NCBI GenBank assembly: GCA_021804085.1
Contig: JAJZKM010000004.1
Coordinates: 1-44,305 of the forward strand
Direction of reading: 5' to 3'
Length of the DNA: 44,305 nt
Source: a bacterium
GTDB taxonomy: Bacteria > Patescibacteriota > Saccharimonadia > Saccharimonadales > UBA4665
Numbering within the stretch: position 1 is the first letter of the stretch; each line of letters opens with the position of its first letter. The notes under the pieces are model-generated. The model had not been told where the DNA came from and did not search any database. It saw only the letters and a list, made by a program, of their open reading frames with translations. A program made the position numbers and the translations under genes. Positions 1-44,305 of the stretch are shown here, one piece after another.

Positions 1-692
1 GCGTAAGTTAAGACACTGCTATTTTTAGTCTCGTCGGTATAGAGTTCAGTCTGTATTATTGTGTCAATCCGTTTTCCAACTTTAGAGATTGCTTGATTAA
101 AGTTTGCAAATAATGCGAATGAGGATTGATTTCGTAACGGGTTTTTAATTCCTCCGACGACTCCTAAAATCCTATATCCGGTCTTATCGGAAGGAGTGAG
201 GATCTCAATTAATTGGCGGCTAACTTTGGTATCCCCAACTATCAACACGTTATCGATTCCGTGTCCGTAGCGAAACAGTAATCGTCTACCAAACCTAATT
301 GAGCTTCGTATTAATATTATTAAAACTAGTGAAAGTATGTATCCATAAATAATAACTAACCTTGCAGGAAAAATCGGCGAGTTAAACACATATCCCCAAC
401 TGATAATAAATAAAATGCCGATGAAAACGCCGACTGCTAGCCGACCGATTTCCTTAAAGCGTTGTTCGTATATCTCTTTGCTGTATAAGCCAATTAATGC
501 AAACAGAAGAATGAAAAATGGTAATAATACGAGAAAAGTCTCAAGATAGGTTATGGCTGATATTTGGGTGTAGATTCTGGTGTGACTAATGCTGACTCGT
601 AATATGTAAGCAATAGAAAACGCTCCTACCAGAGCAAGAAAGTCTCCTATCACCAGGAAGACATTGTAGATTAAAGTTGAATTATTCTTCAT
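1..692 (-). CDS. Polyprenyl glycosylphosphotransferase, N-terminal part (runs off window)
   Basis: The frame is open from an ATG at 692 to the window edge (230 codons). The N-terminal ~130 residues contain about four hydrophobic membrane segments. A Rossmann-like stretch follows, starting NVLIVGDTK, with a GYRILGVVGG segment. This order matches the CoA_binding_3 part of WcaJ/WbaP-type enzymes, which transfer a sugar-1-phosphate to undecaprenyl phosphate at the inner membrane to start surface polysaccharide synthesis. The catalytic bacterial sugar transferase domain would lie beyond position 1 and cannot be checked. It is divergently oriented from the O-antigen ligase-like gene at 886, so the pair is probably part of one polysaccharide locus. 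Function by family resemblance only. Confidence 0.8.
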   Translation of the reverse strand, partial: MKNNSTLIYNVFLVIGDFLALVGAFSIAYILRVSISHTRIYTQISAITYLETFLVLLPFFILLFALIGLYSKEIYEQRFKEIGRLAVGVFIGILFIISWGYVFNSPIFPARLVIIYGYILSLVLIILIRSSIRFGRRLLFRYGHGIDNVLIVGDTKVSRQLIEILTPSDKTGYRILGVVGGIKNPLRNQSSFALFANFNQAISKVGKRIDTIIQTELYTDETKNSSVLTY

Positions 693-871
693 TTGAGTTA
701 AATGGAGTCGAAGTAATAAGGTTATAAGATAACCAAACATTCTAAGACTCTAATCTAGGATAGCCCCTAAGAGGTTAGTTTGTACAGCTGTAGATAGTTT
801 AAAAACCTTAATTTATACTATAGCTTATTAATAAGCTTTAAATTTCCACTGCTTAATTATATTTGACGAAG

Positions 872-877
872 TATAAT
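872..877 (+). promoter_or_regulatory. -10 box TATAAT for the 886 gene
   Basis: A perfect TATAAT ends 9 bases before the ATG at 886, putting the expected transcription start at about 884. No convincing -35 box is seen 17 bases upstream. An AGGAG follows at 878-882 but lies too close to the ATG and inside the expected start region, so the mRNA is predicted to be essentially leaderless. Confidence 0.5.
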
Positions 878-885
878 AGGAGACA

Positions 886-2238
886 ATGAGAGCGCCCTCG
901 TTTACTGCTAAGATCATGCCGTTACTTTTTGTGATTTGTGGTATCGTGCTTGTTCTATTGCCTTTTCATGCCTTTTTGACTGTTTGGGCTAGTTCTAATT
1001 TTGGACATTACACTTTATTTAGACTATGGAAAGAGTTTTTGGTTTTACTGCTAGGGCTAGCGGTTATCTGGTTATTTTTTATTGATAAGGAAATCAGGGG
1101 AATAGTCTTTAAAAGTAAACTAACCTTGATGATTTTCATCTATGTGATTCTTGATTGTGTTAGTGGCTTTGTGGCGCACGAAAAACATTTAGTCAGTAAT
1201 AAAGCTTTAGCTTATGGGTTCCTTGACGATCTACGTTTTTTCAGTTTTTTCATTATTTGCTGGGCTTTGGCTCTAAAGTCTAATCGCTTAAATAAAATAT
1301 GGGCACAGCTTATTATCTGGCCAGCAGCGGTTGTTATAATGTTTGGATTGCTTCAAATGAGTGTACTGCCGGCAAACATTTTAGTTCATTTTGGATATGG
1401 CCCAAAAACCATTGAGCCTTTTCAAACAATAAACAATAACCCCAATTATATTCGTATTCTGTCCACGCTTCGAGGTTCTGACCCTTTGGGCACGTATCTT
1501 ATTTTACCAATTAGCGCCCTAGCAGTACTGTTGCTTAAGTATCCACGTAGATGGGGTTGGGCTAAACTATCTATGCTTGTGGCAGCTGTCATAGTACTTT
1601 ATGGTAGTTATTCTCGGGCGTCCTGGATTGGAGCAGTCATAGCTTGCGCTATCGCCGTCGGAACTTTAATCAGTCGAGAATTTATTGTGAAACATAGGAC
1701 TTATTTTATTGCTGTGGCAGCGATTGTAGTTGTTTTGGGTATATCATCTGTAGTTATATTTGCTCACAGCAAAAGATTCCAGAATGTAATATTTCATACC
1801 CAAACTAATTCTGTCGAACCCATTAGTTCTGATCAGGCACACTTGAGCGCACTTAAAGACGGGCTTAAACAAATGAGTTCTCATCCTTTCGGTCAGGGGC
1901 CCGGTTCTTCCGGTCCAGCTAGCGTGTATAACCGTTTACGCCCACCACATATCACTGAAAACTACTTTTTGGAGATAGGGGAGGAAACAGGCTGGATTGG
2001 TATGCTATTGTTTATTGCAATTAACATCTATCTTGCGCTTTTGCTTTGGAGAAACCGAAGCTCTCCATTTGCGCTTGTGTTATTTATTTCTCTTATAGGA
2101 ATAAGTTTTGTAAATTTACTGTCGTTAGCCTGGAATGATGATACTTTATCTTATTTGTGGTGGGGTCTTGCTGGTTTATCTATGGCTTCTACCCCATTAA
2201 TAAAAAGCCATAGCCATTTAGTGGAGAAGTCGTCTTGA
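886..2238 (+). CDS. O-antigen ligase/polymerase-like membrane protein
   Basis: This 450-residue protein has about ten or eleven predicted transmembrane helices. A large extracytoplasmic loop lies near residues 295-360 and contains a GPGSSG-rich stretch followed by HITENYFLEIGEETGWIG. That histidine/glutamate-rich loop is the hallmark of the Wzy_C (O-antigen ligase, WaaL/RfaL-like) superfamily. Members join or polymerise undecaprenyl-linked glycans at the outer face of the membrane. In a lineage without lipid A it more likely polymerises a surface polysaccharide or glycosylates proteins. It lies next to the divergent glycosylphosphotransferase. Its stop overlaps a possible TTG start of the next gene. 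The precise substrate is not inferable. Confidence 0.8.
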   Translation: MRAPSFTAKIMPLLFVICGIVLVLLPFHAFLTVWASSNFGHYTLFRLWKEFLVLLLGLAVIWLFFIDKEIRGIVFKSKLTLMIFIYVILDCVSGFVAHEKHLVSNKALAYGFLDDLRFFSFFIICWALALKSNRLNKIWAQLIIWPAAVVIMFGLLQMSVLPANILVHFGYGPKTIEPFQTINNNPNYIRILSTLRGSDPLGTYLILPISALAVLLLKYPRRWGWAKLSMLVAAVIVLYGSYSRASWIGAVIACAIAVGTLISREFIVKHRTYFIAVAAIVVVLGISSVVIFAHSKRFQNVIFHTQTNSVEPISSDQAHLSALKDGLKQMSSHPFGQGPGSSGPASVYNRLRPPHITENYFLEIGEETGWIGMLLFIAINIYLALLLWRNRSSPFALVLFISLIGISFVNLLSLAWNDDTLSYLWWGLAGLSMASTPLIKSHSHLVEKSS

Positions 2239-2684
2239 ACGAAATGCCGGCAAAAGTTCGACCAACCAAAAAACAAAGCCAGTTGCTTGAGTTTATCGGG
2301 ATTTTTATTAGTGAGCACGGCTATAGTCCTAGTTATAGAGAAATAATGAAGGCTTTGAATTATAATTCCGTTGCTAGTGTCTCTCTGCATATTAACAATC
2401 TAATTAAACGAGGCCATTTAATAAAAAGAGATCATGCTGCTCGTTCACTTGAGCTTGTTAACGGAGGATCTAGCAAGTCTATACTTACTAATGAGGTTAA
2501 GCCCGATCAAGAGAAGTGGTTGGTTGAAAAGGTTGAGCATTTATTGCGCGAAGCCGAACAAAGGGCAAGGCCGGTTCCCAGTGAAGTAGATAATTTAATT
2601 ATTCTTGTCGGTGCGCTCAAGATACTGGGATTAGATGCGGCAGCAACAAGTTTTACGTCAAGGATTAAGAGCTTGAAATCATAA
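2235..2684 (+). CDS. LexA-type winged-helix DNA-binding protein lacking the autoprotease
   Basis: Residues ~4-72 match the LexA N-terminal domain in order: a PTKKQSQLLEFI helix, HGYSPSYREIM, then a recognition segment and SLHINNLIKRGHLIKRD wing. LexA continues into an S24 peptidase domain with a Ser-Lys dyad. Here only ~75 helical, charged residues follow and no serine protease motif is visible. Total length is 149 residues versus ~200-230 for LexA. The TTG at 2235 overlaps the previous stop and sits 9 bases after a GGAG; the ATG at 2244 is the alternative start. It is probably translationally coupled to the upstream membrane gene. A repressor with another trigger is likely, not a self-cleaving SOS repressor. 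Confidence 0.7.
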   Translation: MNEMPAKVRPTKKQSQLLEFIGIFISEHGYSPSYREIMKALNYNSVASVSLHINNLIKRGHLIKRDHAARSLELVNGGSSKSILTNEVKPDQEKWLVEKVEHLLREAEQRARPVPSEVDNLIILVGALKILGLDAAATSFTSRIKSLKS

Positions 2685-2714
2685 ACTATCTAGGACTATA
2701 GTGTAGATTACTTT

Positions 2715-2835
2715 AACATTTAAATTCATGCCGGAACTAGGTGTAAATCCTAGGCTGTGCCGCAACTGTAAGCCGATATTCTCGGTAAGCCAGACACGGT
2801 AATACGAAGAGATCTCTCGAGCAAGAGCTTATTTT
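2715..2835 (+). promoter_or_regulatory. Cobalamin (B12) riboswitch
   Basis: The core shows the class-defining elements in order: GCCGGAAC at 2730-2737, then a P5 hairpin CTAGG/CCTAG enclosing the GGTGTAAATCC motif (2737-2754). Next come GCTGTGCCGCAACTGTAAG (2754-2772), a CCGA/TCGG hairpin (2773-2785), and AAGCCAGACAC (2787-2797). These correspond to the GGTGNAAATCC, CGCAACTGT and GCCAGAC signatures of the cobalamin aptamer. It lies between the LexA-like gene and the zinc-ribbon gene on the same strand, with a hairpin at 2848 as likely expression platform. Boundaries are approximate and the L5-L13 kissing partner was not located with certainty. Confidence 0.85.
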
Positions 2836-2847
2836 ATTAAACTAAAG

Positions 2848-2886
2848 ATGCCCTTGTTTCGTTAAGAGAACGAGGGCATTATTATT
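2848..2886 (+). terminator. Hairpin after the riboswitch, probable attenuator
   Basis: A 12-bp stem forms between 2848-2859 (ATGCCCTTGTTT) and 2868-2879 (GAACGAGGGCAT) with two G-T wobbles and an 8-base loop, followed by TATTATT. The T-tract is interrupted, so termination could be modest or regulated. Its place just after the aptamer suggests it is the B12-dependent expression platform. Confidence 0.6.
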
Positions 2887-2952
2887 GAAACACTAAAAGA
2901 GTCTAGGAGGGAAGAACTACACAGTTTTGATATCTGTGCGGGCGTTCGTTCT

Positions 2953-4077
2953 TTGAGGCTGGACCTATTGTTGCACGATGCAGTTCTTGAGTTGACCTAT
3001 GAGCAGGTAAAGAACGAACAATTAAGCTATCTTGTTGAAGGTATTGATAAATCGTCATGTACTGAATTCGTATTTCAGCGTCAAGCGGAAGACTTGGTTT
3101 ACTTTGATGATGGAAACTGGCGTACCCATCGTGAAATGTTAGAGTTGGGGCTCGCCGCAGCGCAACATGAAGCGATAATTGATCCCAGGCGTTCATTTTT
3201 AGTTGACTGGGCGACTAATGATCTTGATCAATACCAAAAAAATCTTAAGTTATCTCCTGGCGAGAAAAGAGTTTGGGCATCGCCCTATCCGCTAGAAGTT
3301 GAGATGGCCTACGGAAAAGACTTTATGTGCCAGTGCGGCTTGAATCCCGATCGACGTCTAGGATTTATTTATCTTGCCAGCTGCAATGAAGAGTATAGTG
3401 TCTCGCTTACTACTCAGAGCATTGATCTTAGCGATAAAGATGCCCTAAAGTCGGCTATCGATATTTTTGACAGTAATCCGAATCTTGGTATGGAAAACAT
3501 TGTCGAAGAGTATGATCGTGTGCTGGCCGAGAAGTTCGGAAGAAGATTTTATGCGGGTCGTAATGAGAGCAATAAAAATCAGAATGCTTGGGAGGAATTA
3601 CTGGATCCAGCCAATGGCGATATTGTTAATTATCTTATGGAGGGCCTAGAGAGGTTGGCTCGATCAAATGTGCCGGTCAATGAACTTAATGATCGAGTGG
3701 AACGACATATCATTGGGGTCTGGGCGCTGTATAAAAAACGCCTTAATAGAGAATCTTTAACTCACGATCCGAAACCTACTAGTCAATTTATATCGATTCA
3801 CAAAATTTCCTTAGCTGTCGAAGTAATGAATGCGTACAAAGAATCTGCTATTAAGGGTGAAATATTGAGTGGCTGTGGAGGTAGTATGAGAGCAAAGGAT
3901 GCTTCTAGTGTCTTAGAAGCTATTTTTGGACGAGGGAGCCCCAAGACAGAGTTATTGAAGTGTGTACACTGTCCTTTATGCGGTCGCCAAGGTGTCGATG
4001 CGAAGATTGTGAAGAAAAATGGTACAAAAGTCATCACTTGTCTAAAATGTCATCGTTCTAAGCAATACTCGGCCTAA
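2953..4077 (+). CDS. Unknown protein with C-terminal zinc ribbon, under a B12 riboswitch
   Basis: The protein is not recognised. The body (residues ~1-330) is soluble, acidic and mostly helical with no membrane segment. The last ~35 residues carry a zinc-ribbon pattern: CVHCPLCG, then ITCLKCHRSK after a short beta-like stretch. Such ribbons often bind nucleic acid or protein partners. The start is uncertain. TTG at 2953 has no Shine-Dalgarno, whereas a strong AGGAGGG stands at 2905-2911 and the frame stays open upstream to 2866, so translation may begin before 2953 from a non-standard codon. It is not a class II ribonucleotide reductase, methionine synthase or recognisable B12 transporter, the usual targets of cobalamin riboswitches. 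Confidence 0.65.
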   Translation: MRLDLLLHDAVLELTYEQVKNEQLSYLVEGIDKSSCTEFVFQRQAEDLVYFDDGNWRTHREMLELGLAAAQHEAIIDPRRSFLVDWATNDLDQYQKNLKLSPGEKRVWASPYPLEVEMAYGKDFMCQCGLNPDRRLGFIYLASCNEEYSVSLTTQSIDLSDKDALKSAIDIFDSNPNLGMENIVEEYDRVLAEKFGRRFYAGRNESNKNQNAWEELLDPANGDIVNYLMEGLERLARSNVPVNELNDRVERHIIGVWALYKKRLNRESLTHDPKPTSQFISIHKISLAVEVMNAYKESAIKGEILSGCGGSMRAKDASSVLEAIFGRGSPKTELLKCVHCPLCGRQGVDAKIVKKNGTKVITCLKCHRSKQYSA

Positions 4078-4118
4078 TTTAAGAATACTTTTTAAGCTAA
4101 ATATGCGATAAGTGAGCG

Positions 4119-4124
4119 TAAAAT
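4119..4124 (+). promoter_or_regulatory. -10 box TAAAAT for nadD-like gene
   Basis: TAAAAT ends 7 bases before the ATG at 4131, so the expected transcription start is the A of the start codon. No ribosome-binding site precedes the ATG. This is one of the clearest leaderless candidates in the window. Confidence 0.5.
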
Positions 4125-4130
4125 ATAGAT

Positions 4131-4727
4131 ATGTCAAAAAAGCAAAGAATTGGAATCTATAGCGGTAGCTTCAATCCCGTTCATGCTGGGCATATTTCTT
4201 TTGCTCTTCAGGCGTTAACTGTTGCCAGCTTAGATAAAGTATATTTTATGCCTGAACGTTACCGACAGGGTAAAATCGACATGGCACACTATGCTCACAG
4301 AACAGCAATGATTCGTCAGGCGATTAAACCTTATAGGCGTTTAGGATTGATTGATAATAGTGATGTTAGTTCCAGCGTTGCTAAAACACTACCTAAGCTT
4401 AGTAACATGTATTATGGGTCTTCGTTGGTATTCTTAATGGGCTCGGATATCCTAGCGTCGCTTAAGGATTGGCCTAACGCAAAGTTGTTGCTAAGATCAA
4501 GCGAGTTAGTGGTTGGGATTAGGCTAGGTGATGAATCAAAAATTGAGGGATGGTTGAACGAACTTCCGTGTCCCCCCAAGCGACTATACAGTTTCGCCTC
4601 TCATGCCCCCGACGTTACATCTACAAAAATTCGCAATGCCCTACGTAAAGAAGAAGAGGTGCCTGGCACTCTTTCCAGTGTTCGTCGCTATAACAATCGT
4701 AATTGGTTGTATATTTCTTTGGCTTAG
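4131..4727 (+). CDS. nadD: Nicotinate-nucleotide adenylyltransferase-like protein
   Basis: This 198-residue Rossmann-fold nucleotidyltransferase has the ATP-binding motif GSFNPVHAGH at residues 12-21 (the GxFxPxHxGH signature). A C-terminal VTSTKIR at about residue 165 corresponds to the ISSTxIR motif. NadD adenylates nicotinate mononucleotide in NAD synthesis. MGSDILASLKDWPN in the middle matches the NadD-type G(A/S)D...W segment that contacts substrate. Length fits the family. A related adenylyltransferase acting on another substrate cannot be excluded. It is followed by a strong hairpin terminator and appears to be a single-gene unit. Confidence 0.8.
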   Translation: MSKKQRIGIYSGSFNPVHAGHISFALQALTVASLDKVYFMPERYRQGKIDMAHYAHRTAMIRQAIKPYRRLGLIDNSDVSSSVAKTLPKLSNMYYGSSLVFLMGSDILASLKDWPNAKLLLRSSELVVGIRLGDESKIEGWLNELPCPPKRLYSFASHAPDVTSTKIRNALRKEEEVPGTLSSVRRYNNRNWLYISLA

Positions 4728-4740
4728 AAATTATTTATTC

Positions 4741-4773
4741 ACCCGTAATTTTTAGCTAATTACGGGTAGTTTA
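4741..4773. terminator. Terminator after nadD-like gene
   Basis: A perfect 10-bp inverted repeat, ACCCGTAATT (4741-4750) and AATTACGGGT (4758-4767), has a 7-base loop and is followed by AGTTTATT. The poly-T run is short, but the stem is strong and sits just past the stop. Confidence 0.75.
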
Positions 4774-4815
4774 TTGGGTGATTATTCTACGGGCCTGAGT
4801 ACATTAATTAACTCC

Positions 4816-4880
4816 TTGACAATGGAGAATTATTCTAGCTACAATCAAGGCATTCTATTACGAGTGGAAAATGCTACTCG
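4816..4880 (+). promoter_or_regulatory. Strong promoter and leader hairpin for the 29-aa gene
   Basis: TTGACA at 4816-4821 and TACAAT at 4840-4845 are separated by 18 bases and predict a start near 4852. The first part of the transcript can form a 7-bp hairpin, CGAGTGG/CTACTCG, at 4861-4880. An A-rich leader of about 70 bases then leads to a Shine-Dalgarno at about 4936-4942. Confidence 0.65.
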
Positions 4881-4952
4881 GAAAAAGAAAACAAAAATAA
4901 ATAAATAAAATCTTTACTTAAAATAAAGGTTAATGGTGGAAAGGTATCTAAA

Positions 4953-5042
4953 ATGTCAATAAAAGTTAAAACAAACAACGAAATCCAAAAAATCCAGGTA
5001 GAAGTTAGGCGTCCAAGTTGGCAACAATTCATCTATTACTAA
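4953..5042 (+). CDS. 29-residue small protein
   Basis: ATG at 4953 opens a 29-codon frame ending in TAA at 5040. The start lies about 11 bases after GGTGGAAAGG, a leader element very like the one before the 64-aa gene at 13538 (GAGGGGAAAGG). The peptide is basic at first (Lys4, Lys6), hydrophilic in the middle and aromatic at its end (PSWQQFIYY). No membrane segment or known domain is seen. A near-consensus promoter, a Shine-Dalgarno and an isolated position between a terminator and the next unit support a real, probably well expressed gene. Function unknown. Confidence 0.55.
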   Translation: MSIKVKTNNEIQKIQVEVRRPSWQQFIYY

Positions 5043-5219
5043 ACTCATTCGCCTACGTATAATCAACCGCCTGATCAGTAATTAACCAGGTTTTAATATT
5101 TAATCATAAATCAATAAGACTATTATCTGTTCTTTATTTGAAATATTACCGTATGGTTTTTGGTACTTTTTTCGTTGAGGGGTGTAGCAAAATCGCCCAA
5201 AGTGTTAAGATTTAAGTAT

Positions 5220-6209
5220 ATGGCCAACCTTATAGCCGTCCTCGTGTGTTTAATTTTGACCTTTTTAAGTGTGGTCTTAAGAAAAGTGTACTTTAGTGTT
5301 CCTGAATATGAATTGAAGCGACGAGTTGCTGCAGGAGATGTTTTTGCTAGTAGGATCTACCCGGCAGTAGCCAATGGCGAATCTTTTAGTGTGCTTTTAT
5401 GGATAATTCTTAGTGTAGTTAGCGTAGGTGCTTTGGTTTTTCTTAGCTATATATTTCCTCTAGTTTTTTCGATAATATTGGTGGCGGTTTGGGTGTGGCT
5501 AGCCTTCTCTTCTTTGTTTGATGGAAGTGTTTTGCCAATGGGGCGCAAAATAGCCTTTTCGTTGACGCCTTTTTTTGTATATATTCTGAATCGAGGCAAT
5601 AAGTTAATCAAACAGCCAGCTAAGCTGCATAAACACTATCCTGATAGGCATACTAGAATTTATGAGCCCGAAGATTTGCGTAAGTTTTTGCAGAAGCAGT
5701 CAACACAACAAGATAATCGAATTTCGCCTCAACAGATTGATAGTCTTTCGCGTCTAATATCTTTAGATAAACTGTTAGTACGGGAATATTTTAGACCTTG
5801 GAAAGAATCAATTAAACTTATTGCAGATGAAAATGTTGGCCCTAAACTGTTAGATGATCTGCATCGGTCTAAGCAAACTTCATTTTTGGTAGTAAAAAAT
5901 AAGAGTAGTCGCGAAGTTGTTGGTGTTTTGCGTAAAGATATTTTAGGTTTAAAGAGTCGAGGTCCAGTGGCAGATTATATGAACGATCAAGTTGATTCGA
6001 TATCAAGTGACACTCCTATCGAAAAAGCTTTAGCATTATTTGCCAGTAGTGGTCAGTCTTTGTTGGTGGTTACCGAGCCTTATGGCGACAGAGATGAAAT
6101 AGTCGGTACAATTAGTGTCAAAGAGGCGCTGGATGCAATGCTTGGTCGCTCGGATCCCAAAATGGCTCTCAAAGAAACAACACTAATTAAGGATGAATTA
6201 ATTACCTAG
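5220..6209 (+). CDS. CBS-domain membrane protein (CNNM/CorC-like)
   Basis: Starting at ATG 5220, the N-terminal ~130 residues contain three or four transmembrane segments. The first is followed by a YELKRRVAAGD motif similar to the SxxxLxxxAxxGD step of DUF21 domains. The C-terminal half carries a pair of CBS-like repeats: SFLVVKNKSSREVVGVLRKDIL, then SLLVVTEPYGDRDEIVGTISVKEAL. Family members are Mg2+ or Co2+ efflux regulators sensing adenine nucleotides. An upstream TTG at 5160 keeps the frame open, but ATG 5220 fits the family and has TAAGAT at 5206-5211 in leaderless position. aspS begins 12 bases after the stop, so the two probably share a transcript. Confidence 0.7.
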   Translation: MANLIAVLVCLILTFLSVVLRKVYFSVPEYELKRRVAAGDVFASRIYPAVANGESFSVLLWIILSVVSVGALVFLSYIFPLVFSIILVAVWVWLAFSSLFDGSVLPMGRKIAFSLTPFFVYILNRGNKLIKQPAKLHKHYPDRHTRIYEPEDLRKFLQKQSTQQDNRISPQQIDSLSRLISLDKLLVREYFRPWKESIKLIADENVGPKLLDDLHRSKQTSFLVVKNKSSREVVGVLRKDILGLKSRGPVADYMNDQVDSISSDTPIEKALALFASSGQSLLVVTEPYGDRDEIVGTISVKEALDAMLGRSDPKMALKETTLIKDELIT

Positions 6210-6221
6210 AAGGAAGGATAA

Positions 6222-7532
6222 TTGCCAGTGAGAGTATTAAGTAGTAATTTAAACAAGCATACAGGTGAACGAATCCATGTTGAGGGTTGGTTGCATAAAA
6301 AACGATTGCTCGGAGGCCTGACTTTTATTAATGTACGTGATCGCGCTGGTATCTTGCAGGCTGTAATTAAAGATAAATCAGAAGCAGATAAGCTCAAGGG
6401 TATGCAGGTCGGTACTGTTTTGGCGCTTGACGGAACTGTAATAGCAGAGGAGCGGGCTCCTGGGGGTAACGAATTACATGATGTAAGTATTGAAATAATG
6501 GTTCCAGTAACTAAAGAACCACCGATTGAGATCGACAAACCATTAAGCCATAAGCCAGAGAACCTAGATACATTATTCGAGCATCGTTCTATTGGTTTAC
6601 GCAACATAAATGAATCGAAAGTGTTTTTTATTCGTTCGGAACTTTTAAAGCTAATCCGAGAGTATCTCTACGACAATGATTTCATAGAAATTCAAACTCC
6701 TAAGATTGTCGGTAATTCGGCGGAAGGAGGTGCTGAAGTTTTCAAGTTTGATTACTTTGGTAAACAGGCCAGTTTGGCACAAAGTCCTCAGCTATACAAA
6801 CAGGTAATGGTAGGAGTTTTTGAGCGAGTATTTGAAATTGGACCTGCGTTTCGGGCCGAGCCTAGTGCTACTACGCGTCACGTTTCTGAGGTTACTATGC
6901 TGGATATTGAAATGGCTTTTATTCGTGATCATAATGAGGTTCTCGATTTTATCGGTAACTTGCTATATAGCGTATTGAATAAGTTATGGGCATTGAATAC
7001 AGAGACCTTAAGACAACTTAAGGCGGAGGAGCCGATTCTTAAAGAAAATTTTCCACGCTATAGTATGGGTGAAATTCATAAGATGTATCAGGAAGCAAAC
7101 AACGTTGACATGTCTTCCGAGGTTGACCTAACCCCCGATGAAGAACGCTGGATTTGTGATTATGCTAAGCTTCACGATGGGTGTGAAGCAGTTTTCGCGA
7201 CTGAATTACCGCGTTCAAAAATGAAGTTTTATCAAATGGCAGAAAATGAGACTTCAGTCAAAAGTGCTGATCTGTTATTTAGGGGTCTCGAATTAGCTAC
7301 GGTACCCCAGCGCGAACACCGATTTGATGTTTTAAGTGAGCAGATGAAATCTGCGGGAATAAGTACTGATGATCCAGCTTATGGGTTTTTCCTTGAGGCT
7401 TTTACCCACGGCATGCCTCCTCATGGAGGTTGTGGCTTTGGGATTGATCGTTTGGTTGAGAAAACTCTCGGTCTTGGGAATATTAAAGAAGCAATACTTT
7501 TTCCTAGAGACATCAATCGGTTAACACCTTAA
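6222..7532 (+). CDS. aspS: Aspartyl-tRNA synthetase, archaeal type
   Basis: This 436-residue class II synthetase has an N-terminal OB-fold anticodon-binding domain (residues ~15-100). Motif 1 lies near residue 150, motif 2 reads AFRAEPSATTRHVSEVT, and motif 3 ends GGCGFGIDRLVEK. The length and the lack of the ~130-residue bacterial GAD insertion identify the archaeal/eukaryotic-type AspRS. Many such enzymes are non-discriminating and also charge tRNA-Asn, with GatCAB completing Asn-tRNA; that is family knowledge, not visible here. A Shine-Dalgarno AAGGAAGG at about 6210-6217 serves TTG 6222 or GTG 6228; both starts are plausible. It lies directly behind the CBS protein gene. Confidence 0.92.
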   Translation: MPVRVLSSNLNKHTGERIHVEGWLHKKRLLGGLTFINVRDRAGILQAVIKDKSEADKLKGMQVGTVLALDGTVIAEERAPGGNELHDVSIEIMVPVTKEPPIEIDKPLSHKPENLDTLFEHRSIGLRNINESKVFFIRSELLKLIREYLYDNDFIEIQTPKIVGNSAEGGAEVFKFDYFGKQASLAQSPQLYKQVMVGVFERVFEIGPAFRAEPSATTRHVSEVTMLDIEMAFIRDHNEVLDFIGNLLYSVLNKLWALNTETLRQLKAEEPILKENFPRYSMGEIHKMYQEANNVDMSSEVDLTPDEERWICDYAKLHDGCEAVFATELPRSKMKFYQMAENETSVKSADLLFRGLELATVPQREHRFDVLSEQMKSAGISTDDPAYGFFLEAFTHGMPPHGGCGFGIDRLVEKTLGLGNIKEAILFPRDINRLTP

Positions 7533-7571
7533 GCTTAAGTTTTTTAGCAATTTGGGTTTAAAATAGGTTAC

Positions 7572-8402
7572 ATGGATCCAAATTTCGAACTAAACAATCC
7601 TCCTCTCGTTCACCAGAAAGATGATTACGGTTCGGCGCCTCAATTACCACCTCAGCCAAAAGGGCCCAGACTGCGCACCAGACCTCAATTAAAATACTGG
7701 CTAATTTTGTTAGTAGGGATAATAGTTCTTTTAGTCCTTGTATTAATAGCATATGGTGGGCATCACAAGACCAATAAATTATCACTAAAAAGCAAACTAA
7801 CCACATCAAAGACAGTCAAAGCTAAGGTTTTGCCACCAAAGACACTTACAATTCCTTCTGTAAGTTACGATGCCAGCGCCTTTAATACCTCCCTATCTTA
7901 TCCTAAGGGTTGGACGGTAGTGGCTAGTGGTTTGGCACCACTAACCATCACTTCGCCCCCCGAAAATCTAATTGCCGACAATGGCAAGAGTACACTTTCA
8001 CAAATAGTACTGACATTGGCACAACAAGGGAGTATCCCATCGGGTTTTTCTTCTCAATCGGTAGCTGTTATGACGTCACAAAAAATTTTCTATTCCCAAC
8101 CAGCTTCTGGGCAGGCCTCTGCAACCTATATTAGTTTTGTTCAATATCCTTCGACTACAATTATCGGTGGGCTTGATGGCATTTACCTAACAGGTAATTA
8201 TGGATATCAAAAATATCAAGCAATACCAGCTTCAAACATTAATAGCATCGATCCTTTGATCTATGTTAGTTTTTATTCTTGTGCAAATAGTGCATGTTTG
8301 GCGGGCTCGCGCCAACATCTCACTATAGCTTCATCCGACTGGAACAATTTGAACCTATCTGGGCCAGTAATGTTGATGTTTAAATCATTTATTTTTAGTT
8401 AG
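7572..8402 (+). CDS. Single-span membrane-anchored extracellular protein
   Basis: No family is recognised. The first ~42 residues are Pro/Gln-rich and cytoplasmic. A strong hydrophobic segment (~43-62, YWLILLVGIIVLLVLVLIAY) is followed by a Lys/Ser/Thr-rich linker and a ~190-residue beta-rich outer domain with one Cys pair (FYSCANSACLAG). Orientation with the bulk outside follows from the positive residues before the helix. TAAAAT at 7559-7564 precedes the ATG by 7 bases, predicting a leaderless mRNA. It begins a run of three small Pro-rich, single-span genes (7572, 8426, 9072). Confidence 0.7.
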   Translation: MDPNFELNNPPLVHQKDDYGSAPQLPPQPKGPRLRTRPQLKYWLILLVGIIVLLVLVLIAYGGHHKTNKLSLKSKLTTSKTVKAKVLPPKTLTIPSVSYDASAFNTSLSYPKGWTVVASGLAPLTITSPPENLIADNGKSTLSQIVLTLAQQGSIPSGFSSQSVAVMTSQKIFYSQPASGQASATYISFVQYPSTTIIGGLDGIYLTGNYGYQKYQAIPASNINSIDPLIYVSFYSCANSACLAGSRQHLTIASSDWNNLNLSGPVMLMFKSFIFS

Positions 8403-8425
8403 GAGTTATTATTGATGGTGGAATT

Positions 8426-9034
8426 ATGGACAATGAAATAAGAGACACACCCTTAGACGAAAAAGAAAATGCTCAGCTTATCGCCAGAGTGGATTTGATG
8501 ATGGATCCAAAATTAAATAAACAAGATTTGTCTCAAGAATCTGAAAATGATTTTTTGGTTCAAAAACCATCTAACGAGGAACCAATTGATATATTTGCTG
8601 ATATACCAGGCGCCCCACCACTAACTAAACCATCAAAACCAGTTAAAGCTGAAAAAGCTGTTCAGAAAAAGATATCTGGGTCGGGTAAAGATGATAAGAC
8701 GACAGTAAAACACAAACCTTCACAGCCAACATCTCAAGTGTTGGACCCAGTAGAACCGGCCGGAGTGCAAAACTATGATGATCCAGGTATTGGAAAAGTT
8801 ATCAACGAAATTGTTGCGGCCGAAAGCGATCAAGTGCTTGCCCTTGAGGACAGTTTGATCGCCGAAAAACAACAAGATGTAGAGTCCGTTAAAAATAATA
8901 GCCATAAGTTATTTTGGACTATAATATTTTTTATTTGTCTAATAGCTTTGACCCTGGCGCTTTATATAATTTCACCAAGACTATTTGTGCCATTAAATAA
9001 AATTCATTGGAGCTCGATAAAGCGACATTTATGA
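8426..9034 (+). CDS. Acidic Pro/Lys-rich protein with C-terminal membrane anchor
   Basis: No family is recognised. Residues 1-~160 are low-complexity, with alternating acidic stretches and a Pro/Lys-rich section (PSKPVKAEKAVQKK), so probably disordered in the cytoplasm. A helix at ~165-187 (FWTIIFFICLIALTLALYII) anchors it, leaving a ~15-residue tail. It follows the 7572 gene by 23 bases with a GGTGG element shortly before the ATG, so the two are likely cotranscribed. It resembles the 90-aa protein that follows (disordered, Pro-rich, then C-terminal anchor), suggesting related roles. Confidence 0.65.
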   Translation: MDNEIRDTPLDEKENAQLIARVDLMMDPKLNKQDLSQESENDFLVQKPSNEEPIDIFADIPGAPPLTKPSKPVKAEKAVQKKISGSGKDDKTTVKHKPSQPTSQVLDPVEPAGVQNYDDPGIGKVINEIVAAESDQVLALEDSLIAEKQQDVESVKNNSHKLFWTIIFFICLIALTLALYIISPRLFVPLNKIHWSSIKRHL

Positions 9035-9071
9035 TAATTGACCACGTAGTATATAATTAGCTTAAGCTTAT

Positions 9072-9344
9072 ATGGATAATCAACCTTCACCATCTATGGA
9101 CAATTCACCATCTCCAATGGCTTTTCCGCCGGCATTGAATGACGTGGTTCCGCCTCCAGTTAAACCAGAGCCGCAAGAAGAACCCACCAATAAGAGTAAA
9201 GAAGCATTAAAACCAACAATATCTCCTGCGCTGAAGAGTCCTAAGCAAAAAGGAAACACTAATAGTTTGGCAATTATTGCTACCGTTATTATAGTGATCG
9301 CAATTGCCATATTGATCGTTTTTGCTTATATCAAAAGTAAATAA
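9072..9344 (+). CDS. 90-aa Pro-rich tail-anchored membrane protein
   Basis: No family is recognised. About 65 Pro/Ser/Lys-rich residues, beginning with a repeated MDN-SPSP pattern, are followed by one transmembrane helix (~67-86, SLAIIATVIIVIAIAILIVF) and a short basic end. TATAAT at 9052-9057 predicts a start about 8 bases before the ATG, so it probably has its own near-leaderless promoter. The architecture parallels the preceding gene. Confidence 0.6.
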   Translation: MDNQPSPSMDNSPSPMAFPPALNDVVPPPVKPEPQEEPTNKSKEALKPTISPALKSPKQKGNTNSLAIIATVIIVIAIAILIVFAYIKSK

Positions 9345-9405
9345 AATGAGTTATATATGGTTCGGTTAGACTACAGATTAGCCTGCTAACGAATTTAATT
9401 TATTG

Positions 9406-9434
9406 TTGACCGATGAATCCTAAAGTCGTAGCAT
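9406..9434 (+). promoter_or_regulatory. Promoter TTGACC-17-TAGCAT for the YbjQ-repeat gene
   Basis: A -35 TTGACC (9406-9411) and -10 TAGCAT (9429-9434) are 17 bases apart. The predicted start is 9441, one base before the ATG at 9442, so the transcript should be leaderless even though the promoter has both boxes. Confidence 0.6.
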
Positions 9435-9441
9435 TAGCGCA

Positions 9442-10671
9442 ATGAGTTTATTTCCACATAACGATCAGCAGACTAGTTCAGGGCAACAGCCTGGCGAAAA
9501 TGCGGCCCAAATAAACTCTCCTGGACCAAGATACAGTGGCCTTTCTGGTAACGAAATGTATTGTGTCGCCTTGATTGGTTATCGACCTGGCAATCTGACT
9601 GTAGGCAATAGTGTATTTGCTCTTGGTGTGGTTGGGGGTATCGCTTCAAGCGTTCGCACTGTTGTGGGAGGTGAAATAGCTCAGGTTACAAATATGATTG
9701 CCGAGGGCCGTAGGTTAAGTCTTGATCGCTTCAAAAAAGAGCTTAGCGATAGCGGCGCTCCAAGTGCAACCGGTGTTACTAGTGAGCTTGTCTTTCATCC
9801 TGGAAATGTTGAATTCCTCTCAGTTGGCTCTTCGCTGTTGCAGATTAATTCTGACAATCAAAATCCGAACTTTATTTCTTCGAGTGACGGACAAGAGCTT
9901 TTTTGCCAAGTTGATGCGGGCTATACGCCGCTTGATTTTGTTTTCGGCAACGTTGCCTACTCTATAGGAGCAGCAAGAAATATATTAGGAAGTTTTAAGG
10001 AAATGGTAAGAGGAGAGGTTACTCAGTTTAGTAATGTCTTTAATATTACACGTAATTTAGCCCTAGAACGAATTATTGCCGAGGCAAAAACCAAAAATGC
10101 TAACAGTGTTGTTGGAATTAGGACTACTATTTTGCCAATTGGTGTTAACGGCGTGCAAGAAATGGTTATGATCGGTACTGCATCATATAATCCACGGATT
10201 CAGTCTGTAGCCGATACTGTCGGAGGGGTTATAACTAGCGACTTAACATCAGAGGAAATGTGGAACATAGCTAAAATTGGCTACGTACCTATTAAGCTAG
10301 TGCTGGGAACTTCGGTGTTCTCGCTTGGTATTGCTGGTGGCATTAAAGCTAGTCTTAGAAACCTAGTAAAAGGAGAAGTTACCGTTTTAAGCGAGTTGAT
10401 CTATGGTGCTCGAGAGCAGTCTTTAAGGAACTTACGTGATCAGGCGCAAGCTATTGGTGCCGATGAAGTTCTTGGCATCAAAACTTACATATATAATCTT
10501 GGTAATGGAGTGATTGAGTTCTTGGCAATTGGTACGGCCGTTAAGCGCCTAGAAGGAATTTCTACTTATTCATCCCAGTTACCACCTCAGGCAATCATAA
10601 GAGACAAGAATACATTTATTAATGTAGCCGAAACATCTTATGGGATAAATCTTGAAACAAATAAACCCTAA
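9442..10671 (+). CDS. Protein of three tandem YbjQ-type (PF01906-like) domains
   Basis: A Gln/Pro-rich N-terminus (~35 residues) leads into three ~100-residue repeats at about 36-133, 150-249 and 269-370. Each has the same order: an opening (E)xxxCxVxxIGYxPxxLVxGNSVFxLG-like strand, a GEVTQFSN-type turn, an xxxREALxRxxxEAxxxGAxxVxGI helix, and a closing xxxVEFLxIGTA strand. YbjQ-family proteins form ring-shaped oligomers of one such domain; fusing three would build a ring from fewer chains. The metal-binding role once assigned to the family is unproven. There is no signal peptide. The gene converges tail to tail with murC, their stop codons overlapping in CTAA. Confidence 0.75.
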   Translation: MSLFPHNDQQTSSGQQPGENAAQINSPGPRYSGLSGNEMYCVALIGYRPGNLTVGNSVFALGVVGGIASSVRTVVGGEIAQVTNMIAEGRRLSLDRFKKELSDSGAPSATGVTSELVFHPGNVEFLSVGSSLLQINSDNQNPNFISSSDGQELFCQVDAGYTPLDFVFGNVAYSIGAARNILGSFKEMVRGEVTQFSNVFNITRNLALERIIAEAKTKNANSVVGIRTTILPIGVNGVQEMVMIGTASYNPRIQSVADTVGGVITSDLTSEEMWNIAKIGYVPIKLVLGTSVFSLGIAGGIKASLRNLVKGEVTVLSELIYGAREQSLRNLRDQAQAIGADEVLGIKTYIYNLGNGVIEFLAIGTAVKRLEGISTYSSQLPPQAIIRDKNTFINVAETSYGINLETNKP

Positions 10672-11981
10672 AGAAAATTGTTTGTTTTGGCTGTGTAAAA
10701 ATTCTTCCTAAGCCAGTCATCTAAACTGTCGCCGCCACCACCAGACATGGCTACGACCATATCTCCCCTAGAGAGATGGTCGTTAATGATTATCTTAAGG
10801 TTCTGATTTTTTAGTGCCGGAGTCGCAATTGTCGGATCGGGTAGGTGTGTAATTAGTTCCGAAGGGGGTAGTATGCGTTGGCTTGGGTCTTCGCGAGCTA
10901 GATAGCTTGGCAGCCAATAAACTTGATTGGCGCCGTCGAAGCAGTCCTTGTAATCATTAATCATATAGTGCTGTCTTCGGTTGGTTAAGGGCTCATAAAC
11001 AATAACTATGTTTTTTCCCGATATTTGCGCTATTTCTTTAGCAACACTCATCGCTGCTCTAATTTTCTCGGGTGTGTGCGCGTAATCACTATATAGTCCA
11101 GGAATAATTTCTTCCATTCGTCGTGATAAGCCTGGAAACAGGTTAATGCTTGCGATTAACTGTTCAATCGGCAGGTCGCATATCCTTAGCATTACCTGAA
11201 GAGCCATCCAGCCATCATAACGGTTATACCGTCCCTTGAGAAGAATTTTATCGATCTGTGGTTTGTTTTCGTCTTGAACGGCAAATTTCGTGTTATCCAA
11301 CCCCAAGTAATCGGCATCTGTTTGCCAAATTAACGTCTGTTCACTTTGTCCAATGAAATCTATAAATGCCTGTTTGTAGCTTTCACGCGATGGATATATT
11401 TCATGATGATCCCAACTAACACCGGTAATTACACTTAGCCAAGGACTAAAACTTAAAAAATTACGATCAAATTCATCTGCCTCTATGACAAAAAATTGAC
11501 TATTATTTTGGCAGTGTCCCATTGGAGCGAAACTGGTTTTAGCAGGAAGTAAATAGCTAAGGGGAATTTTATGTTGACTGCATAACCAAACAACTAAAGC
11601 GGTGGTTGTAGTTTTTCCGTGCGTACCGGCTATAGCTACCAAGGACAGTTTCCGTTCAGCTATTATGTGATTAATAAATTCATTGCGCTTACTGTGCCTA
11701 ATAGCGTTTTCTTCGGCAAAACGAATCTCTGGGGCATTAGGCTGCTCAATTGGTAGCGCAGAACTGTATACTAGCCAATCGATAGGATGCTCTGCATGAA
11801 CCTTAGCAATCTGTTCGTAGCTCTGATTGATATAGATATCTTTGATTCCAACTTTTTTCAGGTAGTCAATATAGCTACTCGTGGTTTTGTCCGAACCTGA
11901 TACTTCCCATCCTGCCTGTAGGGCAATTTCTGCCAATGGCCCTATGCCGGCCCCACCGATTCCAGAAAAATATATATGCAT
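10668..11981 (-). CDS. murC: Mur ligase, UDP-N-acetylmuramate-L-alanine ligase-like
   Basis: This 437-residue protein has the three-domain Mur ligase layout. A Rossmann nucleotide-sugar domain begins with FSGIGGAGIGPLAE. The ATP-binding P-loop is AIAGTHGKTTTTALV at about residues 116-130, followed by VIEADEFDRNFL and a C-terminal domain with SDYAHTPEKIRAAM and VAMSGGGGDSL. MurC adds L-Ala to UDP-MurNAc in cytoplasmic peptidoglycan synthesis. Mpl, which recycles a tripeptide, has the same fold; the N-terminal GIGGAGIG favours MurC. The ATG at 11981 lies exactly 7 bases beyond a TAGACT -10 box (minus strand 11993-11988), so the mRNA is predicted leaderless. Confidence 0.8.
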   Translation of the reverse strand: MHIYFSGIGGAGIGPLAEIALQAGWEVSGSDKTTSSYIDYLKKVGIKDIYINQSYEQIAKVHAEHPIDWLVYSSALPIEQPNAPEIRFAEENAIRHSKRNEFINHIIAERKLSLVAIAGTHGKTTTTALVVWLCSQHKIPLSYLLPAKTSFAPMGHCQNNSQFFVIEADEFDRNFLSFSPWLSVITGVSWDHHEIYPSRESYKQAFIDFIGQSEQTLIWQTDADYLGLDNTKFAVQDENKPQIDKILLKGRYNRYDGWMALQVMLRICDLPIEQLIASINLFPGLSRRMEEIIPGLYSDYAHTPEKIRAAMSVAKEIAQISGKNIVIVYEPLTNRRQHYMINDYKDCFDGANQVYWLPSYLAREDPSQRILPPSELITHLPDPTIATPALKNQNLKIIINDHLSRGDMVVAMSGGGGDSLDDWLRKNFYTAKTNNFL

Positions 11982-11987
11982 GTTTTT

Positions 11988-12015
11988 AGTCTAGCACGAG
12001 ATATGGGTTTAGAAT
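11988..12015. promoter_or_regulatory. Divergent leaderless promoters for murC and the 12022 gene
   Basis: Two -10 boxes lie back to back in the 40-base gap: TAGACT on the minus strand (11993-11988) and TAGAAT on the plus strand (12010-12015). Counting 7 bases from each box lands exactly on the A of both start codons (11981 and 12022). No Shine-Dalgarno is present for either gene. Confidence 0.55.
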
Positions 12016-12021
12016 GGAGTT

Positions 12022-12651
12022 ATGTTAACAAATAAAAAATCATCAAACAGGACACTCTTTAGTCGAATATTAAATATTAATCCCATAATACTGCTTATCC
12101 TAACTCTAGTACTTGGCAGTATTTGTATTGCGGCGTTAAGAAACAATAACGAGACTATGGGTCGTCTACGCGGTGACGTCTTTCAGGCAGACAAAAGTGG
12201 ACATGGCATTCAGCAGGCCCTAGACAATTTACAGGCTTATGTAACTTCAAACATGAACACTAATCTTACTGGTGGCTCTAATGCTATCTATCCACCTATA
12301 CAACTTGAGTACACTTATCAAAGATTGCTTGCTGCCCAAGATAAAACTATTCAAAGTGCCAACACTGGACTTTATACCTCAGCTCAGGAATATTGCCAAA
12401 AACTTGATCCCACTGACTTTTCTGGACACAATAGAGTTCCCTGTATTGAGCAATATGTTACTAGCCACGGATATAACTTGCAGTCGGTGCCTAAATCACT
12501 TTATGAATTTGATTTCGTATCACCAACCTGGAGCCCGGACCTTGCAGGATGGACTCTTCTTGCAAGCATAACCAGTCTTTGTTTTACATTATTATTGTTT
12601 GCTTATCATTATTTCCAAAAACATTTTTCCAAAAAAATACACCCCCTGTAA
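12022..12651 (+). CDS. Two-span membrane protein of unknown function
   Basis: This 209-residue protein has a transmembrane helix at ~22-40 (IILLILTLVLGSICIAAL). An ~135-residue extracytoplasmic segment containing a Cys pair (EYCQKL...VPCIEQYV) follows, then a second helix at ~175-195 and a short basic tail. The outer segment is Asn/Gln/Thr-rich and probably helical. No known domain is recognised. The TAA stop lies in the loop of the following terminator hairpin. Confidence 0.65.
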   Translation: MLTNKKSSNRTLFSRILNINPIILLILTLVLGSICIAALRNNNETMGRLRGDVFQADKSGHGIQQALDNLQAYVTSNMNTNLTGGSNAIYPPIQLEYTYQRLLAAQDKTIQSANTGLYTSAQEYCQKLDPTDFSGHNRVPCIEQYVTSHGYNLQSVPKSLYEFDFVSPTWSPDLAGWTLLASITSLCFTLLLFAYHYFQKHFSKKIHPL

Positions 12652-12677
12652 CTTAAGGGGTGTATTCGTAGTTTTTT
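12637..12677. terminator. Bidirectional terminator between convergent genes
   Basis: A perfect 9-bp stem, ATACACCCC (12637-12645) and GGGGTGTAT (12657-12665), serves both strands. A T6 run follows on the plus side at 12672-12677. On the minus strand the hairpin is followed directly by a run of T from the A-tract at 12631-12637. The plus-strand stop codon TAA (12649-12651) is in its loop. Confidence 0.85.
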
Positions 12678-13329
12678 ATGGTTTATTGTTTGTCGAAGTG
12701 GCGCTTGGGGCACTTGAAGAGCTACTCGAGTTGTTGCTAGTGGTTCCTGCGGATACTGGATTTGTGGTGTTACAATTTTGGCCGTTTGGATATGTTTTGT
12801 AGTACTTAGCTACAGCTTGAGAAACCTGACCACTACTCTTAAGGTTTTCCCAGAAAGATACTTGTTGCATATTGATCATCATTTGATCATATGGACCGTG
12901 TATTTGGCAGCCTAGCTTAACAAGAGAAACATTACTGGATGATGTTGAGCTGCTGTTGGATGAACTCGAGGAATTGGTTTGAAGATAAAAAATATTTGTA
13001 AGAACTAAAAATTGTGGATTAATTTCCTGAATATTTCCAAAATAAACCTGACCAGAATTCAGAAACACCGCTTGAAGTTTGTTAGTGTTCACGTATCCAG
13101 CCTGAGACTTTTGGCTAGTAAATGCTATGGTTATAATTACTGCGACTATGAGTACAACTATTATGCCACCGAGAGCTAGAGTTCCCCATTTAAGTAGACC
13201 TGAAGAATCTCGTTTTGCTTTATTGTTATTTGTCCTGTCAGTATTACTATTACTTGTTGTCGTACCGAGGTAATTGTTCTGTTGAGCGGTTTTGTTAATG
13301 GGCAAGTTATCGTTCCCCCTAAAATCCAT
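12676..13329 (-). CDS. Single-span membrane protein with Ser-rich outer domain
   Basis: From ATG 13329 the protein is 217 residues. An Asn/Thr-rich cytoplasmic head of ~45 residues precedes a helix (GTLALGGIIVVLIVAVIITI). The outer domain contains LQAVFLNSGQVYFGNIQEI and IFYLQTN, interrupted by Ser/Asn-only tracts at about residues 125-140 and again at the C-terminus. The QAVFL-GQVYFG pattern is one I associate with conserved Saccharibacteria proteins, but no function is known. A GTG at 13347 in frame lies inside AGGTGGAAAG, the likely ribosome site for ATG 13329, so the shorter form is preferred. TATAAT is at 13356-13351 on the minus strand. Confidence 0.65.
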   Translation of the reverse strand: MDFRGNDNLPINKTAQQNNYLGTTTSNSNTDRTNNNKAKRDSSGLLKWGTLALGGIIVVLIVAVIITIAFTSQKSQAGYVNTNKLQAVFLNSGQVYFGNIQEINPQFLVLTNIFYLQTNSSSSSNSSSTSSSNVSLVKLGCQIHGPYDQMMINMQQVSFWENLKSSGQVSQAVAKYYKTYPNGQNCNTTNPVSAGTTSNNSSSSSSAPSATSTNNKP

Positions 13330-13463
13330 AGATAATCTTCTTTCCACCTAATTATATTAATTCTATAGATTAGTGTAATACAAAGCGTAACCGGTACGCA
13401 ATATTTTTTAGTTTCGACTGGATACATTCTTGCTAAAATAAAATAGCTTTATTATGAAAATTG

Positions 13464-13493
13464 TTGACAAACAAAAACCCAACAGAGTATGGT
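13464..13493 (+). promoter_or_regulatory. Promoter TTGACA-18-TATGGT for the 64-aa gene
   Basis: A consensus -35 TTGACA (13464-13469) is followed after 18 bases by TATGGT (13488-13493). The predicted start near 13500 leaves a leader of about 38 bases with a GAGGGGAAAGG Shine-Dalgarno region at about 13517-13527. Confidence 0.7.
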
Positions 13494-13537
13494 AAGGTTA
13501 CCAACAACTTATTTAAGAGGGGAAAGGTAAATATTAT

Positions 13538-13732
13538 ATGGCATACGAGCACACAAACTCAAAAGGTGTTACTTATTACTTAAACTCAAAGAAAGTAACT
13601 TTGCGCGGCGGTAAGGTTCAGACTATTTACTACTTTAGTAAAGATAAAAGACCAGAGGCTGCTGACCTCCCTGAAGACCGAGAAGTGAATGAAAATCCAC
13701 GCAATGGATTTTTGACCGTAAAACGCAAGTAG
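13538..13732 (+). CDS. 64-aa basic soluble protein, probably highly expressed
   Basis: The peptide has a beta-like start (HTNSKGVTYYLNSKKVTL, KVQTIYYFSKDKR) and an acidic Pro-containing middle (EAADLPEDREVNENPRNG), ending in basic LTVKRK. No membrane segment or cysteines are seen. It is a single-gene unit with a good promoter, a Shine-Dalgarno and a strong terminator, the signature of an abundant small protein. The YFSKDKR...ADLPEDREVNEN.RNGFLTVKR layout looks like a conserved short domain, but I cannot attach a function; nucleic-acid binding is only a guess from its charge. Confidence 0.75.
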   Translation: MAYEHTNSKGVTYYLNSKKVTLRGGKVQTIYYFSKDKRPEAADLPEDREVNENPRNGFLTVKRK

Positions 13733-13749
13733 TTTTCGTAGATTAAACT

Positions 13750-13789
13750 AGCGACCGTTGAGCCCGAAAGCCAATGGTCGCTGTTTTTT
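13750..13789 (+). terminator. Terminator after the 64-aa gene
   Basis: An 11-bp stem, AGCGACCGTTG (13750-13760) with CAATGGTCGCT (13772-13782) and one G-T wobble, is followed by GTTTTTT. Confidence 0.9.
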
Positions 13790-13937
13790 AATATCTAATT
13801 AATTTGGACTGTAAATTATAATTTCGGGTGGTCTATAAATATAAATGAACAGTTAATTTGGATAAAGAATAAACAGGAATAAAACGCAGTCATGGGCTAT
13901 GATATTTAAATGTGTTTAAAGTATCTATCGGCGTGTT

Positions 13938-14912
13938 ATGTACTACAATAAGTCACTAGGCAAGCCTTTATTTATTCTTGCGCCAATGGACGACGTAACC
14001 GATACAGCGTTTCGTCAAATTATTAGCCGTTGCGCTAGCCCTGATTTGTGTTTTAGTGAATTCGTTAATGTCGATGGCTTGGCTAGTACTGGAAGAGAAA
14101 AGTTGCTGGATAAATTAAGCCGAGACCCGAGCGAACCTCCGTTGATTGCTCATATATGGGGTCTGAATCCTAACAACTTCAGCCTAATTGCCGACCAGGT
14201 TAGTTCAGGTTTTTTAAGAACAGAACTAGGTGAAGACACAGAATATGCTGGAATTGATTTAAATATGGGCTGCCCGGTGAGAACAGTTATTAAAAATGGC
14301 GCCTGTTCAGCGCTAATAAGTAATCGACCGCTAGCAGCTAAAATTATTGCGGCCGTTAAACTTGGGGCTGCTGGTAGGTTACCAATAAGCGTAAAAACTC
14401 GTTTGGGATACAATACCATCGATAGCGACTGGACTAAATTCTTATTAAGTCAAGGCCTAGACATGCTTACTATTCACCTCAGAACTGTCAAAGAGATGAG
14501 CAAAGTTCCGGCGCATTACGAAGAACTAGATAGGATCAAAAAAGAACGCGATATGCTATCTCCAAATACGCTCCTAATAGCCAATGGAGACATTGAAGAT
14601 TATCAACAAGGCCTTAATCTTGTGGAGCAATTTGGCATTGATGGCGTAATGATCGGACGAGGAATATTTAAGGACCCCTATGTTTTTAAACCTAACTCTC
14701 CCTGGGAACAACTGGATAGCGACCATAAAATCGACTTATTTAGACAACATATTGAACTGTACTTGAAAACCGAAAAGGAACCCAATCGAGGGCTAAGAAG
14801 ACTTAATAAATATGCGCGAATATATATTAATGGATTTGATGGCGCAAAAGAGATTCGAGAAAGATTAACTGAAGCCAATAGTATCGAGCAAATGCTTGCC
14901 ACTCTCTGCTAG
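13938..14912 (+). CDS. dus: tRNA-dihydrouridine synthase
   Basis: This 324-residue TIM-barrel flavoprotein opens LFILAPMDDVTDTAFR, the FMN-binding APMxxVTD motif. It continues with GIDLNMGCPVRTVIKNGACSAL, containing the catalytic Cys of the CP motif. ISVKTRLGY, LTIHLRT and VMIGRGIFKDP line the phosphate-binding end. Dus enzymes reduce uridines in the tRNA D-loop with FMN and NADPH. The subfamily (DusA, B or C) is not settled, and I and W positions vary from the standard (DDV instead of AGV). A leader of ~200 bases after the previous terminator shows no gene. Confidence 0.9.
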   Translation: MYYNKSLGKPLFILAPMDDVTDTAFRQIISRCASPDLCFSEFVNVDGLASTGREKLLDKLSRDPSEPPLIAHIWGLNPNNFSLIADQVSSGFLRTELGEDTEYAGIDLNMGCPVRTVIKNGACSALISNRPLAAKIIAAVKLGAAGRLPISVKTRLGYNTIDSDWTKFLLSQGLDMLTIHLRTVKEMSKVPAHYEELDRIKKERDMLSPNTLLIANGDIEDYQQGLNLVEQFGIDGVMIGRGIFKDPYVFKPNSPWEQLDSDHKIDLFRQHIELYLKTEKEPNRGLRRLNKYARIYINGFDGAKEIRERLTEANSIEQMLATLC

Positions 14913-14922
14913 AATAAGGTAA

Positions 14923-14943
14923 ATGAAAAAACTAATAATTTAA
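14923..14943 (+). other. Possible 6-codon leaderless upstream ORF
   Basis: TAGAAT at 14910-14915 overlaps the dus stop codon and predicts a transcript start at 14922, one base before an ATG that opens a six-codon frame (MKKLII) ending at 14943. The next gene begins 7 bases later at 14951. It could be a translated leader or chance. Confidence 0.2.
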
Positions 14944-14950
14944 TTTGCTT

Positions 14951-15724
14951 ATGACTATCAACAACTCCGCTCGGAGTGTTTTTGTTCATGTCTCAACTAT
15001 TTTTTTAGTTGTTTTGATCGCGGTGGCAGCAGTGTTTGTCGGCTATCGTATAGTGAATACAGACTCATCCCTTACGACTTTCAGTGGTACTTTGTATAAA
15101 GATAGGTGCAGTAATCCCGAATGCAATAGCTATAAACTAATAACTATAGGAAGAACATACAACTTAGTGCTCAAAACTAAGCCTAACATTGCGACTGGCT
15201 CTAGAGTTAATGTTGTAGGAAGTCAGAAGACTACTTCGGGTGGAGTTGACGGCATAATCGTATCAACCATCACTCCGCAGTCGTCAATCTCTAAGACAGT
15301 TGCGTTGGCAAATTCTAAATCAGATACCCCCACTAATACCTATCAGCTTATACTTACAAATGCCAATAATCATCAGACTGTTAATTTAGTACAAGGTGAG
15401 AAACTTATAGTCAGTTTAGTTGCTGTAAAATGGATAAACCATCTACTGCCTGATGAGGTATATAGTAGCCAAAACGCTTGGTCGCTTCACAATAACAACC
15501 TGTTTGTTATGCAGACAGCAAAAATTAATCAATCAGAATCTCCGGGTTATTTAGTTGGTGAAAAAATAGAAACAACTACTGGTTACTTTATCGCTAAAAA
15601 TGTAGGTATTGCCATTATTGATGGAAAATCTACCGGAAGATCACTATGCGGTCCTAATACACTTTGCCCACAACTTGCTTCTAATTTAAATTATTCCGTC
15701 ATCATAGACGTTAAGGCTAAATAA
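14951..15724 (+). CDS. Membrane-anchored or secreted protein, unknown function
   Basis: The first ~35 residues form a signal-anchor (VSTIFLVVLIAVAAVFVGYRIV). They are followed by ~220 residues predicted outside, rich in Thr/Ser/Asn and beta structure. Four cysteines occur as two close pairs: RCSNPECN near the start and LCGPNTLC near the end, possible disulfides. No catalytic motif is visible. Start choice is ATG 14951; an in-frame TTG at 14945 is less likely. The stop lies ~85 bases from the oppositely oriented tRNA. Confidence 0.65.
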   Translation: MTINNSARSVFVHVSTIFLVVLIAVAAVFVGYRIVNTDSSLTTFSGTLYKDRCSNPECNSYKLITIGRTYNLVLKTKPNIATGSRVNVVGSQKTTSGGVDGIIVSTITPQSSISKTVALANSKSDTPTNTYQLILTNANNHQTVNLVQGEKLIVSLVAVKWINHLLPDEVYSSQNAWSLHNNNLFVMQTAKINQSESPGYLVGEKIETTTGYFIAKNVGIAIIDGKSTGRSLCGPNTLCPQLASNLNYSVIIDVKAK

Positions 15725-15808
15725 CCAATTATATTTTAGAAGAACATTAATCATCATATCTTCCGGCCGTATTTGCTAAGTTTTATCGATCTGCGACTCT
15801 AAATTATT

Positions 15809-15884
15809 TGGTGGGGATGGCTGGATTTGAACCAGCGACCAATCGGTTATGAGCCGACTGCTCTAACCACTGAGCTACATCCCC
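15809..15884 (-). tRNA. tRNA with CAU anticodon, probably tRNA-Ile2 (lysidine target)
   Basis: On the minus strand a full cloverleaf is seen: acceptor GGGGATG/CATCCCC, D-arm GCTCAGTGGTTAGAGC, anticodon arm TCGG-CTCATAA-CCGA, T-arm CTGG-TTCAAAT-CCAG, discriminator A and an encoded CCA at 15811-15809. The GGCTCATAACC anticodon arm resembles bacterial tRNA-Ile(CAU), whose C34 is changed to lysidine by TilS (encoded at 23345). Elongator Met is the alternative, but the tRNA at 22701 fits Met better. Confidence 0.9.
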
Positions 15885-15941
15885 GGACTCTTTAAAAGGA
15901 GTATACCAGATCTATGTTAAGACATATAATATATATTATTA

Positions 15942-16385
15942 ATGCAAACAAAGATTAATTATATCAAAGCCGTATTTACGGATTTCATACATCGACTTAA
16001 GGATGTTCGTTTTGCCGGTCAAGTAATTTTTGTAATAATAGTGCTCCTTATAAGTTGGAGTGGCATAAAAGCTATTAATTTAAATCATAGTTTACTAAAC
16101 CAAATAGCTACTCAGAAACAACAAAACATTGTACAAGAACTGAAAAATAATAATTTACGATTGCAAAATCAATACTATGAATCGTCTCAATATCAGGACT
16201 TGCAGGCTAGGGTTAATTTTGGACTCGGTGATCCTGGTGAAAAAGAAATTCTTGTGCCGCGGAACGTTGCTTTAGATTATGCACCAAAAATAAGAGTTAA
16301 TAATAGCCAAAAATCACGTATAAATATCTCGCCTATTCAACAAGACATAACTGGTTGGGTTAATTATTTTCTTCATCGCACCTAA
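15942..16385 (+). CDS. FtsB/DivIC-like septum protein
   Basis: This 147-residue bitopic protein has a cytoplasmic basic head of ~25 residues and one helix (~29-45, VIFVIIVLLISWSGI). An extracytoplasmic coiled coil (~52-85, Gln/Leu/Asn heptads) follows, then a DLQARVNFGLGDPGEKEILVP stretch like the ARexlGlvkpGE end of DivIC/FtsB. Such proteins join FtsL in the divisome and help activate septal peptidoglycan synthesis. TATAAT at 15925-15930 predicts a start ~5 bases before the ATG. Confidence 0.65.
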   Translation: MQTKINYIKAVFTDFIHRLKDVRFAGQVIFVIIVLLISWSGIKAINLNHSLLNQIATQKQQNIVQELKNNNLRLQNQYYESSQYQDLQARVNFGLGDPGEKEILVPRNVALDYAPKIRVNNSQKSRINISPIQQDITGWVNYFLHRT

Positions 16386-16660
16386 GTGTCCAGGTTCAGA
16401 TAAATAGGTGCTACTTCTAGAATACAATTAAGTTATCTAGGAGACGGGTCAATGAAACACGCTCGAGTACAGACTTGGACATGGCGTGGTGATACCAGGA
16501 TTAAATAGTATTGAGAAGACGGTTAGCTTAACTAAAGAAGCTAAACAAAGATTAAACTGAATAGATTTTTATGAATCACACAACCAGAACGCTAGGCTAA
16601 CCTGTAGGCACTATGGCATCCATCATAAGACCTTTTTTACCGCTACTAAAACCGGTGTAG
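16386..16660 (+). mobile_element. Decayed transposase N-terminal fragment
   Basis: From ATG 16452 a broken frame reads MKHARVQTWTWRGDTRI, shifts frame near 16500, then continues SIEKTVSLTKEAKQRLN, a stop, and IDFYESHNQNARLTCRHYGIHHKTFF before more stops. The second part is the helix-turn-helix start of an IS481/IS3-type transposase. GTGTCCAGGTTCAGATAAAT just after the upstream gene (16387-16406) may be a decayed IS end. No integrase core follows. This is a non-functional remnant. Confidence 0.6.
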
Positions 16661-16680
16661 AGTAAAGGGTCTAGCTAGCA

Positions 16681-16919
16681 TGCTGAACGAACGGCGCAAC
16701 CAACTTTATAAGTTTGAGGAAATCAAAGAGCTTGCCACCCAACTTTCACAAGTTAGAAGTTTGAGATTACGAATACCCGTTCCATGAAGATACTCCATCA
16801 AAGGAAAACGCTTAGCAGAAATGGTCACTAAAGGTGCTGATTCAAAAGCCCTAGTAGAGGACGCCTTGGTTCGCAAAACTGGCGACAATGCCACTGACCT
16901 AGTTTACATGGTTAGCTAA
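16681..16919 (+). other. Decayed coding debris before the metallopeptidase gene
   Basis: One frame from about 16700 to 16919 reads like protein (LYKFEEIKELATQLSQVRS, then after a TGA, KRLAEMVTKGADSKALVEDALV) but is broken and has no good start. I see no intact gene. It may be the remains of a gene disrupted together with the transposase fragment. Confidence 0.3.
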
Positions 16920-16945
16920 GCTCTGATTTTATATTTATAATGCTA

Positions 16946-16986
16946 TTGCTTAATCGGCAATATTGTGTTAACATTGTATATGTTAA
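16946..16986 (+). promoter_or_regulatory. Promoter with overlapping palindromic operator for the metallopeptidase
   Basis: TTGCTT (16946-16951) and TAACAT (16969-16974) are 17 bases apart. A perfect inverted repeat, TTAACAT-5-ATGTTAA (16968-16986), covers the -10 box and start region, a typical position for repressor binding. The gene starts at 17002. Confidence 0.45.
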
Positions 16987-17001
16987 GTCAAAAACAAAAT
17001 T

Positions 17002-18381
17002 ATGGGCGAACAATTACAATACTACGACACGGCAAGTTTTGAAGGCCCTGCAAGTAACGGTGAAGCTATGAGCAAGGCTGAAGAGGTGCTCGAACTAGCA
17101 GCTGACGTGCAGCACATTGGTTCGGTTGCATTGTTTAGCGAGGTACAAGCTGGCAATATAGTTGGTAGTTCAACAGAGGTTTCTGTGCCAAATCCCGTTG
17201 CTGGTTACAGTGAAAAACGAACACCAAAGACACTTTTTGGAAAAGGTAAAGAGCGCTATGGGCGTATTACTGCAAAGCTTGATGGTGCGGACAAAGCATT
17301 GAGCGACTTACAGACTGGCTTAAGTGGCTATGCCGCTTCTAGCGAAGCAAGCCTAACCCTACAAGGCGTTGCTCTGAATAGTAGTGGTACGGAAGTATTA
17401 CGCCATATGCAAAATAACGGCAACCAAGAGATGATTTTGCGAGGTTCTAACGTCTCGCCATTCTTAAAGTTGTCCAAAGACTTAGCAGCAAAGGCTCAAG
17501 GTAAAAACCCAAGTGAGTTTGGTTGGCAAGATTGGTTCAATTCTGCCAAAGAGGAACACCTTATCAACTTCTCGCAGTGGTATACTGAGCGGTTAAAAAC
17601 GCTGGCAGACCCCGAAACCAAAGCCGAGTACGTCGAATCGCTAAAAACTGATTATAAAGATCGTGTAGCTCAGGCGATGCAAGAGGGCTGGATTCCTGAT
17701 GGCAAATTACATAAAGCAGCTCTGGCGACTAGAATAGCACGAGCTGATGTTCGCTTCTTCTCGTTGTTTGGACGCATGCCTGACCATGCTGGCGGTTTGT
17801 CGGAGAAGAGTGGTCTAGGCAAGGTTATAGTCTTTCTGCCGACACTTGAAGGCAAGAAAGTTACAGTACATGAGTTCGGCCACGTCTTTGCGGGCGTAGA
17901 CGCAAGAAATATGCGTGACTACTTCATTCGTACCCTCGGCAAGGAAGAAACGTGGCGAAAAAATCCAAGAATTGAGTATTTGTACACCATTTTAAACGAG
18001 GGTTATAACGATCATATGACTGCTGCACTTATTGATGGCCACCCCACAACTATTATCCCAACCGAACGTGACGCTGAAGGGATTGTAGAAACCGAGGGCA
18101 GTAGCGAGGGCTACAAAGTATATCGTGAGATATTTGGCGTATTAATGGGCGGAGAGAACGGTAACGTCACCAATGCTGATATAAAAGATACTGTTGATAG
18201 TATGGTAATCGGTAATTTTGGACAATTTGCTCATCAGCTAAGTACCAAGTGGGGCGGCCGTGACGTAATTGGTGAGGTACTTGAAGTGGTAGCTAAACAT
18301 GATAATGACCGGTGGAACAATCTAGATAATCCTGACTACAACGAAAAACTACTTGCTAAAAAGATACGAGAACGCCTTTAG
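17002..18381 (+). CDS. Predicted HEFGH zinc metallopeptidase, unassigned family
   Basis: This 459-residue protein has no signal peptide or membrane segment. The C-terminal half holds KKVTVHEFGHVFAG with the zinc motif HEFGH at residues 290-294. A downstream LNEGYNDHMT (332-340) could give the third ligand, Glu333, as in gluzincins. The preceding IVFLPTLEGKKVTVHEFGH layout, with a beta-strand edge then the active helix, fits zincin folds. The N-terminal ~280 residues are helical and Ala/Ser-rich with no known domain. Base use is more GC-rich and Ala/Gly-rich than neighbours, and it follows transposase debris, so transfer is possible. Export would need a route other than Sec, or it acts inside. 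Confidence 0.65.
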   Translation: MGEQLQYYDTASFEGPASNGEAMSKAEEVLELAADVQHIGSVALFSEVQAGNIVGSSTEVSVPNPVAGYSEKRTPKTLFGKGKERYGRITAKLDGADKALSDLQTGLSGYAASSEASLTLQGVALNSSGTEVLRHMQNNGNQEMILRGSNVSPFLKLSKDLAAKAQGKNPSEFGWQDWFNSAKEEHLINFSQWYTERLKTLADPETKAEYVESLKTDYKDRVAQAMQEGWIPDGKLHKAALATRIARADVRFFSLFGRMPDHAGGLSEKSGLGKVIVFLPTLEGKKVTVHEFGHVFAGVDARNMRDYFIRTLGKEETWRKNPRIEYLYTILNEGYNDHMTAALIDGHPTTIIPTERDAEGIVETEGSSEGYKVYREIFGVLMGGENGNVTNADIKDTVDSMVIGNFGQFAHQLSTKWGGRDVIGEVLEVVAKHDNDRWNNLDNPDYNEKLLAKKIRERL

Positions 18382-18486
18382 TCTCCTCTACTGTCATTGC
18401 TGTATATGCTGGTCGCGTGAACCACTACAATTCATTGACTTAGTCACCTCTGTTTGTTAAGATAGCTTGGTCTTTTTAGATAATAT

Positions 18487-18561
18487 CGCGGGGTGGAGCA
18501 GCGGCAGCTCGCGTGGCTCATAACCACGAGGTCACAGGTTCGAGTCCTGTCCCCGCAACCA
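18487..18561 (+). tRNA. Initiator tRNA-fMet (CAU)
   Basis: The structure parallels bacterial initiators. C1 faces A72 (mismatch) at the acceptor end, followed by GCGGGG/CCCCGC. The D-arm is GAGC/GCTC with a short 7-base loop, the anticodon arm is CGTGG-CTCATAA-CCACG, the T-arm is ACAGG-TTCGAGT-CCTGT, and ACCA is encoded. The unpaired C1-A72 is the key initiator feature. Oddly, the three G-C pairs 29-31/39-41 are reduced to T-A, G-C, G-C. Confidence 0.95.
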
Positions 18562-18581
18562 GATCATGCACTTACAGTATT

Positions 18582-18609
18582 AGACCGGATTTATAGGCCG
18601 GTCTTTTTA
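18582..18609 (+). terminator. Terminator after tRNA-fMet
   Basis: A 7-bp stem, AGACCGG (18582-18588) with CCGGTCT (18598-18604), and a 9-base loop is followed by a T-run. Confidence 0.8.
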
Positions 18610-18805
18610 TTTATCTATTAAAACCATACTCCTGTAGTTTTGGTTTCAGAAACAAAGAGTTAATAAAAAATTAAGATTTGTCATCATGCTTCGGAGGCGT
18701 GTTGTGGGGTCTTATATCCACTAATATACATCGGTAACAAAAAAATTATACAAATTTATAGATTAATTATCGCGCACCAAAAAATAAACTAACTATAAAA
18801 AATAC
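18610..18805. other. AT-rich spacer, no gene seen
   Basis: Between the tRNA terminator and the two-component promoter this AT-rich stretch shows no supported coding frame. A GC-richer patch at about 18687-18720 can form weak short pairings, not enough for an RNA gene call. Confidence 0.4.
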
Positions 18806-18869
18806 TTGCCAAAAAAAACAATATATTGTACTCTCAGCAATTAAGAGGTGGCGAGGTTAGTATCACCTC
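18806..18869 (+). promoter_or_regulatory. Promoter and leader hairpin for the two-component genes
   Basis: TTGCCA (18806-18811) and TACTCT (18829-18834) are 17 bases apart, predicting a start near 18841. The leader at once forms a 6-bp hairpin, GAGGTG (18845-18850) with CACCTC (18864-18869). Confidence 0.5.
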
Positions 18870-18891
18870 AATGACATAGGGTTGATTGGGT

Positions 18892-19587
18892 ATGTTGATT
18901 CAAAAAAGACTATTAATTATAGAGGACGACATCGGATTAACACTAGCGCTTTACCGTGCCCTTAGTCATACCTATAAAGTAGATACAGCTAAAACCGGCC
19001 AAAGTGGAATTACTAAGGCTTTGAATTTACCCCTAGACTTAATTATTCTAGACCTAAATCTTCCAGATATTAATGGAATCAAAGTTATAAAGCACTTGCG
19101 ACAAGCGGGTGTTGGGGTGCCGGTATTGGTCTTGTCGGGGGAAAGCGGTCTAATTAGCAAGGTGAACCTGTTAGATAGTGGTGCCAGCGACTACGTAATT
19201 AAGCCCTTTAGTCTTGCCGAATTAAACGCTAGAATTAGAGCACTGCTGAGGCAGAATTATTATCCTACCAAAAGTGTTTTAGTGAGTTCCGATTTAGTGC
19301 TGGATCCTAATTTACGCAAGGTGACGTATAAAGGATCTGATTTGGGGCTTAGAAGGAAAGAATTTCTACTTTTGGAATGTTTAATGCGTAATCCCGGCAA
19401 GGCTGTAAGCCGTACTTATTTATATACATACGTCTGGGGAGCGCGTGGTAGTTTGAGTAATAATTCAATAGACGTCCATATTAAAAGTTTACGTGACAAG
19501 ATCGGGCCAGAGGGACATGATATGGTGACAACTGTTCATGGTCTTGGATATTGCTTTAACTATTCTAAACCTAAGGTAAGGATTTAA
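18892..19587 (+). CDS. OmpR/PhoB-family response regulator
   Basis: From ATG 18892 (231 residues) the receiver domain shows acidic E11, D12 and D13, phospho-acceptor D54 in LIILDLNLPDINGI, a VLVLSGE Ser position and the conserved lysine in SDYVIKPF. The C-terminal winged helix (~130-228) contains KEFLLLECLMRNPGKAVSR and NSIDVHIKSLRDKI. It should bind DNA as a dimer when phosphorylated. The histidine kinase starts 4 bases after its stop, so the two form one operon. TTG 18886 is in frame but less likely as start. Confidence 0.9.
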   Translation: MLIQKRLLIIEDDIGLTLALYRALSHTYKVDTAKTGQSGITKALNLPLDLIILDLNLPDINGIKVIKHLRQAGVGVPVLVLSGESGLISKVNLLDSGASDYVIKPFSLAELNARIRALLRQNYYPTKSVLVSSDLVLDPNLRKVTYKGSDLGLRRKEFLLLECLMRNPGKAVSRTYLYTYVWGARGSLSNNSIDVHIKSLRDKIGPEGHDMVTTVHGLGYCFNYSKPKVRI

Positions 19588-19591
19588 AACG

Positions 19592-20368
19592 ATGGGTCGG
19601 ACATTGACTGACGTCAATAGCCGACCAATAATTCAACGTTTGTCGGCGGTTCAGATTAATGATGCTGAGTTTATGCGCTTGGCTGAATTTGGAAGTGCTA
19701 CTGCAGCGTTAATACACGAAATCAGTACTCCGTTAACATCAGCCACGATTTCATTATCTCAACTCAGGGGGACGGATACCGATAATATAATTAAAGATAT
19801 TCGGCGTGATCTTAAACAGCTTGAACGTTATGTTGTAGCTGCTCGAAAGCAACTTAAGGGAGAAGCTAAAAACGAGAGTTTTTCTTTAACCGTGGCAATT
19901 CATCAGGTTGCGATGATGTTAGATAGCCGTGCAAAAAAAGCTAGAGTTAAGCTGCTCATAAATACATTAGGGTCTATCCGGCTGTACGGAGATAAAATTA
20001 AATTTCATCAGATAATTACAAATCTAATAAATAATGCTATCGATTCTTATACCCTTGGAGATAAATCGTCTCGTCTGGTACTTATTAATGTGACTAGGTC
20101 TAATGGCCGAGCGATAATAACCGTCAAGGATTCAGGTTGTGGTATTAACGAAGAGAATTTGAAAAAGATTTTTGACCCATTTTATTCTACTAAGCGTGTT
20201 TCAAATCTTGGAATGGGAATTGGTCTAGCTCTAACTAAACAATATATTGAACAAGATTTTAGAGGTAAGGTTGATGTTAAATCGCAAATCGGTGCTGGTA
20301 CGATTTTTACGGTGAGCCTTCCTATTAATTCAGCAAAAACTAGTCACACCAGTATACTTTCAGCCTAA
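19592..20368 (+). CDS. Soluble histidine kinase without a sensor domain
   Basis: This 258-residue protein has only the kinase core. The H-box is ATAALIHEISTPLTSA with His42, then N-box NLINNAIDSY, G1 DSGCGI, F-box FDPFYSTK and G2 GMGIGLAL. No transmembrane helix or PAS/GAF domain precedes the H-box, only ~30 residues. Input must therefore come from a partner, perhaps the small membrane protein encoded next at 20397. Its likely target is the response regulator just upstream. Confidence 0.9.
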   Translation: MGRTLTDVNSRPIIQRLSAVQINDAEFMRLAEFGSATAALIHEISTPLTSATISLSQLRGTDTDNIIKDIRRDLKQLERYVVAARKQLKGEAKNESFSLTVAIHQVAMMLDSRAKKARVKLLINTLGSIRLYGDKIKFHQIITNLINNAIDSYTLGDKSSRLVLINVTRSNGRAIITVKDSGCGINEENLKKIFDPFYSTKRVSNLGMGIGLALTKQYIEQDFRGKVDVKSQIGAGTIFTVSLPINSAKTSHTSILSA

Positions 20369-20396
20369 TCTACTAAAGTGTAGTAGAGTAATAATC

Positions 20397-20825
20397 GTGA
20401 CGCCTACAGATAATCATAAACCAGCAAGTGTTAGTTCAAATGGCACTCGACAGATTGTCATGAGTTTGAACATGTTTGTTAAGGTAATTTTAATAATCTT
20501 GCTTGTAGGTTTGAGTTTTTATGGGGGTTATTTGTACGGCAACGACAATCACGTCTATAACTATAATTTGAATAACGTTCCTATTGCGAGAAAATTTGCC
20601 ATTGGTCTAGTACTCTATATCAGCCCAACTTCAATTACTATATCTAACGAAGAGAGCAGTATAAGCCAGAGTTTCAATATTACACCTCATACCACGATAA
20701 GTATTAACGGCACTAAGGCTGTTGCATCTCAAATTACAGCCGGAGAGATGGCATTAATTAGGATTAATCGTACAAATTCCAATCAAGCAGGAGTGATCAT
20801 AGTAAATACTCATTTTCACGGATAG
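20397..20825 (+). CDS. Small single-span protein with DUF5666-like outer domain
   Basis: The frame begins with GTG 20397 (142 residues). A Thr/Ser-rich cytoplasmic head is followed by one helix (~27-45, VKVILIILLVGLSFYGGYL) and an outer ~85-residue domain. That domain's order (IGLVLYISPTSITISNE, FNITPHTTISINGT, ITAGEMALIRINR) matches the repeated beta pattern of DUF5666-type domains. It follows the sensorless kinase by 28 bases and may be its membrane partner or a regulated target; both are inference. Confidence 0.6.
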   Translation: MTPTDNHKPASVSSNGTRQIVMSLNMFVKVILIILLVGLSFYGGYLYGNDNHVYNYNLNNVPIARKFAIGLVLYISPTSITISNEESSISQSFNITPHTTISINGTKAVASQITAGEMALIRINRTNSNQAGVIIVNTHFHG

Positions 20826-21413
20826 AAACTTATTATCTATCTGGCGTAATTTTCTTATAGGTATATTTGTCTCGCTAGTTTCGCCTAAAATTATAGAGAC
20901 TGCACTAAAATCCCAATCATCTAGCCTAAGTACTATTTTAAAGGGTTTGTTGTATTGGACTAGTATGCGTGATAACTTTGCTGCTTCAATAAGGTTGTAT
21001 AAAAGTGGGCTTGAGATATGCTCTTCTATAGCAACATTGCCTATTTCAAATAGTGTAGTTTCCTTGAGGCCAAGTAGGATTTAGGTGAGCACATTTCTGC
21101 AAGAAGTTTGAGTATAAAATCATCAGCTAAAGTGAAATTTATATATGGACCAACAGGCTGGGCTTTCTTAATAAATTCTTGGGATTTAAGTAATGTAGCT
21201 TCTTGGTTGTTAAATCAGACGGGGCTATACTTAGCCTCCTAGCAAATTCAAACGTTGTAAGGGTATAGTCTGGTTGCCAGTCCAAGCTTAGAGCCGCAGA
21301 GTAGGGCCCTAAACCAAGCTTACGGACCAAGCCAGCCTCGTATCCTAAGTCACCTAGTACTTTCGTATATGTGTATTAAGTAGGGTCTGGCTGTAGTTTA
21401 ATGAAGTTTTCAT
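20826..21413 (-). pseudogene. Decayed gene, weakly ArgRS N-terminal-like
   Basis: Reading the minus strand from ATG 21413 and allowing frame changes gives a coherent protein-like text. It starts MKTSLNYSQTLLNTHIR, then DLGYEAGLVRKLGLGPYSAAL, FEFARRLSIAPSDLT, shifts to FIKKAQPVGPYINFTLADDF, then LFEIGNVAIEEHISSPLLYNLIEAAKLSRI. The middle resembles the arginyl-tRNA synthetase N-terminal domain (family pattern: GDY..N.A..lAK.l...P..iAe ... GPGFINF.L). No catalytic HIGH region is seen. At least two frameshifts make it a pseudogene. The parentage is uncertain. Confidence 0.4.
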
Positions 21414-21526
21414 TCCGGGCCTAGGTAATAATTCCTTGATTATTGGTGATAGGTCAGCTTAAACTTAAAATATAACCTGCCAGTTACATGATTGTCTAGG
21501 CGTGCCTAAAACCTTCTTAACTGCTA

Positions 21527-21532
21527 TATAAT
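21527..21532 (+). promoter_or_regulatory. -10 box TATAAT for the MBL hydrolase gene
   Basis: TATAAT ends 10 bases before ATG 21542; the predicted start at about 21539 leaves a 3-base leader. No clear -35 box or ribosome site is seen. Confidence 0.45.
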
Positions 21533-21541
21533 AGCTAAACT

Positions 21542-22384
21542 ATGAATGTGACTATGCTTGGCTCTGGCTGTTGGGAAGGCACTCCTGCTCCTTTTTGTTC
21601 GTGTCGAATATGTTCTATAGCTAGTAAAGATCATAATTCTATAGAATATCGTTCTCGTCCAGAATTATTTGTTTCCACTGAAGAAGGAAAGTTCCTAATA
21701 GAAATTAGCCCAGATATTAGGACGCAATCTACTCGGTACAATCTACCTCCTGTTACGGACTTTATAGTTAGTCACTGGCATTTTGACCATATGTTTGGTT
21801 TATACGAACTTCATGCCTGGATAGAATTAGTTATCAAGTCAAAAGTTAATATATATTGCTCGGTGGCAGCTAAAGAAATGCTAGATAGGCAATTTGGATT
21901 TATACCAACGAATATAATCGTGATTAAAGCCTATAAGCCCTTTGAGTTACACGGTGTTAAGATTACGCCCATACCCGTCTATCACATGAGTAGTATAGAT
22001 AAGGACAAAACACCTTATAATCTTAATAATACCTTCGGATATATTTTAGAAGATTCTAATAATAAAATAGCCTACCTAGCTGATTATTATGAGGTACCTG
22101 AACAGTCATTAGAGCTTATTGAAGACGCGGAAATTGTAATAGCGGACGGCACTTACTTATTTGAAGAACGCTACCCTGATAAGCCATACCAGAATGCAAC
22201 CCATGAAGAAAAAGATCCGGATCACTTACATGGGGACAGCATAATCAAATTTACAAACTCACTGAACAATGCACGCATAATCTATCATTCAATAACGCAT
22301 TTGCCAGAACAGGAACATGCAGAGCTCCAGGCACTTTTACCTGAGGGTCATGAGATTGGATTTGACGGCATGAAGGTTACATAG
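21542..22384 (+). CDS. Metallo-beta-lactamase-fold hydrolase, PhnP-like
   Basis: This 280-residue MBL-fold protein has the metal motif HWHFDH at residues 78-83 (HxHxDH). Further ligands are in PVYHMS (~155), ADYYE (Asp, ~185) and a late YHSITHLPEQEHAE. Cysteines near residues 10-24 (GSGCWEGTPAPFCSCRIC) match the extra zinc site of PhnP-type cyclic phosphate phosphodiesterases. It probably cleaves a phosphodiester or cyclic phosphate in the cytoplasm; the substrate is unknown. No phn genes are nearby. It is followed two bases later by a truncated amidohydrolase, and the pair may have arrived together. Confidence 0.8.
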   Translation: MNVTMLGSGCWEGTPAPFCSCRICSIASKDHNSIEYRSRPELFVSTEEGKFLIEISPDIRTQSTRYNLPPVTDFIVSHWHFDHMFGLYELHAWIELVIKSKVNIYCSVAAKEMLDRQFGFIPTNIIVIKAYKPFELHGVKITPIPVYHMSSIDKDKTPYNLNNTFGYILEDSNNKIAYLADYYEVPEQSLELIEDAEIVIADGTYLFEERYPDKPYQNATHEEKDPDHLHGDSIIKFTNSLNNARIIYHSITHLPEQEHAELQALLPEGHEIGFDGMKVT

Positions 22385-22386
22385 CT

Positions 22387-22722
22387 ATGCCATTCTCTGA
22401 ATACGATTACAGAAAATATTTTGAACATGGCATGTCTCCTACAGAGTATGAGACTACGTATAGGGATGTGCTTAACGGAAGGCTTCCCTCTGATGTTGTT
22501 GACTGCCATGTACACGCAGCCGAAGTTCAAGATTTTGATGTTGGCAGAATGAGTGACTTTGCTTGGCATCACATGGTTAGCACTTATCCTGAAACTACTC
22601 TTGAACAATCTGAGCAGAAGTTAGTCAGTGTAAGTGCCTATAGCCGTCAAATTCAGCTGTCAAGCGACTTCAAAACACAATATATAGGTATAAATAACAT
22701 TGGTAGCGACGAGTGGACTTGA
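22387..22722 (+). pseudogene. Truncated amidohydrolase-like gene
   Basis: The first ~80 residues look like a metal-dependent amidohydrolase, with VVDCHVHAAEVQ giving the first-strand DxHxH metal motif, then FAWHHMVSTYPETTLEQSEQ. After about residue 80 (near 22625) the sequence loses protein character, and the frame ends inside the tRNA gene on the other strand at 22720. Amidohydrolases need four further metal ligands on later strands, all absent, so the product cannot be active. It shares a transcript with the MBL gene. Confidence 0.55.
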
Positions 22723-22777
22723 ACCACTGACCCCAGGCTTATGAGTCCTGTGCTCTAACCAACTGAGCTACGCCGCC
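22701..22777 (-). tRNA. Elongator tRNA-Met (CAU)
   Basis: A minus-strand cloverleaf is complete: acceptor GGCGGCG/CGTCGCT, D-arm GCTCAGTTGGTTAGAGC, anticodon loop CTCATAA, T-arm AGTGG-TTCAAGT-CCACT, discriminator A and encoded CCA. The GACTCATAAG loop context and the GGCGG acceptor match bacterial elongator Met. Position 31-39 is an A-G mismatch in the anticodon stem, which is unusual. Confidence 0.93.
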
Positions 22778-22799
22778 ATAAAATCAAAACTATTATATC

Positions 22800-23312
22800 C
22801 TATATTAACCTAACTATCTCGGCATTTTGGTATCCTTTGATCTCATGGAATTTATTATTTGAATCTATTGTGTACTGCAAGGCTCTTCCAAAGGCGCTAT
22901 GGCTCACTAGAAGTATGTTGTCGCCATTCAACATGTTTAGGAATTTTAGTCCTTTCTTTGCTCTTTGGATTAAAATTTGACTATGTTCGGCGTCGTCGTA
23001 TTTATTTATGTCTAAGCCTTGAATATATTTTTTACCCTCCAAGGATCCTAAGCGTCTTTCCATGAACAAGTTGTCAACTATTATTTTATCTTTCGAATAT
23101 CCTATTTCGTCGGCTATTAATCTAGCTGAATCAAGTGCGCGTTTCATAGGTGAGCTTACAATGACATCAATTTTTATATTTTTTAAGGTTTTTGCTGCGT
23201 TACGGCACTGTTCCACCCCTTCGGGAGCCAACCCGGTGTTGGTGCGGCCAGAAAATAAACCTAGCTTATTCATGTCGCTTAATCCATGACGCATAAAATA
23301 TAATTGTTTCAT
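22800..23312 (-). CDS. Histidine phosphatase (phosphoglycerate mutase-like)
   Basis: This 170-residue protein begins MKQLYFMRHG, with the catalytic RHG at residues 8-10 (His9 is the phosphorylated residue). It continues with VIVSSPMKRALDSARL, an ERRLGSLEG glutamate motif, and a second histidine in ILLVSHSAFGRAL. This is the small histidine phosphatase family; at this length a broad-specificity phosphatase such as a nucleotide or sugar phosphate phosphatase is more likely than a glycolytic mutase. AAAGGA lies ~10 bases before the ATG. It is divergent from tilS with a 32-base gap holding both promoters. Confidence 0.85.
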   Translation of the reverse strand: MKQLYFMRHGLSDMNKLGLFSGRTNTGLAPEGVEQCRNAAKTLKNIKIDVIVSSPMKRALDSARLIADEIGYSKDKIIVDNLFMERRLGSLEGKKYIQGLDINKYDDAEHSQILIQRAKKGLKFLNMLNGDNILLVSHSAFGRALQYTIDSNNKFHEIKGYQNAEIVRLI

Positions 23313-23344
23313 GAAGAGCTTTCCTTTAAGTAAAATAATACTAA

Positions 23345-24229
23345 ATGAACATTAAGTTGCCAAAATCAGGTCGGTATGTAGTTGCTGTAAGTGGTGGCGT
23401 TGATTCAGTATCTTTACTTCATATTTTAGCAAAAACCAACAAATATGATTTGATAGTGGCGCATTTTGATCATGGGATTAGAATAGATAGTTCTGAAGAT
23501 CTTATTTTTGTCGATAAATTGGCAGCTAGTTATGGGCTAACATCAAAAACTACGAGAGTAAATTTAGGTCCGGTGGCCAGCGAAGAACTTGCGCGAAATA
23601 AGCGATATGAATTCTTGAATAGAATAGTGCAGGAGACTAACGCTGAAGCATTAATTACGGCTCACCACCAAGATGATTTAATTGAAACAGCTATCATCAA
23701 TATGATTCGCGGTACCGGTCGTGTAGGATTTGGGTCGATTAGAGAAAATGAGCATATAAAACGTCCATTATTAATAGTGAGCAAGAACGAAATAATAGAT
23801 TATGCTTTAAAACAAGGATTGGTTTGGCGTGAAGACAGTACAAATTTGAATGATGCCTATTTGAGAAATCGCATTCGTCACAATATAGTACCAAAAATGA
23901 ATTCCAACCAACGCCAGACATTCCTTAATCTAATATATCGTGAAGGCAAGCTAAATGATCAGATTGATCAGCTATTTTCTATGTTTTTTGAAGAAAAAAA
24001 AACCCAATTAAATCGTTATGTAATCAAAATTATGCCTTATGATGTTAGTAGGGAGTTGATCGCTACTTGGCTAAGAATGAATAATCTACTTAACTTTAAC
24101 CATAAAACAATAGAACGATTAACACTTGCAGCTAAAACTAAGCCAGCCGGTGTTAAACTTGACGTTACAGGTAAGTATGTAGTAAATGTAACACGGGATT
24201 ATTTAGCACTCCGATCACCAGAGCGCTAG
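23345..24229 (+). CDS. tilS: tRNA-Ile lysidine synthase
   Basis: The N-terminal PP-loop VAVSGGVDSVSLLHIL (SGGVDS at ~16-21) binds ATP. LITAHHQDDLIETAIINMIRGTGRVGF and an LLIVSKNEIIDYA stretch with WREDSTNLNDAYLRNRIRHNIVP are diagnostic of TilS. At 294 residues it is a short form lacking the extra C-terminal domains of E. coli TilS (432 residues), similar to compact forms. It changes C34 of tRNA-Ile(CAU) to lysidine; a candidate substrate is encoded at 15809. TAAAAT at 23331-23336 predicts a start 2 bases before the ATG. Confidence 0.93.
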   Translation: MNIKLPKSGRYVVAVSGGVDSVSLLHILAKTNKYDLIVAHFDHGIRIDSSEDLIFVDKLAASYGLTSKTTRVNLGPVASEELARNKRYEFLNRIVQETNAEALITAHHQDDLIETAIINMIRGTGRVGFGSIRENEHIKRPLLIVSKNEIIDYALKQGLVWREDSTNLNDAYLRNRIRHNIVPKMNSNQRQTFLNLIYREGKLNDQIDQLFSMFFEEKKTQLNRYVIKIMPYDVSRELIATWLRMNNLLNFNHKTIERLTLAAKTKPAGVKLDVTGKYVVNVTRDYLALRSPER

Positions 24230-24265
24230 CCAACAGCCATTCGGCGTTATATAATGTAGGAAATT

Positions 24266-26131
24266 ATGGATAATAAGCATATCAGACCTAACAACAGCAG
24301 CCCTAATAGCCGCAAAAATATTAAGAATATAGGATTTGTGGCTATATTGGTCCTTTTGGGTCTTATAATCTTTTCGTCTTACCACCAATCTTCCAATCTA
24401 CAAACCATACCACTTACTCAGGCCGTCAAGCAGGAAGTTTCGGGTGACTATAAGTCAATTGTTGTAAATGGTAATGAGTTAGACATTACTCTCAATGGAA
24501 AAACAACTGCTAGCGTCAAGACCTATATTGATTCTAGTGACAGCTTGAAGTCACTCGGTTTTAATTTTACTAAGACGACTATTTCATTTAAACCACAAAA
24601 CAATTCTGCATCTGTATGGCTTACCCTAGGAGAAACTATAATACCTGTACTACTTATAGCCGGCTTACTTGTTTTTATGTTACGTAGTGCTCAGGGCCAG
24701 GGTAATCAGGCGATGAGTTTCGGTAAAAGTAGAGCCCGACTTTATGGAAACGAAAAAGATAAGGCGACTTTTGCAGATATTGCTGGATCGGATGAAGCAA
24801 AGCAGGACCTTGCTGAAGTTGTTGAATTCTTAAAATATCCTAAGAAATTTTCTGCTCTTGGAGCTCGCATACCTAAAGGTGTTCTTCTGATTGGTCCTCC
24901 AGGAACTGGTAAGACAATGCTCTCCCGTGCTGTTGCCGGCGAGGCAAATGTTCCTTTCTTCAGTATTTCGGGGTCAGAATTTGTTGAGATGTTTGTAGGT
25001 GTTGGAGCGAGTCGTGTGCGTGATCTTTTCGCTAAAGCGAAAAAGAACTCTCCGTGTATTATTTTTATTGACGAAATAGATGCTGTTGGTAGGCGCAGAG
25101 GGTCCGGAATGGGCGGTGGGCATGATGAACGCGAACAAACGCTTAATCAGATTCTTGTCGAAATGGATGGGTTTGAACAGGGTCAAAACGTAATAGTGTT
25201 GGCAGCCACAAATCGTGCTGACGTATTAGATCCAGCACTGCTTCGACCTGGCCGTTTCGATCGTAGAGTAAACATTGGTTTGCCCGACCGAAAAGATAGG
25301 GAAGCTATACTCAAGGTACATTTCAACAAAAAACCACTGGCTAAAAATGTTGATCTTGATGCGCTTGCCGCAAAAAGTGCCGGTAGTTCTGGTGCCGATT
25401 TGGCGAATATTGCTAATGAGTCAGCAATTATTGCTGCTCGTAACGGTCATAATCAGATATTGCAGACCGATGTTACCGAAGCATTTGAGCGTGTAGCTAT
25501 AGGTCCTGAACGCAAAAGTAAAGTCATGACCGATTTAGATAAAATGACTACCGCTTATCACGAGGCTGGGCATGCCTTGGTCGGTCACGTGCTCCCTGAC
25601 AGTGATCCCGTTCATAAAGTCACGATTATACCGCGTGGGGGTACGGGTGGAGTTACATGGTTCATCCCTCCAGAGGATAGACTTTATATTTCCTTGGTCC
25701 AATTTAAAGATATGCTTGCGCGAGGTATGGGCGGGCGTATTGCTGAAGAGATAGTCCTAGGTGCAGATCACATTACCACAGGAGCTAGTAATGACTTACA
25801 GAATGCAGCCGAAGTGGCTAGAGATATGATAGTTAATCAAGGTATGGGCAATCAACTACGTGATCAAGTGTTTAAGACTGATGACGGAATGATGCTCGAC
25901 CGATTAGTTCATGAACGGGAATACTCGGAAGATACGGCTAAAATTATTGATCGCGAAATTGAGGCCTTAATTACCGAAGCAGCAAATAGAGCTCGAATAG
26001 TAATTAAAGCAAATCGTGATCGCCTAGAAGCCCTTAAAGATCATCTAATAGAAAAAGAAACTGTAGATGCCAATGAGGTTGCAGAAGTGCTGAAGGGTGC
26101 TCATATGCCTAAGTCTGCTGCACTTTATTAA
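24266..26131 (+). CDS. ftsH: ATP-dependent zinc metalloprotease FtsH
   Basis: This 621-residue protein has two transmembrane helices (~22-38 and ~122-139) flanking an ~80-residue extracytoplasmic domain. The AAA module has Walker A GPPGTGKT (210-217), Walker B IIFIDE (265-270) and the second region of homology ending [10 protein letters not shown]. The M41 protease part carries HEAGH at 432-436 and [11 protein letters not shown] with the third zinc ligand. FtsH degrades membrane and regulatory proteins as a hexamer. TATAAT at 24248-24253 gives a ~6-base leader. It is located directly after tilS, a common pairing in bacteria. Confidence 0.97.
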
Positions 26132-26219
26132 AAAACTTTATATTAACTCTTTTGATGTGCTATGACTCTAGGCTATACTTAGGTTCAGATATTTACTATA
26201 AGTCTAGGTAACGAGATTA

Positions 26220-27812
26220 ATGGAACAGACTGTTAAGAAAAAAAAGAAACAGACTATCTTTAACGTAGCAACACTATTGGTTGCTACATCGATTATGGGT
26301 CAGATATTGGGTTTTCTTAGAACCAAACTTGTTAATGCGCATTTTCCTCTTGTTGGGCCGGGAAGCACCGACGCATATTTCGCAGCATTTACTATTCCAG
26401 ATCTATTTTTTTATACCATATCAGCCGGGGCTCTTGGTGTGGCTTTCATGCCGGTATTAAGCGACTATATGCGCAAGAATGGTAGAAAGGCGGTCTGGGA
26501 ACTAACCGCAAATTTAATGAACTTATTGCTTATTTTTATGTTCGTAGTCGGTATTATTATTCTTTTATTCGCCAGACCTTTGATGCATTATGTAGTTGCG
26601 CCAGGATTAACCCCACAGCAACTCAATAATGCGACCGACATAATGCGTTTGTTGGCGTTCAATCCGTTACTGTTCACGGTGTCTGGGATACTGACAAGTG
26701 TTCAACAGACTCTTGGTAGATTTTTCTTTTATGCAGTGGCTCCAATGATCTATAACTTATCGATTATTGCGAGTATTTTTATTTTTCGTAACAATATTGG
26801 GATTATTGGTCTTGGCATAGGTGCAATGGTCGGAGCTGTTTTACAGCTTTGTGTAGTGATTATTGGACTTAAAGAACTGAATTTCTATTGGCATCCAAGA
26901 ATCGATTGGCGGAATACTCACTTTAGAATGATTCTAAAGAATCTTCCTCCGCGCTCCATAGACCAAGGAATGGACCAATTAGAAGATATTGTCGAAACTC
27001 ATATCGCCAGCGGTCTTGGTGTTGGTAATATTTCTAATTATAATAACGCTTTTATTCTGAGCTCTGCTCCAGTGGCGCTTCTTGGGACTGCGATAGCTAC
27101 TGCTGCTTTTCCGCACATGAATACTAGATTAAGTCAGCGCCGTCCGGATCTTTTCCGCAATGAATTCTTAAAAGTCGTACGAGCAATGATTTGGATAACG
27201 GCACCAGTAGTTGTGCTTTGTTATTTTTGCCGAGGTTACTTAGCTAGATTGATTTTTTCTAGAGGCAATGATCAGATTGCTGTTATTTTTGGATTTCTAA
27301 CTATATCTATTTTCTTCCAAATACTTTATAGCATTATTTCACGATGGTACTATGCGCAAAAAGACACCCATACCCCTTTATATGTGTCTTTTTTCACTAT
27401 TAGTTTTAACGTTATTTTGGCAGTTACTTTAGCTAAACCCGATGTTTTCGGGGTTGCAGGATTAGCTATAGCTCAGTCAATTGTTTCAGCTTCTGAAGTA
27501 TTTATTTTGGTTGTAATTATGATTTTAAGGGATAGAAAACTGCTAAATCCTATATTTTGGTCTGGCGTGCTGAAAATATTCTCTGCTACCGGCTTTACTG
27601 TATTGGCAAGTTTTATAATGATTACAATTTTGCCGTTAAATTTGCTTGATAATGGGATTGTGACATTGGGCAGTAAGTTGTTGATTATTACTTTAGTGTC
27701 TTTATCTGTGCATATTCTTGTTTCAATGTTGTTTGAATTAGATGAGGCTCGGCCAATAGTTTCATTTATGCGCAAAGTAATATTAAAGCCAGTAAAGATT
27801 GATTTTAATTAG
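26220..27812 (+). CDS. murJ: Lipid II flippase MurJ
   Basis: This 530-residue MATE/MVF-type protein has about 14 transmembrane helices. Family features include the N-terminal SIMGQILGFLRTKLVNAHFP and GSTDAYFAAFTIPDLF, the central PRSIDQGMDQLEDIVETHIASGLG and SRWYYAQKDTHTPLY. MurJ moves lipid-linked peptidoglycan precursor across the membrane. The 88-base gap to ftsH contains several TATA-like boxes (for example TATACT at about 26174) but no clear promoter pair. It fits with the MurC-like ligase and FtsB-like protein elsewhere in the window. Confidence 0.93.
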   Translation: MEQTVKKKKKQTIFNVATLLVATSIMGQILGFLRTKLVNAHFPLVGPGSTDAYFAAFTIPDLFFYTISAGALGVAFMPVLSDYMRKNGRKAVWELTANLMNLLLIFMFVVGIIILLFARPLMHYVVAPGLTPQQLNNATDIMRLLAFNPLLFTVSGILTSVQQTLGRFFFYAVAPMIYNLSIIASIFIFRNNIGIIGLGIGAMVGAVLQLCVVIIGLKELNFYWHPRIDWRNTHFRMILKNLPPRSIDQGMDQLEDIVETHIASGLGVGNISNYNNAFILSSAPVALLGTAIATAAFPHMNTRLSQRRPDLFRNEFLKVVRAMIWITAPVVVLCYFCRGYLARLIFSRGNDQIAVIFGFLTISIFFQILYSIISRWYYAQKDTHTPLYVSFFTISFNVILAVTLAKPDVFGVAGLAIAQSIVSASEVFILVVIMILRDRKLLNPIFWSGVLKIFSATGFTVLASFIMITILPLNLLDNGIVTLGSKLLIITLVSLSVHILVSMLFELDEARPIVSFMRKVILKPVKIDFN

Positions 27813-27856
27813 GGGTTTTCCTGCTGGCATCGGATATAATGTTCAGCAAGGAACTT

Positions 27857-29635
27857 ATGCAACCCAAATATATTCGTAATTTTTGTATTATTGCCCATAT
27901 TGATCATGGGAAATCTACTCTTGCTGATCGTTTGCTTGAGTTGACGGGAACCGTTAGCTCGCGGGACATGAAGACTCAACTACTGGACAAGATGGATCTT
28001 GAGCGTGAAAAAGGCATAACAATTAAGCTTGCTCCAGCTAGTATGAGGTTTTGTGAATATGAGCTGAACCTTATTGATACACCGGGTCACGTAGATTTCA
28101 GTTATGAAGTTTCGCGTAGTCTTGCTGCTTGTGAGGGTGCTATTTTAGTTGTTGATGCTACGCAGGGAGTTCAGGCCCAAACTTTATCGAACGTTTATTT
28201 AGCAATAGCGGCAGATCTTAAGATTATCCCAGTGATAAATAAAATTGATTTACCGTCGGCCGATATAGAGAGAGTTACTTCCGAAATTATGTCATTATTG
28301 GGCTGTCGGAAAGATGAAATTTTACCTATATCCGCCAAAACCGGCATGGGTGTAAACCGACTCCTTGAACAAATCGTTACAGAAGTACCACCGCCAAAGA
28401 CTAACATAGAAGACCACACTCGAGCCTTAATATTTGATAGTTATTTTGATGATTATCGAGGAGTGATTTTGTATGTTAGGGTTGTTGACGGGAAGCTGGA
28501 AAAGGGTGATTTAATCAAAATGATGGCTCAAGAAGCCGAAGGTTTGGCTATTGAGGTTGGCAATCTGACTCCAGAAATGGTCGATACCCAGAAACTAGTA
28601 TCTGGGGAAATAGGCTATGTCGTAACTAACCTTAAAAGCGTTCAAGATGCTCACGTCGGTGACACCATCACTCTTGTGAGTACTCCTGCCACAAATCCTT
28701 TACCGGGGTACAAAAAAGTTCAGCCTTTTGTGTATGCGGGTTTTTTCCCTGAGAGCAATGAAGATTACCATGCCCTAAAGGATGGGGTGTCTAAGCTATC
28801 GCTTAATGATTCGTCGTTAAGTTTTAGTCTTGAAAACTCTCCGTTACTTGGCTTTGGCATGAGGATCGGATTTCTAGGCCTATTGCATCTAGATATTGTA
28901 CGCGAACGCCTTGTTCGTGAGTATGGACTTACTCCTGTTGTTACGAATCCTTCAACTGATTATATAGTTAAATTAACTAACGGTACTGAAATAGATATCA
29001 AAAGTGCGTCAGACTTGCCGGATGCTACTCTAATAGATGAAATTCGTGAACCATGGATTAAGGGTGAACTAATAACTCCTCAAGCATATGTCGGGCCGGT
29101 ACTTAGCCTAATCGCATCTAAACGCGGATTGCAGACTAATCTTAGCTATGTTGATGAACAAGTTGTTATTAGTTTTGAAGCACCATTAGCTAATCTTTTG
29201 ACGGATTTTTATGATTCACTGAAGAGCTTAACCAGTGGTTACGGGTCATTTAATTATGAATTAAGTGATTATCGACCTGGTGATTTAGTTCGAATTGATT
29301 TTCTGATTGCGGGAGAGAAGATTGATCCTTTGTCTGTGGTGGCGCATAGAGGAGCAGCTCAAGCTTTAGCTAGGGAAACTTTGGCTAAACTTAAGGACAT
29401 AATACCGAGACAGAATTTTAAAGTTGCACTACAAGCAGCATTGGGCGCTAAAATTATTGCCCGAGAAGATATTAGCGCATTTCGTAAAGATGTTACTGTT
29501 GGTTTGTATGGAGGTGATGTAAGCCGTAAGCGTAAGGTACTCGAGAAACAAAAACGTGGCAAAAAACGTATGAAAAAATTTGGCAAAGTAGATATTCCAG
29601 CGGAAGCTTTTTTCGTAATGATGAGCAAGGATTGA
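27857..29635 (+). CDS. lepA: Elongation factor 4 (LepA)
   Basis: Translational GTPase with G1 AHIDHGKS, KGITIKLAP (G2), DTPGHVDF (G3) and NKIDLP (G4). The LepA-specific C-terminal domain ends KKFGKVDIPAEAFFVMM. I start it at ATG 27857 (MQPKYIRNF), which matches the usual short LepA N-terminus. The upstream in-frame ATG 27839 overlaps a TATAAT (27835-27840), whose predicted start is ~27847, so it would not be in the mRNA; an AAGGAA at about 27847-27852 precedes ATG 27857. LepA acts on ribosomes under stress. The kinase-like gene follows by 8 bases. Confidence 0.95.
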   Translation: MQPKYIRNFCIIAHIDHGKSTLADRLLELTGTVSSRDMKTQLLDKMDLEREKGITIKLAPASMRFCEYELNLIDTPGHVDFSYEVSRSLAACEGAILVVDATQGVQAQTLSNVYLAIAADLKIIPVINKIDLPSADIERVTSEIMSLLGCRKDEILPISAKTGMGVNRLLEQIVTEVPPPKTNIEDHTRALIFDSYFDDYRGVILYVRVVDGKLEKGDLIKMMAQEAEGLAIEVGNLTPEMVDTQKLVSGEIGYVVTNLKSVQDAHVGDTITLVSTPATNPLPGYKKVQPFVYAGFFPESNEDYHALKDGVSKLSLNDSSLSFSLENSPLLGFGMRIGFLGLLHLDIVRERLVREYGLTPVVTNPSTDYIVKLTNGTEIDIKSASDLPDATLIDEIREPWIKGELITPQAYVGPVLSLIASKRGLQTNLSYVDEQVVISFEAPLANLLTDFYDSLKSLTSGYGSFNYELSDYRPGDLVRIDFLIAGEKIDPLSVVAHRGAAQALARETLAKLKDIIPRQNFKVALQAALGAKIIAREDISAFRKDVTVGLYGGDVSRKRKVLEKQKRGKKRMKKFGKVDIPAEAFFVMMSKD

Positions 29636-29642
29636 TTTTGCC

Positions 29643-30371
29643 ATGAACAAAATCTTTAACACTGTGCAATTTAATAATCAATTAAAGAATTACCAGATGT
29701 CAGATACTTCCATCGCTATTTTAAATAAGCTTAATTTAGTTCTTCTTGCGGGCGTTTCTGGTTCTGGTCGTAATACTATTATTGATGGGCTGATTAAACT
29801 GGGTGGCTATCACTATATTGTCTCTGATACGACACGAGAGCCAAGAGTTAATAATGGGATAAAAGAGCAAAATGGGGATAGGTATTGGTTTAAAAGTGAG
29901 ACAGAATTTCTTCGGGACCTTAAGTGTGGCATGTATCTAGAGGCTGAAATTATTCATAACCAACAAGTGTCCGGTATTAGTCTACGTGAACTCCAAAAGG
30001 CGCTAGATGATAACAAAATTGCGATTACGGACATAGAACTTGGTGGCTTTAGAAATATTCTAGGTTTAAAGCCTGATACGATTGGCGTAATAGTCTTGCC
30101 GCCAAGCTTTGATGAGTGGTTAAGGCGATTGACTAAAAGGGGTAGAATGAAGGATGACGAGATAAAAAATCGCCTTAAAAGCGGTTGCCGTCTTTTCGCG
30201 CAGGCAATTACTGCAACTAGCAACATAAGTATAGTAGTTAATGACAATATTGAAACGGTTATAACTGAAATAGATATGTTGGCACAGGGCAAAATTGTAA
30301 ATAATACCTTAACTAACAAAAGATTAGCGAAAGATCTGCTTAGGTTTACCAAAGAGTATTTAAGTCGTTAG
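29643..30371 (+). CDS. Guanylate kinase-like P-loop protein
   Basis: This 242-residue protein has a P-loop GVSGSGRNT at about residues 37-45, then VSDTTREPRVNNGIKEQNGDRYWF. That matches the GMP-binding (S/T)R.pR.gE.dG.dY.F region of guanylate kinase, and IEXXG-like DIELGGFRNI follows. Two features differ from Gmk: the usual Lys of the P-loop (GKS/T) reads RN, and the tail is ~40 residues longer. It may act on nucleotides or be a divergent kinase. ATG 29697 is a possible shorter start. It is cotranscribed with lepA. Confidence 0.6.
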   Translation: MNKIFNTVQFNNQLKNYQMSDTSIAILNKLNLVLLAGVSGSGRNTIIDGLIKLGGYHYIVSDTTREPRVNNGIKEQNGDRYWFKSETEFLRDLKCGMYLEAEIIHNQQVSGISLRELQKALDDNKIAITDIELGGFRNILGLKPDTIGVIVLPPSFDEWLRRLTKRGRMKDDEIKNRLKSGCRLFAQAITATSNISIVVNDNIETVITEIDMLAQGKIVNNTLTNKRLAKDLLRFTKEYLSR

Positions 30372-30471
30372 ACTATTCTGAAATATTACTATTCAAGCGT
30401 AACAGAGTTGTTTGCTGATCGGTGCTTGACAGCAGGATCAGTTAAAAGATCAGAAAAATTACAGTACCATT

Positions 30472-30509
30472 TTGGCACTCTTGACTAAAGAGTGCTAAAA
30501 AGTTACAAT
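30472..30509 (+). promoter_or_regulatory. CIRCE operator with embedded promoter for hrcA-grpE
   Basis: TTGGCACTC-N9-GAGTGCTAA at 30472-30498 is the HrcA operator with one mismatch. Its 9-base loop starts with TTGACT (30481-30486), the -35 box; TACAAT (30504-30509) is 17 bases downstream. HrcA bound to CIRCE would cover the -35 directly. Confidence 0.95.
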
Positions 30510-30544
30510 AATAACCATTAGGTTATCTAAGAGTTATAAATTTT

Positions 30545-31252
30545 ATGATTAGCGAAAGACAAATTCAAATCCTAAAAGCTATTGTTGAGCAGTATGCCGA
30601 GGTGGCAAGTCCCGTTGGATCAAATTTACTGGCAAAAGTTTTTAATGTTTCGTCTGCAACCATTAGGTCTGAAATGAGTGATCTTGAAGGTATGGGTTAT
30701 ATTATGCAACCCCACACTAGCGCAGGACGTGTTCCCACAGATAAAGGCTATCGGTTTTACGTAAATTCTTTGGGCGATAATAAGTTGGATGAAGGTGAAC
30801 AAAACCGAGGGGAACGTGCTATTTCAATACGAGTCAAAGAAGGCGGAATTCCGGAGCGAACTATTCGTAATGCCGTGGACACACTCGTAGAATTGACACA
30901 TAATCTTGGTCTTGCGACCATTGGTAACCAGTTATATATTAGCGGTTTAGGTAACTTGTTCAACCAACCAGAGTTTATCGGTGGCCAACAAGTTCTTCGG
31001 GTTGCACAGCTATTAGATAATCTTGAACCGTGGCTGAAGGAGGCGGCACCCAACCAGCCTTTGAGTGTATATATAGGTCAAGAGAACCCTGTTGGTCGTA
31101 GTGCTGGTGTTAGTTTGATTATTTCTCGTTTTCGAAGTAGCTACAGTGACCATAGTTATATAGGAGTTTTAGGTCCAACTCGGCAACAATATCGGGATGT
31201 TATGAATCTTGTTCGTTGTGCTGGTCAGGAACTTGAAGGGGTACTATTATGA
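30545..31252 (+). CDS. hrcA: Heat-shock repressor HrcA
   Basis: The N-terminal winged helix reads RQIQILKAIVEQYAEVASPVGSNLL, FNVSSATIRSEMSDLEGMGYI and PHTSAGRVPTDKGYRFYV, the classical HrcA start. The remaining ~160 residues keep the GAF-like effector domain, including GPTRQQYRDVM near the end. At 235 residues it is about 100 shorter than the usual ~340, by loss of the inserted dimerisation segment. It is the presumed ligand of both CIRCE sites here and autoregulates. Its stop overlaps the grpE start (ATGA). Confidence 0.93.
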   Translation: MISERQIQILKAIVEQYAEVASPVGSNLLAKVFNVSSATIRSEMSDLEGMGYIMQPHTSAGRVPTDKGYRFYVNSLGDNKLDEGEQNRGERAISIRVKEGGIPERTIRNAVDTLVELTHNLGLATIGNQLYISGLGNLFNQPEFIGGQQVLRVAQLLDNLEPWLKEAAPNQPLSVYIGQENPVGRSAGVSLIISRFRSSYSDHSYIGVLGPTRQQYRDVMNLVRCAGQELEGVLL

Positions 31253-31737
31253 GCGATATGAAAAAATCTTCTACTGCAAAGAAAAATAGCCAAGAAATAG
31301 AGAAACTAGTTAAGGAACTTACTGATGCGCTTCAACGCGAAAGGGCTGATTCAACGAATATTCGTAGACAACATGAAACCCAGTTAGCGAAAAGTCAACG
31401 GATGAGTACTGTTAAGGTTGTAAGAGCTTTGTTGCCAGGATTAGATAACCTGGACCGTTCACTGAAACACGTTCCCAAAGATTTGGCCGACAACCCATAC
31501 GTTAAAGGGGTTAAGAGTGTGGTTGATCAGTTCGAGAAATGCTTAACTGATCTAGGGGTTCAAAGAATCAAAACTATCGGCGAAGAATTTAATCCTGAGT
31601 TACATGAAGCCGTTCAGATGGACGAAACAGGTTCCGGTTCTAGAGAAATAATTTTCGAAGAACTTCAGCCTGGATACATACTTGACGACGAAGAAGTTAT
31701 ACGTCCAGCCATGGTTAATGTTCGTCTTGAAAAATAG
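31249..31737 (+). CDS. grpE: Nucleotide exchange factor GrpE
   Basis: This 162-residue protein has an N-terminal coiled coil (~10-60). The GrpE core includes VVRALLPGLDNLDRSLKHVP, GVKSVVDQFEKCLTDLGVQRI and EEFNPELHEAVQM, ending EVIRPAMVNV. It releases ADP from DnaK. It is translationally coupled to hrcA through ATGA. A perfect 8-bp hairpin lies ~80 bases downstream. Confidence 0.95.
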   Translation: MSDMKKSSTAKKNSQEIEKLVKELTDALQRERADSTNIRRQHETQLAKSQRMSTVKVVRALLPGLDNLDRSLKHVPKDLADNPYVKGVKSVVDQFEKCLTDLGVQRIKTIGEEFNPELHEAVQMDETGSGSREIIFEELQPGYILDDEEVIRPAMVNVRLEK

Positions 31738-31817
31738 TCCATATTACCATTTAGATAGGCTATTGAAGCTTTTGTTGGGGCATGGTCATGACTCGAAATT
31801 GCTATATATTTAGGTAA

Positions 31818-31838
31818 AATAGCCACTCTATGGCTATT
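31818..31838. terminator. Hairpin between grpE and dnaK
   Basis: AATAGCCA/TGGCTATT is a perfect 8-bp stem with a 5-base loop. It is flanked by A-tracts, not T-tracts, on the plus strand, so it may not be an efficient terminator of hrcA-grpE. Confidence 0.45.
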
Positions 31839-31866
31839 AAAATAAGAAGTTTAAATAAAAAATTTA

Positions 31867-31921
31867 CTGGCACTCTTGACATAGGAGTGCTAGTTTTCTA
31901 ATATATATAAGACTAGCACTC
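31867..31921 (+). promoter_or_regulatory. CIRCE operator with embedded promoter for dnaK-dnaJ
   Basis: CTGGCACTC-N9-GAGTGCTAG lies at 31867-31893. The loop starts with TTGACA (31876-31881), and TAATAT (31899-31904) is 17 bases away. An additional half-site CTAGCACTC occurs at 31913-31921, at or just past the start of transcription, and is complementary to GAGTGCTAG at 31885-31893. Confidence 0.93.
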
Positions 31922-31955
31922 TATATAATCAGCTGCTAATATGAAAGGGTAAATT

Positions 31956-33887
31956 ATGGCAAAAATTATAGGAATCGATCTTGGCACTACAAACTCCGCA
32001 ATGGCAGTTATGCAGGCGGGAAAACCAGAAATAATTGCAAATAGTGAAGGAAACCGTACTACTCCGTCCGTAGTAGCGGTAAATAAAAATTCTGAGCGTC
32101 TTGTCGGGCAAGTTGCTCGCCGACAACAGGTAACAAACTCCAAAAATACAGTCTATGAAGTTAAACGTTTAATCGGTCGCAATTATTCCGATCCCGAAGT
32201 GCAGCGTGATCTTAAACTTATGGGATATGAAATTAAGAAAAGTGGTAATGGCGTTAAGGTAATCATGGCGGGTAAGGAATATAGTCCTGAAGAAATTAGT
32301 GCCATGATCCTTTCTAAGTTAAAAGCGGATGCTGAATCATTTTTAGGCGACAAAGTAACTGAGGCGGTTATAACTGTACCGGCATATTTTGATGATAGTC
32401 AGCGACAAGCAACCAAGGATGCAGGTAAGATAGCAGGTCTTGAAGTTAAAAGAATTATTAACGAACCTACGGCCGCAGCCTTAGCATATGGCCTAGATAA
32501 AAAAGCTAAAAATGATGAAAAAATAGCCGTATACGATCTTGGCGGTGGAACTTTTGACGTCTCCATACTAGAGCTCGGCGATGGTGTATTTGAGGTTAAG
32601 AGTACAAATGGGGATACCCACTTGGGGGGAGCAGATTTTGACCGCAAAATAGTTGACCATTTTGTTGAAGAATTCAAGAAAGAAAGCGGCATTGACGTCA
32701 GTGACGACAAAGCAGCTATGCAGCGACTACGTGACGAAGCCGAAAAGGCAAAAATTGAATTATCTACCTCTCATGAAGTAGATATTAATCTGCCCTTCTT
32801 AACTGCTGATGCCGAAGGCGCAAAACACTTTGAGTACAAGCTTACCAGAGCCAAACTAGAGAGTTTAGTTTTGGATTTAATAGATAAGACGCAAGAACCA
32901 TGCAAAAAAGCTTTGGCTGATGCCGGGCTAAAACCAAACGACATAGATGCGGTCGTACTAGTTGGCGGTATGACTAGAATGCCCGCAGTCCAAGAGAAGG
33001 TTAAGAGTATATTCTCCCAAGAACCGATGAAGGGCGTGAACCCTGACGAAGTAGTTGCTGTTGGAGCAGCGATTCAGGCTGGTGTTCTCCAGGGGGATGT
33101 TAAGGATGTGTTGCTTTTGGATGTTACTCCTCTGTCGCTTGGTATTGAGACTATGGGTGGTGTTATGACTAAACTAATTGACCGAAACACGACTATACCG
33201 ACATCAAAAAGCGAAGTATTTTCAACAGCTGCAGATAACCAACCTCAAGTTGAAATACACGTTGCTCAAGGTGAACGAGAAATGATTGAAGGTAATAAGA
33301 GTCTCGGTCGTTTTGTGCTTGATGGCATACCTCCAGCTCCACGTGGAGTACCCCAAATAGAAGTTACGTTCAATATTGACGCAAATGGAATACTAAATGT
33401 TACTGCCAAAGATAAAGGATCTGGAAAAGAACAAAGTATTACGATTAGTGGATCTGGCAACCTAGATAAGAATGAAGTTGAGCGGATGGCTAAAGAAGCT
33501 GAAACCCACGCAGAAGAAGATAAGGAAAAAAAATCTGCGGTTGAAGCTAGGAATCTCCTAGATAGTGCAATTTACCAGGCAGAAAAATTAGCCAAAGATA
33601 GTAAAGAGAAACTTTCCGACGAAGATATGAAAACACTAAACGAGTCTATAGATGAGGCTAAGAAAGTTGTTACTGATGAAAAAGCAAGTAAAGATACTCT
33701 CGAAACCGCAGCAAAGAAAATTAGCGATACCATAATGCCAATTGGAGCCAAACTTTATGAGTCTACATCTAATGACGAGGAATCTTCTGCCTCTGCCGAC
33801 GATATTTCCGACAATAAAGAAAGCAAAGACAAGGGTCCAATTGAGGGTGAAGTGGTTGGTGATGAGCCTAAAGATAAAAAAAAGTAG
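31956..33887 (+). CDS. dnaK: Chaperone DnaK (Hsp70)
   Basis: This 643-residue Hsp70 opens [17 protein letters not shown]. The nucleotide-binding domain includes [43 protein letters not shown] and [14 protein letters not shown], then the linker [20 protein letters not shown]. The substrate domain and an acidic Lys-rich C-terminal tail follow. Length is standard. A Shine-Dalgarno (AAAGGG) precedes the ATG. It works with DnaJ (next gene) and GrpE. Confidence 0.98.
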
Positions 33888-33952
33888 TCTAGTGTTAGGT
33901 GTAAATAACTTTTAAGCTGCATTTAAAGCTAAATATTTGGTTTAATAATAAG

Positions 33953-35062
33953 ATGGCACAACGCGACTACTACGAAATATTGGGTGTATCCAAAAATGCA
34001 TCGGCAGACGAACTTAAGAAAGCATATCGTCGCGCTGCCATAGAGTCGCATCCCGACAGGGGTGGCGACGAAGCGAAATTTAAGCAAGTAAATGAAGCCT
34101 ATGAAGTATTAAAGGATCCGGCGAAACGACAAAGATACGACCAATTTGGCCATGCAGGCGTGGGTGGAAATAGCGCAAGCGGTGGACCTGGCGGTTTTGG
34201 GTACAGTAATTCTCAAAACATTAACTTTGATTTTGGTGATCTAGGTCTAGGAGATATTTTTAGTAGTTTTTTTGGCAGTGGTTCAAGTTCTGCTAATAGG
34301 AGTCAGCATAATGAACGTGGTCATGATGTTGAAACTAGAGTAGAAATTAACTTTAATGATGCTGTATTTGGCACTGAAGTTGAGTTGGTGTTGACGCTTG
34401 AGGATGTGTGCTCTCACTGCAAAGGTACAACAGCAGAACCTGGATACGAACTTAAAACATGCGAAACTTGTGGTGGCAAAGGGCAAGTAGTGCAGGTTGT
34501 GCGAACAGTATTTGGCAATATACAGCAACCAAGTGTATGTCCGACTTGTAATGGAAGTGGCAAGGTACCAGAAAAAATATGTACGGTTTGCCATGGCAAA
34601 GGGACAGAAGCTAAACGCCAAGCTATCAACCTTAAAATTCCTGCCGGAGTTGATGATGGCGCTACAATTCGTCTCCGTGAACACGGAGAAGCATCCACTG
34701 GCGGTAAAAAAGGAGATCTTTACGTCAACATACGAGTTAAACCTGATAAGAAGTTTACACGAGAGGGTGAATTGATTCTGAGTGATGAGCATATTGACAT
34801 GTCCGTTGCCGCTCTGGGGGGTGAAATTGATGTAGATACTGTTGATGGACCGGTACGGATGCGAATTCCTCCAGGAACACAAAGTCATAGTGACTTTAAA
34901 TTATCCGGACATGGAGTACCACACCTAAAGGGAAGTGGACGAGGAGCTCATATAGTTACGATCATTGTTGATATTCCAACTAAACTCAACAAAACACAAG
35001 AAGACTTACTTAGACAGTATGCCGATAGCTTTTCTCAAGAAAAAAAAGGATTTTGGCATTAA
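33953..35062 (+). CDS. dnaJ: Co-chaperone DnaJ (Hsp40)
   Basis: The J-domain carries HPD at 33-35 within ESHPDRGGDE. A Gly/Ser/Phe-rich linker (~75-115) follows, then four CxxCxGxG zinc repeats: CSHCKG, CETCGGKG, CPTCNGSG and CTVCHGKG. Two beta-sandwich substrate domains complete a full type A DnaJ at 369 residues. The first repeat has its spacing slightly altered (CSHCKGTTAEPG). It lies 65 bases after dnaK and is presumably under the same CIRCE promoter. Confidence 0.97.
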   Translation: MAQRDYYEILGVSKNASADELKKAYRRAAIESHPDRGGDEAKFKQVNEAYEVLKDPAKRQRYDQFGHAGVGGNSASGGPGGFGYSNSQNINFDFGDLGLGDIFSSFFGSGSSSANRSQHNERGHDVETRVEINFNDAVFGTEVELVLTLEDVCSHCKGTTAEPGYELKTCETCGGKGQVVQVVRTVFGNIQQPSVCPTCNGSGKVPEKICTVCHGKGTEAKRQAINLKIPAGVDDGATIRLREHGEASTGGKKGDLYVNIRVKPDKKFTREGELILSDEHIDMSVAALGGEIDVDTVDGPVRMRIPPGTQSHSDFKLSGHGVPHLKGSGRGAHIVTIIVDIPTKLNKTQEDLLRQYADSFSQEKKGFWH

Positions 35063-35101
35063 ACATTGCCAAAGTGGGCAGATCAACAGATAATTAGAGC
35101 A

Positions 35102-35218
35102 ATGAAACGCCAAACTAACAACGAAAACGGTTTTATATTTTTATTGATTGCCATTTTAATAATTGTTGCTGTCGCTATTTATCTGATATATAAACGGGTC
35201 CACTATATTCCTCATTAA
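35102..35218 (+). CDS. 38-aa single-span membrane peptide
   Basis: ATG 35102 opens a 38-codon frame ending with TAA at 35216. A polar basic head (MKRQTNNENG) is followed by a strong helix (FIFLLIAILIIVAVAIYLIY) and a short basic tail (KRVHYIPH). It sits between dnaJ and the RimB-ATP-grasp gene, and its stop is followed at once by GGAGAG, the ribosome site for ATG 35232. Hydrophobic profile and position support a real gene; its function is unknown. Confidence 0.5.
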   Translation: MKRQTNNENGFIFLLIAILIIVAVAIYLIYKRVHYIPH

Positions 35219-35231
35219 GGAGAGATAATTT

Positions 35232-36548
35232 ATGAATGACCTAATTACAGTCGGTAATATTGAGACCGTAGCTATACCGGACCAAAAAATCAAAGATGTT
35301 TTAGCGAAAATAGATACAGGAGCTGATAGTTCTGCTATTTGGGCTAGCAATATTAGTAAGAAGGACGGTGTTCTAAGCTATACACTTTTCGGTCCATCGT
35401 CACCTCATTATAACGGTCAGCAAATTAATACAAAGAAATTTACTAGGGTAACTGTAAAAAATTCTTTTGGAGTTAAGGAGAAGCGATACAGGGTCAGCAT
35501 AAAGATTAGGATTGGTGATAAAACCATAGTAACTCGCATGACACTAGCCGATCGTAACAGTAATCGTTTTCCAATTATCATCGGCAAACACACTCTTAGG
35601 GGTAAATTTGTTGTTAATGTTGCTAAAAAGAATATGACGTTTGGGAGAAAGCGGATTCTCTTGGTCACGGGCGAAGAAAATAGTTTTGGTGAGGCTTATG
35701 TTGATTCGCTACTAAGTGAAGGGCTTAAGATATCTAGGGTTAACTATGAAGAGCTAATCTTTACTTTTGGCGCCAAGAATAACTCTATAGTAATAGAGTC
35801 GACTCAAGAGGATGTTTCTAGCTATGATCTGGTTTACTTTGTAAATAACGTTTCCGAGACTAACATAAATGTTGCGGCACCCGTTGCTGCATATTTAGCC
35901 AAACGTAATATAGATTTTATTGATCGTCGCGTAAGTCTTTCTGCGAACCCAGACAAAATTATGCAATATATGCTCCTAGGGGATAATTCTGTTAAAGTGC
36001 CTCCTAGTGTATTTATGCTACCTAATGGGCTCAACGATGCTTACGAAAGACTGGTAACAAAACTAGGGTTACCGTTTATATTAAAAGACATTAAACATTA
36101 TGGTACGGAATCTCCATTCCTAGTGAATTCGAGAAATGATTTTGAACGGCACGTTAGGTATGCCAAGGAAATAGGTCTCTGGCTTTTGGCCCAACAGTAT
36201 ATTCCACATGATTTCGACTATCGTCTTTTGGTTTTTGGCGGCCAGATATTCTTTGCAGCTAAAAGAGTTTCGGGTAATGATTCTGAACCGTTACATAAAC
36301 TTGGCGATATGGATCACGTAGAATCAATAGACATAGCAGACTTACCAGCAAAATTAATTAATCTTGCAGTTTTGTCGGCAAGAATTAGTAGGTTGCAGGT
36401 AGCAGATGTCAATTTACTGCAAGACAAAGTTAGCAAGGTGTGGTATTGTCTTGGGGTTAATGGATTATTAATTCTAAAAGATGATGAGTTTATTAGAGAA
36501 AAAGAAGCGGCAGTAGCCAAGTATCTCAGTCAACGTCTTTTTGATTAG
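35232..36548 (+). CDS. RimB-type retropepsin-like domain fused to an ATP-grasp-like domain
   Basis: Residues ~1-140 match the RimB/ATP-dependent zinc protease family (PF05618). The aspartic-type site AKIDTGADSSAIWA (Asp28-Thr29-Gly30-Ala31) and RFPIIIGKHTLRGKFVVNV are both visible. Residues ~145-438 resemble a RimK-type ATP-grasp ligase: RILLVTGEENSFGE, a KVPPSVFML and LGLPFILKDI lysine, QQYIPHDFDYRLLVFGG. In the metal-binding end the usual EVN reads LGVN (Gly408), so ATP-Mg binding may be lost. Shine-Dalgarno GGAGAG is 5-10 bases upstream. A genuine RimK-like ligase follows at 36583. Confidence 0.75.
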   Translation: MNDLITVGNIETVAIPDQKIKDVLAKIDTGADSSAIWASNISKKDGVLSYTLFGPSSPHYNGQQINTKKFTRVTVKNSFGVKEKRYRVSIKIRIGDKTIVTRMTLADRNSNRFPIIIGKHTLRGKFVVNVAKKNMTFGRKRILLVTGEENSFGEAYVDSLLSEGLKISRVNYEELIFTFGAKNNSIVIESTQEDVSSYDLVYFVNNVSETNINVAAPVAAYLAKRNIDFIDRRVSLSANPDKIMQYMLLGDNSVKVPPSVFMLPNGLNDAYERLVTKLGLPFILKDIKHYGTESPFLVNSRNDFERHVRYAKEIGLWLLAQQYIPHDFDYRLLVFGGQIFFAAKRVSGNDSEPLHKLGDMDHVESIDIADLPAKLINLAVLSARISRLQVADVNLLQDKVSKVWYCLGVNGLLILKDDEFIREKEAAVAKYLSQRLFD

Positions 36549-36582
36549 TATATAAAACAGTCATGAGGAGATTGTATAGCTT

Positions 36583-37485
36583 ATGAACATAGTTATTTTA
36601 TCCAAGGAAAAGAATAATTTTTCTACCAAAAGATTAGTAGAAGAAGCAGAAAAACGCGGTCATAATGTAAGGATAATTGATTATGTGAAGTGTTTTGTTA
36701 CACTTGAGCAAAACAACCCAGTGGTAAATTATAGGGGAGAAATTGTTCGTGATGTAGACGCAATCATTCCACGGATAGCTGCTCGGTTGACTAATTATGG
36801 ATCGGCAATTGTTCGTCAATTTGAAATGCAAAACGTATTTACTACCACTAGTTCAATATCTATTGTTCGATCTCGGGATAAGCTTCGTAGTTTGCAGCTA
36901 CTGGCTAAATCTGGAGTTGGAATTCCTAAGACTGTATTTGTTCGCGAAACAGCAGATTATGAAGGTGTGCTAGAACAGGTCGGCGGCGCTCCAGTGATAA
37001 TAAAAATAGCTAGAGGTACTCATGGTACAGGAGTCGTTTTGGGTGAAACTCGTAAGGCGGCTCTTGCAGTTATGCAGGCATTTAATGTAGAGAATGTGAA
37101 CTTTTTAGTCCAGGAATATATTGCCGAAAGTAAAGGTTCTGATATTAGAGCCTTTGTAGTAAATGGGAAGGTGATAGCTAGCATGATCCGTAGAAGCGCA
37201 GATGATGATTTTCGCTCTAATCTTCATCAAGGAGGGCGTGGGGAATTAGTTAAGCTTTCCGATATTGAGCGAAAAACTGCCCAGAAAGCCGCAAAGGCTA
37301 TGGGGCTTAGTGTTGCCGGCGTTGATATGTTGAGGTCGGACCGTGGCCCACTGGTTTTAGAGGTTAATTCATCTCCTGGCTTTGGCATAGAGAAGATTAC
37401 TAATCGAAATGTTGCTGCTAGTATTCTTGAATATACTGAGCACTCAGCAAGAACCGGAAGACGTAAGGATAAGGTTGGGGCGTAA
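36583..37485 (+). CDS. RimK-family ATP-grasp ligase (glutamate ligase type)
   Basis: This 300-residue ATP-grasp protein contains PVIIKIARGTHGTGVVL (ATP lysine), FLVQEYIAESKGSDIRAFVVNGKVIASMIR, and the metal-binding end SVAGVDMLRS...LVLEVNSSPGFGIE with the Asp and Glu-Val-Asn intact. RimK adds glutamates to the C-terminus of ribosomal protein S6; other members add Glu to tetrahydrofolate, F420 or peptides. MNIVILSKEKNNFSTKRLVEEA at the N-terminus and length match RimK. ATGAGGAG stands ~20 bases before the ATG. It is in the same operon as the RimB-containing fusion, which mirrors the rimABK arrangement. Confidence 0.82.
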   Translation: MNIVILSKEKNNFSTKRLVEEAEKRGHNVRIIDYVKCFVTLEQNNPVVNYRGEIVRDVDAIIPRIAARLTNYGSAIVRQFEMQNVFTTTSSISIVRSRDKLRSLQLLAKSGVGIPKTVFVRETADYEGVLEQVGGAPVIIKIARGTHGTGVVLGETRKAALAVMQAFNVENVNFLVQEYIAESKGSDIRAFVVNGKVIASMIRRSADDDFRSNLHQGGRGELVKLSDIERKTAQKAAKAMGLSVAGVDMLRSDRGPLVLEVNSSPGFGIEKITNRNVAASILEYTEHSARTGRRKDKVGA

Positions 37486-37522
37486 ACAACTAATTGTTCA
37501 CGTGCTATAGTAACTAGGTAGT

Positions 37523-38041
37523 ATGGCAAGTGACAATATCTGGTTAGTAATTATTATCTTGATTCCGGTATTAGCAAGCTATATTTTGAGCTCTAATGCG
37601 GCGTCTATGTTTATTAGTCTATGTTTAGGGTATGTGCTTTATTCTTTTGATGATCGTAATGCTTTGAGCATTGCTCATTCGTCGATTATTCGTAAATCAC
37701 CTCTACACCTTAATGCATCCGATGTTTCAATAAACCTGCTATTACTAATTGGACCAGCCATAATTACACTGATAGTTCAAAAGCATTCAATAGCAGCTAG
37801 CCGTCGAGCTCTAAATTTAATACCAGCTATATTTAGCGGTCTTTTTTGTGCACTGATCATTGTTCCGGCTCTTCCTATAGCCATGGAAGATACAATAGTT
37901 AGGAGTAGTTATTGGGCTGATATTGTTCGGCAAGAGGTTGGGATTGTCGGTATAGGTTCAGTGGTTTCTATTATCTTTTATTGGTTTACTAATTTACGCA
38001 GTTCCCAAACTAAGAAACCAAAATCTAAGTCTAAATCCTAA
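37523..38041 (+). CDS. Five-span integral membrane protein
   Basis: This 172-residue protein has predicted helices at about 6-22, 28-45, 68-88, 97-122 and 132-152 and a very basic Ser/Lys C-terminus (SSQTKKPKSKSKS). No family is recognised; the pattern is reminiscent of CvpA-like small membrane proteins, but the similarity is weak. TATAGT at 37506-37511 predicts its own start ~5 bases before the ATG, yet it lies only 37 bases after the RimK-like gene. Confidence 0.65.
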   Translation: MASDNIWLVIIILIPVLASYILSSNAASMFISLCLGYVLYSFDDRNALSIAHSSIIRKSPLHLNASDVSINLLLLIGPAIITLIVQKHSIAASRRALNLIPAIFSGLFCALIIVPALPIAMEDTIVRSSYWADIVRQEVGIVGIGSVVSIIFYWFTNLRSSQTKKPKSKSKS

Positions 38042-38485
38042 ATTTCATTTTTACAGATTGCGCCCAGCCAACTTTAGTAAATATTGATGATTCTTTAATG
38101 CTTAATTCGTACCAATATTATTTACTTATTATTTAGAACTTTTACTATACATGGGTGATAAAAGAGTCTATACGATCGCCGGTGTCTTATCGGTACCCTA
38201 TATAAATGTGGGGCAAAACATCAGTTCCTGTCTGTGTTGGGTAAATATATGCAGCCTTAGTTGTAGTTTAGGCCATGAAACTCAAAGCGAGGGGGCTACT
38301 AGTAAGATAGTTTTTACTAGAATTAGTTTGCGATAGTTGAAGACAGAGTTTATGGTAGAGCAAGCGTTAGCTAAAAGATCGTCCTCGAGCTCATGAAATT
38401 AAAACCAATGCAATGCAAAGACATTGGAAAAAGCTAGCCGTATCAGCCAAATCGTTATAATCGTTCCGGCGGTAGAACGGTAGGT
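38042..38485. other. Intergenic stretch of ~440 bases, no supported gene
   Basis: A 61-codon frame at 38151-38336 has no protein-like composition and I do not call it. Near the end, GGCGGTAG (38469-38476) can pair with CTGCCGCC (38493-38500), enclosing AGGT/ACCT. This nested hairpin spans the stop codon of the minus-strand pilin gene but lacks a T-run. Nothing else is seen. Confidence 0.4.
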
Positions 38486-38782
38486 CTAAAAACCTGCCGC
38501 CTGCGTACTAAGCTGACTGCTGTCTATATTGCTTGACGTAATACTTGTCTGGTTGAGTGCCGTCATGGCGCTGTTAAGGTTAGATGCATTATTAATCTGT
38601 GGTGCGGCTGGTACTGATGTAGTTGGTGATTGATAGCTAGATGAACCCGATGTAGTCAAGGTTGAGATAGGTGTAACTTTATTACTATGCCATGCATAGT
38701 AACCGACACCAGCAATAGCGGCTATTATTACTATCACAACTACTAATTCAATAATTGCGAAACCTGATTGTTGTTTTTTCAT
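38486..38782 (-). CDS. Type IV prepilin-like protein
   Basis: The N-terminus MKKQQSG/FAIIELVVVIVIIAAIAG is a class III (prepilin) signal. Cleavage by PilD is expected after Gly7, the new N-terminal Phe would be methylated, and Glu is at +5. The hydrophobic alpha1 helix continues to about residue 27. The mature part is only ~70 residues, Ser/Thr/Asn-rich and probably disordered, far shorter than major pilins (~140). It is more likely a minor pilin or pseudopilin. The upstream gene at 38785 ends 2 bases before its ATG, so both are translated from one mRNA. Confidence 0.8.
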   Translation of the reverse strand: MKKQQSGFAIIELVVVIVIIAAIAGVGYYAWHSNKVTPISTLTTSGSSSYQSPTTSVPAAPQINNASNLNSAMTALNQTSITSSNIDSSQLSTQAAGF

Positions 38783-38784
38783 AT

Positions 38785-39417
38785 TTATTGCCCTCCTTTT
38801 GTGCTAGAGCCTGAAACAGTTACGCCATTGGCTGATGCAACGCCTACGATAAGGTTTTTAACGGCAGTACGGTAGTTTTGCAAATCAGTAATCTCTGTCT
38901 TTAAGTAGCCACGAAACGCAGTAACCATGCCCTTGGGGTTACTAGAACTGCAACTAAAAGTACTGTTGGTTTTCAAAGTGCCAAAGTCAGTGTTGGCTTG
39001 TGTCTGGGCAGTATTGACAGCCGCTACTAGTTGGCTGTAATTGATTAGTGTCTTACCTTGCTTGGTGTAAAAACCTTCAACTCTTGTGGCAATAGTGCCA
39101 AAAAGTGTAATTTGATTCTGCGCACGAGTGTCAATTCGAGATAGTATGTTATTTATAGTCGTCTCACGATTTTGACAGACTTTGAGTTGAGCGGCTAATA
39201 AATGTGTTTGGCCATTAGATTGACCGCTAGTAGCTTGGGATGGCTGATGTGAGCTTGCTGCGCTTGAACCTGTTGGGTTTGTTGTGGTAGCTGTACTATT
39301 TGCTGCTTGAGCGTGCACCCTAGCTTGAGAAGGCAATGCTAATACCGTTGAACTACTAATGGCCACAAAGCTTAGAATGGTGCCTAGTAGCCTGAAATTA
39401 TGAATATGTTTTCGCAT
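38785..39417 (-). CDS. Secreted helical protein preceding the pilin
   Basis: A Sec signal peptide is visible (MRKHIHNFRLLG, hydrophobic core to ~28, likely cut after ARVHAQA). A Thr/Ser/Gln-rich linker (~37-75) and a ~115-residue helical domain with two cysteines (KVCQNRET and TFSCSSS) follow. The Asn/Gln/Thr pattern RIDTRAQNQITLFGTIATRVEGFY resembles conserved secreted proteins of this lineage, but no function is known. A strong Shine-Dalgarno (AAAAGGAG) precedes the ATG at 39417. Cotranscription suggests a role with the pilin on the surface. Confidence 0.75.
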   Translation of the reverse strand: MRKHIHNFRLLGTILSFVAISSSTVLALPSQARVHAQAANSTATTTNPTGSSAASSHQPSQATSGQSNGQTHLLAAQLKVCQNRETTINNILSRIDTRAQNQITLFGTIATRVEGFYTKQGKTLINYSQLVAAVNTAQTQANTDFGTLKTNSTFSCSSSNPKGMVTAFRGYLKTEITDLQNYRTAVKNLIVGVASANGVTVSGSSTKGGQ

Positions 39418-39790
39418 GATACTCCTTTTTAATGTTTCGATTAGATTGTGTTTGCAGCTTATGCTTTACTATGCGCTCTGTCAAGACGGCAAAACTATAG
39501 AAATGTTAATATTAGTTTTTGATTGTAATGCAATAGTACCATCAAGAAGTTACTGCGGTTACATGTCACCAAACCGGAGGGCTTTATGTGACTCTATTGT
39601 AATTGCCGCACGAAACGAAAAAGAACTACCTATAATAGGTATGAGTATTGATTGTGTTAGTACTATTGCTTGCGATATTGTTTCTTGTATGCCTAGGATT
39701 ATCTAGGGCGTACAGAGATTTAGAATTCCTATAAGTTGAAAGTGTAAAATGCAGATGTTAGGGTATGTTTTCTGTGTTTTCAAAAATTAG
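39418..39790. other. Promoter region, no supported gene
   Basis: This stretch lies between the secreted-protein gene and the T-box leader. A 96-codon plus-strand frame (39416-39706) overlaps the other gene's start and ribosome site and shows no recognisable domain, so it is not called. TTGAAA (39736-39741) and TAGGGT (39759-39764), 17 bases apart, are a possible promoter for the T-box transcript. Confidence 0.35.
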
Positions 39791-39814
39791 ATATTGACCT
39801 AGAGGGGTTAGCGT

Positions 39815-40042
39815 GGTTAGCTTTATGCAAAGCTGTGAAGGGGTATCCCGCCCTGGAGCTGCCTGTGATGAACAGTGACGGAAGCTTAACCGTAAAATGG
39901 AGACACTGAGGTCGGCGTAGGCTAGAGTCAGTTAGAAAGGCCAATAACAGCAATGTTACGGTAAAGGCAAGATGGTACCACGAGAAGCCTCGTTCTTGCT
40001 AAACACTTTAGATATATAGTGTTTGGTGAAAACGAGGTTTTT
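39815..40042 (+). promoter_or_regulatory. T-box leader controlling the proS operon
   Basis: The antiterminator is textbook. GCAAGA (39967-39972) pairs with TCTTGC (39994-39999). A 7-base bulge TGGTACC (39973-39979) follows, and ACGAG/CTCGT (39980-39984/39989-39993) closes on an AAGC loop. The bulge TGGT can pair with the tRNA end ACCA. The competing terminator pairs CCTCGTT (39988-39994) with AACGAGG (40031-40037), contains AAACACT/AGTGTTT, and is followed by TTTTT. Stem I probably spans 39815-39892, closed by GGTTA/TAACC. The specifier triplet could not be fixed with certainty; proline is inferred from the downstream gene. Confidence 0.93.
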
Positions 40043-40065
40043 AATATATATGAAGGAGCCCCATC

Positions 40066-40254
40066 GTGCAAACTACTGACCAAGACTTTCCTGGAACTAG
40101 TAAACCAGTCTACAAGTTAAGAATAGATTTTAGGAATGAAATTGAGACTAAAAAGTCATCTGAGTCACTAACTCTAGGTTTAACTGATGATGAGGGCGTT
40201 ATTGTGCTGGTTAAACTTAACAAAGAAGTACCTATAGGAAGCAGGTTGTTCTAA
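40066..40254 (+). CDS. 62-aa protein between T-box and proS
   Basis: The start is GTG 40066, 7 bases after AAGGAG (40053-40058). The peptide is hydrophilic and beta-like: KPVYKLRIDFRNE, SESLTLGLTDDEGVIVLVKL, then PIGSRLF. It has no cysteines or membrane segment and is not recognised. Its TAA overlaps the proS start (TAATG), so the two are translationally coupled and both respond to the T-box. It could be a stand-alone synthetase accessory or regulatory domain, which is inference from position. Confidence 0.65.
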   Translation: MQTTDQDFPGTSKPVYKLRIDFRNEIETKKSSESLTLGLTDDEGVIVLVKLNKEVPIGSRLF

Positions 40255-41672
40255 TGGCATATGATAAACAATTACCCAAAAAATCTGATGATATGTCAGG
40301 TTGGTACAACATGCTTGTGCTGCAGGCTGAATTAGCTGATTATGGTTCGGCTAAAGGTACTATGATAATGCGACCATATGGTTATGCGATTTGGGAGCTA
40401 TTGCAAAAAGAATTGGACCAGGCATTTAAGGCCAAGGGCGTAAGTAATGCCTACTTTCCGATGTTTATTCCTGAGAGTCTTATTAAGCGAGAGGTTTCAC
40501 ACCTTGAGGGCTTTGCGCCTGAACTTGCAGTGGTGACTATTGGTGGTGGTGAAGAACTTCAAGAAAAACTAATAGTAAGACCAACTAGTGAAACCATAAT
40601 GTATGAAGCCTACTCCAAATGGATAAAGTCATGGCGTGATCTGCCGGTGATGATAAACCAATGGAATAGTGCTGTCCGTTGGGAAAAGCGTACATATTTG
40701 TTTCTGAGGACTACTGAGTTCCTGTGGCAAGAAGGTCATACGGCTCACGCAACCCATGAAGAAGCTCTAGATATACAGAAATGGGCCATGAACTCCTACA
40801 AAAACTTGTTCTTGGACTATTTTGCTTTGCCTGGCTACATAGGTTCAAAGTCTAAAACCGAAACCTTTGCTGGAGCCGATGGAACTATGACATACGAAAC
40901 TCTAATGCCAGGAGGCAAAGCCTTACAGAGTGCTACGTCACATGATTTAGGCCAAAACTTTGCTAAGGCGTTTGATGTTAAGTTTCAGAGCAAAGAAGGA
41001 GATTCTCGATTCGTATGGCAAACAAGTTGGGGTTTATCAACCAGGTCGCTAGGTGGTTTAATTATGGCTCACGGTGACGACAAGGGTTTAAGATTGCCTC
41101 CAAAATTAGCACCGGTACAAGTGATAGTTATTCCTGTTAAGTCTGATGATGTAGTCACTGAATATGGTGACAAGATAGTATATAGTCTCAAAAAAGCAAA
41201 CATTAGAGCTGATTTTGATACTCGTGATGGTGAGTCGCTAGGATTTAAAATCAATAAGTGGGAGATGAAAGGCGTACCAATTAGGTTAGAAATCGGACAA
41301 AAAGAAATAGACCTACGATCAGTCAAGCTTGTGCGGCGAGACAATAACAACTCTCAAATAGTTAACCTAGAAAAACTCTCTGCTGAAATTCAGAATCAGC
41401 TTGAGGATATACAGGCCGGTTTGCTTATTCGAGCCAGAAAGTATCTTGAAGAAAACACTCACGAGGTTTCATCTTATACGCAGTTTAAAGAAGCTATGTT
41501 GAAAAATAGAGGATTTTTAATAGCATATTGGTGCGGCAGTGCTGAGTGCGAGTCTGATATTAAAGAACAGACTAAAGCTACTACTCGTTGCCAAAAGGAT
41601 AAAGGCGATGGTTTGTGTATATATTGCGGTAAGCCTGCAGCCGAACAATGGTACTTTGCACAAGCCTATTAA
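40254..41672 (+). CDS. proS: Prolyl-tRNA synthetase, archaeal/eukaryotic type
   Basis: This 472-residue class II synthetase has the motif 1 region YGYAIWELLQKELDQAF, TSETIMYEAYSKWI, motif 2 VRWEKRTYLFLRTTEFLWQEGHTAH, and motif 3 WGLSTRSLGGLIMAHGDDKGL. An anticodon domain follows, then a C-terminal zinc-like segment (AYWCGSAECE...TTRCQKD...CIYCGKP) ending in AQAY. This short form without the bacterial editing insertion is ProS type 3. It charges tRNA-Pro and is controlled by the upstream T-box. Confidence 0.96.
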   Translation: MAYDKQLPKKSDDMSGWYNMLVLQAELADYGSAKGTMIMRPYGYAIWELLQKELDQAFKAKGVSNAYFPMFIPESLIKREVSHLEGFAPELAVVTIGGGEELQEKLIVRPTSETIMYEAYSKWIKSWRDLPVMINQWNSAVRWEKRTYLFLRTTEFLWQEGHTAHATHEEALDIQKWAMNSYKNLFLDYFALPGYIGSKSKTETFAGADGTMTYETLMPGGKALQSATSHDLGQNFAKAFDVKFQSKEGDSRFVWQTSWGLSTRSLGGLIMAHGDDKGLRLPPKLAPVQVIVIPVKSDDVVTEYGDKIVYSLKKANIRADFDTRDGESLGFKINKWEMKGVPIRLEIGQKEIDLRSVKLVRRDNNNSQIVNLEKLSAEIQNQLEDIQAGLLIRARKYLEENTHEVSSYTQFKEAMLKNRGFLIAYWCGSAECESDIKEQTKATTRCQKDKGDGLCIYCGKPAAEQWYFAQAY

Positions 41673-41826
41673 GACAGAATATTTTCTGCTGGATTTTTAG
41701 TGTCAAGAGATAAAAAGGTTTAACCTCACAGTCAGTCCGACTTATGGATGCAACCCCAAATTAAATAGAAAAATGTGTGCAGATCTTGATATTGAGGGCC
41801 ATCGTGAACGCTGTTGAAACCGACTT

Positions 41827-42594
41827 TTAGGAAAGGAGTTCAGATAAAGCCATTTTTATTTGTTTAACTTGATTTTGTCTTCTAGTATCCGCCTCGGTGG
41901 CGTATTCCTCGCTAATATTATTGTGTCCTTCAATTAAATTATCACCAACATAGAGTGATGCTGCTGCCGGAACACCGAAATGCTTAGAGACAGCAAAAAC
42001 CGTAGAAGCCTCCATTTCAACACCAAAGTAACCTTCAGTTGACCATTTTTTTATATCCTCTAACGTCTCACCAATCATTGCTTGGCAAGTCATCATTGGC
42101 CCTCTCCAAACTTTAGTACCGTCTTCACCTAACTTTGCAGCTATTTTCTCACTAAGCTTTTGATCTGCGTAATGTATACTACTCTCTCTATTATAGATTT
42201 TGGCAGAGCTTTCCTCTCCATAACTACTTTTTGGGACTATAAAATCACCCTGTCTGATTCCTGCCTTTAATCCACCGCAAGACCCAAGTAATATGTTCTT
42301 TTTCGAGCCAAAAAGGCAGGCCCAGTGCAAGTACTCACTTAGCCATGCGCCACCATAGCCTACGGCAAACCAAATATTCCTATCGGCAAACCTAAGTTCT
42401 TTTGCAAATCTCAGAAACTCGTCAAGCATTACATTTAACTGAACTTCAAAACCAAGATCTTTTATTGTTTCTTCAAGTTGTGACAAGACTCTTTGTTCGT
42501 ATAGAGTGCCATAGCAGAGCATTGCATCAACTTTATAATCGGCAGAAAAACCTAAATGCTCACGATATTGATTAGCTGAAATACTTCGATACAC
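41827..42594 (-). CDS. Nucleoside phosphorylase family protein
   Basis: This 255-residue protein follows the PNP_UDP_1 fold: WFAVGYGGAWLSEYLH (phosphate-binding region), NILLGSCGGLKAGIRQGDFIVP (the GxxGGL motif), GYFGVEMEASTVFAVSKHFGVPAAASLYVGDN with the EMEAS ribose-binding motif. It should cleave a purine nucleoside or uridine with phosphate in nucleotide salvage, useful to a host-dependent bacterium. Base specificity is not determinable. The start at 42594 has no clear Shine-Dalgarno. Confidence 0.85.
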   Translation of the reverse strand: MYRSISANQYREHLGFSADYKVDAMLCYGTLYEQRVLSQLEETIKDLGFEVQLNVMLDEFLRFAKELRFADRNIWFAVGYGGAWLSEYLHWACLFGSKKNILLGSCGGLKAGIRQGDFIVPKSSYGEESSAKIYNRESSIHYADQKLSEKIAAKLGEDGTKVWRGPMMTCQAMIGETLEDIKKWSTEGYFGVEMEASTVFAVSKHFGVPAAASLYVGDNLIEGHNNISEEYATEADTRRQNQVKQIKMALSELLS

Positions 42595-42673
42595 TTTGTA
42601 AGTGTATCAGAAAACAGCAGGGTACTTCCGTATTAAGCAGAACCTGTATGGGGACATAGTTGAATTAAGCCAA

Positions 42674-43323
42674 CTATATTAAGAGTTCACTCGGATAGCC
42701 CATATATAATCTGCGGTCTAACACTTTTTCCCCAAGGGCATCTGGTTGAATCGTAGGGCGTAATTCATCTTCGGTAGCTACTGTTATTGCCACAAAGCCA
42801 ACCCTAGCGTGTATATTAGCGGCATAATTGCTTCTCCAGGTTTCTAAACCTATATTCTCATCTGATGCACATAAAGCGCCAGTGCCTGAAACGATCACTC
42901 GTACGAATTCCTCACCAAGGCCTTGGCCTTGACCGCGCGCTCCGATTCTATAGGCTGATGTTATGGGATGATCAGGTAATTTATCACAAGGTTCATAACC
43001 CGTCCAGTCGTATCCCTCCAGTTGAGCATTGTTGACTTCACCTCGAAGCAATAAAAACATACCTCGACCGTCATCTTTTCGTAACCAGTTTTCTGCTGAT
43101 TGCAAAGTGCCAAAACGTGATTCAGTAGCGCCCTTAGGGCAGTATTCACGAATATGGATTGATATCCTATGACTCCCATCGCACCCGCAAAGTACTCCGT
43201 TAAACTGGCAGCTACGGTGAATCCTTTTTTTCGTAGTTGTGCAAGTGCCGTATCTCCTCGTAGGCCAAAGCCAACATCAAGAGTTTCAGTACGTTCTACA
43301 AATCCAGAAGGGAAAGAAGCCAT
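42674..43323 (-). pseudogene. Frameshifted GNAT-type acetyltransferase
   Basis: The minus strand begins at ATG 43323 (MASFPSGFVERTETLDVGFGL) in one frame to about 43195. Protein-like sequence then continues in another frame (GSHRISIHIREYCPKGATESRFGTLQSAENWLRKDDG) to 42674. The second part has GLETWRSNYAANIHARVGF and ARGQGQGLGEEFVRVIV, the acetyl-CoA loop (Q/RGxGxG) and terminal N-Y-A-A-xxxYxxxGF-like motif of GNAT enzymes. Neither frame alone makes a full domain. Assembly error or genuine decay are both possible. Confidence 0.6.
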
Positions 43324-43510
43324 ATGACATATCATAATAAATACTCATGTATCAAATTACAGCTGTTAAGCTAGGTGAGACCATCTGTGACTTGAACTTC
43401 CCAACAGATACGAACAAATTTCTAAGTACAACAGTTATAACTTGGAGACTATCTCTCTGCTAGCAACTAACGGAGTATCATCGTGGAAGCTGTAAGAACT
43501 GAAATTAAGG

Positions 43511-44101
43511 CTACTTCGTCTTTTCCTGCAGCCAACTTGGCGTTTCAATAAATCGGATTTCCTCCCATTCGTCTATCTCGGACTCAGATACATCGTATAC
43601 TGCTTGATATGCTATTTCAACGCTTCCGTACAGAGCTTTGTTGCGAGGGAGTTCGAGCAAATCGCCAACACGAAATAACTCGTCTTCGCTTTTGGCTTCA
43701 ATCTCAACAAAAGTAGGTATCCATGGCCAAGTATCAATCTCAATTTCCGTATCACCTAACTTCCAGCTTTCTCGCTTAGTCTCTTGGAATGAGTTCTTTT
43801 TAAGACCTATTGTCTCTAGGAATTTGCAGGTAGTATCAAAATCATTGACCACAACGTTGATTTCTTTCGTTCCGTGAACTGTTCGGTCATTGAGCTGCTT
43901 GTAACTGAGCGTAATCTTGTCCACTTCGTTGCGCACACGTACCCAGCCGCCGATTTTCTCTAATCGTTTATCTGGATAATCAAAGACGCACCTCGTCATT
44001 AAGCGTTCGGGGTAAACAAGTTTCGCTCCTGTTTGTTTCAGCATCTTCCGAATATTATTAGGGTTTATTGCTAGCCATTTTGCTTCAATTTCAGTTTGCA
44101 T
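43511..44101 (-). CDS. CYTH-domain protein (class IV adenylyl cyclase/thiamine triphosphatase-like)
   Basis: This 196-residue protein begins MQTEIEAKW, the ExExK signature (Glu4, Glu6, Lys8) of the CYTH fold. VRVRNEVDKITLSYKQ, TKEINVVVNDFD and IEIDTWPWIPTFVEIEA follow with the alternating charged residues that line the triphosphate tunnel. CYTH enzymes hydrolyse or cyclise triphosphates (ThTP, PPPi, ATP). W-P-W-I-P-x-F-V-E-I-E is typical of bacterial CyaB-like members. The substrate is unknown. It lies alone between the acetyltransferase pseudogene and a transposase end. Confidence 0.85.
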   Translation of the reverse strand: MQTEIEAKWLAINPNNIRKMLKQTGAKLVYPERLMTRCVFDYPDKRLEKIGGWVRVRNEVDKITLSYKQLNDRTVHGTKEINVVVNDFDTTCKFLETIGLKKNSFQETKRESWKLGDTEIEIDTWPWIPTFVEIEAKSEDELFRVGDLLELPRNKALYGSVEIAYQAVYDVSESEIDEWEEIRFIETPSWLQEKTK

Positions 44102-44182
44102 GTTCTAACTATAGCAAAAGTTTTAATTGCAGCCCTTTGTAAAAGAATCTGTAATGATTGTTTGGTTATTGTGGATGCATTG

Positions 44183-44305
44183 TCAAGCTCCCTCTTTAAC
44201 GAACACCTTATCCATTCTAAATTTAGATTTATCTAAGCTTTTAGCATAATCTCTAGGTGACATTTTTAATGCTGTGTGTATACGCTCATTGTTGTAATAA
44301 GCTAC
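44183..44305 (-). mobile_element. C-terminal end of an IS3/IS481-type transposase (runs off window)
   Basis: The minus strand has 40 codons open from the window edge to a TGA at 44185-44183. AYYNNERIHTALKMSPRDYA is the end of the integrase core (the YNxxRxHxALxxxxP motif) found in IS3- and IS481-family transposases; a basic tail follows (KSKFRMDKVFVKEGA). The element body lies beyond 44305. It is intact in this portion, unlike the decayed N-terminal piece at 16452. Confidence 0.85.

Follow-up and report, generated by a model that had tools for sequence, protein, structure and literature searches.

Does a cobalamin riboswitch in the reduced genome of a Saccharimonadales bacterium control a protein outside the target classes recognised for such elements, and what might this protein do? 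Known targets of this riboswitch class (Rfam RF00174) are genes for B12 synthesis, transport and adenosylation, metE and ribonucleotide reductase isozymes. An initial annotation, made from the DNA letters and their open reading frames, had read the locus as a cobalamin riboswitch acting on a non-classical target in an organism that scavenges cofactors, and the computational tests described here support this proposal. We refer to the whole stretch of DNA analysed (44,305 nt) as the window, and to the target gene and its product as X. To our main reading, in which the riboswitch represses X in response to B12 and X itself has a role in cobalamin handling, we give a probability of roughly 0.55.

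The aptamer and its surroundings

A covariance-model search with RF00174, as the initial annotation had suggested, returned a significant match at 2694-2815 on the forward strand: the score was 36.0 bits against a gathering threshold of 31.5, with E=1.1e-5 over the whole window and 9.3e-8 when 2600-2960 was searched alone. This is the sole cobalamin riboswitch match in the genome to which the window belongs (652 kb, 26 contigs, 81% complete). The core strings that had been read as a clear aptamer core lie at 2740-2798, inside the match, and the start given for the aptamer (2715) has to be moved about 20 nt further upstream.

2235..2684, forward strand: LexA-type DNA-binding-domain protein, upstream, without peptidase domain (PF01726, 50.2 bits; TIGR00498, partial)
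2673..2702, forward strand: weak candidate for a sigma-70-like promoter, TTGAAA-18-TATAGT, immediately ahead of the riboswitch (consensus scan; its 10/12 matches are not above shuffle expectation)
2694..2815, forward strand: cobalamin riboswitch aptamer (RF00174, 36 bits; also in 17/19 genomes of the genus)

Several further loci (L008 in genome G057, L219, L220, L227 and L233) carry long insertions between conserved aptamer blocks and were missed by the Rfam search; RF00174 probably under-counts cobalamin riboswitches in Saccharibacteria. In the literature, within the incomplete coverage of our search, no paper was found on cobalamin riboswitches in the candidate phyla radiation, Saccharibacteria or Patescibacteria. 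Elsewhere in the window (15809-22777), all three of its tRNA genes have a CAT anticodon (two on the reverse and one on the forward strand) and are perhaps initiator Met, elongator Met and Ile2.

Expression platform and proposed switching mechanism

From the aptamer to the start of gene X the following elements can be recognised:

2758..2762, forward strand: loop L5 (UGCCG), predicted to form a kissing loop with L13 (GTGCCGC[A/T]AC in 42/42 loci)
2814..2827, forward strand: P13 hairpin CUCU-CGAGCA-AGAG, with L13 CG(A)GCA complementary to L5 save for one bulged base
2819..2859, forward strand: predicted antiterminator, 2819-2825 (GAGCAAG) with 2853-2859 (CUUGUUU), from P13-terminator complementarity
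2848..2887, forward strand: terminator and Shine-Dalgarno-sequestering hairpin, arms 2848-2861 and 2866-2879, tail TATTATTG

The attenuator-like hairpin that the initial annotation had placed before the gene is found at 2848-2879, and folding of 2800-2890 yields -24 kcal/mol (z = -3.5 against dinucleotide shuffles); aptamer and hairpin had thus been recognised correctly, and P13 and the kissing loop are to be added between them. A Shine-Dalgarno-like GAGGG (2872-2876) lies within the 3' arm of the terminator. The L5/L13 complementarity was assessed in 42 loci that had been located solely with the Rfam model, in which P13 is not included, and without use of the motif: CGAGCA, which pairs with UGCCG if its A bulges, occurs no more than 110 nt past L5 in 40 of them, compared with 0.95 expected by shuffling. 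One of the two other loci (L031) has CGGGCA instead, in which only the bulged base is altered, and the second (L040) is a foreign-looking contig. Across 138 loci, the 3' side of P13 and the 5' arm of the terminator show a mean complementarity of 15.0, as against 10.6 +/- 0.17 for shuffled arms and 12.1 for a reversed-arm control. Membership of RF00174, to which the covariance score already points, is hence borne out in silico both by the L5-L13 kissing loop and by a switchable expression platform, albeit one with a weak U-run in the window. Relatives have the identical arrangement of terminator and Shine-Dalgarno sequence, with better U-runs and an ATG immediately after; since the U-run (TATTATTG) and the ATT start codon of the window are poorer than these counterparts, termination may be weak in this copy.

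The expression platform predicts repression of X by B12. In the mechanism that we propose, the riboswitch would turn X off when cobalamin, probably adenosylcobalamin (AdoCbl), is plentiful: with ligand bound, L5 would kiss L13 (its A bulged) and keep P13 closed, upon which the downstream hairpin would form, stop transcription and hide the Shine-Dalgarno sequence. In the unbound RNA, the 5' arm of the hairpin would instead be taken up by the 3' side of P13, leaving transcription and translation to go ahead. X would therefore be produced under B12 shortage; the identity of the ligand and the sign of regulation are what we infer here. The same fold logic has been demonstrated by mutation in the metE riboswitch of Priestia megaterium (PMC10653944), which shares with our locus the aptamer core, the L5-L13 kissing loop and the pairing of the P13 3' side with the terminator 5' arm as antiterminator. 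It differs in that its kissing loop has five contiguous pairs, whereas that of the window (UGCCG/CG(A)GCA) has one bulged base, and in that the Shine-Dalgarno sequence here is inside the terminator 3' arm; furthermore, the gene under control here is neither metE nor a gene for B12 synthesis, B12 transport or a reductase isozyme.

Gene X as the conserved riboswitch target

2884..4077, forward strand: gene X, target of the riboswitch (frame open from 2866, with ATT 2884 as likely start; product of about 397 aa)
4131..4727, forward strand: next gene, possibly co-transcribed, NadD-like nicotinate-nucleotide adenylyltransferase (PF01467, 53.9 bits; TIGR00482, 89 bits, under the family cut-off)

The initial annotation had started X at a TTG (2953), which is too far downstream: relatives keep sequence upstream of this position (SFDI.AGV...) and begin with an ATG that aligns with the ATT at 2884-2886, so that the product grows from 374 to about 397 residues. 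ATT start codons are rare, and this one is possibly a single-base error in the metagenome assembly.

A cobalamin riboswitch match is present in 17 of 19 genomes of the genus, and the downstream protein belongs to one family in every readable case, with two subfamilies (the window type and a type of 430-480 aa) alternating at one locus. Across 149 genomes of the order Saccharimonadales, 75 have a riboswitch match and 90 have X, and 63 of the 76 matches lie directly upstream of X. Six of the other 13 precede DUF4430/DUF6580 genes (the first copy in G019, and G111, G123, G134, G160 and G162; some of these assignments were made by eye from translations). The remainder comprise an X-like protein followed by NadD (G077), an X cut off by the contig end (G086), long unclassified ORFs (G072, G097), positions close to contig ends (G101, G119) and a foreign-looking contig (G093). 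Viewed from the target, an aptamer or its recognisable core is found upstream of 90 of 91 X genes, the remaining gene starting at a contig end. This includes 28 X genes without a riboswitch match that were inspected by hand, and all or part of the aptamer core was recognised upstream of 27 of these (L235 and L236 were read only in part); by our own estimate, such a core motif is expected by chance about 0.01 times per upstream stretch. The initial annotation had asked whether homologues keep the riboswitch, and had seen its case endangered by homologues without an aptamer and another gene as the conserved target: the homologues do keep it, and X stays the direct target. On one contig of G019 (C1; L176, L182, L185), a first cobalamin riboswitch precedes DUF4430/DUF6580 and a second precedes X.

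These counts also bear on whether the aptamer could be a decayed or chance match without function. A score of only 36 bits and the imperfect terminator tail and start codon in the window would fit such a match, but its position and expression platform are conserved across the order and beyond; we ruled this explanation out on conservation, and hold it to be extremely improbable. It is also very improbable that the NadD-like gene is the true target and X a passenger. NadD-like genes do follow X in 19 of 37 loci, at gaps sometimes below 20 nt; however, X is the first gene and starts directly after the terminator, gaps between X and NadD reach 300 nt, and NAD synthesis offers no reason for repression by B12. 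As 18 of the 37 X loci have no NadD downstream, some only on account of a contig end, NadD was rejected as the sole riboswitch target. Sequence and conservation together show the aptamer, the kissing-loop complementarity, the competing hairpins and X as conserved direct target, and we regard the link between aptamer and X as very likely. Rather than being confined to the genome of the window, X makes up the main B12 regulon across its order.

The X protein family

X belongs to none of the families of known targets listed at the outset, and apart from a weak C-terminal zinc ribbon it matched no family in Pfam, NCBIfam, PHROGs or PADLOC, in agreement with the initial annotation, which had placed the product outside known riboswitch targets and called it a zinc-ribbon protein. 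The ribbon (CxxC...CxxC, Cys codons at about 3970-4059) resembles the Elf1 type over about 40 C-terminal residues only (PF05129, 20.7 bits against a cut-off of 29.8; Foldseek probability 0.84), the other roughly 330 residues of X being unrelated: X was not accepted as an Elf1 homologue, its PF05129 score being below the cut-off. PRK14892 gave 15.2 bits against a cut-off of 109.

AlphaFold2 models of the two subfamilies are of fair to good quality (pLDDT 79.6 and 78.7; pTM 0.71 and 0.73) and share one layout of helices, alpha/beta core, helices and ribbon. The fold search that had been recommended for the protein gave no PDB fold match beyond the zinc ribbon: Foldseek found no significant PDB match with either model, and the best PDB entries (KICSTOR, LOV/PAS, longin and LasR; E >= 0.019, TM-scores by query length < 0.2) are meaningless. 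A search of the viral BFVD with the second subfamily model gave no significant match either, and with PHROGs and PADLOC empty or at chance level a phage or defence protein was dismissed. Also set aside were profile matches to 3-hydroxyacyl-CoA dehydrogenase and D-ornithine aminomutase S (chance), and an eRF1/GGQ-like reading of a GGxxxxG[RQ] motif, for which the window has GR and which no search supported. X shows no known cobalamin-binding motif and, on inspection, no recognisable signal peptide.

The X profile collects 79 members. The window protein has the profile match, the conserved Cys before the ribbon, the four-Cys ribbon and the upstream riboswitch that characterise the family; its value of 2.3e-88 against profile A3 is to be read with the window protein itself contained in A3, but an independent single-sequence search found X matches at 44-49% identity in 5 genomes of the genus. 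In a 31-member alignment (residues numbered from codon 2878) invariance is limited to E54, C333 and C365, while S135, C368 and C391 come close to it; C333 lies alone before the ribbon in a small-residue motif (GCGG, SSCPG, SACG). At loci where both genes are complete, median pairwise identity is 23% for X versus 42% for the adjacent NadD-like protein, and X remains at a median of 23% where the neighbouring NadD proteins are 60-70% identical. Judging from these alignments, the X locus is one of strong diversification or allele replacement.

The same riboswitch type elsewhere in Patescibacteria

A pattern of aptamer core plus P13 matched at least 119 stretches, mostly from Patescibacteria; matches in Clostridia (L080, L082, L166) look like chance hits at a coding gene and were discarded. 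Among the matches listed, the downstream genes include DUF4430 plus DUF6580, which are likely to serve B12 uptake. In Magasanikbacteria, Kaiserbacteria and Nomurabacteria (L105, L078, L097, L142 and others) the riboswitch type precedes DUF4430-like proteins. In L105 (3662-7034) the second gene also matches PF01122, a eukaryotic cobalamin-binding protein family, which suggests a transcobalamin-like surface protein in Patescibacteria. The DUF4430/DUF6580 loci (L071, L105, G019, G123) resemble the X locus in riboswitch type, kissing loop and B12-linked lineage; they encode a transcobalamin-C-like DUF4430 protein and a membrane protein, whereas X looks soluble and carries a zinc ribbon without such domains.

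Two Levybacteria operons (L110, L073) with the same riboswitch encode a PduO adenosyltransferase followed by an X-like zinc-ribbon protein. The hhalign probabilities to X of proteins from Levybacteria/Microgenomates are 93 (L137), 89 (L129), 65 (L110_g2) and 46 (L073_g4): these values are suggestive of homology to X for the first two, and the proteins from L110 and L073 are at most tentative homologues. The L110 operon runs on into a VirD4-like coupling ATPase. In six further loci (L074, L100, L128, L131, L148, L167) a variable acidic protein comes after the riboswitch, then a Clp-like AAA+ ATPase and, in those loci that were read further, a VirD4/TraG-like ATPase, apparently a B12-linked machine. 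A variable 660-aa protein follows the riboswitch in L065, L126 (Gottesmanbacteria) and L061, and in the latter two a small protein rich in proline and a VirD4-like ATPase with a membrane anchor lie further on. In Beckwithbacteria (L170) the order, named by eye, is riboswitch, unknown 546-aa protein, NrdR and NrdJ (class II ribonucleotide reductase).

B12 physiology of relatives and the role of X

Among 61 relatives, an AdoCbl-dependent class II ribonucleotide reductase scored above cut-off in 54; the 81%-complete genome of the window yielded none. A PduO-type adenosyltransferase and EcfT were each found in 0/61, and DUF6580 and DUF4430 each exceeded the cut-off in 4/61. Weak and partial FecCD matches were not accepted as BtuC. 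Because the reductase is this frequent and neither PduO nor EcfT was found, the relatives look dependent on B12 without a recognised route of import or (PduO-type) adenosylation. Two nearly complete genomes (G056, G021) are without the AdoCbl reductase; in G056 a weak riboswitch match persists and three stops interrupt the reading frame of X, perhaps an X decaying after loss of the need for B12.

X is most likely a B12-starvation protein. A link to B12 is favoured by the AdoCbl reductase in 54/61 relatives and by the other genes under this riboswitch type, namely DUF4430 with DUF6580, the PF01122 protein and PduO beside an X-like protein. As to function, the reading we favour, still held with less than even confidence, is that X is a soluble factor that serves the class II reductase by helping to acquire, bind or process cobalamin. 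Counting against such a handling role are the hypervariability of X, unusual for a cofactor chaperone, the negative outcome for a cobalamin-binding motif, a fold match and a signal peptide, and the failure to find the AdoCbl reductase in the incomplete genome of the window. A more speculative and less probable version is that X founds a new cobalamin-response family in Patescibacteria, its fold not in the PDB, which helps B12-dependent epibionts without known importers or adenosyltransferases to obtain B12, possibly directly from host cells; hypervariability would then reflect variable host partners.

Somewhat less probable again is that X acts as an effector directed at host or environment under B12 shortage, for example by making an actinobacterial host release B12, with diversification through an arms race. 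The swapping of X subfamilies at one locus and the 23% identity of X beside NadD at 60-70% would suit this, as would the riboswitches of L110, L126 and L128 that precede variable proteins beside VirD4/TraG-like coupling ATPases; yet no secretion signal was seen in X, its Saccharimonadales neighbours are NadD-like and LexA-like genes rather than secretion genes, and its C-terminal zinc ribbon is of a sort typically seen in proteins inside the cell. We consider it unlikely, at odds of about one in five or thereabouts in our judgement, that X answers the effects of B12 loss, namely failure of the AdoCbl reductase and dNTP shortage, as a B12-free substitute, a reductase partner or a replication brake: the near-universal AdoCbl-class reductase of relatives, the Beckwithbacteria operon and the LexA-type protein upstream of X in the window are in keeping with this, but no library revealed a ribonucleotide reductase or replication domain in X, nor was there a fold match.

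Relation to known systems and significance

As a regulatory element the riboswitch belongs to a known kind; the target family is new to cobalamin riboswitches. A precedent for a B12 riboswitch before a gene of uncertain function is ppe2 of Mycobacterium tuberculosis (PMC11260477), whose protein and lineage bear no relation to the present case. The arrangement in the Levybacteria PduO operons differs in that the Saccharimonadales relatives are without the PduO adenosyltransferase (0/61).

Patescibacteria account for much of bacterial diversity, and for most of them a life on hosts is assumed. For the orphan, fast-evolving X family, the riboswitch provides a physiological handle, namely that the protein is expected to be made when B12 is short, and for genetics in these organisms it is a ready-made B12-dependent control element. 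Judging by their genome content, the relatives make DNA precursors with an AdoCbl enzyme but have neither PduO nor EcfT, and X makes the question of their B12 supply testable. X thus points to what may be an unrecognised part of the B12-shortage response in B12-dependent Saccharibacteria, which are tiny parasitic bacteria.
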